Shown: positions 1-64,000 of the stretch, piece by piece
Layout: each line of letters starts with the position of its first letter
Numbering within the stretch: position 1 is the stretch's first letter
Notes under the pieces: model-generated
Told to the model about the DNA's origin: nothing
Database searches by the model: none
The model's input: only the letters and a program-made list of their open reading frames with translations
Made by a program: the position numbers and the translations under genes
Source: Congeria kusceri
Lineage: Eukaryota; Mollusca; Bivalvia; Myida; Dreissenidae
Direction: 5' to 3'
DNA length: 64,000 nucleotides
Assembly: GCA_027627225.1 (NCBI GenBank)
Contig: JAPFQT010000361.1
Coordinates: 76,001-140,000 of the forward strand

Positions 1-690
1 GCTGGGCGGATTTCGCTCAAACTTTCACAGCTTTAGAACCTTAGTGTGTGGGTGATCGTGAGAGATGGAATTTTTGCTGAGACAACATTTGGTCGAATTA
101 TGGCCCTTTGTCATTATTTCCACTATAGAATATGCAAAATATGAACTCCTCTTACATTGCTGGGCGGATTGAACTGAAACGTCCACAGCTGGAGAACCTT
201 AATGTGTAGGTGATCGTAAAAGACGGAATTTAGGCTGCGTCCAATTTTTGCAGATTAATTGCTATTTTTTATTTTTACTACTATAGTACTTCTTGAAATG
301 TTTTGGACTGAACACTTTTTTTAAGTGCTAGGCTGATTTGGCTACAATGTTTAAAGCTGAGGAACCAGTATGTGTAGATGATCTAAAAGGAATAAATTTT
401 GGCAGATGTATGGCCTTTGGCCATTGTTCTACTACAAAATATAGACATAAAGACTCAACTTCTCTTTAACAGTTTGATAAACTTTGCTCAAACTTTTACA
501 ACAAAAGGGCCTCAATGTGTGGGTTATCATACATGACGGCATTTCGGCAGCGACTAATGTTGGCAGAATTATAATCCTTTTCCACTGTTCCACCATAGAA
601 TTTATACTTATCGATATTTTGTGGACTCAGCCTCTCTCGAAATGTTTGGCGGATGGCGTTCAAACTGTCAAAGCTATTTCTTTTGGAAAT
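1..690. repeat. tandem array of ~165-bp units (copy 1)
   Basis: Five diverged units start near 1, 161, 329, 472 and 643, each opening with a variant of gctgggcggattt followed by caaactttcacagct. The same unit recurs at 4,265-5,140 and, reverse-complemented, at 12,020-12,890. Open frames over this stretch (for example 484-1074) are not kept in the other copies, so I treat them as non-coding. The unit length is like that of tandem repeats found in bivalve non-autonomous elements; no family assignment is possible without a database. Confidence 0.8.
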
Positions 691-2930
691 ATGTTGAGAT
701 GCTTGCGCATGCATGTGGGGCAAAAACAAATGTTATTTTATTTATTTTCACAAATAATTGTAATTCCATATGCTTATATTTGTGGTAAACGTCTAACGAA
801 CAGAATAATATTCCGCATTATGTATGTTGATTATTTGATTGTCTTATTTTCTCTGATTTCTCTCCATCATGTTTTTAATTCTAAGCTTTTTATGCATACT
901 ATGGATTCAATTTTTATCTTTATCAGCTTATGCATACTTATGGCGAATGTCTTGTGTAGGGATATCATGGCATTTGCCGAGGTTTGTAAATGTATTTCAT
1001 GTCCTAAATGCAGTTATTGCATTGGCCATATATTATTACGCATTATAGCACCTCCCTTATTTTGTGGGGATTAAATCCCTATTGTCTGAATACATAGTTT
1101 CTCACCAAGCATATATTAAATACGTTTTGATCTATTAGAAAAATATCCTTACACCTTTAATTTAAGCAGTTTCTTTGAAGAATGTTATGTATGTTTGTTT
1201 CAATAAGAAAGTACAATATACTTTGATTTAAGGTACTGTCTATATATATTTAATACTTACGCATATCATATTGAAGTATATCCAAACAAATGTAATTCAT
1301 TTCCTTACTTATTCGGCACCCGTATATTTTAAATAGTGTTTTGCTTTAACATATGGTCTGAAAGAATAGCGCACGTTTAAGTTTGGAAAATATGTGTATA
1401 TGCATTCGGTTTGTTTTAAGTGAATGAAACGGATCATTGTTGGAATTATCCCCACCCAAGAAATAACTCTAACAAAGCACGGTGTGAATTTAAATTAGTA
1501 CATAACTTAAGGAAAAGAAGTATTATGTTTGTTGTATGTGTAATACGTTCCAGAAATGCATATACGTCCTACATTTGTTCTCCACAAATACATTCCATTT
1601 GGCGAGTTGCCGGGCCTCACAGCGTTTGACTACAAATAAATGGCTAATAATACATTATTTGATCTCTCGTTTAATGATCCCTATTACTGATAACAATATA
1701 ATGTCTTTATAACAAATTTCTTGAATGCTTTGTTCGGTTTCACTCATTTCCAGCATTGAGTTGATATCATTAGCTTATTTTTAACCTACGACGAGTTTCG
1801 TCTACACAGTTATGAATCTCGTACATAATAATAAAATTAATTAGTATACCTTACATTTTGATACTTTACTATTGGGTTGGCCACACTTCAAGCATTATTT
1901 CGAAGTGTAGTACTGATAGTGTTCGCTTGCTGTCTGTCGTAATCAAAATTGCTCCTTATAATACGTCATTGTGGTATCTACGGTGTGTTCTATGCCCTAT
2001 ATATACCAGTATTTGCATTATCAAAGATTTAAAGAACCAGTTTAAGCCACACTGCCTTTTTGATAGGTATAATTGCATGACTCAATGCGTTTTTCTTAGC
2101 TATAATGTAATTTTAAGAGGCTTCCACTAAAGAGTAAGTGTAATTTTTATGCGTAAGGGCGTTTACGTTTGTTTTGAATGTATGATATATTCAATCGCGT
2201 AAACTTTATGCATTTATTATTTTAAAAACGTATTCAGTCGTATTGTATTCCAAATATTAGGTAACTATAGTGTGCCTCTTTTCAGTAGCATAGCGATATA
2301 CTTTGACACGCACCTGTGGACAAATTGGATGTTAATTAGTGATATTAACAAATTAATTTAAATCATTTTATAGGGTAATTTTGGATAACCGTAACCTGAC
2401 TGCATCACATTTTTCTACTTTAATGGTGTCAATATTTTCATTCTATGCTATTTTATTATTTTACAGCGTCAGACTAAAATCTTTTTCCATGTGTTGTATA
2501 ACAGACCCTCAAACTACATTAATGGAACATGAGATTGGATCAGTTGTACTAAAATCAGCTGCAGGCAATCTGAATTATCGTTAGTTTTGACATACCATTA
2601 TTACATGGGAATCGAAATCTGTATGGGCTATACATGGGACACTTTCCCTGAGTTTATATGTCAAAGCTTTATTTTTGTTGTTACAGCTGCAATAAATATA
2701 TGATATCATTAATGGCTGTAATGGTTATTAGTAATAATCAAATAAGCATGAAAACATGTAACGTTAATGCGATCAAACCTATTCTGACTATATTAGTTGT
2801 TATGTATTGTTAAAACAGTTGTCCTTGATCATTATCATACGTTTTAGTCTGCCTACTGGTAAACAAATATTTAAACATTATGGACGTTTTTTTATTGACA
2901 ATACATTTAACAGGAGTGCAATATAAAACC
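691..2930. repeat. non-coding body of composite repeat, copy 1
   Basis: No gene is visible. Stretches match the palindrome in direct orientation: about 690-1,110 resembles 5,600-6,060, 1,500-1,650 resembles 6,180-6,330, and 2,340-2,600 resembles 6,900-7,170. 1,325-1,440 and 1,880-2,600 also resemble 3,170-3,960. The segment is thus another diverged copy of the 165-bp-array-plus-body unit. Short similar peptides can be read at 2,381-2,584, 6,936-7,169 and 9,990-10,172 (minus), but the fourth copy, at about 3,755-3,960, has a broken frame, which argues against coding. Confidence 0.65.
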
Positions 2931-2933
2931 TAA

Positions 2934-5900
2934 TAAATGCAGTCAATCAGATTTGATTTATGATCCAATTATCTCAAATGATACGAGACAGCAAACGGTG
3001 ACAGCAGATTGGTGCAAATACTCCAGCGTTCAAAACATCAGAATTGGGGGAGGTCGAATATAGAAAGGTTGTTAGTAATAATTAGCAAGCATACATGTAT
3101 GTTGCAATGTATTTATAATGCTAACAATATTACTTCTCAAAAGTAACCATCATATAGGTAGTTTTAAATAGTGTTTCGCTTTTTAATATTGTAGTAAAAT
3201 ATAGGGCACGTTTATGTTTTAAACACAATATGTATATGCATTTGGTTTGTTTCAAGTGAATGATAAGTGTCTAAGTTTTGTCCTAATTATGTTCGCTGGC
3301 TGGCTGTCGTTAATGTTGTTTATTATGATGCATCAGTGTGGTGTCTAAAGTGTGTTCTATGCTCTATATGGTAGTATATGCATGATCTATAATTGAGCCA
3401 CAATTGCCAATTTGATAGATGTAATTGCATGTTTCAATGCGGTTTTCTTAAAAGATTTAAATAATATGTATTTGTGTAATTATAAGAGTGCTCTTCTAAA
3501 AAATCAGTGTAGCTTTCATTTGAAAGGGCGTTTACGTTTTGTTTCAATATATTATGATGTCTTCAATAGCGTTATCTGTATGCATTTATTATATTAAAAC
3601 GGATTTCATCGTGTTGTATTTCAAGTATTGCGTTACTTTCTTGTGCCTCATTTCGAAGGCATAGCGGGATGCTTTAATCCACATCTGGGGACATATTAAA
3701 TGTTAAGTATTCATATTAAAAATGAACTAAATTCATTTTTGATAGTAAATGTGAATAACCGTAATGTGACGGCATAATATTCTACTGTAATGTCTATTTT
3801 TATTTATTCTATGGTATCTTATCATTTTACTGCATCAGACTTAAACTTTTTTCCATACCTTTTACATCAGACTCTGAAACAACATTAATGGAAAATGAGA
3901 CAGGGTCAGTTGTTCTAAAACACTGCAGGATATCTGACTAATTATTAGTTATTACATGCCATATTCATCTGTAAAGTTTTATCATTGTTCGTATAGTTGT
4001 AATAACTATATATTTACTTTAACGGTAGTAATGGTTGTTATAAATAATATAATAAGATATAAAACATGTAAGTTGCCATGTATTCATGATGTTAGCAATA
4101 TTAAACTAACAATGTTACATGTTGTCATTATTTACTGCTAAAATTGATGACCGTTAACTTTATTACATATTTTAGTCCACCTACAGGTCAACAAAGATTA
4201 AAAAAGTGTGCAAGGCATTAGGCATTGATCTTGGCGGTCCATCGGTCCGTACGTACGTACGTATGCACGTCATGAAAATTTAATGGATTCAACACCTCTT
4301 TTACTGCTGGGCGGATTTCGCTAAAACTTTCACAGCTGAAGATCCTTAATATGTGGGTGATCGTGAGGGATGGAATTTTTGCTGTCACCAATTTAGTTAG
4401 AATTGTGGTCCTTTGAATATTTTCCAACACGAATATATAATTATCAATTCCTCTTCAACCGCTGGGCGAATTTAACTCACACGTTTACAGCTGAAGAAAC
4501 TTAATGTGTAGGTGATCGTAAAAGAAGACATTGAGGGTGCGTCGAATTTTGGCAGGTTTATGGGTATTTGTCATTTTTATCACTATAGTACTTCTTGAAA
4601 TTTTGTGGACTAAACTCTTTTTTAAGTGCTGCGCTGATTTTGCTCAAACTTTCAAAGCTAAAGAACCGTCATGTGTAGGTGATCTGAAAGGAATGAATTT
4701 CGATTGCGACCAATTTCGGCAGACTTATGGCCCTTGGCTACTTTTGTACTGTATGGTTAGTGTTAGACTGACGACTCTGTAACAGCTTAAACGATTTTGC
4801 TCAATATTTCACAGCTAAAGGGCTTTAATGTGCAGGTAATCACTAATTTGGGAATTTCGGCGGCGACCAATTTTGGCAGAATTATGTCCCTTTGCCACTT
4901 TTCCATTATGGCATATATACTTCCCGATATTTTGTGGACTCATCTCTTGAAATGCTTGGCGGATGGCTATCAAACTATCAACGCTAAAGGACGTTAATGT
5001 GATCGTAAAGGAAGGAATTTTGGCTGCGATCAATTTTGGCAGAATTACGGCTCTGTCATTTGTTCTACTATGGAATATATTAGAAATTAAATTGTTGCGG
5101 CAAAAATTAGTGCTGGCGACACGTCTGTTTCCAAACACATCTCGTTGGGGCGTCCGTGTCTGTGACACATCTAGTTGACACTGTATTGTTGAGTGTGCAA
5201 TATTTTTAGCACTATTTTGATTTGTCGTGCTGTCTGTTCGTTTGCACCTTGTAGAAATTGAAATTACAAATTAAAATAAATATTTTCAGCGTCTACAGTG
5301 CGTTCTTTGTCATACATTTATATAATTGTTATATATTATAGAACAATGTTTGTTCTTACTTGCCTGTTTTTATGGGCAATTTAATATTTCAAGGCGGTTT
5401 ACCAATATGAGTGATATATTTGCAACTACACGAGCGCATACTTGTAAACAAGCAGTGTTGTTTACATGCGTAATGGCGTTTTCTATTTGATTAAATATAT
5501 GACATCTTCTGAAACATAAAAAGTTATTTTTTTTATTAATTTAAAAACGTGTGAAATCTGGTTGTATTTCAAGCATTAAGTTACATGCGTTTATTTGTTT
5601 CGATAGTATGTTGAGATGCTTCTCATGCATCTTAGGCAAAAATATCAATGTTAATTTTTTTGACCTTCACAAATAATTGTAATTTCATATGCAAATTTTT
5701 TTAGATTACGTCTAGCTGACAGAATAATATTCTGCATTGTGTATGCTGATTACGGATTAATCGATTTTCTTCATTATCTTATTTCTCTCCATCATGTTTT
5801 TCAATTTTAAGTTTATTATGCATACTATCGATTCGACTTCTGTCTTAATCAGCTTATGCATACTTATGGCGAATTTCTGCATAGGGATATCTTAGCAATT

Positions 5901-8434
5901 CCACAGGTTTGTAAATGTATTTGATGTCATAAATGCAATTATTTCATTGGCCGTATATTATAACGCAATAGGATATCTCCAGCATTTTGTGGGCATTAAA
6001 TCCCTATATTCTGAATACATACTATCTTATGAAGCATATATTATATGCGATTTGGTCTATAAGAAAAATATGCTTACACCTTTAATTTAAATAGTTACTA
6101 CGTAGGCTGTTATATGTGATTATTTAAATAAAAAAGGACAATCTACATTTACCTTACCGTGCTAATTAAAATAAGTGATTAAGGAAAAGAAAGGACAATT
6201 TTTGTAATATGTGTAATACGTTCCCAAAATGCTTCGACGTTCTACATTTGTTCTCAAAAATGCATTTCATTTGCGAGATGCCGGACCACAATCCGTTTGA
6301 CTTCAATCAAGTTAATAATCAATTGTTTGATCACTCGTTAAATAATCCTATTACGAATACCATTTCATTGTCTTTTTAATTACTTTATTAAGTGCGTTGC
6401 TCGATTTCAGTCATTTCCACCATTGAGTTTCTATCATCAGCTACCGTTATCTTCTTTTTGACCACTTATTGCGAGTTTCGTATACATTGTTATGAGACTC
6501 GTACATGATAATACAATTAATTACGTTACTTTTTGATATCATACTATTGGGTTGGCTACACTTCAATAATTATTTTTAGTCTACTTCTGATTGTGTTCGC
6601 TTGCTGACTGTCGCAATTAAATTTACTTGTTGAAATGCATTATTTTGGTGTCTACAGTGCCTTCTAAGCCCTATGTACTAGTTTATGCTTGATCTATACT
6701 TTATAGAACCATTTTAAATATTTACATTTTATTTAAATGTGCGATACCTTCAAAATCGTAAACTTAAGGCATTTATCATATTTAAAACGTATTCCATCGT
6801 ACAGAATCCATTGTATTTCAAGTATAACGATACTTTCTTGTGCCTCTTTTCGGTAGGATAGCAATATGCTTTTACACACAACTGGAGACAACTTTGATGT
6901 TTATAAGTCATATTATCAAATGAAAGTAATGCCTTTTGCTAGTAATTGAGGATAACCGTACGCTGTCTGCATACTTTTCTACTGTAATGGTGTCATTTGT
7001 TTTTCATTTATTCTATGGTATCTTATTATTTGAATGCGCCGCCCTAAAATCTTCTTCCATATGTTGTATAACAACCTCTAAAACAACATTAATTGAAAAT
7101 GATATGGGATCAGTTGTACTGAAACAGCTGCAAGATATATTTCTAATTGTTAGCTTCGACATACCATAATTACCTGTGTATCGAATTAGGTATGGATTAT
7201 ATGGATGACACTTATCCAGGGTTTATATTTTAAAGCTTTAAAATTGTTATTTCATGTAATAAATGTATGTTGACTGTAATGGTTGTAATGGTTGTTTGAA
7301 ATAAATCGAATGAACAAGAGGCATGCACATGTATGTTACTATGTATGTATGATGCTAGCTATATTATAGTAACAATAGTAGTCGTTAGTTATTATTAATA
7401 TTGTATACATGTATCTTCATATAATCCACAAATAAAGGTGTATATACCCACTGTCTCTACTTTAGCGTTTTCGCTGAACATTGGCGCCGGTACTGCCGAG
7501 TACTTAACAATTGGTACGGACTAGGACGGGTATTTTTAAGTAAATGTGTAGATTTGAAGTAACTAAGCTAGCAAAGCGAGCGAAAGAACAGTATATTTAG
7601 CCAGTTTTGACCGAGTGATATATGCCCATATATGTATGGCCCATATAGAAGTTACAAGAAAAAAATAAGATAATCGATTGAGTCAGCAAACACCAAGCGA
7701 AATGTTATTCTCTCATCCAAACGTTATCCACAATTATGAGCATATGGAATTAAACATATTTGTTAATATAACAAAATAACATTTGTATTTGCCCCACACG
7801 CTTGCGCAAGGATCTCACCATACTACCGACATAAATAAGCTCATGTAACTTAATGCTTCAAATACAACCAGATTGGATTCCTTTAGAATCTAATAAAGAA
7901 GATATCATATATTCAATCAAACAGAAAACGCCATTTCGTATGTAAACAACACAGACTGTTTACCAATATGCGTAAGAAAAGAGTCTCTTTTAGATACACA
8001 TGTTTTACTCAGTTTGGTAAACGCCTTTAAATATGCAATTGCCTCTATAAAGCAGGCAATTGAGATTTACATGTAGACTAGTTCTATAACATATAGAACA
8101 GGTACAGATATAAGACATAGAACACACTATAGACACTACAATTATGCATTTTAATTAGTAATTTTAATTTCTACAAGCTGCTAAAGAACACATTCAGCAG
8201 GACATATCGACATAATGCTGGAAATATGGCACACTCAAAAATACAGTATCAAAAAAGGAAGGTAGAAGCAGCAAACAATCACAGTGAGCACTACCCTTTG
8301 ACATACTACTGGAAATATTGCACTACCAACAATCACAGAAATCGAACAACGCACTTACTATAGTATGTCATCAATACATTTGTTAATTACTACCAATCAA
8401 ACTGTATTAGTTGACAAAATAAGCCTTGTACTGA
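2934..8434 (+). repeat. left arm of giant imperfect palindrome
   Basis: This arm is the reverse complement of the segment that ends near 15,988. Matching pairs I checked: 2,940-3,060 with 15,843-15,985; 4,173-4,200 with 14,807-14,835; 4,307-5,170 with 11,990-12,860; 6,536-6,600 with 10,556-10,622; 7,441-7,735 with 9,430-9,720; 8,385-8,433 with 8,680-8,730. For pairs inside 4,200-12,960 the coordinates sum to about 17,155, so the mirror is collinear; outside that, a 1.85-kb excess in the right arm shifts the sum. No protein is recognisable in it. The left arm also contains direct copies of sequence at 1-2,930. Confidence 0.85.
4262..5140. repeat. tandem ~165-bp array (copy 2)
   Basis: Five units start near 4,307, 4,461, 4,626, 4,790 and 4,955. 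A short (ACGT)n run at 4,248-4,262 marks the left edge. Its mirror image is at 12,020-12,905, including the (ACGT)n edge. Confidence 0.8.
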
Positions 8435-8679
8435 AATTCGCCATAATGTCATAAAATGTATATCAAACTTTGTCAAATGCATATGTCACGCTAATTAATA
8501 TTTACTTACTTACTTACTTACAAGTTTGTATGTTACAATGTATTTATGATGTTAGTAATATTAATTTAACACAAATAACCCTCATTTAGCGTTCTATATT
8601 TGCTCTCTCCAACACATTTATTGAGTCTAGTTTCCAGCATTCGGGTGCTCTCATTGTCTTTTTTACAGTATTATGGCGA
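8435..8679. other. central spacer of the palindrome
   Basis: About 245 bp between the two arms do not pair with each other. The spacer contains a ttac tetranucleotide run at about 8,504-8,521. The stretch 8,580-8,670 resembles 13,235-13,305 in reverse orientation, so the spacer is built from the same repeat family. Confidence 0.6.
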
Positions 8680-11600
8680 ATGTCAGTACAAGGCATATTT
8701 TGTCAACTAATACACTTTAATTGGTAGTAATTAACATAATTATACGTAGTATGATAATGTATTGATAGCATACTTTATTAAGTGCGTTGTTTGATTTCTG
8801 TGATTGTTGGTAGTGCAATATTTTCAGCATTATGTCAAAGTTGAGTTCTGGCTGTGATTGTTTGCTGCTTCTACCTTCCTTGTTTGATACTTTATTTTTG
8901 AGTGTGCCATATTTCCAGCATTATGTCGATGTGTTGTGCTGAATGTGTTCTTTAGCAGCCTGTAGAAATTAAAATTACTAATTAAAATGCATAATTGTAA
9001 TGTATATAGTGTGTTCTATGTCTTATATATGTACCTGTTCTATATGTTATAGAACTAGTTTACATGTAAATGTCAATTGTCTGCTATATAGAGGCAATTT
9101 CATATTTTAAGGCGTTTACCAAACTGAGTAAAATACGTGTAACTAAAAGAGACCCTTTCCTTACGCATATTGGTAAACAGTCTGTGTTGTTTACATACGT
9201 AATGGTGTTTTCTGCTTGATTGAATATATGATATCTTCTGAAGCATAAACAATATTTCTTTATTAGATTCTAAACGTATCAAATCTGGTTGTATTTGAAG
9301 CATTAAGTTACATGATGTTATTTATTCCGGTAGTATGGTGAGATTCTTGTGCAAGTGTGTGGGGCAAATACAAATGTTATTTTGTTATATCAACAAATAA
9401 TTTTAATTCCATATGCTAATAATTATGGATAACGTTTGGATGAGAGAATAACATTGCGCTTGGTGTTTGCTGACTCAATCGATTATCTTATTTTTTTCTT
9501 GTAACTTCTTTACATATATGGGCCATACATATATGGGCATATATCACTCGGTCAAAACTGGCTAAATATGCTGTTCTTTCGCTCGCTTTGCTAGGTTAGT
9601 TACTTCAAATATACACATTTACTTAAAAATACCCGTCCTAGTCCGTTACCAATTGTTAAGTACTCGGTAGTACCGGCGCCAATGTTCAGCGTAAACGCTA
9701 AAGTAGATACAGTAAAGTACACCTTTATTTGTGGATTTTATGAAGAGAGATGTATACAATTTTAACAATAACTAACGACTACTATTGTTACTATAATATA
9801 GCTAGCATCATAAATACATAGTAACATACATGTACAGGCTCGTTCATTCGATTTGTTGCTAACAACCATTACAACAATTACAGAATATAAACATTTATTA
9901 CAACTGTAAGAACAATTTTAAAGCATTGATAAATAAACCCTGGGTAAGTGTCATCCATATAATCCGCAGATAATTCAATACACAGGTAATTATGGTATGT
10001 CGATGCTAACAGTTAGTAATATATCTTGCAGCTGCTTAAGTACAACTGATCCCATATCATTTTCCATTAATGTTGTTTTAGAGTCTGTTATACAACATAT
10101 GGAAGAAGATTTTAGGGTGGCGCAGTCAAATAATAAGATACCATAGAATAAATGAAAAACAAATGACACCATTAAAGAGAAAAGTATGCAGTCAGTTTAC
10201 GGTTATTCCTCAATTACTATCCAAAAGCATTATTTTTCATTTGATTATATGTCTAATTAACATCTAAGTTGTCTCCAGTTGTGTGTAAAAGCATATTGAT
10301 ATCCTAACGAAAAGAGGCACAATGAAGTATCGTAATACTTTAAATACAATGGATTCTGTACGATGGAGTCCGTTTTAATTATGATACATGCCTTAAGTTT
10401 ACGATTTTGAAAGTATTGCATATTCAAACAAAATGTAAATACTTAAAATGGTTCTATAAAGCATAGATCAAGCATAAACTAGTACATATGGCTTAGAACG
10501 CACTGTAGACACCAAAATGACGCAATTAAACAAGTAAATTTAATTCCGACAGTCAGCAAGCGAACACAATCAGAAGTAGACTAAAAATAATGCTTGAAGT
10601 GTGGCCAACCCAATAGTATGATATCAAAAAGTAACGCAATTAATTTTATTATAATGTACGAGCCTCATATCAATGTATACAAAACTCGCAATAAGTGGTC
10701 ATAAAGAAAATAATGGTAGCTAATGATAGAAACTCAATGGTGGAAATGACTGAAATCGAGCAACGAACTTAATAAAGTAATTATCAAAACAATGTAATGG
10801 TATTCGTAATAGGATTATTTAACGAATGATCAAACAATTCATTATTAACTTGATTGTAGTCAAACGGATTGTGGTCCGGCATCTCGCAAAATGAAATGCA
10901 TCTGTTGAGAACAAATGTAGAACGTAGACGCATTTCGGGAACGTATTACAAATATAACAAAAATTGTCCTTTCTTTCCCTTATGCACTTATTTTAATTCA
11001 CATGTTAAGTCAATGTAAATTGTCATTTTTTATTTAAATAAACACATATAACAGTCTACGTAGTAACTATTTAAATTAAAGTTGTAAGCATACAGTTCTT
11101 ACAGACCAAATCGCATTTGCTTCATCAGATATTATGTATTCAGACAATATGGATTTAATCCCCACAACATGCGGGAGGTATCCTATTGCGTTATAATATA
11201 CGACCAATGCAATTATTGCACTTATGAAATGAAATCCATAAACAAACCTGTGGAACTGCCAAAATATCTCTATGCAGGACATTCGCCATGAGTATGCATA
11301 AGCTGATAAAGACAGAAATCGAATCGATAGTATGCATAAAAAGTCTAAAATTAAAAAACATGATGGAGAGAAATAAGATAAAATCAGACAATCGATTAAT
11401 CAGTAATCAGCATACATAATGCGGAATATTATTATGTCAGCAATACGTAATCTAAAACAATTAGCATATGAAATTACAATTATTTGTGAAGATAAAAAAA
11501 AAAAATTAACATTAATATTTTCCTTAGATGCATGCGCAAGCATTTCAACAAACTATCGAAAGAAATAGACAAATGTAACTTAATGCATGAAATACAATCA

Positions 11601-12019
11601 GATTTGACACGCTTATAATTAAATAAAAAAAATAACTTTTTATGCTTCAGAAGATGTCATATATTTGATCAAACGGAAAACGCCATTACGCATGTAAACA
11701 ACACTGATTGTTTACAAATATGCGCACGTTTAGTTACAAATATATCACTCATATGGGTAAACCGCCTTGAAATATTAAATTGCCCATAAAAACAGGCAAG
11801 TAAGAACAAAAATTGTTCTATAATATATAACAATTATATAAATGTATGACAAAGAACGCACTTTAGACGCTGAAAGTATGCATTTTAATTTGTAATTTTA
11901 ATTTCTACAAGCTGCAAACGAACAGTCAGCACGACAAATCGCCATAATGCATAAAACATGGAACATTCAACAATACAGTATCAACTAGATGTGTCACAGA
12001 CACGGATGCCCCCACGACA

Positions 12020-12905
12020 TGTGTTTGGAAACAGACAAAGGACTTATTTTTTACTGAATAATTTTTTTTTCAAATATATTCGATAGTAGAACAAATGACA
12101 AAGAGCCGTAATTCTGCCAAAATTGATCGCAGCCAAAATTGCTTCCTTTACGATCACCTAAACATTAATGTCCTTCAGCTGTGACAGTTTGAAAGCCATC
12201 CGCCAAGCATTTCAAGAGGAAATATCGGGAAGTATATATGCCATAATGGAAAAGTGGCAAAGGGCCATAATTCTGCCAAAATTGGTCGCTGCCGAATTTC
12301 CCTCATTAATGATTACTTACACATTAAAGCCCTTTAGCTGTGAAGGATTGAGCAAAATCGTTTAAGCTGTCACGTAGAAGTTGAGTCGTCAGTCTAACAC
12401 TAACCCTAAAGTAGAAAAGTAGCCAAGGGCCATACGTCTGCCAAAATTGGTCGCAATCGAAATTCATTCCTTTCAGATCACCTACACATGACGATTCTTT
12501 AGCTTTGAAAGTTTGAGCAAAATCAGCGCAGCACTTAAAAAAGAGTTTAGTCCACAAAATTTCAAGAAGTACTATAGTGATAAAATGACAAATACCCATA
12601 AACCTGCCAAAATTTGACGCACCCTCAATGTCTTCTTTTACGATCACCTACACATTAAATTTCTTCAGCTGTGAACGTGTGAGTTAAATTCGCCCAGCGG
12701 TTGAAGAGCAATTGATAATATATTCGTGTTGGAAAATATGACAAAGGACCACAATTCTACCTAAATTGGTCACAGCAAAAATTCCTTCCCTCACGATCAC
12801 CCACACATTAAGGGTCTTCATCTGTGAAAGTTTTAGCGAAATCCGCCCAGCAGTAAAAGAGGACTTGAATCCATACAATTCCAAAACGTGCATACGTACG
12901 TACGT
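12020..12905 (-). repeat. tandem ~165-bp array (copy 3, inverted)
   Basis: Reverse-complement counterpart of 4,248-5,140, ending in the (ACGT)n run at about 12,890-12,907. Confidence 0.8.
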
Positions 12906-13495
12906 ACGGTCCGACGGACCGCCAAGAGCAATGCCTAATGCCTCCCATTTTGTGGGGGTATACAACGGGAGGTAGAAGCAACAAACAAACACAGTAGGCA
13001 CTACATTTCGACATAATGATGGAAATGTGACACTACCAACAATGCAGTATCAAAAGGTGAGGTAGAAGCTAAAGATAGCTGTGACAGAAATCGAAAAACG
13101 CACTTAAGAAGGTGAGCTATAAAGACACCATAACGGTATCTTTATTCCGGAGAATTTATGGTTAATTACTATCAATTAAACTGTATAATTTGACAATATG
13201 CCTAGTCTTGCAACTCGCCGTAAGACAATGAGAGCACCCGAATGCTGGAAATCAAGCCAAATAAATGTGTTTGGGGAGAACAAATATAGAACGCTAAATA
13301 ATGGATTGTTTTGTTAAAATAATTTTGCTATGATCATTAATATATTTTAACATGTATGATTGTAAATTTGATTATTACTAACACCCTTACTTTATTTGAT
13401 TTTCCCCCAATTCTCGTTTGTTGAACACTAGTGTATTGGCACCATGCTGTGGCCAAAGTTTGGTAATGCGAATCATCTGAGATAAATGGATAATC

Positions 13496-14730
13496 ACTTA
13501 AAGACGTTCGCAACAAAAAGAAAATGATTGGGTTAATTTCTCCTTTTGCTTCATTATTTCGTTATTGTGTATAGGTTTCAATATACTTATTTCAATCAAT
13601 AAATATAAATATGTGTAAAAAATTAAGTTCCTGTCAATTGTTAAACGTTCATAAAGCCTTATAATTATCAAAACCACATGTAAACAATGTATTGCCAAAC
13701 ATATTAGTTAAAAAAGATCCATTAAATATCTTCATTCTATTTTGACAATTGATACGTTGTTTACGTAAACACGAAAGATGAATAAGGCTACACAGGTGCC
13801 CTATTTAAAGTCCAATATTTCCCGAACATGTTCGGTGACCCATTCTTTTTATTAATGTTTTGATGTAAGTATACGTTGGTGCATGTATGTGCGAAAATAT
13901 AAGAAATTCTGTCGTTTGGAACAAAATATATTGATGCATAATAAATTACGTTTTAAAGGTATTATTAGTACCCATTTGACCTATGTAAATGTCCAGCCAA
14001 ATTCATTATTTAAACAGTAAATATAGGTAAAGCTTTTTTTATTATCAAAATACACTTGTATATTGCCAAATAAGACATGTGATGACATATCAGTTGAAAG
14101 AACCATAACCTTGTTTGAAAAAAAGCTCTCCTACATGTACATTGATAAAAAAATCCAAACTGAAAAAGTTGGTTCGACAGGTACCGTATTCAAAACCCAA
14201 TATTTCCGGACAAAGCCGGTGACACCTATTTTTTAACACTGTTTTAGTTACAGTATACAATGACACATGTATATGGAAATTTAAACAAAATCTGTCGTTT
14301 GGAACAAAAGATATTCGAATATTTGATAATTAATTGATGTTTTCAAAGGCATATTAAATGCATAATTGACCTCATAAAGTGTACATTAAAGGTCATTTTT
14401 AAATGGTAACTATAGATAAAGCGCGTTTTATCATTAAAGTGCACTTGTATATTGCCAAACGAAAGATTGAAACAAAGATGCATTTAAAAATCTCTGTCCT
14501 TGTTTGAATATGAATGCTTTATATAAATGAACATTGCAAGTCACATAAACTGAAAGAAGGGCTTAGACAGGTAGCGTATGTAAACCCCAATATTTCGGGA
14601 ACAAGGCCGGTGACCCTATTTTTTAAGACTGGTTTAGTTTTAGGATGCATTGACACATGTGTATGCACATTTTTTTTTTAAATTGTCGTTGGAAAAAAAT
14701 TGGACGAAATTGTTGCGAACGTCTTTAAGT
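13496..14730. mobile_element. 1.2-kb non-autonomous inverted-repeat element with internal ~390-bp repeats
   Basis: The ends are a perfect 19-bp inverted repeat: acttaaagacgttcgcaac at 13,496-13,514 and its exact reverse complement at 14,712-14,730. Inside, a unit of about 390 bp is repeated: the phrase cccaatatttc recurs near 13,811, 14,198 and 14,587, followed each time by a ccggtgac-like phrase and then by ctgtcgtttgga or a close variant. The flanks correspond to a related site without the insertion at about 15,945-15,985. The palindromic termini allow either a TA or a TTAA target duplication. There is no transposase, so it must have moved, if it did, with help from elsewhere. Confidence 0.7.
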
Positions 14731-15988
14731 TTGACTTGCTGCATTTATCGCATTTTATATTGCACTCTTCTTAAATGCATTAAAAAACACACTTGCAGAT
14801 TGTTTAAATCTTTGTTAACCTGTAGGTGGACTAAAATATTTAATAAAGTTAACGGTTATCAATTTTAGCAGTAAATAATGACTACATGTAACATTGTTAG
14901 TTTAATATTGCTAGCATCATAAATACATAGCAACACACATGTTCAGTAAGTTATTCTATCATTAATAACAACCATTACTACCGTTAGAGTGAATATATAG
15001 CTATTACAACTATAAGAACAATAATAAAACTTCACAGATGAATATGACATGTAATAACTAATTAGTCCGATATCCTGGAACTGTTTGAGAACAACTGATC
15101 AGGTCTGACTTTCCATTAATGTTGTTTCAGGGTCTGATATAAAAAATATGAAAAAAAGTTTAAGTCTGATGCAGTTAAATAATAAGATACCATAGAATAA
15201 ATAAAATTAAGCATTAAAGTATAACATTATGCCGTCAGATTACGGTTATTTACATGTATTATCAAACTAAATTAAGTGCATGTTTAATATGAATACTTAA
15301 CATTTAATTTGTCCCTAGATGTGGGTTAAAGCATCCTGTTATGCCTTCAACATGAGGCACGCGAAAGTAACGCAGTACTTGAAATACAAAACGATGAAAT
15401 CCGTTTTAATATAATAAATGCATACATATTACGCTATCGAAGACATCATAATATATTGAAACAAAACGTAAACGCCCTTTCGCATGAGAGCTACACTGAC
15501 TTTTTAGAAGAGCACTCTTATACTTACTCAGATACATATTATTTCACTCATTTAAGAAAACCGCATTGAAACATGCAATTACATCTATCAAATAGGCAAT
15601 TGTGGCTCAATTATAGATCATGCATATACTACAATATAGAGCATAGAACACACTTTAGAACAAACCAAATGCATATACGTATTGTTTTCCAAAAATAAAC
15701 GTGCCCTATACTTTACTACAATATTAAAAAGCAAATATTTAAAACTACCTATATGATGGTTACTTTTGAGAAGTAATATTGCTAGCATTATAAATACATT
15801 GCAACATACATGTATGCTTGCTAATTACATTTTACTAACAACCTTTCTTTATTCGACCTCCCCTAATTCTGATGTATTGAACGCTAGAGTATTTGCACCA
15901 AGCTGCTGTAACAGTTTGCTGCCTCGTATCATTTGAAATAATTGGATTATCACTCAAATCTTACTGACTGCATTTATCGTTCTCAATG

Positions 15989-16400
15989 CACCCATATTAC
16001 CCAACCTTACTTTGACCTTAACCTTGACCTAATTTCACTTAGAATAATTCAAATGGGCTGATTCTTGGTTAACTAGATTTTACCGTTTCGTCTAGCACCA
16101 ACACCGCTTGCTACAACACTTTGATACTTACACAGTTGTTGCTTATGTCCTTCCCCAATCCACTCATATTACCCAACTTTACATTGACCTTGACCTTGAA
16201 CTAATTTGGACTTATACTGATTCAAAAGTGCCATTTCTTGGTTAACTAGATTTTACCGTTTAGTTTAGCACCAACACCGCTTACTACAACACTTGGATAT
16301 TTACACAGGTTTTACGTATGACCGTTCCCAATCCACCCATATCACCCAACCTTGCTTTGACCTTGACCTTGATCTAATTTGGACTAAGAAATTGGCTACC
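15989..16400. repeat. tandem ~172-bp repeat, 2.4 copies
   Basis: The phrase agcaccaacaccgctt recurs at about 16,094 and 16,265, and ttgaccttgacctt-like runs recur near 16,011, 16,183 and 16,357. No coding capacity. Confidence 0.75.
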
Positions 16401-16700
16401 CAACACCAACCGGGCGCATGTGTGTTTATCAAACGCAGAATCTTGTTCATCTAATCTTCACCAATCTTGCACAGTTTGTCTATTACCATGAGATTACAGT
16501 TGAAGTCGAATATAAGCAAGATCGGACCAGAAACACCAGAGTTATTGCCCTTTGTTGTGAAAAAAATATGCAAAAATGGACGTTATTCAGGATAGATACT
16601 TCATTTTTTATCCAATCTTCACCAATCTTGTACAATTTGTCTATGACCGTAAGATTAAAGGTTAAGTCGAATATAGTGATTCAATGTTGACCAAACTTGT
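16400..16700. repeat. ~180-bp repeat family, outlying copies
   Basis: Two units containing variants of ccaatcttcaccaatctt, then gaccataagattacagg, then caccagagttattgccc. The same family forms the array at 19,225-20,490. The open frame at 16,418-16,690 only follows the repeat. Confidence 0.7.
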
Positions 16701-17150
16701 ACATTTGCGCATGACCATACAAATTGATAAATGCAATTTGATTTCCAATAGTTGCTAGACTTGCATGCAGTTATTTGGACATGCAACATTGATGTCTTAA
16801 GAGCCTGCATTAACATCATTTATCATAATTGGACGGAAAATTATGACAGAAAAAGCAAAAACTTGACCTTATAGCACAGCCATCGCAATTATCGCATTGT
16901 AACTAGTTCTCCAAAACTGTTTGCAAAAAAGACATAAAAAACTACTGTCTCTGCATTGTCCATGACTTAATGAAAGTCAGGTAAGAATATCGAAGATAAT
17001 GATTTGAGAACCATTGGCAAAAAAATTGCACATCTACAACCCAACTCGTACTTTAGTTAGCTCATTGCACTAACCGATGTTTTAAATCAAAATTGATACT
17101 ATCCCCCTCTTCGTATTGTTCAGATAACTTAATTTTCAAACCTGTCATAA
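16701..17150. other. no recognisable feature
   Basis: AT-rich sequence between the 180-bp repeats and the LINE remnant; I see nothing assignable. Confidence 0.5.
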
Positions 17151-17154
17151 CAGT

Positions 17155-18135
17155 ATGGTCTTTATCTGTACCAGTTCTCAGGTGAGCGCTTTGCGCCATC
17201 ACGGCCCTCTAGTTTCGAAAGCTGAGTATATTAAAATAGTTCATAGAAGATTTGTTAAAAGAAAACTAGGGATTAAACTGATTTCTTCTAATTCAGTAGT
17301 CTATGGTGAGCTTGGACGCTTCCCTTTATACGTATATAACTCGTTATGTAAGAATTTAAAAATATTGTATAAAGCTATACACTGTTAAACAAAACAAATT
17401 GCATGTTGTTATAACGAATGAAAAAAGAAACTTTTGTTAAGTTTGAATGCATATAACTTTTTAGCATTTAAATAGATTTGACTGAACACTTCTGTTTGTT
17501 GCATAAGTTTGACTTATGAATCTACTAAAATTAATTGGTCCATTTTGAAAAGTAAAACGATTTTACAATAACCACTTGTGTTTATGTGTGTTCAATATAT
17601 ATGCGATATGATGCAGAAAATATTATGATTGGTTATCAAGGGTGCTAGCCTGGCTTCATAATACTGGCCTTTATGATGTATGGATATATCCAGAATCGGT
17701 CCAACATACCCATTTTTAAAACCAGACTAATTGACATGTACATAGTTTAAAGAAACATGATGTAAATGTAAAGAGTTCACTGACATTATATAAAGAGTTT
17801 AACACGATTTGAATTAGCAGATTATTTAGACAAAGTTTAAATCTGTAAGTTAATTATTTTTTTATCAAAACTAAGACTCTCATCGCATATGTTAAAAATG
17901 TATTCTGGCAGACAAGCAAATATTTTAAAAATGTCATGCAACACTAATGATAGACGACGACGAGACTTGTTGCTTTAAATTGGCACAATTTATTTGATGA
18001 CCTGAAACAACTATAAATATTGTATAATGTTCTCTTTCGCATTGCCATGCATAGGCTAATTGATGATAATTTTGTATAAGTAACGATGAACTGTAATTGT
18101 ACATGTTATATCAATAAACGTTCTGTTTTGTTCTG
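17155..18135 (+). pseudogene. LINE ORF2 C-terminus and 3' end, decayed
   Basis: The open stretch 17,155-17,388 includes VHRRFVKRKLG and VYGELGRFPLYV, which match the conserved region after the reverse transcriptase in a large group of invertebrate LINEs; the same YGELGR signature can be traced in the LINE at 53,020-54,270. Further on, interrupted by stops, come FELADYLDKV and LSKLRLSSHMLKMYSGR (about 17,808-17,912), which correspond to the segment before the terminal Cys motif of the same proteins. The copy ends in a typical LINE tail: aataaa at about 18,114 followed by gttctgtt repeats. Multiple stops and frame changes make it non-functional. The clade (CR1/L2/Jockey-like) is not resolved. 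Confidence 0.7.
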
Positions 18136-19220
18136 TTCAACACCCGGCTTTTCTAACGATGATGTCACAATGGCGTTTAAAGACTGTTCGGCCAATCTTA
18201 CTAAACTCAATTCCTAACATTGTTAGGATCTGAAGACATCGTATAACAGGTCACGTTCACATGACCTTCCGAACAATAAAACATCAGTCCTGCTGCGTCC
18301 AATGAACTTGCCTTTTGCACAGCAATGTTTGGCCACAGTTTTTTGATTCTCGAGAAAAAATCATTAACAGTTCATTTTCACGGGGAAAATAATGGATATA
18401 GTTGTACCTAAGGCGACTAAACATCAAAAGTTCACGTTAATTTCGTGCATAGTATTTGTGGTTTATATATGAAGTTATACCGCAATATTTTGAAGGCAAC
18501 AGTTTGATTGGCTTATAAAAAGGTCATCTGAACGTGATCCCTAATGCGAAGTCATCAGATCCAGTCAGCTGATAATATAGTAGCGTCCGACTGGAGATGA
18601 TTTTAATTAGATTGACTGTTTGGCATAACCAAACATTTAGAATGTTACGTATGTTCAATTTTACTCGATTCAAAGCGTTATTTCATACCTATTGTTTTGA
18701 TTATATTATCAGTAAGACACGCACAAACAAAGTGGTAACGAATTGATCGACATGGTTACGAAATAACCGACAATGAATGGTTGCAAAATGGCTGTGTTAA
18801 CGAAATAACCGAAAACCGCTGAAGACTACTCCTTTTCCTTGCAGGCTACCAGTTAGTAAATCAAAACCTGAAAGGGCCCTTTTAATTATTTAAGATAATG
18901 TATGGCATGTGTAATATAATGTGTATCTCATGTTATTTATTACAATTACAGTTTCTAAAAAAAAATCACGTCAAACTAATGACACCCCTAATTTTCGCTA
19001 TTCACAGTCTCCATGTTAAAGTGATTAAGATAATGCAGATACCGAAGTTTATTTGACAACCAGTTACTGCAATGTATCAGTTTTAAACTGTAGTATGGAA
19101 AATCGAGAACATGCATAATTTTGACTCAATAGGCTTCAAATCACTAACAATCATAGTCTGGTACCCGGCCGAACGTTTCAAAACACTAGTCCGTCTTCCG
19201 TGTGCCGTCAACAATTTGCT
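18136..19220. other. no recognisable feature
   Basis: Unique-looking AT-rich DNA. A small repeated phrase acgaaataaccga occurs twice near 18,758 and 18,800. No gene, RNA or element identified. Confidence 0.5.
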
Positions 19221-19224
19221 TTGT

Positions 19225-20490
19225 TCTCACGATAGAGACTTCACTTTTTATCCAATCTTTGCCAATATTGCACAGTTGTGTATGACCATACAATCTTGGA
19301 CGGGATTGTTATTGAGCCTAATCACACCAGTAACACTAGAGTTATTGCCCCTTTTTCATGCCAAAAAGTGCAAAAATGTCTTTTTCCAACATATAGATTT
19401 TATTTGCCATTCAATCTTTCACAGTTTGTGAATGACCATCAGATCTCAGCAGACGCCAAATAAATCGGCCAGATCGTGTTTCAAACACCGGAGATATTGC
19501 CCAGTTTGCATCAATTTTGCACAGTTTGTCTGTGGACATAAGATTACAAGTCAAATTGAATTTAAGCAAGATAGAGCCAGAAACACCGGAGGTATTGCCC
19601 TTTGTTTTTGGAAAATTATACAAAAATGGACATTATTCAGGATAGAGGCTTCATTTTTCGTCCAATTTTTACCAAGATCTGACGAGAAACACCAGAGTTA
19701 TTGCCCTCTGTTTGTGAAAAAATGAGCAAAAATGGACATTATTCAGTATAGAGACTTTATTGTTCATCCAGTTGTCATTGATCTTGAACAGTTTGCTATG
19801 GCCATAAGATTACAGGTTAAGTTGAATATAAGCAACATAGAGCCAGAAACACCAGAGTTACTGCCATTTGTTTAATCCCTTCTGTAAATTTAAATCACTG
19901 ATCACGACATTAAAACATGAGCCGTGTCGTGCGAAAACCGGGCTTAATGCATGTGCGTACAGTGTCATCCCAGAAAACCTGTACAGCCTGAAAGGGCTAA
20001 TCCGGGACGGCACTTTCCGCTTTTATGGTATTTTCTGTTTCACTGGATTTATTATTACCCTTTTAGTGAAAAAAATATAGAAAAATGAGCATTATTCAGA
20101 ATAGAGACTTCATTTTTATTCCAATCTTCACCAATCTTGCACAGTTTGTCTATTACCTTTAGATTACAGTTGAATACGAATATAAGCAAGATGGGGTCAT
20201 AAACACCGGAGTAATTGCCTTTTGTGAAAACAAATATGCAAAAATGGTCATTATTCAGAATTTTTCATCCAATCTTCACCAATCTTGCAGGGTTTGTCTA
20301 TGACCATAATATTAAAGGTGACGTCCAATATAAGCAAAATCGAGCCAGAAACACCAGTTTATTGCCCTTTGTTTGTGAAAAAATATACAAAAATGGACAT
20401 TTATTATTCAGGATAGAGACTGGTTTGTTATCCAATCTTCACCAATCATGGACAGTTTGTCTATGAACGCACCGGTGAAGTCGAATATAA
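19225..20490. repeat. tandem array of 150-180-bp units
   Basis: Repeated phrases include ttgcacagtttgtctatgacc, gccagaaacaccagagttat and atggacattattcagg. Units can be picked out near 19,245, 19,395, 19,500, 19,660, 19,765, 20,110, 20,270 and 20,430. The array runs directly into the gypsy integrase fragment at about 20,490 and is interrupted by a hairpin element at about 19,905-20,045. Confidence 0.75.
19905..20045. mobile_element. short hairpin-forming repeat inserted in the array
   Basis: Sequence with a central imperfect palindrome: gtgtcatcccagaaaacctg at 19,962 pairs with the reverse complement of ggctaatccgggacggcac ending near 20,012. It breaks the 180-bp array, which resumes after it. 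I recall similar hairpin repeats being abundant in bivalve genomes; this is not checked. Confidence 0.55.
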
Positions 20491-20917
20491 GCATGCTTTT
20501 CTCATGTTCAATCGCCAATTGAATGCCAAATTACCAAAACCGCCAGTTCAAAATGATGACTGCGAAATTCGTGATAAGGATAGTCGTGCTAAGACAAGAA
20601 ACAAACTATATGCAGACAAAAGGCGACGTACACAGCCAAGTAAACTTCATGTTGGAGATCGAGTTTTGCTAAAACGAGAACAGAAAAACAAATTCGAAAC
20701 TACGTTAGATCCGGTACCTGGAATTGTAATAGCAAGGAAAGGTTCAATGTTGACAGTTTTACACAAGGGAAAACACGTATACCGTGACGTATCGAAGTTG
20801 AAAATGGTGTTCAACCCGCAGACTCAGGTTCAGAAAAAAGACATACAAGTCAACCAGATAAACAACAACGTCCGACAGATAAACAACAACAACCAAAACA
20901 ACGTCCGCATAGAATGA
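20489..20917 (+). pseudogene. Ty3/gypsy integrase C-terminal fragment
   Basis: The open frame contains LMFNRQLNAKLPK, YADKRRRTQPSKLHVGDRVL and a small beta-barrel-like tail with VLHKGKHVYRDVSKLK. This order (target-site helix, basic stretch, HVGDRVLLK, then the strand-rich tail) is that of the integrase C-terminus of metazoan Ty3/gypsy polyproteins. The GAG, protease, reverse transcriptase, RNase H and integrase core are all absent upstream: the frame emerges straight from the 180-bp tandem array, so the element is 5'-truncated or recombined there. The C-terminus is unusually Asn/Gln-rich (repeats of QINNN). The surviving frame is intact to its stop, suggesting modest age. The methionine at 20,504 is internal, not a real start. 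Confidence 0.85.
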
Positions 20918-21561
20918 TACGTCCGCCTAAGCGTTTATATGATGAGTGACAGATAATTATATTGTGTATTTAAGTGAAAAATAATACATCATGTGTGTTT
21001 TAGTGAAGAGCCATAATAATGCTCTTATACAATCAGTAAACACAGTGAATATACGTTGTGTATGATTATTGACAATTTGTGCTAATATACTAATATTTCT
21101 ACTTCGAGAAATATTTATATCTATATTTTTCTCGTGGGAAGAATTAGTGAAATATAATACTCATGTCAACAGTGTTTCTCACTCTAGAACCAATACAGCG
21201 ATATTTTGATAACAATTCTCATATTCAGATGGTTGGTTGAAATACTTGTTTTGTTAATCACATAATATCAATTATAGTTGACAATGATCACTAAGCAATG
21301 TGAAAAAGTTCTTCTCAAGTGACTATGTGATGTTTACCAGACCCGAGAAGCTAGAACTTGGTGATAACAGGACATTATATTTGCGAAAGAGAATAAATTA
21401 ATGGGAAGATTAACCTAGTGTCCGAATGATAGACTTGTAGCAGAAAATCTTTCTTATGTTGAAATCTTGCTTATGTTGTTCAAACTATGATCAATTAAGT
21501 ATTAACACAGAATATTTTTCTATTGTTAATTAATGAGTTCTAATCTAAAGGTAAAGGAGGT
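20918..21561 (+). other. post-integrase region of the gypsy element
   Basis: AT-rich non-coding sequence between the integrase stop and the putative LTR. A short purine run, gtaaaggagg at 21,551-21,560, sits directly in front of the LTR and could be the polypurine tract. Confidence 0.4.
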
Positions 21562-21741
21562 TGTAGTAAGCAAGTACACCTATGTAGTACAATATTACCT
21601 CTGTATGCGTGGCGTGGTTTATAACTGAATGTATCTTGGTATTAGAGATAGTGTTGTATGTGACGCTGAATGCTACGGAAAGTAAATAAAGAATATTACC
21701 ATACTTCGGATCTGTGTTGTTCATACATCCGTCTGTTAACA
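21562..21741 (+). repeat. probable 3' LTR of the gypsy element (180 bp)
   Basis: Starts tgtagtaagc directly after a purine run and ends ctgttaaca, giving TG...CA ends. An aataaa signal lies at 21,685-21,690. Position and size fit a short gypsy LTR, but with no 5' partner in the window the call is an inference. Confidence 0.45.
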
Positions 21742-23813
21742 ATAATAAATACAATCACACAAAACAGTATTATTACAATTGCCTGTATACATATTCACTA
21801 AGACTAAAATGCATGTGGCGTTTACTGATTCGCGGAAGCTATGCTTACAACCTACTTTCCACAAAAATAGCCAGGGGTATTTATCAACAAAAGCAGCTTA
21901 AGGTTTAGTATCTCCGATTCTGATGCGTCCGCCATAGTTTATTTATAGATAGATATAACCTCTATTTATAAATTTAATAACATCTTCAGGAGTAAAGCTA
22001 GTTGAGGGAAAAATGTAATTCTAAATAATTCCAAATTACACAACCGTAATTCATATTAACATGCACGGCTAGATAATAAAAATTAATTCCCTATTCCGTA
22101 TTAATGTTCTTGTCTATGACCAAGTTTTCTGGATGCTTGTTGCAAGTATTTTAACACACTTGACATGGGCTGCTAGCCTGCAACACTGCAAGATATTTAT
22201 TATTGAATGAGTCACTTCTGTTGAACCGGTAATTGGAACATGTCGCTTACTCTATTTGCAGTGTGCTAAACAGGCTTCTCGCTCTGTTTCGTTATTGAGC
22301 AGAATTGAATGCACGATTTTAGCTTGTATACGCTTTCAAAAATAATAATTTCTAGACGAAAACTAATCTTCAAGCAAATAATGCAAGACTGTTAATTTGA
22401 TTCAGGGGCTTCATGCAAGTGTTTGTAAAAATACAATGTAATAGATTCTCAGTAGCGCGTTAGTTGAAATCAGAATTACACACTGATTAAAGTTGTCGAA
22501 TGGAATATTATACAGTTGATTGAAAGTGTTCATCGATATTCAGACATGGAATAACGATGTAAATGTAAACAAAATGGATAGTGATGACGAAAACCAGTTT
22601 TCACAAGACTTCAGAATTGTGTGTAGGCTTTGCAACTTGCAGGCCTTATTTATGTACGGGTAACGTTATAAACAGTGAATTAAACCATGTTTCGTTGCAG
22701 TATTAATTAACTTTACAATATTAAATGAGAATCTGGTCACTTTGTTCGCTTGATACAATGTAAACCTCGCCAATAAATTTCAAAACTCGGCCAATGCCAA
22801 TATGGAAAAACGCGGCCAATACGAGATTTGGCAAATCAGGATTCAGGATTAGCTTGGCCTAATAAGAGATCATATTTTGGCATTGTTTGCGCCATTTTTG
22901 TGCTATCATTTTATGCATTATTTTAAAAACGCGAACTAGTTATTTTTTTAGCAAGTACTTTATGTACTGTTTGGTCGTTATATTTAACAATAGGCAGTTA
23001 CAAGAATAAAAACATTGTTATTACTGCTGGCCTTGTAAAACTGAAAAATGCTGTATTCTATTTCTATCTGTATCGAAATAATAGTTTTAATACTTGTACT
23101 ATTAAAACTGAACGACGCTGCATGATATAATGTTAATTAATAAACTTGTCATGAATTAGTTGAATTCATATTGACCTTGTAAATTGGGCTGAAGACAGCC
23201 GTTTTGGCCTGAGGCCGTATGTTGGTCAAATATTGGGACGGTCACGTGGCACGAATGTCTATAGCTGACTGGATGATATACATTTGTATATATAATAAGA
23301 AGCCATATTATCAAGTTTAAAGGTGGGCTATTGAAGTTTATTCAAACAAATGTTTCCTTTTTAGCAACAGTGCACTCATAATTAACATGTTTCGCCAACA
23401 GTCTTTCTATGCTGTCGGCGTTTTGATTATTTACATCATTTCTACTGGAAATTTTTTGCACTTCTTGATTAACAGTTGAAAGTTGAAACAAGTGCAGCGT
23501 ATGGGTGATTCAAACGACAACGTTGGTGTGAAGTAGTCTCATTTTATTCTGAACAAGTATTAGATCACGCACCGTCTTCTAATATTTGAAATGGCATCTG
23601 TTTGCATCCACATAGTTCTGATATTGTCATATTAAGAAAAACAACTATATCTATTGAGTTAAATGTTACTTTTACTAACATTGCTTTTGTAGACAACATT
23701 ACAGTGCATTCAGGTACATACTACTTAATTTCCTATAATTCATAAAATGCAACAAATAGTAGTAATACACGCGAAAAAGAAAATGAATAAGTAATTCTAT
23801 AAAATATTATATC
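21742..23813. other. no recognisable feature
   Basis: No gene or element recognised. Between 22,765 and 22,850 the phrases ctcgccaat, ctcggccaat and gcggccaat occur close together, a local repetition without obvious meaning. Confidence 0.5.
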
Positions 23814-24110
23814 TTAAAGGGACCTATTTACAGAATCACAAAATTACAATTGTCCGATCCCCCAAATAAGAATATACGTAATCTTTTTAGTTCAGATGCG
23901 TCCATTTGTCAAGTTAAGACGGTTAATGGTCCAAATAAGAATATACGTAATATTTTTAGTTCAGATACGTCCAATTGTCAAGTTAAGACGTTTAATGGTC
24001 CAAATAAGAATTTACGTAATATTTTTTGTTCAGATACGTCCAATTGTCAAGTTAAGACTTTTAATGGTATATTTTAATAATAGAAAAATCCGTGCCCAAG
24101 TCTCTTTAAG
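23814..24110. mobile_element. small inverted-repeat element with 3 x 69-bp tandem repeat
   Basis: The ends ttaaagggacc and gtctctttaa form a short imperfect inverted repeat of the same type as the element at 43,117-43,376. Inside, a 69-bp unit beginning aaataagaat is repeated at 23,864, 23,933 and 24,002. Because 69 is a multiple of three, the array stays open in two frames (23,850-24,077 and 23,896-24,153). I regard this as by-product rather than a gene. Confidence 0.55.
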
Positions 24111-25129
24111 AATGTTAACACCAAAATTCGTACTTATTAGTAGTATTGTCTGACAATATGTTGACCTGCCACTCATTCATTTTATAAAAATAGCGCTCGC
24201 TTCGAACGCATTTTGGTCATATATAATTTATATTGTATGAAAACGCAGCAAATATACAAATGTATTGCAGAAGTGTTAACAGTAGCAATCTTATCAGATG
24301 GAAGTATCAATCTTATATAACAGTAATGCTTTATTTGCAACAGCATATAAACTGTTGTAATTTTACAAGGATTTTGTGGATTATCTTCACAACATTAACA
24401 AGTTGCCGGGTTACGGTACTCCCATGCTCAAATGACACATTTACCAAACTGCTATTCGGTATGAAATCTATATTAGTAAACGTGTATATACATGTTGATA
24501 ACCAATACAAACCGAGTTATTTGCTATAAATACAAAATACTCTCAATAATGTTAAAAGACACATCTATGCATAAAGAAATCGAGTCCAGGCGCAAATCGT
24601 GAGGTCACACAAACTGTTTATCTGATGTCACTAACGAGCTAAATATTGTTAATAGCGATTATATACATCCAGGCGTGCAAAGTGCACTAATCAGAGGTAG
24701 ATATTGTACGTAATTGTGTTGAATACATACACATAGAGACTGCTCCTTATTAAAATACAACTTTAATTAATCCTATACCATATATACACAAACGTTCTCG
24801 GTTTCCGTTTTATTAAGACTAAATTTACCATTTTCGGCATACTTTTAAGAACGTAATTACACTTATAAAAAGTAAAAGCTTCTGAAGGACCTGTGTAAAT
24901 AGAGGAAATTGGACGGTGGTAGATGCCACATAAAGCTAAACTAGTTAGAGACACGGTGTCTACGTAGTGGATGGTTACTTAAGAAAGCTTTCTGCAAAAT
25001 TTCTTTGCTATTGGTCTTATTTACTAGTAGTTTCCGAAATTTTCGATTTAATATGTCTATATAAGGAAAACTGCCACTCTCCCTGACTACATGGTCTGTT
25101 AACAAATATATGTTATATGAATTTGGTAG
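24111..25129. other. no recognisable feature
   Basis: AT-rich. The 98-codon open frame at 24,233-24,529 shows no motif I recognise and starts inside repeat-flanking sequence; not called. Confidence 0.4.
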
Positions 25130-25330
25130 TCATTGAAAGAAAAATTATTTGAAATATTTTTGAAATTTGTCAATTACGTTCAGAGAAAAAGACTTTCAAA
25201 GATTTCGAACAAAGAATGCCGAGAAAAAATAAACAATTCACCAATTGAAATATAACAATGTAAAAACGACATTTTACAAGCAGAAGTACGATTCTTTGAA
25301 TACCTATACAAAACAGCTATATCTGGACAA
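25130..25330 (+). pseudogene. possible LINE segment upstream of RT domain
   Basis: The forward frame reads NKECREKINNSPIEI, a stop, then KNDILQAEVRFFEYLYKT. The second part resembles the region just before the reverse transcriptase in L1/Tx1-like LINEs (a segment ending in FYxxLY). It could be the missing upstream piece of the LINE at 27,300. Weak evidence. Confidence 0.3.
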
Positions 25331-26834
25331 ATAGATGAATTTTTTTTTTTCAAAACCGCAATCGTAATTACGATAGCAAAGCTACTATGTGACGACAACT
25401 TAAACGAATACGATTGCGTCATAATGATCGCATTTTCAGACATAAATAATAGCATAAGAAGTTTATAATCTGGATTATTTTAAAACCACACTTTATTAAT
25501 TCAAAAAATTATTCTTATTATTTTGAGAAAGGTGTATTATCAGACTTACAAAATCAAAGAATAATTACACTATTGCCAAACCAAGGAAAAACACAATATT
25601 AATTCGACGATAAGTTTGTTAAACACAGATTACACTATCGCAACAAAAGCAATGGCAATCCGATTAAGAAAGTTTCACAAATGATATACTTTGATACAAA
25701 TGGTTTTATGAACAACAGTTCAGTTCCGAGTTTATTGGCTAATCGGCACATTTGCCTTTGGCCATTTACAATACGTTAAATTTAATTATGGCCAAGACAC
25801 ATATAACATAAATAGAATTTTGCAATCGTATACAACAAATGTACAAGGTTATAATTGTAATGTGGGGTATTTAAATAAGTACTATATAATATATATATAT
25901 AGTGAGAAGAAGCAGCTTAATATGCAATTTATTTTTACTATTATTAGTTCGCCTAATTGCTTGTGGGCTTAAGACACGTATTATAGATGAAATTGTGCAA
26001 ACGTACTCATTACAATATATGTCAGTGATACATAAAAATGATACAAAGTAGAACATTTGCACTGTTATTAATAAATCTTTTTAACGTAAGATATAGAATA
26101 TATTTATATACTACGACATTAATCACTTTATGCATGTGTAATCACATTATATCATATCTTTTATATCTGACTATCACATTTTCATTATTAGACTATGATT
26201 TTAATTACATATGTAGTTACAAAGATTAATCTATTAACACTATAATTATATGGATTATGACGTTATTTACAACAATACTCATTACTTGTTTAGATGGGTT
26301 ATATTATATCATTAGAAAGTGACTTTTGATATTTTTTGTATTTCATACTACCATTCGCGTTACATACAATGTAGTATATATAAGTTTTTGTTCCTCTTAG
26401 AATAGCGCCTATTAAAGAAAGCTATCAGGGAAAAACAACAGCAAATAGTACAGCCAATACATCATTAGAACAAAACGTTTGTGCTCCCTTCAAAATAGCG
26501 CTATTGGCGAAAACGAAACAATGGGTGCAATCAGACAACAACAGCAAATGGTAGAAATATACGAGTTCATAATTAAAACTAAACAAAAATGTATAATAAA
26601 CGTAAAGCAAGATATCGGTAATGCTTTGACAAATCTGTATATAGAGTTTTAAGATACTACATAATAAACAATGATATATTTACGAACATTGTTATAATAA
26701 TTAGTCTCCTTTTCAGAATGCACAGTATAAATACTGATAAATTCAGATAATCATGTAACATATTCGACCATATCTTGGTGATATACAAATTATTCCTAGT
26801 ATATGTATATATTGTAAAGTGATATTTAAAATTG
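25331..26834. other. no recognisable feature
   Basis: Very AT-rich. Part of 26,400-26,830 may be the 3' untranslated region of the minus-strand LINE at 26,835-27,295. No gene seen. Confidence 0.4.
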
Positions 26835-27295
26835 CATTATAAGAAAAAGCAGGTAAATGTCTAACATAACTTTTGTATTAAATTCATTGCATTATATATA
26901 AACTTTGATACATTTATTATTTTACTTTCTCTCTTATCAAACATTATGTATTTGAATTTTGTGACATTAGGCCAATTAAATGGGATAGTATAATCATTTC
27001 AAAGATCTGAATAAGCAGTGTAACATAATAAAAAATGGTATTCAGATTCAACTACATTTTGTGTACATAGTTTGCATTTCCTGTAGTTTCAATTTCAACA
27101 GAATGTGATGGTAGCCTTCAACGAGTTAATTCCGTACAATGTTTTTCATTTTTTACACACAATAAATAATTTTCGAAATCAAAATCTTGTTTAAATTTAC
27201 AATAATATTCCATCTTTAGTTGAAATGATAAGGTTTCATGCCAGGATTGAATATACTGATCTCTTAATCTCATATGACAACAGATATATTCGGGA
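26835..27295 (-). pseudogene. LINE ORF2 C-terminal fragment, minus strand
   Basis: On the minus strand one frame runs through LRDQYIQSWH, KMEYYCKFKQDFDFENYLL and HCTELTRL, and then, after a stop, CTQNVVESEYHFLL, FNWPNVTKF and VSKFIYNAMNL. This order (conserved helix, Cys-containing knuckle before EYHFLL, WP motif, terminal KFIYxA) is the C-terminus of the same general LINE group as the copy at 56,470-60,320, where EYLFLFTCPL and KYIYF can be read. It abuts the oppositely oriented LINE fragment at 27,300, so one was inserted next to or into the other. Stops show it is dead. Confidence 0.7.
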
Positions 27296-27299
27296 AAAT

Positions 27300-27780
27300 T
27301 TACGATCAATATTTGATGTTATATCCTATTTAAACTCAACAAATAAACCAGGATTGTTGTCTTTTCGATTTTTGAAAAGATAATTGATAGTCTTGGTCAC
27401 ACTTTTATGTTAAATGCCTCGAGCGATTAAACTTTGGATCGAACTTTATTCAGTGGATATAAATGTTTTGCATAATCATAAATAGCTTAATTATAAACAA
27501 CGGACATCAGATAGCTTCAATATAAAAAGAGATGTACGACAAGACTGCCCGTTATCATCTTCCATATTTGTCATAAGTTTGCAATTTCTCTCTAATAATA
27601 TTGAATGTAATGGTGAAATAAAAGGTATTAAAGTATTAAACAATGATATCAAACACACATTTTTTGCAGACAATGCCATTTTTTCAGTCATTAATAAACA
27701 CATTAGTGAGCTTTAAAAATAAGTTTGGCCTATGTCTAAATACCGCGAAATCAACATATAATATTTAGAATTAGTTTATT
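27300..27780 (+). pseudogene. L1-like LINE reverse-transcriptase fragment
   Basis: Frames joined across indels read IFDVISYLNSTNKPGLL, SLIINNGHQIASI, KRDVRQDCPLSSSIFVIS, NGEIKGIKVLNNDIK and FFADNAIFSV. These are the classic order of RT motifs: the NKPG region, the NG hairpin, the VRQGCPLSP-like block (here DCPLSSS) and the FADD box, with the second Asp changed to Asn. The remainder of the same protein type lies at 29,330-30,480, after an intervening tandem array. Non-functional. Confidence 0.75.
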
Positions 27781-27825
27781 AAATACAACAAGTACACACT
27801 TTTGTTTAATTAAACTAATTATTTT

Positions 27826-27955
27826 TTGCAGGAATGCCACTTTTTTAACAGTGGAAGTGAAAACTCATTAATTAACACATAAGTGAGTTTTAAAATATAT
27901 CTGACCTTAATGTAAATAACTCGATATCAACTGTATTAAGAATTGGTTCCTGGTT
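27826..27955 (+). repeat. diverged duplicate of LINE segment 27,665-27,775
   Basis: gcaggaatgccacttttttaa through atatcaactg parallels gcagacaatgccattttttc through aaatcaacat, in direct orientation 160 bp upstream. It is therefore a local duplication of the RT FADD region. Confidence 0.6.
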
Positions 27956-28830
27956 GGATCAAGGTCAAGGTCACTGTTACTTAAAGTAGGAAAATGGTTA
28001 CCGCTCAATAACTTGAAAATGAATTGAGATATTTTAATGAAACATCATACGTATCTATGTATGCATATGGGGTGGGTGGGGTCATGGTCACCGTAACTAA
28101 AAATAGAAATAGAAAAAAAGTATTCCGCTCAATAACTTAAGAACATATTAAGATATTTTTATGAACCTTTATACATAGACACCTTATATCGAGACCTCGC
28201 ATGGGATTGCATATGAAGTGGGTGGGGTCAAGGTCACGGTCACCATGACTAAAAATGTAAAACAGTTTCCGCTCAATGACTATATAACGAAATCAAATAT
28301 TTTAATGAAGCTATTTATGTATATACCTTATATCTAGACCTCGCCGTTTGCGATTGCATATAGGGTGGATGAGGTCAAGGTCACCATTACTTAAATTACT
28401 TAAATAGAAAAACGGTTTCTACTCAATAACTTGAATTAAAATATTTTAATGAAACTTCATATGCAAATACCTTTTATTGAGACCCCGCTTGAGTGGGCGG
28501 GTCAAGGTAAAGGTCTCCATTACTAGAAATAACACTCCACAGCTCAAGAACGACTTAAGGTATTGTTACGTTACTTCAAATGTACATACCTTATATTGAA
28601 ACTTCACTTGGGCTTGCATATAGGATAGGTGGAGGTCAAGATTACTGTTACTTAAAATGAAAAAACCGGTATCGGCTCAATAACGAAAGAACGAATTGAA
28701 CTATTGTAATAAAACTTCATGTATAGATACATTATAGCAAGACCTTGCATGGGATTGCATATTGTTTGTGTGGGTTCAAGATCAAGAGACGCTGTTTGGT
28801 ATTATTTAGGGGTCAAAGTCACCATTACTT
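27956..28830. repeat. tandem array of ~125-150-bp units
   Basis: The phrase gcatatggggtgggtggggtc and variants recur near 28,063, 28,210, 28,357, 28,490, 28,616 and 28,757, each followed by caaggtcacggtcacc-like sequence and then tccgctcaataact. The array splits the LINE. Confidence 0.75.
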
Positions 28831-29329
28831 AAGTTAAAATAGATCAAATGCTTTCTGCTAAATAACCCAATAGTTGATTGAGCTTTTGCTATACCGATAC
28901 AACTTTTGCAATTACATTAACATACTTAAGGTCAAGTTAAATGTCCTAATTAATAAATTAAAAAAGCAATTTCTTAACTGAAGTTATACTTAAGAGCAAT
29001 TCCTAACCATAGCTGTACGACCTTCACCTTGCACCCAAAATTTTATTTTATTATTTTTCTGACTTTTAGGCATTTGGTTCGAAAATTGGTTTTCGTGGAG
29101 TTTCTACGTTTTTACTACAATTATAAAATAAATTATTTTACTGTTTGTTTTAAAAACGAGACCTATGTGTTAAGCATTCTTTTAGTAAATACTTCTTAAA
29201 TATAATTATTTTTAAAATATTATACCGTATTAGCCGTCGATACGCCCCTTTAATGGGGGGGGGGGCAACTACTGTGATAAAATCATTTGCAGTACCAAAC
29301 TTTATTTATCCATTTTCAGTGCTTCTAAA
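28831..29329. other. no recognisable feature; contains an 11-G run
   Basis: AT-rich sequence following the array. A homopolymer of 11 G lies at about 29,255-29,265. Confidence 0.5.
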
Positions 29330-30830
29330 CCCATTTATAACAATATTAAATGATATAACAAAATCATTGTCAACGCCATCTGTGATTTTAAACCTTACCA
29401 AATAAAAATAAAAGTACTGTATGTAGACAACGCAAATGGAGGTTTAAACCTTAAAAATATAGTCAAAGGAAAATGGAAATTATTATAGAAGTTTAAAATG
29501 CAAAGTTATGAAAACAATATCATTCTTCCCAGTGAACTCAATGAAAGATTTAATAAACGAAATAAATATACAGAGAATATGTATTCCTTTGCGATGGTAT
29601 TGTTAAAATCAAGAGTATAATATTAAAACAAAATAACCACAGTTATAAAAAAGATATAATTTTGAAAAAGAAATCGATAACTGCGAAATGTTAAACTTCA
29701 TTTTTCAAAAGGTTGTACGGTCATTAAACGGAATTAAATTTGTACACCATGTTTATGATCTTAGAAATAAGAAAATGTACTATTTAACAGGCTTCAATAC
29801 CGATATGACATCAATAACAGAGATATAATGAAATTTAACACATTAATTACCTGTATTCTACATCAATATATACTTGAAGAAAACATAGAAAAATTAAAGA
29901 TACATTTTCCGGTGGAAACACTTTCAAATACACTTACAAAAACATTAAAAAAAACAAATGCATTACTATATTATATTCAGCTGCAAAACGAGAATTACAA
30001 CAACATTGAAAATAAATCATTTACACATCGTTGCGTAGTTTTCAATTCAGATTTATTCCAACAAATACATATTTAATTAAGTGTAATTTACATAATAACA
30101 CTATTGGTGACTTCTGTCAGTCTCGTATTGAAACTGTTGACCATTTGTTCATGTGGTCAAGCAACATTGAATATTATAATATTAGAAGCATTTATTGTAA
30201 ATAAAACTAGTTCAATATACATACAAACAAACGGCATTTTTGGTTGCACTGGAGAGAAACCTTTTGTTGATGTTTTCAATTTCACCATAAATCGTTTATA
30301 TGCAAAATGAAATACTCAAAGAGGAAACCCACCGTTCGAAGCTGCGTTCAGTATCTAAACAACAGAAACAAAATTAAAGCTAAGGTAGCCCTTATGAAGA
30401 AAAAGTACGAAATCACTGTAGAAATTGGGACCGCTTCGGATAGAAACTACTATTTTCATATATGCTGATATGTTAAAAAAAAAAAATTCTAATAAACAAC
30501 AATCCAACTTTTTCTAGTTGTCAGTTACAATATCAATATTACATTCAAAATTAGTAAAACCAAACATTTTAATTATATTTAAAAGATATATATTTTTTCT
30601 TATTATATAATTTTTATGACATCTTTATACACACTTTATTAAAATTCATACAGTAATGCATGTACTTGTGTGTATTTGATATTTTGCTATGTGTATTTTG
30701 TTCACATTTTGTTGTATATTAATTTCGTATGTATATTTGGCATTATATGCATTACATAAATATTACTATGGAAATATGTATTATAGAAACAAATAAATTA
30801 ATAAAAAATTAAAAAAAATAAACAAAAATA
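29330..30830 (+). pseudogene. L1-like LINE C-terminus and 3' UTR
   Basis: Interrupted frames include VDNANGGLNLKNI, VHHVYDLRNKKM, SRIETVDHLFM and a downstream part parallel to FEAAFSI. The DNANGGL-type motif and the Cys-rich segment ending in IETVDHLF are typical of L1/Tx1-type LINE C-termini. The 82-residue open frame at 29,828-30,076 is part of this protein (a stretch before the Cys motif). The 3' end is an A-rich tract at about 30,788-30,830. Together with 27,300-27,780 this is one degraded element. Confidence 0.65.
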
Positions 30831-32192
30831 ACACTCTTCCAAAATATAAATATCTTCCAATAGCAAATGATTAAGCGAATTTACCTTAGAATGTATTTAT
30901 ACTGAAGATGTCATTATTTGTGGAGTATTTAACTTGCCGTTAAATCAACCAAATAAGAGGATAGTATTTATCAAACAGTAATCATATTGTTGATTGCAAC
31001 ATAAACATTAGTCTTACACAAATATCGATGATTGGAATATGTCATTAGTCATACAAAAATATGACTGAACATACTATGGAAACCGCAAAAAATATATTTG
31101 AATATACATTAACATGCGAATATTAATTGGTATACATATAAATTCCAAGTTCATTGGCATTGAGCCAAACAACATTTGGCCATTAACAGTATATATGCAA
31201 GACCATCGGTTAATTTGGCGAATGGGAGAGTAAGCCCATATATGTATACATATTTCACAAAACACACACAGGTATTTATCATATATACAAATTGCATGCT
31301 AGGTATATCAATATTATAAAAGTACAACCATCCATTATAGTATTATGAAGCAGTAAGAGCTACTTTTCTGCACGTGGTCCATAACATCAATATAGATACA
31401 TTGTTGATTGCTGAACTTTTTTGACAACATACTATTTTTAAGTTCATAAGGTTTAAACAATTAATTGAAATACAATGTTTCCCTCAAACTCTCTGGATGA
31501 TTGACACAAACAAATGAAGTGATATTGTGGTTCAACAGTGCTCATGTTACATAATTTGCTTATAATATTATCAGTACTATTAAATCTACCTCTTTCTAGT
31601 TTTAAATTATGCGAATGTAGACTAAAATTGGTATCGCCATTTTCTATATTGCACATTTAACATTATTCGTTATTCATTATAATAACTTTACAACTTTGCA
31701 TTCTGCACATTTTTATTATAAATACTATAAGTAGTTAAATTGGATTGTTCATAATTTTAAGTCAGTTGTTCGTACTCTTTTTTGCAAATACGACTGATAA
31801 AGTAAATATTTTTAGTTCACAATGTACAGTTTAATTATATGTTATACGACGTTCATCGCAAAATGTACACTGTAGTTTGTCTATTTCAGTAGCTATATAC
31901 ACGTATATATAACACTTAAAAAACAATTCAACAACATGGTTACAACATGATAATCAAATATAGACAATTTAGTTCATGTAATACATACAATTAAAATACT
32001 AAACTCTTTAAAGCAGAGTTTTTATATATTTTCCAGTATACATGTATTTCAATTTAATGCATACATAGAAAATAAAGCTTTAATGAGCGTAAAAAATAAC
32101 CTAGATATTAATCTATGAAATACTTAGTTTATTTTAGATGGTGTTCTGGAGTGTAAAACTCGCTGAGTAAGCTTACAAGTCAGTAATAACAC
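30831..32192. other. no recognisable feature
   Basis: Very AT-rich, short open frames only; no motif identified. Confidence 0.5.
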
Positions 32193-33515
32193 GAGTCAAC
32201 AAGAGCTGTCAGAGGACAGCAAGCTCCACTCTTTTAAATATTTCAGTTGGTACATATGTTTGAAAGTGGAAGGGGCATACACTTGTGGACATACAAAACT
32301 GAGTTATGGCAATTATGTCATCAAAATTTACCAAGTTTCAAGTAAACATCTTGTGTAGTTTATTAATTTGAAGACTTTGGAACAAGTGGGCATACCTCTA
32401 TCAAAATGCAAAACAAAGTTATAGGGAATGTTGCACCTGATAAGGTGTTGATGACACAGATATAGTCCATGTTGCAAGTGAATAACTTATGTAGTTCTAA
32501 AATTACAAAACCTTTTAATATAAATTTTAACAAGAAACATATGTGATAAAGGGGTATAACTCTGTCAAAATACAAAGAGCTATAGGGAATGTTGCCCCTG
32601 ATACTGGAGTTGATGACACAGATATATTCCAAGTTTTATGATATGTAGTTACAAAACTTTTGAATATAAACTTTAACCAGTAAATCTATGTTGCCCCGGA
32701 CACTGGAATTGATGAAAGAAGTATATTCCAAGATTCAAGCGAATAACTTATGTAGTTCTGCAGTTACAAAACTTTTGAAAAAAAACTTTAACCAGAAAAT
32801 CTATATGAAAAATGGGCATGACTCTGTCAGAATAAAAAACATGGTTATGGGAAATGTTGCTCCTGATACTGGAGTTGAGGTCAAAAGTATATTCCAAGTT
32901 TCAAAACAATAACTTATGTAGTTGTAAAGTTACAAAACTTTTAAATATGAACTTCAACCAGAATATCAATGTGAAAAAGAGACGTAACTCTATCAAAAGA
33001 CAAAACCGAGTTATGGAGAATATTACTTCTGATACTGGAGTTGATGACAAAGGTATATTCCAAGTTTCAAGTGAACAACTTGTGTGGTTTTGAAGTTAGA
33101 CAACTTTTGAATTTAAACTTGAACCAGACAATCTATATGACAAAACGGCATTACTTTGTCAAAAGACAAAGCACGATTATGGGAGATGTTGCTCCTGATA
33201 CTGGAATTAATGACAAAGGTATATTCCAAGTTTCAAGAGAATAACTTATGTCGAACTGCAGTTACACAACTTTTGAATATAAATTTTAACTTGAAAATCT
33301 ATGTAAAAAGGGGGCATAACTCTGTAAAAATACAAAATAGAGTTATGGGAATGTTGCCCATGATACTGGAATTGATGAAAGTTACAAGTTTCAAGTGAAT
33401 AACTTATGTAGTTTCGAAGATAAAGACTTTTGAATACACACTTTAACCAAAGTCAGACGCCGACGCCGGGGGTAGTAGGAAAGCTCACCTTTTCTTCGAA
33501 TAGTCGAGCTTAAAA
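32193..33515 (+). mobile_element. tandem-repeat (~167-bp) non-autonomous element
   Basis: Begins aagagctgtcagaggacagc and ends with tcttcgaatagtcgagctta after a gacgccgacgccggg phrase. In between, units carry ggcataactctgtcaaaat, gaatgttgcycctgatactg and tatattccaagtttcaag; the last phrase falls at about 32,721, 32,888, 33,055 and 33,220, a period near 166 bp. I associate the termini with very common bivalve repeats. The small open frames across the units are artefacts of the repeat. Confidence 0.75.
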
Positions 33516-33997
33516 TTCTAACCAGGAAGTGTTTGTTATGTGTCTGCAAGATATGTATGCACTTTAGTATATATGTACTTTAATTGGCCAATACAGTTTA
33601 CACTAATAACATAGAGTTCAACCGAGGGTCCGATTTATTAAAAAATATTAAGTATGTTGAAGCTGGTTTTGCTTTAGCTCAGTATTTTCATATTGCAATA
33701 ATTTGCATGTCCGATAATCTAAATAAATTCTACTTTTGGTTGTTAAATAGGAATTTTGATTGATGATATACTTTAAAAGAGTAAAGCCTTCGAGAAACTG
33801 GACCCAACAGTTTAAGAATGCAACTAACTTATAAGGTACCATTATATATTCCAACAAGAGTTTATATTGATCTTCTTGTCCACAGACTATGGTCCTCTGT
33901 CCTCATTTAAATCACAAAGGTCTTTCTTGTAACATAACTTTCTAATTTTTAAAAGTTGTTGCCATACATTATAAATATGTGTTGCACCACATTTGTT

Positions 33998-34152
33998 TCA
34001 TTTCATTTGTGTTGAATGCAAAAGAGCTATTCTTCTGGACTTGTTACGTTCATTATATAGTTTAGCGTGTATTACTTTTAATCGTTCAGCGAGAGGCAGA
34101 TCAGCGTGAATATCAGGATGAAAACGAATAAATTCCCGAATTCCGGAGTATC
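33998..34152 (-). CDS. terminal exon: basic C-terminal segment
   Basis: The acceptor ttttacattttag opens a 155-nt exon that starts in phase 2 (two bases complete a codon) and ends at TGA 33,998-34,000. It encodes about 50 residues including YSGIREFIRFHPDIHADLPL and KLYNERNKSRR, a helical basic tail. Its phase fits the single base left over by the exon at 36,887, giving Gly at the junction. The segment resembles, from memory, the C-terminal part of proteins with the same recombinase-like domain, where a short hydrophobic helix precedes a basic NERxK-like stretch. The stretch 34,153-36,886 would be one intron holding the repeat element at 36,040-36,850. Confidence 0.6.
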
Positions 34153-36039
34153 CTAAAATGTAAAATTGTGAGTGTAATTACAAAGCTGAAGATGAAATGG
34201 TGGTTGTTAATTACACTTATTAGTACCAAGTTTGGTATCGTGACCACAACAATGCTATACAAAATGAAAGTATTTGATCTGTGGTCATAAGATCACATTA
34301 TATATTTTGTTCTAAAAATTGCCGAATACAAGTTGAATTTACTTTCATAACTAGAACCTGCATTGCGACTTTTGTTAATTGTGATCCTTACAACTGGAGA
34401 TCCACATATTTTATAATTTCACCCACCTGGTAAATTTTCTTTAGTGTCCCATTTAGAAATGTCGTGTACTGTACTGGAAAAGTATATGTTCAGCCGTTGG
34501 GTATCTTCTTCTTTCCATACAGTTTACCGTCAAACTATTAATAAAAGAAGAGGGCAACGATGGCATTAGATCGCTTAACTGAGTTTAACCAATGGTTATC
34601 TGTAGCAAACGTGTCACTTGTGTTCTGGCATAATTTTCAAAGCTTCGATAGACAACAAAACCATATTAGATTTTCTGTAGAGCCGTACAACAACAAAAAT
34701 TTTCGCAAACATAAATGTCTCAAAGTACTTTTAGAGGGTTATACAAGAAACAATATTACTTTAATATGCAGTGGTTTTAGACACGAAACGTTTCCATGAT
34801 TTCAACATAGCCATATATGGATTCAAAACCCTCACTGAGGAAGCAATGTTTCTTCGAAAAATCAAACTAGCTTGAGGATTTTGACACAGAACAGAAGCGC
34901 ATTTCCTTAAAAGTATTAAGAAATACCCATTGGTTTCTGGCAAGAGCAGGTTTTAATATTTGTGTATGTACCAGCATTGAAGAATATAAGCACTGAACAG
35001 TAAAATAAAACAGCCTTCTGTTTTCCATTCCCAGCTAGACAATTCTCAAAATAATTTATATGCAAAATACCATAATCTTTCTAACTAACACATTTAATAT
35101 ATTAGACTTGTATGTGAGTGTCATACACCTTCTTATGATGCATTTTCCCGAAAAGATATGATATTGTTTCCCGTTATATCGCACCGCTATAACAGACCAA
35201 CAAAATTATATCAGGCTTCTGTTTAAATCATTATGCTAGTCATAATACATATACACACAAATAACAGGTACATATCGAGAATACTAAAACAATATTAGTT
35301 AGACTTCAATTCACGGAATGCTACCGTCCATTTCAAGAATCTCATATCTGGCGAGTTCATTACCAACTCAGAATGACATATTGTCATAATATACGTGTTT
35401 CTCCACATGAATTGGTCATATAAATAGAGAGGCAAGAGAGGAGTGGACGGAAATTCAAACCCAAATACAGACATGCCATCCTTTAATCAGACTATTTAAT
35501 TCATAAACGGAATAGCAACAATTTTATTTATGAATTAGACACTAAACTTTTCAGTTTGATTAAATAGCAGAGTTCTGCTATATTCTCATTAAATACCCCA
35601 TTTCTTATTGAGACATGTTTTTTATCAGCATAAATTACTAAAACCTTAATCCTTTTGCCAAAGTTCCTGCCAATATGCTGAAACAAAAGAAATATTAGTT
35701 ATTCTTATACATGTAAACTTTATTAAGTTTAGACTTTATACATTGCAATGTGTCCCTGGGTATATAAACAACAACGGAATGAAGGAATGATTCGTTAACT
35801 CTGAAAGTATCATGTACATTTCATAAAATAGCCAAGAAGTTAATGGTTCTTGAAAGAAAATCCCATGTCCTTAGTCGTATGGCCATTCTCGTGCAGTCAC
35901 ATTAATTATCTGAATATAACAAATACATTTAATATGACATATATTCAAGCTATATTTTAGCGTTTTTCTTATGTACTAACCTCCAAAATATCGCAATTTA
36001 ACATTTTATAAACATTCTGCAACTGTACGATGAATCAAA
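34153..36039. other. intron of the fusion gene; no clear feature
   Basis: No conserved domain seen. A plus-strand open frame of 79 codons at 34,560-34,799 has no recognisable motif. An exon-like stretch behind a tttgtttcag acceptor at 35,677 exists but stops after ten codons in the phase required. Confidence 0.5.
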
Positions 36040-36850
36040 TATGAAACCTCTAGGCCATGCGGTTTCAGAGGAGATTTTTAAAGTCATTATGCTATTTATG
36101 TCTAAATAAACAATGTGACCCCTGGGGTGTGGTCAGTTTTGACCCATGGGGCATAATTTGAACAAACTTTGTGAAGGACCACTAAAGGATGTTACATACC
36201 AAATATGAAACCTCTGGGCCTTGCGGGTTCAGAGGAGACTATTTTTAAAGTCATTTTGCTATATATCTTACATAAACCATGAGAACCCCGGGGCGTGGCC
36301 AGTTTTGACGCCCGGGGCATAATTTGAATGATCTTTGTAGAGGACCACCATAGGATGTTACATACCAAATATGAAACCTCTGGACCTTGTGGTTTCAGAG
36401 GAGAAAATATTTAAAGTCATTTTGATACATATTCTATATAAATCATGTGACGCCCTGGGCGTGGATCGTTTTGCCCCTGAGGCATAATTTGAATAATTTT
36501 TGTAGGGAACCTCTAGAGGATGTCACATATCAAATATGAAAGCTCTGAGCCTTGCGGTTTCATAGAAGAAGGTTTTTAAAGTTTTTATTTTTTAAATCCA
36601 TTTATTATCTCTGGTGACCTGCATATTTAGCGTCCGGAAATATTTGAACAACCTTGAAAGAAGTCTCCACAAGGATCATTCCTGTGAAGTGTGGTGAAAA
36701 TCTGCCAAGCGGTTTAGGAGGAGATGTTGTTTGAATAAAAAGTTGACGACGCACGCACGCACGCACACACGCACGCACGCACGCACGACGGACAACGGGC
36801 AATCACAAAATCTCACCATGAGCACTTTGTGCTCAGGTGAGCTAAAAAGC
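36040..36850. mobile_element. tandem-repeat (~166-bp) non-autonomous element with (CACG)n
   Basis: Units carry gaaacctctgggccttgcgg at about 36,040, 36,206, 36,374 and 36,537, with cataatttgaa and ggatgttacataccaaat between them. The right end has a CACG/CACA microsatellite at 36,749-36,789, then atcacaaaatctcaccatgag and gtgctcaggtgagctaaaa. It lies wholly inside an intron of the fusion gene. Same architecture and period as 32,193-33,515 but a different sequence. Confidence 0.75.
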
Positions 36851-36886
36851 ACTGGTAAAGACAATAATTAAAATTATGGGTCGTAC

Positions 36887-36929
36887 CTTCAATATGTGAA
36901 CCTTTGTCAATTGAGATTTCTTCACCATC
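36887..36929 (-). CDS. 43-nt acidic mini-exon
   Basis: Bounded by ttttgtttag and a gtacga donor. Read in phase 0 after the exon at 37,102 it gives DGEEISIDKGSHIE plus one base, with no stop; the other frames are less compatible. The peptide continues the EIYISI ending of the preceding exon in the same acidic, beta-like style. Confidence 0.55.
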
Positions 36930-37101
36930 CTAAACAAAAGCAAATTTTATAACTCAGCAATTTATCAATAGGAGTATAATTAATTTAGCAGACAGATGAT
37001 TCGTCTTTAGTTATTTTCGAATCCTTTAAATATTGTTGAATATTTTGTTTAATAAAGTAAGGAAAACTCTGAGAAATATTACTATAATTATGCTAACCTA
37101 C

Positions 37102-37266
37102 AATTGAGATGTAAATTTCTCCGCCACTGCTTATTTCTGTAGAATCCGAATCGTGCATTTTTGAAGCAAACGATTCCCGCATGGTTGATTCTGTACAGGA
37201 GATGAAACTTGTGAATACGTCCAAATTAATTCTGTAAATAATGTTTGTAAACATTGACACAACATC
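37102..37266 (-). CDS. 165-nt exon, serine/acid-rich linker
   Basis: Strong acceptor cttttttttcag and donor gtaggt bound an exon of exactly 55 codons open in phase 0, with MFTNIIYRINLDVFTS at the start and DSDSTEISSGGEIYISI at the end. No domain recognised. The recombinase exon upstream appears to leave one base over, so an intermediate exon is missing or that donor is misplaced; in the alternative phase this exon stops after 13 codons. Confidence 0.6.
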
Positions 37267-38829
37267 CTGAAAAAAAAGTTTTCTGTATAACGGACACTTT
37301 ACACTTTACAAACCGCCAAAGTAGCCCGTCGTAATTTACCAAACAAAGCCCATGTTTTGTTGGCAAAATAGTTTTATTAACAAGTGAGTACACATCATTA
37401 AGCATAGCATAAGAAAAAAAAAAGACTGATATGCAACAATGACTACCTTACCAGAGCTGTTAACCAAGATAACCAAAACCACAGTGGCGGCGATATGGCA
37501 TTAGAACACTTAAGGGGATTATGAGGGCCGGAAAGCTCTGTATGTTAAGCACAAGTTCTATGAACAAGGTCTATGAACGAGATGTCCGGGCTAAGAGTCA
37601 TTTTACTAGTATGACGGAACACTGTTTTCATTATGTGAGGTTTAACTACAGAAAATTACTATGGGCAAACACAAAAGAATAGCTTATCGTTTCTTGTCAT
37701 TGTGTTTGTGATCTGTTCCATTATTTGGTTTGATTGTTCTTGTGTTTCTGTCAGCATAATCAGGTTAACAGTTTTCCATTGAGTAATGATATAAAATTTA
37801 AACGTAATATAACGAAATGAATCCCTGGTGAATGAACTTTGCTTTATTACAACACGCGCAATCTAGTTACGCTATTTTATGACGTCACTTTATGTTTTTC
37901 TTTTTATTTAGTATGTATTATTTCATATATTTGCAAAATAAAAATAAAAACTGGGACAAATAAAATATTACGTAAGTGTTGAATAAAGATAAGTTTATTT
38001 GTTCGGCATGAAAACGTATGAACCACTCACCAAGGCCGGTGGCTCAAGTTTTCTAAAACTTGCTAACTTTGCTTAACTTTAGTAAACACTAATCTAGTAA
38101 TCTCCGTGACGTCACCTCGTGTCAGAACCTGTGACATTTTGCGATCATGTAACTGTTTGAGCATTTATTTTGCACAGTTGACCATTTTGACATCGGTTGA
38201 TTTTAGGGGATTTTGATTTTGTATTTGTTTATGAAAATTTTACGACATATCTTTACTGAAAAGACGATAACTCGGACCTGTATCTACTTCCACGTACATT
38301 TTATTTTTATATTTCTTTTTGCCCGTCATAACAACATGTACTGCCATATACAATGAATGTATTATCCAAGTAAAGCATGCGGATCAAACTTAAACGGACG
38401 CGCGCGTTTGTTCTTATTTTAAAATGACCTTTATAAACAAAAATTATTTCTCCTACTAAAAGTGAAAGGTACACAGCACATAGAAGGACCAAAACCCATT
38501 AAGTTCCGGATAATCATTTGGTAATCTGGGATCTCATACACTCGCATTCTTAAAACATATTAACAGGTTGTTGTTACCACTATGCAATAACTAGTTTTTA
38601 AATCAATATAATTATGCAGTAGAATATCAGAATTGGACATTTATATACACTGTTATAACTACTACTCAATCAATGCATGCCATCAGATTATGGCATTTTT
38701 TGTCTTTTTACATTAATCAAAATCACCGAAAATAGCCAATCGCATTTGGACAGTCGCTTGTCAATACCGTGTGCACACAATGTTTTACAAAAATAGTATA
38801 TTTTTAGTTATTCATAAATATGTGCATAC
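37267..38829. other. intron of the fusion gene
   Basis: No conserved domain seen. The 61-codon minus-strand open frame at 38,307-38,492 has no splice sites or motif that would place it in the gene. A missing phase-adjusting exon may lie here. Confidence 0.4.
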
Positions 38830-40316
38830 CTATGTCAATGTTGTGAAAGAATCTTCCAACTTGTGTGACTTCTAATACGGCCGGAGGACACTGGTACACA
38901 TTTCTGTTGATTGCATCACTATGTCCCATGTGGCGGTAAAAGGCACCCCTTTCCTGCTCGTCCGTTTCAAGTTGTGCATATTTGGTCGACACTCGATGAC
39001 GAAACTTTGTTGCTGTTAACGTTTCTACCAAAGCCTTTGCACATATAATCCTGATGCTGTCGGACCCGATCATATGTTTGTCTGACAAATTCGTACATGG
39101 GAAAAGAAATTTGTTGTATTTGTTAACGCCACCATCTTTCCTTATTTCTGGATCTGCAAGCATTCGCAAGCCTGGGATTGTATCTTCTGCAAAAAGAACA
39201 GGGATCAGACTTTCGTCCCTTTTGCCTGTCTGCTACGCGACTTTCATGGTTTTGAGCATTTTACGCTCCTGTTCTGATAGATCCGAGTCCGTACACTTAC
39301 CCAGCCATTCATCATTCTCCGCTTCCTTCCATTGTCCAAGAGTCAATCTACTGGGTTCTCCACCTATTCTAGCATTAAATAATGTAACTCGACAGAAAAC
39401 TAAATTTCTGAGAAGTGTAAATTCGTCGTTTGAAATAAAATTGTATCTATCTGTTGTTAGTTCTCTGAATTTATGTACCACATAATTGGTTAACGTTTGT
39501 ACGTCTTCCTCAACAGGTAATTCTTTTGGCTTCCTCGTTTCTGTCCTGTCTTCTCCCACGGATAGATATTTAAACTTAGCAAACTTCTTCATTGTATACC
39601 CTAGAGATGACTTCAAGTCATTTTTGGAGTCCTTACGGCTCTGCAAAACCTCTTTTAGAAATTCAAAATTGTCTCTAACAAACATTTTTGTGATGGATGT
39701 GCAGTATTTTTTCGTTTTATTTCTGTATATATCTTTGAAGTCCAAAAACAGTTTTGCTAACTGTCTTAACATTGTCATAAGAGATGATTTTTTTCAGCCT
39801 CTTTGCTCTGGTTACCGCCCTTTGCAATATATCTGTGGAAGCCAAAATCCTTCAAATGTATTTTATTTCTACACATGTTGCCGACACCATTGTCACATAA
39901 TCGACTCAAAATTTTTGCCTGATAGTCTACGTATTTTTCACCAGTGTTTTCATATTGCATGAGAGTAACATTTATTGCGCTTGATGACGCTTCTGAAACA
40001 GCTGAATGACATTTTTTCTTGTGTTTGTAAAAGGATGTCTTCGATAAAAACGCTTTACACACTGAACATGTAACGATCTCATCATTCCCTTGTTTTCTTT
40101 CTCGAATTAAATCCTTTGTATTTCCATCTCTTATTTGTTTCATATTTGCTCGATATATACCCTTCGTTCTCAAACTGGCAAATGCATGATGTTGTTCTGG
40201 CTTTGGTAATTTCATTGCAGCAATTACTTCCTTTTCAGATGTATGCTGACTTTTCATATGATCAGGTAATTTGGCCGAAAAAAAACCACGAAATGGACAG
40301 GATCGTTTAGGTTTCC
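38830..40316 (-). pseudogene. C2H2-like plus tyrosine-recombinase-like exon
   Basis: The acceptor gttcttcttttaccag opens a long exon ending at a gtatgc donor. It starts with a C2H2-like finger whose second Cys is Arg (CPFRGFF...HMKSQH), then a second finger CSVCKAF...HKKKCH, then a helical domain. After the frameshift at 39,788-39,794 comes a typical catalytic core: NARIGGEPSRLTL with the first Arg at 39,368-39,370, KFRHRVST with the second Arg at 38,999-39,001, MGHS with His at 38,921-38,923, and VYQCPP with Tyr at 38,894-38,896, nine residues after the His as in integrases of this fold. The usual His of HxxR is Thr. A TAG at 39,233-39,235 falls where KTMKVA should continue into QTGK. Upstream and downstream frames are otherwise continuous, so the damage looks recent. 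Could be a Crypton-derived domain. Confidence 0.8.
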
Positions 40317-40399
40317 CTGGTAAAAGAAGAACAACCATGACACAACGCGGTGACACTAGATATTGGTTATTTTATGACGTTAACACGTATTATGTTACA

Positions 40400-41095
40400 A
40401 ATAATACTTATTCAAGTTAGCACTAAATAGTAGAGTATCATGAGACAAAAACAACTGGAACTTTGTCGCAGGAGTGACAAATGGCCCCGAATGAAAGCTT
40501 GTTTGAAGATTGGGCCAGTAAGTTTTTTAAAGTTATGGTAGGAAATGAAAATATATGTATTTTTATAAAATTTTACATCCCCATTTTAACGCACAACTAC
40601 ACGTAACCCTCAACAGAAGGAGGTGCGTTTACAAGGAATATTCTCTATACAGTCAATACAGAAAAATAATCAAAGCGCCAAGGAATTTGCGAATGGAGGA
40701 AGAACAATTGAAATCCTCATCTTAACGCACATGTTAAAGCACAATTACAAATTACCCTCTACAATAAAGACAAATTTCAAGAAAATCCGTTATCGACTGA
40801 AAAAACGTAATAAATGTGGACTGACGGTCAGACGGACGGACAGAAGGACGGAGAGAAAACAATCTGCGGGGCCCTAATTATACCGGAGGTCAATCTGCCT
40901 GCACAGTAATATGATATATGTCTTATATTAAAATATCAGCGCGAAAATACGTGTGTATGTGAAATTCTACTAGAAACAGCTCGTTGTTTACATTTTCAAA
41001 TTGCAATGTGTATATTCATTTAAATGAAAGGATACAGTCTAAGATACCCCAATGATATCGACATGATAGTCGGCAAAAGTACATGTATTTAGTAC
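40400..41095. other. intron with a dispersed repeat
   Basis: 40,600-40,880 ends in actgacggtcagacggacgg and gaaggacggagag, a GACGG-rich tail I associate with bivalve dispersed repeats. The open frame 40,623-40,877 follows this repeat and is not called. Confidence 0.5.
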
Positions 41096-41205
41096 CTTTT
41101 CTTTCTTTCTCTGATGCAGCTTCATTTTATGCGCTTCTGTCTGTCATTGCTTTGCTCGAGTTGTTACTGTGCATATATGTTGATGTTGATGTTGCTGCAT
41201 CTTCA
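41096..41205 (-). pseudogene. 110-nt exon with one nonsense codon
   Basis: Acceptor tcttggtgcag, donor gtacta. One base completes the codon begun by the exon at 41,330 (giving Ser), then 36 codons follow: EDAATSTSTYMHSNNSS ... AMTDRSA, a TAA at 41,127-41,129, NEAASEKERK, and one base that joins the GG of the next exon to make Gly before KPKRSC. Both junction phases fit exactly, which is the best support that the stop is a lesion and not a chance open frame. Confidence 0.7.
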
Positions 41206-41329
41206 CTGCACCAAGAGATAGAAATAAATTATAAAACCATATAGCATGTGTTGTAAAAGCTTACTGCGATCTCAGTCATTGACTCTAATGTCAGTATAAC
41301 ACAGTCATGAAAAACGTAACAATAGGTAC

Positions 41330-41417
41330 CTGGTTTTGCTCACGATCAATGTAATACTTCCATCGTCATGTTCGTCGTCAGATATTTGCTTCACAATGTA
41401 CTGTTCCAGTCTTTTCT
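41330..41417 (-). CDS. 88-nt acidic exon
   Basis: Acceptor ttcttttatttag, donor gtacct. Two bases, 28 codons (KRLEQYIVKQISDDEHDDGS then ITLIVSKT) and two bases. Intact. Its 3' phase matches the next exon; its 5' neighbour is not established, because the exon at 43,543 ends in phase 0. Confidence 0.65.
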
Positions 41418-43116
41418 CTAAATAAAAGAAATATCTTTAAAAACTGTTTTGTTTAAAACAAGTACGAGACGTGTGTTTTATATAAGGGAGCAACGGTTAG
41501 CACGAACATGCGAACATGTATGTAACATTCTTACTAACAGTAGGCAGTTACAGATTGCAATGGGTAATGTAGAAAAAAACAATGTTGCCACTTTGTACCT
41601 TTACCATATGTACTGGTGTTAGATAATTTCAATTATAATACACACATATAAAGATCGTTTTACACACATGGAACACGAGCGCCTCCATAGAGGTTTAAAT
41701 CGCAGATAACTCATGATTGATATAGATGTTGATTAAATGACCCCTACATATTCATGCACATTTTAAAAACTATCTTACCGTTTGGGTATATTTAGTTTTG
41801 TTTCATTAACGTCAAAGAAAATATCTGTACATAGGTCTGATTGATGGAGACGCCAAGTACACGGTGTCGGAGGTAAGGTCGTTAGATTCTCTCTAATCAG
41901 AGAAATGTTCATTAAGTGTCCCACGTACTAACCGATGTGAAAAATACTAATACGTTCAAATGTTGCCAAAGAAACGTTTTAAAGGTTCTCAAATTTAGAT
42001 GATCGCAAAATGTCATATTTCCCAGACATGTAAAAATGTGTGAGTCACAGCGCGTTAACAAGACAACAATATGTATACAAAGATATCCGCAGACCAATAA
42101 TTGCAACACGAAAGTGTCAGAAAGGTTTTTTAATTCATAATTTTTTAACTGGCGGTTATAATTATATTCATACCCATACCGTGGGAAAAGTATTTCAATG
42201 AATGGTGTATATAGTTTTATAGAGACAGAGTACTGAAAGCTGTTAAATGAAAATACAAAAATGCATCCAATGACTGGTCTTTACTATTACATCTATGCTC
42301 ACAACTGTGACACTATTCTAATGTGGCTGAGAATGGCAAAGTTGTACAAATAACCAATCACCAGCCCAACAGTATTGTACGCTAGCATTGTTCACTGGTA
42401 GCGAATTTCTTTGCAGGTCAAAAAACAAACACAAAGCTATCTTTTGTCAGAACTTTTTTTATTCACCACCATGCATTATCCTTTCTTCCATGTTATGAGT
42501 ACCTTTACCACGTTTCCATTTTCAATTCCTTTTTCTCTTAGTCTTGCTAAGGTCTTCTTGAGTATCTTTTCCATGTTATACAAGTATATGTAGGAACAAG
42601 TTTAATAAAGTTGCACATGTTTAGGAGCAACATTAATCAGTGCATTAATGCGAATGTATCTAATGTGAGATTCTTGAAACGAACTAATTTTCGTACTGAT
42701 CTCAGAAAAAAATGCACCTGTAAGACCAGCGGGAAAACCATATTCGTTGTCAATGGTTCATCTTGTGGCTCGATGTTTCTTCTTTCTGAGTTGTTCCGTG
42801 CAGAACTGTATGCCAAATCAGAACATTAGTGGTAAACAGTTATCGGAGGTTTCCTAGGTGATCAAAACACCCTAAACTCTAACACGTTAGAATCCATTAA
42901 TTTAACCTAACTATCCATTATTCATACACTCATCACTCACGCACTCGTGGAATGCTAATGTCACGTCGAAACAATAAAACAAAATTATTCGTGTCTTTGA
43001 CACAAAACTGGGCGTTGTATTCAGACATGTCCTATGAAAGCTCCATGTGGTCTGTCTGAAAAAAAGACCTTAGTCGTTATTGTTTACCTACAAAGTATAT
43101 TATGTTGGTGCTATTA
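41418..43116. other. presumed intron; a few unassigned open frames
   Basis: Plus-strand frames at 42,411-42,593 and 42,611-42,829 (the latter with CTCKTSGKTIFVVNGSSCGS) show no family I can name. A 46-nt exon-like stretch at 41,779-41,824 (minus) has good borders but does not fit the phase of its neighbour. Confidence 0.35.
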
Positions 43117-43376
43117 AAGGGACTTGTTCACATATATTACGTATTTTTGAAAAAAAAACATTACATGTCTAAACTGCAAAAACTAAAGTGTTTGGACTAA
43201 TAGATAACACATATTAAATAAGGAAAACATGTAAATGAACAAAATTGCATTCGCCGGGTATCGAACCTATATTTCCTATACATTTCTTTGTCAGAAGTTT
43301 TATTTTGCGTGTTCATATATAATGTACTTTTATTGTTGATATCTTTGCCAATCTGTGAACAGGTCCCTTTAATATC
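43117..43376. mobile_element. 260-bp inverted-repeat element (MITE-like)
   Basis: Ends ttaaagggacttgttcaca and tgtgaacaggtccctttaa are near-perfect inverted repeats, framed by TTAA, so a TA or TTAA target is possible. The middle contains ccgggtatcgaacc (reverse complement ggttcgatacccgg), which resembles a tRNA B-box. It may thus be a tRNA-derived core carried within inverted ends. Located in an intron of the fusion gene. Confidence 0.65.
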
Positions 43377-43542
43377 CTATTTTAAATTGTATTCATTTTA
43401 ATCATAATCACATAAAAGGGTTTACATTATTCCAGTAAACCCTTATACATTAAAGTTATTATGTTGAAGATTCAAAGACTTATTAAACAATGTTCACCAC
43501 AGCTGCTCAAGAGATACATGAGCGAGAGTATCACATACATAC

Positions 43543-43596
43543 CGATATTGAATCAACTATCACCATCTCGTTTGTATTACTGTATATGGGCGTTGC
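43543..43596 (-). CDS. 54-nt mini-exon
   Basis: Acceptor ctactgtgttgcag, donor gtatgtatgtg; 18 codons open only in phase 0 (ATPIYSNTNEMVIVDSIS). Phase agrees with the end of the repeat exon if the GTAAGT at 44,798-44,803 is used. Confidence 0.5.
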
Positions 43597-44803
43597 CTGC
43601 AACACAGTAGTACAATATTTAACTTGTACACATTTTATTTCATGATACACACAAGTGTAAGAAATCTTAAATATTTATGTTATTATGTTAACGATGTTAC
43701 ATCTTTTAAAACCTGTCATTCAATAAGGATTTCTATTATTGCGATAGTTTAAAGTGTTCTTTCAAACTTGTATTTCTATAGCTACATATCATACATATCA
43801 TGATATGCATTGTTGTGGCCGTTTTCGCATCAAACCAACACATTACTCTTCTTTAGCACTGCAACACTAGAATGACCATAACAACGGCGATAATTAACGA
43901 TTGGTTACTAACATTTAAACTAAATACGCATGCATTTCCTAATCCTACTAATGGTACCAACGAAGTAAGATAGCAACACAGTGAAAACCACAACATGCCC
44001 ACAAAGATTACAATACATGAAAACAGTCATGTTAAAGGTATAATGATAAAATTAATTACTTGATAAACATCCTTTTAACTCTCTGAGTCATTGTCCAAGA
44101 TGCCGTTCTGAAGAACCTATGGTTGGACAGTCAAATAACAAAATACTAACTTGACAATTTCGATCGAATAAGTACTGTATTAACTGTTTTCCTTACGTCA
44201 CCTTTATATATGAAAAACTATAAAAACATATATAATTACATTCACAATACCTGTTAATGACTTTTGTAATAAACAACTATGTTATATTGTAAAGACACGT
44301 TTATAACAGGAATTATCGCACTAAGACACATTCATTTCTTATTCCCACAAAGGTTGCGTAATGGTTTGTACTAATGAATTAACCTTTTGGTAAGCTGTAC
44401 AATTTAATAGCTTGGGCTGGTTAGCCAACACCGTGTTTACATAAACAATAACACGCACTATTAAAGTGATTACAATGATTTAATAAAAGTAATTCGGTGA
44501 ATATCCCTACACACATACAAAAATAACATCTTAGGAATTAAATCACGTTAAATGAATTATAATAAAATTAATTACTTATCAAGGTCATAGATGACGTTTC
44601 AGAATGTCCTTATCATTCAAGGCCAAAGATGCAGTTGTAAGGAACAAAGTAATGGATTATAGTAAACATGCAAATATGCAAATAGACAAATGCGTTTAAT
44701 AAGAATGAATATACAATTTTCATTATATATGCAAATTAACAGCTATAATTATAAATATATTTACGTTTTTGTTTCGTGCATGTGCGTCTCTTGTGTCACT
44801 TAC
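43597..44803. other. presumed intron
   Basis: 44,050-44,120 and 44,570-44,640 are diverged direct copies of one another (phrases attaattactt, cattgtccaagatgccgtt / cattcaaggccaaagatgcagtt). On the minus strand the first copy has an acceptor-like ttcttcag followed by NGILDNDSES and a stop; possibly an alternative last exon, not established. Confidence 0.35.
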
Positions 44804-45567
44804 AATACTTCTCTGGCTGGTCTGGCCAACTTCCGCGTCCATTGTGCCCGTAACAAAACTTTCCTGGCTTGTCTGGCCAACTTCCTCGTCCATTATTCCA
44901 GTAACAATACTTCCCTGGCTGATCTGGCCAACTTCGGAATCACTTGTGTCACTTAAAATGCTTTCCTGGCTGGTCTGGCCAACTTTGGCGTTCCTTGTCA
45001 CTTACCATGCTTCCCTGGCTGGTCTGGCCAACTTCAGCGCCCCTTGTGCCAGTAACCAAACTTCCCTGGCTGGTGTGGCAAACTTCGGCGTCCCTTGTGA
45101 CACTTACAATGCTTCCCTGGCTGGTCTGTCCAACTTTGGCGTTCCTTGTGTCACTTACAATGCTTCCCTGGCTGCTCTGGCCAACTTTGGCGTTCTTTGT
45201 GTCACTAACAATGCTTCCCTGGCTGGTCTGGCCAACTTCGGCGTTCCATGTGTTACTTACAATGCTTCCCTGGCTGGTCTGGCCTTTCGGCGTACCTTGT
45301 GTCACTTACAATGCTTCCCTGGCTGGTCTGGCCAACTTCAGCGCCCCTTGCGCCAGTAACAATACTTGCCTGGCTGGTCTGGCCAACTTCAGCGCCCCTT
45401 GCGTCAGTAACAATACTTGCCTGGCTGGTCTGGCCCACTTCAGCGTTTCTTGAGCCAGTAACAATACTTTCTTTGCTGGTCTGGCCAAATTCGGCGTTCC
45501 TTGTGCCAGCAACAATACTTGCCTGGCTGGTCTGGCCATTTGCGCCAATTGTACTTGTTAATAATTG
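44804..45567 (-). pseudogene. repeat exon: ~15 x 51-bp units, 17-residue linker repeats
   Basis: The acceptor ttatattacag leads into QLLTSTIGANGQTSQASIV and then a repeated unit with consensus EVGQTSQGSIVSDTRNA. Units are 51 bp; fifteen copies lie between about 44,807 and 45,540. The minus-strand frame is kept over most units, but two units have lost 2 bp (near 45,283 and 44,998), shifting the frame each time. At least six units carry gtaagt across the IVS codons, the last of which (44,798-44,803) is the likely donor. The repeated peptide is low in hydrophobics and rich in Ser/Thr/Gln, so a flexible linker between the SET and recombinase halves is the natural reading. The long plus-strand open frames here are antisense shadows. 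Confidence 0.7.
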
Positions 45568-45639
45568 CTGTAATATAAACGAAATTCTATACTTTATTAT
45601 AATGATTATGACAATCTAACACTTAGCCAAAGACAATAT

Positions 45640-45815
45640 ATCATTTTATATTCCCACTTAGTTCGCGTCCTGGATTGAACTTCAAATGTGTACAAGATAC
45701 AGTGCTTGATACATCTATCACTGACATGTCTATGTACTTGGCCATATCAACCATGGAAGTCCACCGGCTAATCGGCATAGTGCTACTGGCACAAGGGTCG
45801 ATTGGTCGAGCACCT
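45640..45815 (-). other. possible additional exon or dispersed repeat
   Basis: On the minus strand, 58 codons are open (GARPIDPCASSTMPISRWTS ... CTHLKFNPGREL). No strong splice sites, no known motif. Could be an exon between the SET and repeat exons or simply a repeat. Confidence 0.25.
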
Positions 45816-45902
45816 TAATCCGGACAGTTATAATTATAATAAGTTTTTACTAAAAATAATACATTCTGACAAAATGAAAAACACAGTTTATTTGTGTTTT
45901 TG

Positions 45903-46143
45903 TTAATTCTTTAGCAACGTAATTTGATTCGAAACCAAAATGTCGTATGCCTGAATTCTCCAAGGTAAGTCGTCTGCACCATAATCAAATCTTATTTCTT
46001 GGTCGGGAAGTAAATTGTTCGTTGTGAAGATACATAAGTGAGGCTTTTTGCGGACTAGAACCACTCGGACTTCTGCATTTGTGGTCGCCCCGGTCCCATC
46101 GTTAACATATCGGCCGAGCTGTTTTGAGAATGTTGCGTCAACA
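45903..46143 (-). CDS. SET domain, C-terminal half
   Basis: Acceptor ctgttttcag. The first base completes a Cys codon with the preceding exon; the frame then reads VDATFSKQLGRYVND, KKPHLCIFTTNNLLPDQEIR and FDYGADDLPWR. These are SET motifs III and IV: GRxxNHS (here GRYVND, with the His position replaced by Asp) and the xDYG tyrosine motif (intact). The best relative I can name is the KMT5A/SETD8-type domain, in which the protein lysine methyltransferase fold ends shortly after the DYG motif. The frame is open to TAA at 45,903-45,905, but the exon probably ends earlier, for instance at gacattttg before gtttcg, which keeps phase with the repeat exon. The altered NHS motif makes catalysis uncertain. 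Confidence 0.75.
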
Positions 46144-47178
46144 CTGAAAACAGATTGATGCAATGTAGTAACTGTTAATAGCCAAATTGTGTAGTCACTG
46201 TTAAAGAATGTTTTTGAACGTTTGTTTACAAATGGTATTTAAAAAATAAGTATCAAATTAAAATACTTATCAATGTTAACGTGCCTGTACGTCTGTAATA
46301 ATTTTACCGTAATTATCCCGAGTCTTTTCACAAGATTATTGTTTTGACACTTTCCAGTAAAAAAGTAAATGTTACATTTTTATGAGAAATAAAGAAGAAA
46401 ACATTTCCAGTGTTTCTTGGCCGATATGACCATTATCAAATATGTCTAAAATAATTTGGTCAAACACAGAGTGTGCACGTGTGGTTAAGACAACATACAC
46501 ATTCCATTTTTATAGATTTTTCCAGCAGGCGGGCAACAACTTTGATGCTTCTGGTCCGATCTGTTTCATATTCGAATATGTCATCTAATGGTTATATAAA
46601 CTATGCAAATTTGGTCAAGATCGGATTCTGTCCTGAACACTGTCAAAAATCCATTTTTTTGTGCCAGATCTGATACATTTTTGCAATTTTTTCACGAAAC
46701 ATGGGCAAAAACTTTGGTGGATTTGACGCATCGAACGTGTCCGAGAGTGTAGGGCCTTACATAAAATGTGCAGGTTTTTTTTCAATATAAGATAACAAAT
46801 TGAAGTTTCTATTATGTTAATAGTTGACGCCATGTATACGACAGACAACGCAGGAGAGGTGCTATATATCAGTGGCTCACTTAGCACTGCGTTTTGGGCT
46901 GACGCAGTATATTTTCTATCACATGGTTACGTTACAATATCATTAAATGGTGTATGTTTGACAATTTCAATTTTCGTTATTTTTAACGTGATGTACAATA
47001 TCCCAACAAAACATGTCTGAGTCATTTAAAACAGTCCCATTTTAAGATAAAAATTGATTTTATGCAATATTTCGGTCGAAATAATCTGATTCGCAATACA
47101 TATGCCCCTTATTACAACAAATATATTAACTGATTTCCGTGTTCGATTGGTTTAGTACAATACTATAGTAAAACATAC
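46144..47178. repeat. intron containing a dispersed repeat
   Basis: 46,470-46,760 carries ttggtcaagatcggattctg and cacgaaacatgggcaaaaac-type phrases, reminiscent of the 180-bp family at 19,225-20,490 but not clearly the same. The remainder is AT-rich. Confidence 0.4.
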
Positions 47179-47335
47179 CATCATTCTTTCTGTCCGGTCT
47201 TGAAAAAGAACAGAAATGAACCAAGATGTCTTGGGTACTTCTGTTCTCGGATGAGGCCTTCTTTATTGGAAATCAGTTCACCTGCATACTCTAACAAGAA
47301 CGATGGCTTTTTTTCAGTTACAAAAACACCTTTAC
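47179..47335 (-). pseudogene. SET domain, N-terminal half, with one nonsense codon
   Basis: Acceptor tttgcatttcag, donor gtatgt. Two bases complete Gly with the first exon, then 51 codons: KGVFVTEKK, FLLEYAGELISNKEGLIREQ, KYPRHLGSFLFFF, KTGQKE, TGA (47,181-47,183), two bases. GKGVF and LEYAGELI are SET motifs I and II for cofactor binding. The TGA sits one codon before the Cys-Val-Asp-Ala-Thr junction, where the family usually has an aromatic or similar residue, so a single-base nonsense change is the simplest explanation. A canonical residue pair after VTEKK appears to be missing (the PSF stretch is short). Confidence 0.75.
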
Positions 47336-47743
47336 CTGAAATGCAAATAATTATTTAAATTTATATCAAATAATGCTGGCTATAAAATAGAAATAGTGGT
47401 GATGTTTAATTCTCAATTTTACGTTTGTGTTTAATATGTACTGAGACTATTTGAGAATATATCGAAACACACAGATTTACCGTAATTATTAATAAATCAT
47501 TTACAAATGTCATATATTGCCCATTTAAAACACTTTTAAGTATACTGACACTGCAAATATATGCGATTACACATACATTATACATTTCGTGACCGATATT
47601 TAAGACATTTGATTAGTAAATCATACTTTGTAGAAATATCAAAATCAGTTTTGGCGTTTATTTTACTACCTACAAGATATGTTTACAGGTAATGCTTTTT
47701 TAATAAATACAATATCATTTCCAGGTGTTAATATGTATATTAC

Positions 47744-47816
47744 CAATATAATAATTAACTGTCCTGACAGTGTCCGGGTGGATCCTTTGCTTGGAGGATG
47801 TAGCCTTTTCAGCCAT
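47744..47816 (-). CDS. first coding exon of the fusion gene
   Basis: ATG at 47,814-47,816 with G at +4 begins MAEKATSSKQRIHPDTVRTV then NYYI and one base before a gtaata donor. That base joins gt of the next exon to give Gly, producing the continuous TVNYYIGKGVFVTE across the junction. The phase fit and the match of IGKGVF to the start of SET domains support both the start and the splice. Confidence 0.65.
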
Positions 47817-50800
47817 CGGTGTCAGACGTTTACGATATCAAAATTGAAATAAGGTATACTTTGTAAGTAACCTTTCGTGGAAAAATACATTATAGCAGTA
47901 ACATGTTTGTATTGATTGAAACATAAATCGTAGATGTTGTGGATGGATTTCATTCAATAATAAATCGTGTACAAAGCTGCATTTGCTATACCAATGCTGA
48001 TTTCTAGTTTATACACTTAATTTAATCCCATTTAAGGGACATTACGAAATAAATGCATAACACTTAGAAAAGAAAAAGAAAACATAAAAATGTAAGTTTG
48101 GTATAGTGAACAAATATCATATTTAATATTGTTCAAAGGGAATATGTCAACGCAAAATTGGTTTCCTATTGCACTATCAATGATATTAGATGATATAAAT
48201 CGACTATACTAACACATATACATTAAATAAAGAACAAATAGTATAATAAATAAATTAAATATTTTATTTTAAAAAATAAAAATAAACTAGAACACCGCTA
48301 GTCGAATGTCATGAGATGAATTGACAGTAGACAGTAATTTATCCCACTGCGCTATTCTGCTTTGTAAAAAACGTGTACACTATGGTTATGTAAAATACTC
48401 GCCACTCTGATGTTAACAGTAAAGGGTCAAAATAACAACATCCATACAAGAAAAACACTGATGCAAAGCATCATGGGGCGCCGTACGCAGGTCAGGGCAA
48501 CAAGTCAAAACCTATTTTATTGGCAAATTGATAAATTATTTTTACCGTTTTACAGTTATAATGCAATGCATAAGTATTCCTTGATTTGTAACAGAATGCA
48601 ACTTAGTCAAGTCAAAATCGCAAAAAACAATTATCTATAACGAGGTAATATGCTCCTTTTGCACACAGGTGATCACGTATTTAAAGCATTAAATACTTAT
48701 ATAGCAAACAAGTAAAATAAACAAAATGTGTTATATTTTAAAGTTAAAATGCCTTCTCTCTTAATTAGCATCAATATTTTATTCAAACTTGTCAGTGCTG
48801 AAAACTACTGACTATTTCTTTACACGCCGGCAAGCTTACATCCCATGCAATAACTACGTTGTAATTGAGGTCTCGAGCTTTCATTTAGCCAACGCGCAAC
48901 AATTAATGGCAATATATTTCGGTTTAATACATATTCAAAATAACTGATGTATGCATAATAACTTATCATTAAGCAAATATTATAAGGTAACACTTCTCAG
49001 TTGTCTCAGCGACTTTGTGGACGTGTTTGTTAAAATAAAATACCAGTTCTCAAAACTAACCACTTTTATGTTATAAAATTAGTAAACATAAGTGTCCCAT
49101 TGATCACGACAAACACAAACTTAAGAACATGTAAAAGAAATGAATGACAAAATACTTTATTTCAAATTCCGATATTATTGAAATAATTATTATAAATTTT
49201 TAACCTATCTTATTAGTACAAGTAAATCAATATAATAACAACCCATCTATATTTTTAGATCATGCTTATTTGATCGCTATTTGTAGATCGGCTGATAATA
49301 ACGAATGACAGTAACTCAAGTGCCACATATTTGTGGGTTTTTTTCAACACTTAAATTGCAAAAAATAATTGTTTTCTTGTTATAAACATTAAAAGAAAAA
49401 TCGACTATACTAGCACATATACATTAAATAAAGAATAATTTAAAAAAGATTGCTACATAAATACAAACTCGATTACATCATGGACTTTTTTTGTCTCGAC
49501 GAAGTGCAAGGGAATGATAAAGTCGTGGTTTTCCAAATAATGCTAGCAACGATGTCAAAATTGGAAAGACCAACCACTCAGTCAACCCATTTTTTATGCA
49601 GAATTTTGCACTTATTCTTTCAAAAAATGAAATAAAAAATAAATATAATATTATGTGAGTGTTGGATAGCCGAGCGCTACCCTGTCTCGAGCCGAGCATG
49701 ATAAACTTGAACTTTTTCCAACACTCAGATAGTATCTATATAAACGTTTCAGCGTCAAAACCGATATGCTCACATTGTTTTCATACACAATCGCCACCAT
49801 ACACATGTTACCGGCTACGCATTTGTCTCAGCCATCTCTACTTAGCTATTTTTAGAATGATTCACAACCTACTTCTTGAAGATGTTAGACTAGACGCCGG
49901 AGAAAATTCAATTTTGACTCCGCGACCTGTGAAAAATACAGGGATTAGCAATTAATTTAATGCTATTTCGTTTCAATACGTATCGAAAGTCTTGGCGAAA
50001 GCGAAAATATTACATTTTCTTTAAACGTGTAGTTCAATACAATGCCCAATTCCACTCAGCAACGTGAAGTTGGTGTTTCTAAACATTAAATATAAAACCG
50101 CTCCTTTTATATGCTTCCGGTAAGACTCATCATGCGCGGCGCCAAACATAAATTTTAAATCCACAATTTTCAAATGGTTGCAATGATAAACGTTTAACAC
50201 GTTATGAGTAAAAGCAGAACTATTTATTCACAAAACGTTACACTTTTATCGGCGTAGCTGTTTAAGATCACGTTGACCCCGATTTCTTGCAATAATTATG
50301 CAGCGAGAAAATTAAATGCCAATAGCATTGGGCAAATTTTCTAATGTTAGGGAATGCAAACTTATAACAATGGTTTAATGTATACCAATAACTGTTGCAT
50401 ACTTCTGTGGATTAAAATTTACATACTTGTTTTAATAAGCGGTTCAAATAAAGTTATAAACATATCTCCGATATATACTCTAAAACTGAACATAATTATG
50501 AACAATTTTTATCACTGTAGGTCATGATCAGAATGTTATATTCATTCACATAATAAACTAATTATTTTGTTTAGCCTACATAAAAGGCGCGCTCTAGAAA
50601 TAGCAATTACAATGCAACAATTCACGGGGACCACAGTCGGTCACAACGTAAAATGTTGCCTGTTGAGCTCGCGCCACGGCTGCCTGTCAATAGTATTGAG
50701 GTTTCTCGTGACAAGCACAAAATATAAAGTGGTAAATTTCTCGTATTTTTCTGATAAATAAGCAAAAAATATTAGAAAATTTGATGGAGCTTATATTTCC

Positions 50801-51400
50801 TATTATTGTATCATTGTGTACAAATAATATTTTACGTTGTAACCAACTTGGGTTCCCAATAATTATTATATCGAGTACAACACACTCCAGCAGGTGAGAG
50901 AATTATTATAAAAATAGCGCGCAGGTGTGTTAATACCTCAATTAGCGTCAGGAGAGTCCTAAATCCGAGATTTTTAATAAATGGTGAATTTAAATTTATA
51001 AACTTACTATTCATGTTTATTTATATTTGAATTGTGGTTACGTTTTACTAAGAATTATTTATAATTGCATAGTAGATGTTATTCAATCAATAAAAATTTT
51101 AGACATCTATGTGGTGAACGAAATCTCGTAATACGTCGAAATGTTACTCTAACGTCATTTACGTAGAATAAATACCCATGTGCAATACTAATGATACATA
51201 TAGTATATTATTTAACATTACTATGTACACAGGTCTGATATATATAATACTTTTCATTCATTCCTGCTATTATTTTCTGTCAATTTTAATTTGTTAAATT
51301 TGCCTGACAAATTTATGTATCAATTATATTTACGTAAATTACTAGTATTTAGGTTACTCATGTATGTGATCGGTTTATTCACGGTATAGATATTAATAAC
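47817..51400. other. upstream region of the fusion gene; no clear gene
   Basis: AT-rich. Contains the left member of a 35-bp inverted repeat pair at 48,454-48,487. Open frames at 48,410-48,640, 49,450-49,635, 49,659-49,955 and 50,567-50,761 show no recognisable domain or splice context. The promoter of the fusion gene should lie near 47,820-48,400, but no element is distinctive. Confidence 0.4.
48454..48487 (+). repeat. 35-bp inverted repeat, left member
   Basis: The core gatgcaaagcatcat is followed by gggcgccgtac; the reverse complement, with two or three differences, lies at 52,949-52,983. gatgcaaagcatc is itself a short palindrome. Confidence 0.6.
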
Positions 51401-51419
51401 AATTGAATTGATCTCAAAT

Positions 51420-51800
51420 TAATTTGGGGGCCGATACGTTTTCTTATGGTGTCTGAAAAATCTAGTGTCCGAGAAGTCTCCTTAGTAGGGACCAAAACTT
51501 CTGGGGTCGGAGAAGTCTCCTGTGTAGAGACCGACAAATCTGGGGTCCGAGAAGTCACGTGACCGAACATCTTGGTCCTCTTGTATTATATTTAGCGCAA
51601 AAAATGACATCTCAAGATTATCTTCAACGCCGATTTTCTCCTTAAAAGACATTTCTTGCTTCTTTTTCAAACACAAAAACTGGTTTCTGGTCACGATAAA
51701 ACGTGATCCATCACCAATAGTATTCACACTTTTTGACAATCGTGTGTTAATAGTGCATTGTTTCCGGACATAACATTTTAATTGTACGTTATACATTCAT
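51420..51800 (-). other. coding-like segment with 39-bp repeats
   Basis: Minus-strand frames of 63 and 104 codons overlap here. The first contains a 13-residue repeat (ETSRTPDLSVSTQ, ETSPTPEVLVPTK, ETSRTLDFSDT) from a 39-bp tandem unit at about 51,440-51,556. The second, upstream, contains KCYVRKQCTINTRLSKSV and KKKQEMSFKEKIG. No family recognised. A mini-exon lies just upstream at 51,894-51,935, so this may be another spliced minus-strand gene. Confidence 0.35.
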
Positions 51801-51893
51801 TCCTATCAATAGTAATATCGTACACATGTTTGACAAGATATTACACGAATGCGAAGAATGTATCCGTACATATTGTTTAAGAACGGAACTTAC

Positions 51894-51935
51894 GTGTTTT
51901 GCCGGAGTGAACTTTATCTTTCTTGTTTCCATCGC
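51894..51935 (-). CDS. 42-nt mini-exon candidate
   Basis: Excellent borders: acceptor catttatttcacag and donor gtaagt. Open in phase 0 (AMETRKIKFTPAKH) and in phase 2 (DGNKKDKVHSGKT). Product unknown; neighbours at 51,420-51,800 are the only candidates for the same transcript. Confidence 0.4.
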
Positions 51936-52575
51936 CTGTGAAATAAATGTACATAGTAAATACTTAATTAACAACTGTATATACATTTAATACAGTTTGA
52001 CTTGCCGAATTTTCTTTTAATTTAGAATGCCCAACATAATCAATATGTTTTTGTAATGCAGGATGTATCAATTGTGTTAAAATACTAGCAACAACTTTGC
52101 AATCATCCAGAAAATCATACACAATACAAATAATAATGAGTGTAGAATTTCTATTTATAAATACACCATGCATGTTTATTTGAATAGCAGTTTTATTACG
52201 AATTAATTGGAATTACATTTTTCTCTTAACTTCTGTAGCGATGCCAGATCGGCTGAAGCATCGAAATACGTCGTTATCTAATTCCAAACATTTCATTTAA
52301 TTATGGTTAGTTTTACTTTATGTTCTTATTATAAGTTCATTGTTTACTATTATAATTATACGCACAAACATTTGTTTTGAGTATCATTAGTCAAATCATT
52401 ATTTACATGTGATGAATGTGTCCAGTCGATTGTTTTTATTTGGTATACATAGAATAAATAATTGTTTGACAGCTCACTTGTACTAATTCCCGCTATTACA
52501 TGTTGGAAAAATCTTAAAATATACATGTCTACGTAAATTGTTTAGAATATACAAGTATCATTGATGACAAACATG

Positions 52576-52918
52576 AGGTGGTAAGATAATTTACATAACA
52601 ATGGAATTTATCTTAAACATAAGTTTTTTCTTCATAGTTTCGTGTTTCTAAAGTAACCTTACAATAACAGCCCCAGGATAAAATGGGTTTACTGTTATTT
52701 TAACCACATCATGCATCGATACTTTAATTTAATGTTGGCTTCATGCGGTGGTAAGATCATTTAAATTTACGGACATTACATAACAATGGAATTTATATTT
52801 AACATAAGTCACAGTTTCGTGTTTCCAAAGTAGTTATTTAATAACAGCCCCAGGATAAATGTATACTGTATTAATAACCCTAGAATGAAAATTTACTTTA
52901 ATTTAATACATTGTTTTC
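52576..52918. repeat. two-copy direct repeat (~175 bp)
   Basis: Both copies contain ggtggtaagat, acataacaatggaattta, cgtgttt and ataacagccccaggataaa (second phrases near 52,666 and 52,843). No coding. Confidence 0.7.
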
Positions 52919-52948
52919 ATTTCTCTTTACTCTTTACGTTTGCTTTTG

Positions 52949-52983
52949 TACGGCGCCCTATGATGCTTTGCATCATTGTTTTC
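52949..52983 (-). repeat. 35-bp inverted repeat, right member
   Basis: gtacggcgccctatgatgc then tttgcatcat; reverse complement of 48,454-48,487. Confidence 0.6.
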
Positions 52984-53019
52984 CTTGAATACTCATACAA
53001 TTGTTACACATATGTAAAT

Positions 53020-54006
53020 AAATACACTTAAAATACTCATGCACATCTAACTGAACAACCTTTAACCAGTAACTAATCACTTTACAAGCTCTTTTGGTAA
53101 TCAGAGAAGTTCTACCAAGTTTTCCAGATACGCAATTATCTGGGGTTTGGAAATTTCACACCTATTTTTTTATGTTCAATCAATTAAATTAGCTCTTTTA
53201 GTGTTATAGACTGTATTTAACTCCAAACCTCTGATCCGTAATTTAAATTGGGTACACCAAGTATATCAAATAACTGTTACTTGGTATGTATTGAGATTAA
53301 AGTACATTAAATGTGAATTTAATTTAAAAACAGCTTTTGAAGTCTGGCCTGCAAGTGTTTCAAAAGTATTTGCAAATGATCCTCATGTAATAAATACAAT
53401 TCTCAAGTTTGTACAAGTTTTAATAATTTCCAATGCATGTCCTTTGTATTAAAAGTTCATATTTCTCCTTAACTGGCCACCTTTTTTTAAAAAGCATTAC
53501 GTTCATTTTATTTAAATTCACAAATAATTTCCACCTATCACAGTATTCTTATAATAAACACAAAGCCTTTCTTTAAATCTTCCTCAGATTCAGACGTAAT
53601 TACAATGTCGTCTGCATACAATAGCAAAACAATTACAACAAACCAATATTAATAGCATTAACGCCATTTAAAATATAATATTCCTCTAGTCATTCAAATT
53701 AAGAGAATATACCGTAAAAGGGTGATAATGATGAAACCTGTCTTAATCAAAATAAACACGAGAAATCTTCATTACAATGTATGACCTCACTTAAAACTTC
53801 ACTTGACATTTGCATTCATAGATTTAATGAAATTAATCATCTTTTCTCGAACGCTTGGCTTGGACAATTTGTACCAAATGATCTCTCACAAGGTAATCGA
53901 ACGTTTCAGTAAAGTCAGCAGATACATCATACATTCTCTTTTTTTCTATTAATTGGTAATACAAACATAATATTAATCGTTCCCATATTTTGTCTGAATC
54001 CTGCCT

Positions 54007-54037
<31 letters not shown>

Positions 54038-54270
54038 CATTATTCTGTTTCAGCCCAATTTCCTAAATGTTCCTAAAATTGTGATTCCCCGGTAGGTTGT
54101 TTTTACATCATCCATCTTTCTTTCTTTATGTATAGGAACAATAAAACCCTCACATCAAATTGTCCACATTCACATGGTAATAAAAGTTCACACCCTATTT
54201 TAAAATATACTACTTTAAATACCAAATAATTAAGTAGATAACCAGGTCTAGCTGATGTATCTATTTAGAG
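53020..54270 (-). pseudogene. LINE reverse-transcriptase fragment, minus strand
   Basis: Frames read on the minus strand give SQAGFRQNMGTINIMFVLP, then LLYADDIVITSESEEDLKKG with an intact YADD box (RT active site, 53,607-53,618), WKLFVNLNKMNVMLF, HALEIIKTCTNL, VPNLNYGSEVW and finally ISYWLKVVQLDVHEYFKC. This runs from RT motif 2 through the thumb to the YGELGR region, so most of an ORF2 RT domain is present. Stops, indels and an (AT)n expansion at 54,013-54,037 make it inactive. The endonuclease and 3' UTR are missing. Confidence 0.8.
54013..54037. repeat. (AT)n microsatellite
   Basis: About a dozen tandem at units within the LINE RT fragment. Confidence 0.9.
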
Positions 54271-54689
54271 CCTTTCATAATGTCCTAATCAGTAAATGGT
54301 ACATTTAATTCATTGAACATACTACTTCATTCACCATTTAAATAGATGTCCTGAAAGTACAAAACATCTTCACCAGGCTGGTGAAATTATTATAAAAATT
54401 GGTCACCATTACACTTTTCGTGGGCGCGGGATGTATCTGTTTATAGGCTTTCATAATTTCCTGATCAGTAAATGGTACATTTAATGCATTATACATAATA
54501 TTTAATTCACCATTTAAATACATGTTCTGACAATACAAAACATCTTCATCAGGTGGGTAGAATTATTATAAAAATTGAAAATCGATATGAATGAAATGTA
54601 CATAAAGTACCGCTATGCGCATGCTTACTATAAACAACTGTACTGTAGCTTGAGAAAGTTTTCACTGAAATGCACGTATTTGAAGTTTC

Positions 54690-56070
54690 GTGCATTTTGA
54701 TTGTTGCATATGATACGGAGTAAATGTCGTTTGTTTTCTGTATGCATAATTTTTATTTTATACCAATTTATATAGATTCTTTATATATCTAAATGCAACA
54801 TGGATCAACAATATGAATGTATCAGTTCTTATTCCTTTTATTTGCATTCATATACAGCTTATGATACTAAAAGCAATATCAGTTAGCCTGGGATAGGGAT
54901 TGTGATTAATTGTATAGATCTTTGACAGGGGCAATTCCTGTCAGAATTTCGTCTTTTTGAACGTCCTGTGTAAATATAACATGATTGGTCTTAAAATTTC
55001 TGCATTTAGTGTATTCATGTTCCATTTGGGACCAAATATATTTCTACAGTGTTTTGTATGTTTATTCAAAGTTCACATACCAAACGAATACAGTGATTCA
55101 TTTCTATCTTTATCAAACATAATCATTTTGTTTGGATTTACGCTGTTTGTTTGTGTTGAAAACAGTGACTTCATAATATGATTTCGAAAGATTGTAATAT
55201 TTAGACAACGTTAAATGGTGTATATGATTACTTATTCGTAGATACATATACATTTATAATCAATTCTTTATTAAAGAAAAACATTAAATGTTGCCAGGAA
55301 AAGACTATTAACTAGTACACTGCCCCCCCCCTCCGGGTTAACGTTTCATTCGAAAGACGAGTGTAGTAGCATGTTAGCATGTAGCAGGATCTAGGGTCAG
55401 CGGGTCTCAACCCTGACATATAAAGCTAGTTGGTTTGAGACCACGGATCCGATAAATTACAAAATAGTGTAATGAAATATGATTGAACATACGGTAAATA
55501 TTTTGCGCAGCAGAAGTGGGAAAAAGCAACAACACTGCACAAACCCTTTCCAACTCTTTCGGTCCTATTCAATAAACTGGGTTGTCATCTGAGGGTTCAC
55601 AAGTAGTGTAGTCATTCGATAAAAAATATTCCGGGTATTTAAAATAAACATCCATTAAAATGTATTATAATTTATATTTAAAAAAACTTGGCACTTATAA
55701 TCGTGCCTAGCATACTTGATATTCTATAGATTACAATTAATATATACATGGTGTCTTTTTTTAGGTTTGAGCCCTCCAATAGTGTCAATAATTATCATAA
55801 AGAAATATGACAATAATTGATATTTTCAATATGTTCGATATCAGAATAATGTAAATCATATTATCCTACTGTTCATGTGTATATATAAATTAAGCTTTTT
55901 TTCCTAACACGATATTAATTTCAAGGATCATATAGTACGGACGGTTTAGGTCTTCAAGTGTGCGGAAGTAACAGCAATTACGCGTTACAATAGTTGGCAA
56001 TGAACGAAACCGTTGCAATTAAACGTACGAAAATTTCTTTCATTTTTTAATGTAATATATTTATAAAAAC
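54690..56070 (+). repeat. long direct repeat, copy 1
   Basis: Near-identical over long stretches to 62,290-64,000: for instance aattcctgtcagaatttcgt at 54,932 and 62,540, and ttttgcgcagcagaagtggg at 55,500 and 63,420. Offset grows from about 7,609 to 7,920 because copy 2 has an internal duplication. No coding; the 74-codon frame at 54,957-55,181 is not kept in copy 2. Confidence 0.8.
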
Positions 56071-56470
56071 AGTAAATCCCTGGCCATTTTTAATCACGTA
56101 TAATTGAACAAAACTAAATGAAAGATATTAAATCTGCATTCATTAAATTAATATCTATATTACAAAATTAAATCCCTGGCCCTTTTGATCGCGTACAATC
56201 CGCAAAACTAGCTCGCACATTATAAGCATGATTAAGCCTAGAAATATCTAGTATATAGAAATCATTAAATCCCTGGCCATTGTTTATCACGTGTAAAGAC
56301 AAAACTAGCCCGGAAATTAAGATTGTCATTCACTCTGTTGTAATATTTACTATAAATCATTCAATCCCTGACAATTTTGGATCATGTGTAATCGACAAAA
56401 CTAGCTCGGACAATTAAAATTATAAATCATTCAATAATAATAACTACCAGAAATCATGAAATCCCTGAAT
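56050..56470. repeat. ~110-bp satellite, left block
   Basis: Units built around aaatccctggccattt, gatcacgtgtaatcgac and aaaactagctcggac recur near 56,077, 56,168, 56,268 and 56,360. The satellite resumes at about 60,320 after the LINE. Confidence 0.75.
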
Positions 56471-59400
56471 AATAAGCAAGAAATAAGAAAAGGTCGTTAT
56501 GCTGGAGGTATTTCTATTTATATTAAAAATAACATTAAACAATACATTTCTTTAGTAGTGACAAACAAATATGGCATTGCTTGTATCAAACAAGATGCAT
56601 CACTTTTTAATTTCAATGAAACTGTATTTTTATGTTTTTGTTATATTCCACTAGTAGAATAAATGTACTCTATGGACAAATGTTGATTTTTTCGAAGAAG
56701 TTGAAAATGGTGCATAGAAAAATATTAATACTTGGTCAAGCATATATAATTGGAGATTTTAACGCTAAAACAGGCCATCTGTTTGATACAATAGAATATG
56801 ACAAACATTTTTCTTTTATAATTAAACATACTGTACTTCGAATACACATGTTTGTTTACAAAAAAATATGTAATCAAGATCACGTAATTGACAGCAGCGG
56901 TCGAAAACTAGTATCATTGTGCGTACGACCAATAGCATCATCGCTAACGGTAGTTTGCCCGGCGACAAAGCGTGAAACTTTCTATTGAGTGTTCAACGAG
57001 GGCAAAGTGTCACCGACTATTTATTACTACAATCACATAACTGTAAATACATTCGTAATTTTGAGGTGCTTGATTGGTCGAAATTTTCCGATCACGCAGG
57101 ACTGTGCATGAGTGTCACAAAAGCGGGCAGAATACACAAAATTAATGTACAGAATACAAGCGATAACGTAGTAACGAAAATAGTATTCGAACAAAAAATT
57201 CGAGCTTGTTTAGAAAGTAATGCGAACACACTTAACTATATTCATTACCCAGATACTCTGTTCGAAAAGAAAATTCAGATTCTAACGAATACTCTTCACA
57301 CAGGTAACACCAAGATATATGGGAAAAGAGTAAAACGAACAAAATAGCAAAATGCGCGCAAATCAAATAAACCATTGTGGTTTGATAATACTAGCGAGAA
57401 GGCAAAATTGAACTTTAAAAATACCAACGAAAAATTTAATAAAACAAGCAATACTTTTACAAGGTTACATTTTGTTAAAAGCAGAACTAATAATAATAAA
57501 GTTCGTAGGTAGAACTAGGGAAAATTAATACAAAATTCACGAAGCGCATCGTCTGGAAAAAAAATCGCTAATAAAAAGCCTAGACAGTTTTCGAAATTAA
57601 TTTAAAATGTTATAAGTATACATGACACATCTAAAAATAATTCCATTCACAAATTATCGATTATTTTAATTCGCTATGCGGCGAGGCATCGGGCGCGACC
57701 GAAGAATGTGATACAAAATTTAATTGTGCATCGATTTCAGAGGAACTCGATTCATTCATAACCGACAATGAAATAAAAATAGCAGTTTTTAAACAAAATA
57801 ATAACAGTCTAGCGGACATGATGAAATACCCGCATAAATTGTTAAAACGGCATATAAAACAATTAAATCACACCTGAGAGTGATATTAGCTCGTTGTTTG
57901 ATAATTCAGTATATCCAGAATCGTGTGGAATAGTGTATGTTGTTCCCATTTTTAAGGAGGTATAACGCTAAATAGTATTCTCTCAAAACATTATTCTCAG
58001 ATATTGCTGAACATGAAAGTGGTCAGAAAAGTACAATAAAATATCGAAATACCCATTTGGCTACCAAAAAGGTAAAAGTACCATTGATTGCATCTGTGTA
58101 CTTGATACTATTGTCAACACAAATCTAAATTCAGGTCAAAAAATTATATGCTGCATTTATTGTTCACGAAAAATGTTTCAATAAAATTAATCGATATTGG
58201 ACAACGCTTAAAGCTGAGAAAATAAAAACAAAAATGGCGAAAGCCGTCCAGGCAATGTACTCTTCTGTCAAATCAGCTTTAATATACAATAATAAACGTC
58301 AGATTTCATATACTCATCAATAGGAGTCAAACAAGGAGACCCGTGTTCAAGTCCACTGTTCATGATTTTTGTCAACGATATAATGAAACACATTAATTGG
58401 AACACCGAAGGAATTGTTTATATCAATGAGACTAACTTCTTCTTTATGTTATTCGCCTATTATCAAGTTTTATTCTTCACATAACCGAATTCACTCCAGT
58501 CAATGTTAAACGATATGGAACATTACTGTAACCAATGGAGCTTAACAATTAACACAAATAAAACAAAAATATTGATATTCGAACGAGCTCAGCGAACATT
58601 TAAATCCTATAATAAAGATCTAGAAACCATCGAGTCGTTTAAATACTTAGACGTCCATTTATTGAAGAACGGTAACTGATACCGAACTCAAAAATCGATA
58701 GCTCAATATGCAACCAAAGGTATGCATATATTATTTTCAATTTGCAATCAATACTCCTTTGAAACGCAGGAAAAAATAAATGTATTTGACAAACTCGTGT
58801 CACCCATACTTAACTATTCCTCAGACGTGTGGGGATTCTGTCCTGGGAAAGACATATATAGAAACCATTCATTAAAAATTTCTTCGTAAATTATTATGCG
58901 TAAATCAGTTAATGAATGTATCTTGTTTATATGGAGAATTAGACAGACTTCTATTATCATTAATAAGAAAATTATGAATAGTTAAATATTGGTTTCAAAT
59001 TAATAAATCAATTGATGACAGCCTCATAAAGCAGGCATATGTTATGTTGTATAATGATGCAGAAAATAATAATATTAACAACCAAAACTGGGCGCATCAT
59101 TTAAATTGCGTGTAAGATCAATTGGGGCGGCTCTCATATATAAAGTTAGATCAGACAAATCGTTCGGAATCAAATAACTAAATATATGCTTTCAACTTAA
59201 TAAAACAGCGACTCACTGACAATCACAAACAGAGTTGGTACAATTCAATTAACATTTCATCCAGATTAGAAACATATGCTCGTTTTAACAACGAATTTCA
59301 CTTTGAACCCTTTTTAAATGCATTTCAAGAAATAAAATTTAGAATTGCGTTTGCACGATTCAGAGTATCTTCACATACTTTAGAGCTTGAACGCGGTCGA

Positions 59401-60320
59401 TATACAAATATAACTCGTGATAATCGAATTTGTCAGCTTTGTAACTTTCGACAAATCGAAAACGAATATCTTTTTCTTTTTACTTGCCCTTTATACGGTG
59501 ATCTGAGACGCACATATTTCAAATCATATTACTGTCGATGGCCCACGTTAAATAAATTAAACCAATTAATGCAAACAAGGAATAAGAAGGAAATGTTAAA
59601 TCTACCAAAATACATATATTTTGTTTGCTGTCGGGCCGGCTTGCTCAGTTGGTAGAGCGCTGGACTACAAATCCGATGATCGCTGTTTCGATTCCCGGCT
59701 CGGCCACAAAACTTGTGTGGGGATTGGTCATGAAATTATTTCTACGGCCATTTTCCCCCTACGTCAGATTCAAGTAGGGCAGTTGTCAGTTACTGGCATG
59801 AGTATGTGCACTCAGTACTGGTAAACCAGCTTACCCAGGAAAAGTGTGAGTAGGTTAACTGACCGCCGACTGAAATACTGTTGAATACGGAGAAAAATCC
59901 AAACAAACAAACATATTTTTTGCTAACAAATTAATATATGAGACACTGTTACAATTGTAGCGTCATATATGATGTATTTACAGAAAAGACATGAAACATG
60001 GATATTTTTATGAATATTATTTTATTAACATGTTATATAACGTAAAACTTTAGTTGTTTATTGGTTTACAACATGTATTTATTAACTGATTGACTACATA
60101 ATAATGTTAATTTACATAATTTCAAAAACTAAGAAGTATTGTTTGATAAATTTGACTTCAGTAACCGTTTATTAAACCATAAAGCTTCTATCATTGTTGG
60201 TTTGTTAACAAAATGTATGTTATCTGATTGTCTACATCGTGTGTTGTATTCATTATATCATGTTAGGAGTGTTGTAACGCTTAAAGGCAATACAAATAAA
60301 AATAAAAAAGAGAATAATTT
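56470..60320 (+). pseudogene. LINE (endonuclease plus reverse transcriptase) inserted in the satellite
   Basis: From 56,470 three frames continue an apurinic-type endonuclease: GGISIYIKNN, FLCFCYIP, YIIGDFNAKTG (56,747-56,776) and FSDHAGL (SDH box, about 57,089). RT follows: VYPESCGIVYVVPIF, FGYQKGKSTIDCI, GVKQGDPCSSPLF, then LFAYYQVLFF where the FADD box is expected, so both catalytic Asp are changed to Tyr (58,455-58,466). The C-terminus has FKYLDVHLL, LNYSSDVWGF, RVSSHTLELERGRY, NEYLFLFTCPL and KYIYF. After the SINE, FANKLIYETLLQL ends at TAG 59,958-59,960. The 3' UTR ends in an A-rich run near 60,305. The 5' end is truncated inside the endonuclease. Many stops: inactive. Confidence 0.85.
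59611..59925 (+). mobile_element. tRNA-derived SINE inserted in the LINE 3' coding end
   Basis: The head (59,633-59,707) has tRNA features: gctcagttggtagagc (A-box and D-arm), and gtttcgattccc (B-box). Body: agtagggcagttgtcagtta, cagcttacccaggaaaagtg and ggttaactgaccgccgactg. Tail: aatccaaacaaacaaacat. Imperfect target duplications flank it (tatattttgtttgct at left, catattttttgct at right). The LINE frame resumes on the other side. It resembles SINEs I recall from molluscs, possibly RUDI-like, unverified. Confidence 0.8.
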
Positions 60321-60840
60321 TGAAACGTTTAATTGACAAAACTAACTCGGATAATAAAAATAAGCGTCCATTCTATTATAATATCAATAATATTATATTT
60401 TATCACTTGTGGCTGAAAAAACTAGCTCGCACTTATAAATTTAGTATTCATTTTAATATAATATATGCTACAAATCATTAAATACCATGTCATTTGTGAT
60501 CACCTCCTCATAACAGAACTGGCTCGGGCAGATCAAATTAACATTCCTTCGATTATAATATATACAGTACTGCTAGAAATCACTAAATCCTGACCATTTG
60601 TGACCACCTGTTCTCAACAAAACTAAATAGCGCGAACATTGAAAATAAGATTTCATTCCATACACGTCTATATACATGAAATGCCCGACCAATTAAAATC
60701 ACGTGTACAATCGACTAAACTACTAGCAGCACGGATATTAAAATTAGCATTCATTTTATCTACACCAAAACATTAAATCGATAGCCGTTTTTGATCACCT
60801 GACCTCGACAAAACTAGCTCGGACACTGCTTGGATCCCTC
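60320..60840. repeat. ~110-bp satellite, right block
   Basis: Continuation of 56,050-56,470: ttgacaaaactaactcgg, atcattaaataccatgtc, aaatcgatagccgttt and gacaaaactagctcggac. More diverged than the left block. Confidence 0.7.
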
Positions 60841-62180
60841 CTATTCAGCCTTTTGGTTCATGGCTGTTAAAGACATTTTAAATATATCTCTGCTACAACA
60901 ATGTTTAGTTTCATACGGTATTGTTCGCCCTTAAGGCACATTTCACTGCCTTCCAATTTTCCAAACAAGATTATTCTTTATTATATTATCTTGCTGTAAA
61001 TACATGTCGTCTACGTTAATTTACGTTCAACAAAACTACAATAGTTCTTCTAATAATCACTTCAACCACCGCTACTACAACTAATTCTGCTAATCTAATG
61101 ATCTCCTTAAACATGTGTTGTTGCTGCTGCTGCTGATGATGTTGATGTAGATGAATAAAATTGCGTTAGAATGCGTTTGGCATTTTCAAAGTAATACATT
61201 TGTTTGTATTTATTGTAATTAATAATAATAATAATAATTTTATTATATAATAATAATATTTAATATTTTTTAAATTACTATTATCATTATTATTAGTATT
61301 ATTATTATTTTTATTAGTTTTTTTTTATTGTAATAATAATAATAATAATAATAATAAAATATTAATACTAATAAATGTAATATTTTTTTAATTTATAACA
61401 ACAACAACAGCAACAACAATAATAAGAAGAAGAAGAAGAAGAAAAACATGAAGAAGAAGAAGAACCGTATAATATTAATCATACTTTTATTCAACGAAGA
61501 TGACATATAAGACATCATATTTGTCATGACAAAAACATTTTCATATGGCCTTGATACATATTCATAATAATAAAATATAATAACATAATAATAATAATTA
61601 AATCGATTTTAATATAGATCTATAGCAAGTGTTACATCTATTTGACATTTTTAAGCAATTATTGTATATGCACTTTTGAATGATTGTCTATAATTTTCTT
61701 AAATCCATAAGCAGATTGTTCCACATGATTATGCTAAAATGTGATTCTTTTGGCAAAAAGGATATGTAATTATAAATAGTGGGATTAATTGTTAGAAAAA
61801 GTAAATAATTCATTCAGATAATATTAATATAAATTATTTTACAATATAATAATTTTAAAGAAAGAAACAAAAACATGAAATTAGAATTGCGGTATCCACA
61901 TTTTATTAGAAACCATAATATTTATGTTTTTGTACTGAGTTTGAAAATATTGGTCGGGTTCGTATCTGCCGCATTCACTACGTTATACATGTAACAACTA
62001 TAGGGTCAGGCACGGGCTGATAATGGCCGATACTTAACCAACACACTTGTAATATATTGATATTAGAAGAATAGAAGTCAATCTGTGTATTCAGTATTCG
62101 ATACAATAATAAGGTAGACTTTAACAATTAGTAACATAGTTCGCATTTATGTGTGGCAGTATATTGGGTGCTTCATTTTT
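60841..62180. other. spacer with AT-rich microsatellites
   Basis: No gene. (TAA)n and (CAA)n/(GAA)n tracts occupy about 61,214-61,460; the rest is AT-rich and featureless. Confidence 0.6.
61214..61460. repeat. (TAA)n / (ACA)n / (AAG)n microsatellites
   Basis: aataataataat at 61,226 and 61,333, acaacaacaacagcaacaac at 61,399, and aagaagaagaagaag at 61,425. Confidence 0.9.
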
Positions 62181-62289
62181 TTGCAAGATTGCAACTTGCG
62201 ACATTTCAGACGTGTTCATTTTCGTTAAATTTCTGTCAACTTATCAGGGTCATTGTGTCCGTTTCCAGATAATGTTAAATTATACATGT

Positions 62290-64000
62290 ACTAAGTTTCA
62301 TGTATTATGATTACTGCATAATTGTGTGTAAATATCGTTTGTTTTCTGTATATATAATTGTTATTTTTTTATCAATTTATATTGATTCTTCATAGATCAA
62401 AATGCAAACTGGATCAACATTATGAATGTATTAGTTCTTATTCCTTTTAATTGCTGTCATATACAGCTTATGATATTACAAGCAATATCAGCTAGCCTGG
62501 TATTGGGATTGTGATTAATTTTATAGATGATTGACAATGGCAATTCCTGTCAGAATTTCGTCTTTTTGCACGTCCTGCGTAAACATAAAATGAAAGGTCT
62601 TAAAATGTATGCATTTCGTGTAATCTATGTTTTATATTCAATTTGGTACCAAATATATTTCTACAGTTTGTTTCTCTATTCATTATTTTTTATTCAAACT
62701 ACCAAATGAATACGATGATTAATTTTTTTTTTTATCAAACGCACTAATTTTGTTTGAATTTGCGCTGTTTGATTGTGTTGAAAACAGTGACTTCATAATA
62801 TGATTCCGAAAGATTGTAATATTTAGACAACGCTAAATGGTGTAGGCATCATATCTGGCTTATCGGTTAGTTGTTATACCACCTAAACATATCTGATTCA
62901 TTATTTGTAGATACATACATTTGTAATCAATTCTTTATAAAAAAAAACAGTAAATGTTGTCAAGAAAAGACTATGAACTAGTACACTGCTCCCCCCCACC
63001 CACACACACACACACCCGGGTTAAAGTTTCATTCGAAAGACGAATGTAGTAGCATGTAGCAGGATCTAGGGTTAGCAAGTCTGAATTATGAACATTCGTT
63101 TGTAATCAATTCTATATAAAATGTCATAGACCGGGATATAGTTAATTCAGATGGAAATTTCAACGCTCTTACTTTTAATTGAAAACGTTAAGTTAGAAAT
63201 TTACCACAACAAGAAAATACTATGAACTAGAACACTGCCCTATCCCCCCCTCCCCCCTCCCCGCCTTAACGTTTTAGGCGAAAGACGAGTGTAGTAGCAT
63301 GTAGCAGGATCTAGGGTTAGCGGGTCTCAAACCTGACATATAAAGCTAGGTCGTTTAAGACCACGGATCCGATAAATTACAAAATAGTGTAATGAAATAT
63401 GATTGAACATACGGTAAATATTTTGCGCAGCAGAAGTGGGAAAAAGCAACAACACTGCACAAACCCTTTCCAACTCTTTCGGTCCTATTCAATGAACTGG
63501 GTTGTCATCTGAGGGTTCACAAGTATTGTAGTCATTCGTTAAATAATATTCCGGGTATTTAAAATATGCATCCATTTAACTTTATTATAATTTATATTTA
63601 AAAAAAAACTTGCTACTTATAATCGTGCCTAGCATACTTGGTATTTAATAGATTACAGTTCATATATGCATGGTGTCTTTTTATAGGTTTGAGTCCTCAA
63701 ATAGTGTAATCTCTATCAATAATTATTATAAAGAAATATGAAAATAATTGATATTTTCAATATGTTCGATAGCAGAATAATGTAAATCATATTATTCTAC
63801 GGTTGATGTGTCTATATAAATTAAGCTTTTTTTCCTTACACGATATTAGTTTCAAGGATCATATAGTACGGACGGTTTAAGTCTGCAAGTGTGCGGAAGT
63901 AACAGCAATCACGCGTTATAATAGTTGGCAGTGAGCGAAAGCGTTGCAATTAAACGTATGTAAATTTCAGTCATTTTTGAATGTAATATATATACAAACA
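62290..64000 (+). repeat. long direct repeat, copy 2 (runs off the window)
   Basis: Second copy of 54,690-56,070. It contains an extra ~250-bp local duplication: the C-run plus gacgarygtagtagcatgtag block appears at 62,987-63,070 and again at 63,236-63,320, with a (CA)n in the first. It ends at the position where copy 1 runs into the satellite, so a further satellite block probably starts just past the window. Confidence 0.8.

Follow-up and report, generated by a model that had tools for sequence, protein, structure and literature searches.

The closest described systems to the locus analyzed in the present study are the animal Cryptons (CryptonA and CryptonI) and the DUF3504 genes, which likewise have a eukaryotic tyrosine recombinase (YR) as the main protein and are present as dispersed copies (PMC3212892). 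According to this source, the catalytic tetrad of Cryptons is written R-H-R-Y, the vertebrate DUF3504 genes derived from Cryptons have lost their catalytic residues, and a Crypton with an added domain has already been published, namely CryptonF-2_PS with a C48 peptidase. The family described herein differs from animal Cryptons in several respects. First, a SET domain is located upstream of the YR, and zinc fingers are present. Second, a C-terminal domain is carried by some relatives and by exons of the present locus, whereas animal Cryptons have none. Third, the H before the second R of the tetrad (taken as box II) is absent from 24/24 relatives. The YR relatives also keep the catalytic residues that the DUF3504 genes have lost, and DUF3504 was not among the 25 Pfam families, of 29, that were listed for these relatives. 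The prokaryotic YRs (XerH, XerA, Cre, lambda integrase, Flp) differ from the family through the zinc fingers and SET domain of the latter, and through the replacement of the box II His with Thr, Asp, Asn or Ser in all 24 relatives. No account of a SET-YR protein was found in the literature searched, which covered few subscription papers and included passages of PMC3212892, PMC12153100, PMC8905726 and PMC8406910.

The window, i.e. the whole stretch of 64,000 nucleotides of the bivalve Congeria kusceri that was analyzed (contig JAPFQT010000361.1), contains on its minus strand a core exon (38830..40316) encoding zinc-finger segments of the C2H2 and CCHC types together with the core-binding and catalytic domains of a YR. 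Judged by the best relatives alone, the DNA would come from a mollusc, probably a bivalve. The initial annotation had read this core as tyrosine-recombinase-like, and the identity was borne out by the profile comparison, which places the core in the YR family. The membership of the core exon in this family stands by the profile comparison, by weak Pfam recombinase matches in 10 of 26 relatives, and by alignment of the predicted model of relative P0001 (68% identical to the window core), for which a structural aligner agreed with the YR fold. The core-binding and catalytic fold of the YR superfamily is therefore predicted by this model. A Foldseek search with the P0001 model returned no recombinase among 34 solved-structure rows (best, a retinoblastoma pocket, E 0.89), and in the viral library seven of the first nine rows were named integrase or Vlf-1, the other two being unnamed (best named E 0.019). 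The predicted model of relative P0010 had a pLDDT of 74.2.

The relatives, which are 27 to 68% identical, carry the two Arg residues (I and II), the GH His and the Tyr in YR order, with Arg II in 23/24, the GH His in 23/23 and the Tyr in 23/23. At Arg I, Arg is found in 25/27 relatives, His in one and Leu in one, but the window copy has Ile (ARIGGE), and the order claimed for it in the initial annotation consequently holds for the family and not for the window copy. The His of the HxxR motif in box II is common in the YR superfamily and is not universal; none of the 24 relatives has it, this position being occupied by Thr (19), Asp (3), Asn (1) or Ser (1). The zinc-finger segments and the distance of nine residues between the GHS-His and the Tyr of the window core were found as described earlier, except that the second Cys of the first finger is Arg in the window, with Cys in 13/13 relatives having a letter at this position. 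No YR relative was confirmed in viral contigs or in bacterial and archaeal contigs, and the tblastn search of P0011 against phages gave a single weak match (E 0.2), which is a recombinase.

The SET domain is encoded 5.6 kb upstream of the core exon on the same strand. SET exon 1 (47744..47816) starts with ATG and runs to a donor, ending in phase 1; SET exon 2 (47179..47335) encodes the first half of the domain, with 49% identity to the SET of the mussel protein P0022 (E 4e-07), and is interrupted by an in-frame TGA at 47183-47181; SET exon 3 (45903..46143) encodes the second half (E 4e-11 against P0022), and its open frame is matched by Pfam SET at 5.7e-05. These three exons had been described as phase-compatible and of KMT5A type, and both statements were confirmed: the phases fit, and the joined exons, with X at the stop, gave SETD8/KMT5A as the best solved-structure match (E 4e-10). 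The best solved-structure rows for the SET of P0022 are likewise KMT5A/SETD8. The window SET is 43.5% identical to that of P0022 and differs from KMT5A in its identity of 31.8%, in its association with a recombinase, and in the NHS motif, the INHS of KMT5A being replaced with VNDG in both the window and P0022. This altered motif may shift the substrate or the activity of the SET domain; KMT5A itself monomethylates histone H4 Lys20. When the SET part was sought inside a long query, none was found among 134 candidates.

Long repeat linkers are known from KMT5A-like genes of fish. A repeat linker was proposed for the window. A 51-bp tandem repeat (44784..45538, 14.9 copies) follows the SET exons on the minus strand. 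A stop codon closes SET exon 3, and the sole donor for a junction with the repeat is weak (ttg^gtttcg at 45935). Because the array has two frame changes and its opposite strand is open too, coding is unproven, and the array is possibly a linker. The candidate linker exons 1 (41330..41417) and 2 (41096..41205, with an in-frame TAA) were placed by splice sites and phase alone, with no relative found for either. Splice sites and phases are compatible between SET exons 1 and 2, SET exons 2 and 3, the two linker exons, linker exon 2 and the core exon, and the last two exons of the locus. Beyond the core exon, two doubtful exons were noted, one of which (37098..37266) is open with splice signals and incompatible in phase with the core exon, while the other (36887..36929) is a short candidate. 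The C-terminal domain would be encoded by a first part at 34427..34517 (E 0.002 to P0010 and 0.008 to P0018), for which an acceptor AG was looked for directly ahead of 34517 and found absent, and a last part at 33998..34152 (E 0.019 to P0010), which carries the stop codon; all the matches to mussel relatives are weak. This small domain is present in P0010, P0014, P0016 and P0018. All of these exons lie on the minus strand.

The association of SET with a YR was examined across the host genome (1.549 Gb, 1071 contigs), in which at least 150 SET matches, scored from 649 candidates, were obtained, including many half-domain exons on many contigs. Twenty of 150 matches, all of the half-domain kind and spread over contigs and scores, were hand-picked, and the DNA from 0.5 kb before the SET to about 9.5 kb after it was read at each locus. 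Two loci, L014 and L015, were not matched by the SET queries. On first reading, eight of the remaining 18 (L017, L018, L020, L021, L022, L023, L024 and L029) had a YR-family match, in every case downstream and on the same strand as the SET, with none on the opposite strand. When three of the ten YR-less loci were extended by 8 kb, a YR was found at 10.7 kb (L025) and 15.0 kb (L032) of the joined stretch, and none up to 18 kb in L026. Thus, a YR lies downstream on the same strand in 10 of 18 hand-picked SET loci, on ten contigs, a fraction that gives no share of the YR copies without SET because the loci were selected by SET. The ten loci fall into five groups separate by blastn at the threshold used, apart from the window. 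The upstream side was covered for 0.5 kb before each SET and for 6 kb ahead of L020 and L024, where no YR was found. In 84 kb of control DNA from the same genome, comprising 24 kb from arbitrary places, the 12 kb upstream of L020 and L024, and the window outside 33-49 kb, no YR was detected at E 1e-3. The adjacency of SET and YR exceeds chance.

In L024 (contig C14, about 27.02 Mb), an uninterrupted stop-to-stop YR frame of 717 codons covers the linker, the fingers, the core-binding and the catalytic parts, with the motifs NRRRQGE, STKLR, LGHD and HREYY. This frame shares 28% identity with the ant protein P0028 and 23% with P0001, and has no Pfam integrase match. At 2.6 kb upstream, a SET exon encodes the second half of the domain (E 2.9e-09), whereas the preceding 6.4 kb gave no match for the first half. 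As read, the donor of this SET exon has phase 0 and the acceptor of the linker has phase 1, and a direct SET-linker junction therefore misfits.

This misfit is among the observations favoring two separate proteins, i.e. a SET gene of KMT5A-like type lying next to a YR gene, the two having been duplicated as a block, which we consider possible but on the whole unlikely. It is joined by the stop at the end of SET exon 3 in the window, by the variable distance between YR and SET (about 3 to 14.5 kb across loci), and by the relatives P0010, P0018, P0019 and P0028, which are long chains with no SET match. Opposed to this are the strand and order that the window has in common with five further sequence groups, and two mussel proteins of the same YR family. 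First, P0022 (SETD8 n=1, M. coruscus), with the same SET type as the window, is annotated as a single chain in the order YR core, SET and WW, which is the opposite of the window order. Second, a 143-residue WW stretch of P0022 is 88% identical to the stretch ahead of the zinc fingers and YR in P0018 (LOC127705557, M. californianus), and this common stretch ties SET to WW and WW to YR. From these sequences, we infer that the mussel unit would be SET-WW-fingers-YR in neighboring copies, with the P0022 model presumably spanning the boundary between two of them. The WW linker, by which both mussel proteins differ from the window, was not found in the window. A C48/Ulp1-like segment had been seen by eye in P0018 and was dropped, having no solved relative and no Pfam listing. 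The relatives with both domains that the initial annotation had proposed to seek thus come to one, P0022, SET being annotated in 1 of 28 relatives, most of the SET-less ones being fragments from metagenome contigs, many too incomplete to show SET. The tie between SET and recombinase proposed earlier is upheld by the recurring same-strand order and by this one protein, but not as a working fused machine in the window, where the copy is broken and Arg I is lost.

Several loci are near-identical copies of one another. L020, on another contig than L024 and with a stop within its YR frame, is 99.0% identical to L024 over 11.85 kb plus 565 bp upstream (about 12.4 kb in total); the two remain alike up to the 5' limit of the DNA read, and their similarity stops on the 3' side in a TA microsatellite. 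Over most of 10 kb, the identity is 98.9 to 99.4% between L017 and L029 and 99.6% between L032 and L033. Between SET and YR, a 367-bp repeat is present in 2.8 to 9.8 copies, depending on the locus, in the four related L021, L022, L023 and L025. In sequence terms, the near-identical copies and the varying repeat fit a spreading element, and segmental duplication would look alike. A host family of SET-YR genes, each encoding one protein, may have been spread by segmental duplication rather than by its own recombinase, with the YR domesticated, for instance for DNA binding. We hold this reading to be doubtful. The long match of L020 and L024 reaching the 5' limit read and the introns of the gene speak for it, and the copies compared showed neither element ends nor target-site duplications nor empty sites. 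On the other side, copies are found on many contigs, and the catalytic residues are kept over relatives of 27 to 68% identity, in contrast to their loss in the Crypton-derived vertebrate genes reported in PMC3212892.

The window copy is broken. Its exons, which the initial annotation had joined by phase, are not all open: SET exon 2 and the second candidate linker exon contain stops, and the core exon has a frame change near 39793 inside a run of A, a TAG at 39233-39235, and 34 residues missing relative to P0001. The general decay test gave no decay signal, 32 of the 33 columns invariant among relatives being retained (P0028 left out); therefore, the lesions are young relative to the family, or are in part errors of the assembly. 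That all of it is assembly error and the copy functional is very improbable, despite the retained columns and the run of A, given several independent lesions in one gene together with the loss of Arg I and of the zinc Cys.

Herein, we propose, with about even confidence, a dispersed multi-copy SET-YR gene family, probably mobile in the manner of Cryptons or recently so, of which the window holds a decayed copy. On one strand, the unit would run from a KMT5A-like SET domain through a repeat-prone linker, the zinc fingers and the core-binding domain to the YR catalytic domain, with the small C-terminal domain added in some mollusc relatives. First, SET and recombinase would be made as one protein. 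Second, the zinc fingers and the core-binding domain would hold the DNA, while Arg, Arg, His and Tyr would cut and rejoin it. Third, the SET domain might mark histones, either at this site or on the copy itself. Finally, the unit may spread, or may have spread until recently, as a Crypton-like element, which is the least certain step and is suggested because near-identical copies lie on different contigs. More tentatively, mobile YR elements of molluscs might encode their own KMT5A-derived methyltransferase in one protein and write a chromatin mark at the site of integration or excision, or on the element. If true, an element, or a gene derived from it, would have in the combination of recombinase and chromatin writer a new means of shaping local chromatin. 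Moreover, most relatives keep the cutting residues, unlike the vertebrate Crypton-derived genes, and the activity is thus directly testable, e.g. with the L024 frame.

Tandem repeats were a recurrent feature of the interval between the SET and tyrosine recombinase (YR) parts. A 367-bp tandem repeat, present in 2.8 to 9.8 copies, was observed in this interval in the related SET-YR units of four loci of the same genome (L021, L022, L023 and L025), and a 51-bp array lies in the interval in the window. In addition, tandem repeats with a period of 166 bp were found in the window on either side of the recombinase part, at 32688-33449 and 36036-36582, and the latter is similar to a stretch of a further locus, L031.

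Other repetitive elements may also be present in the window. On the plus strand, a 166-codon open frame (20417-20917) resembles, by eye, the last part of an integrase from a Gypsy-type retrotransposon, and the open frames at 56620-57347 and 59182-59655 resemble pieces of a non-LTR retrotransposon by the same visual comparison. A tRNA match at 59634-59706 (plus strand), whose 32.8 bits barely exceed the gathering score of 29, is possibly a tRNA-derived repeat.

Among the protein relatives of the recombinase family, the first catalytic arginine (Arg I) is replaced by His or Leu in P0019 and P0022 (the latter from M. coruscus), and Arg II, His and Tyr are intact in both. The window copy likewise lacks Arg at this position, carrying Ile. 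P0019 and P0022 are possibly inactive yet retained members. An insect protein, P0028 of the ant Pseudomyrmex gracilis, is a distant relative of the family, nearer to the branch of L024, the locus with an uninterrupted YR frame (28% identity). Its occurrence suggests that the recombinase family is widely spread among animals.
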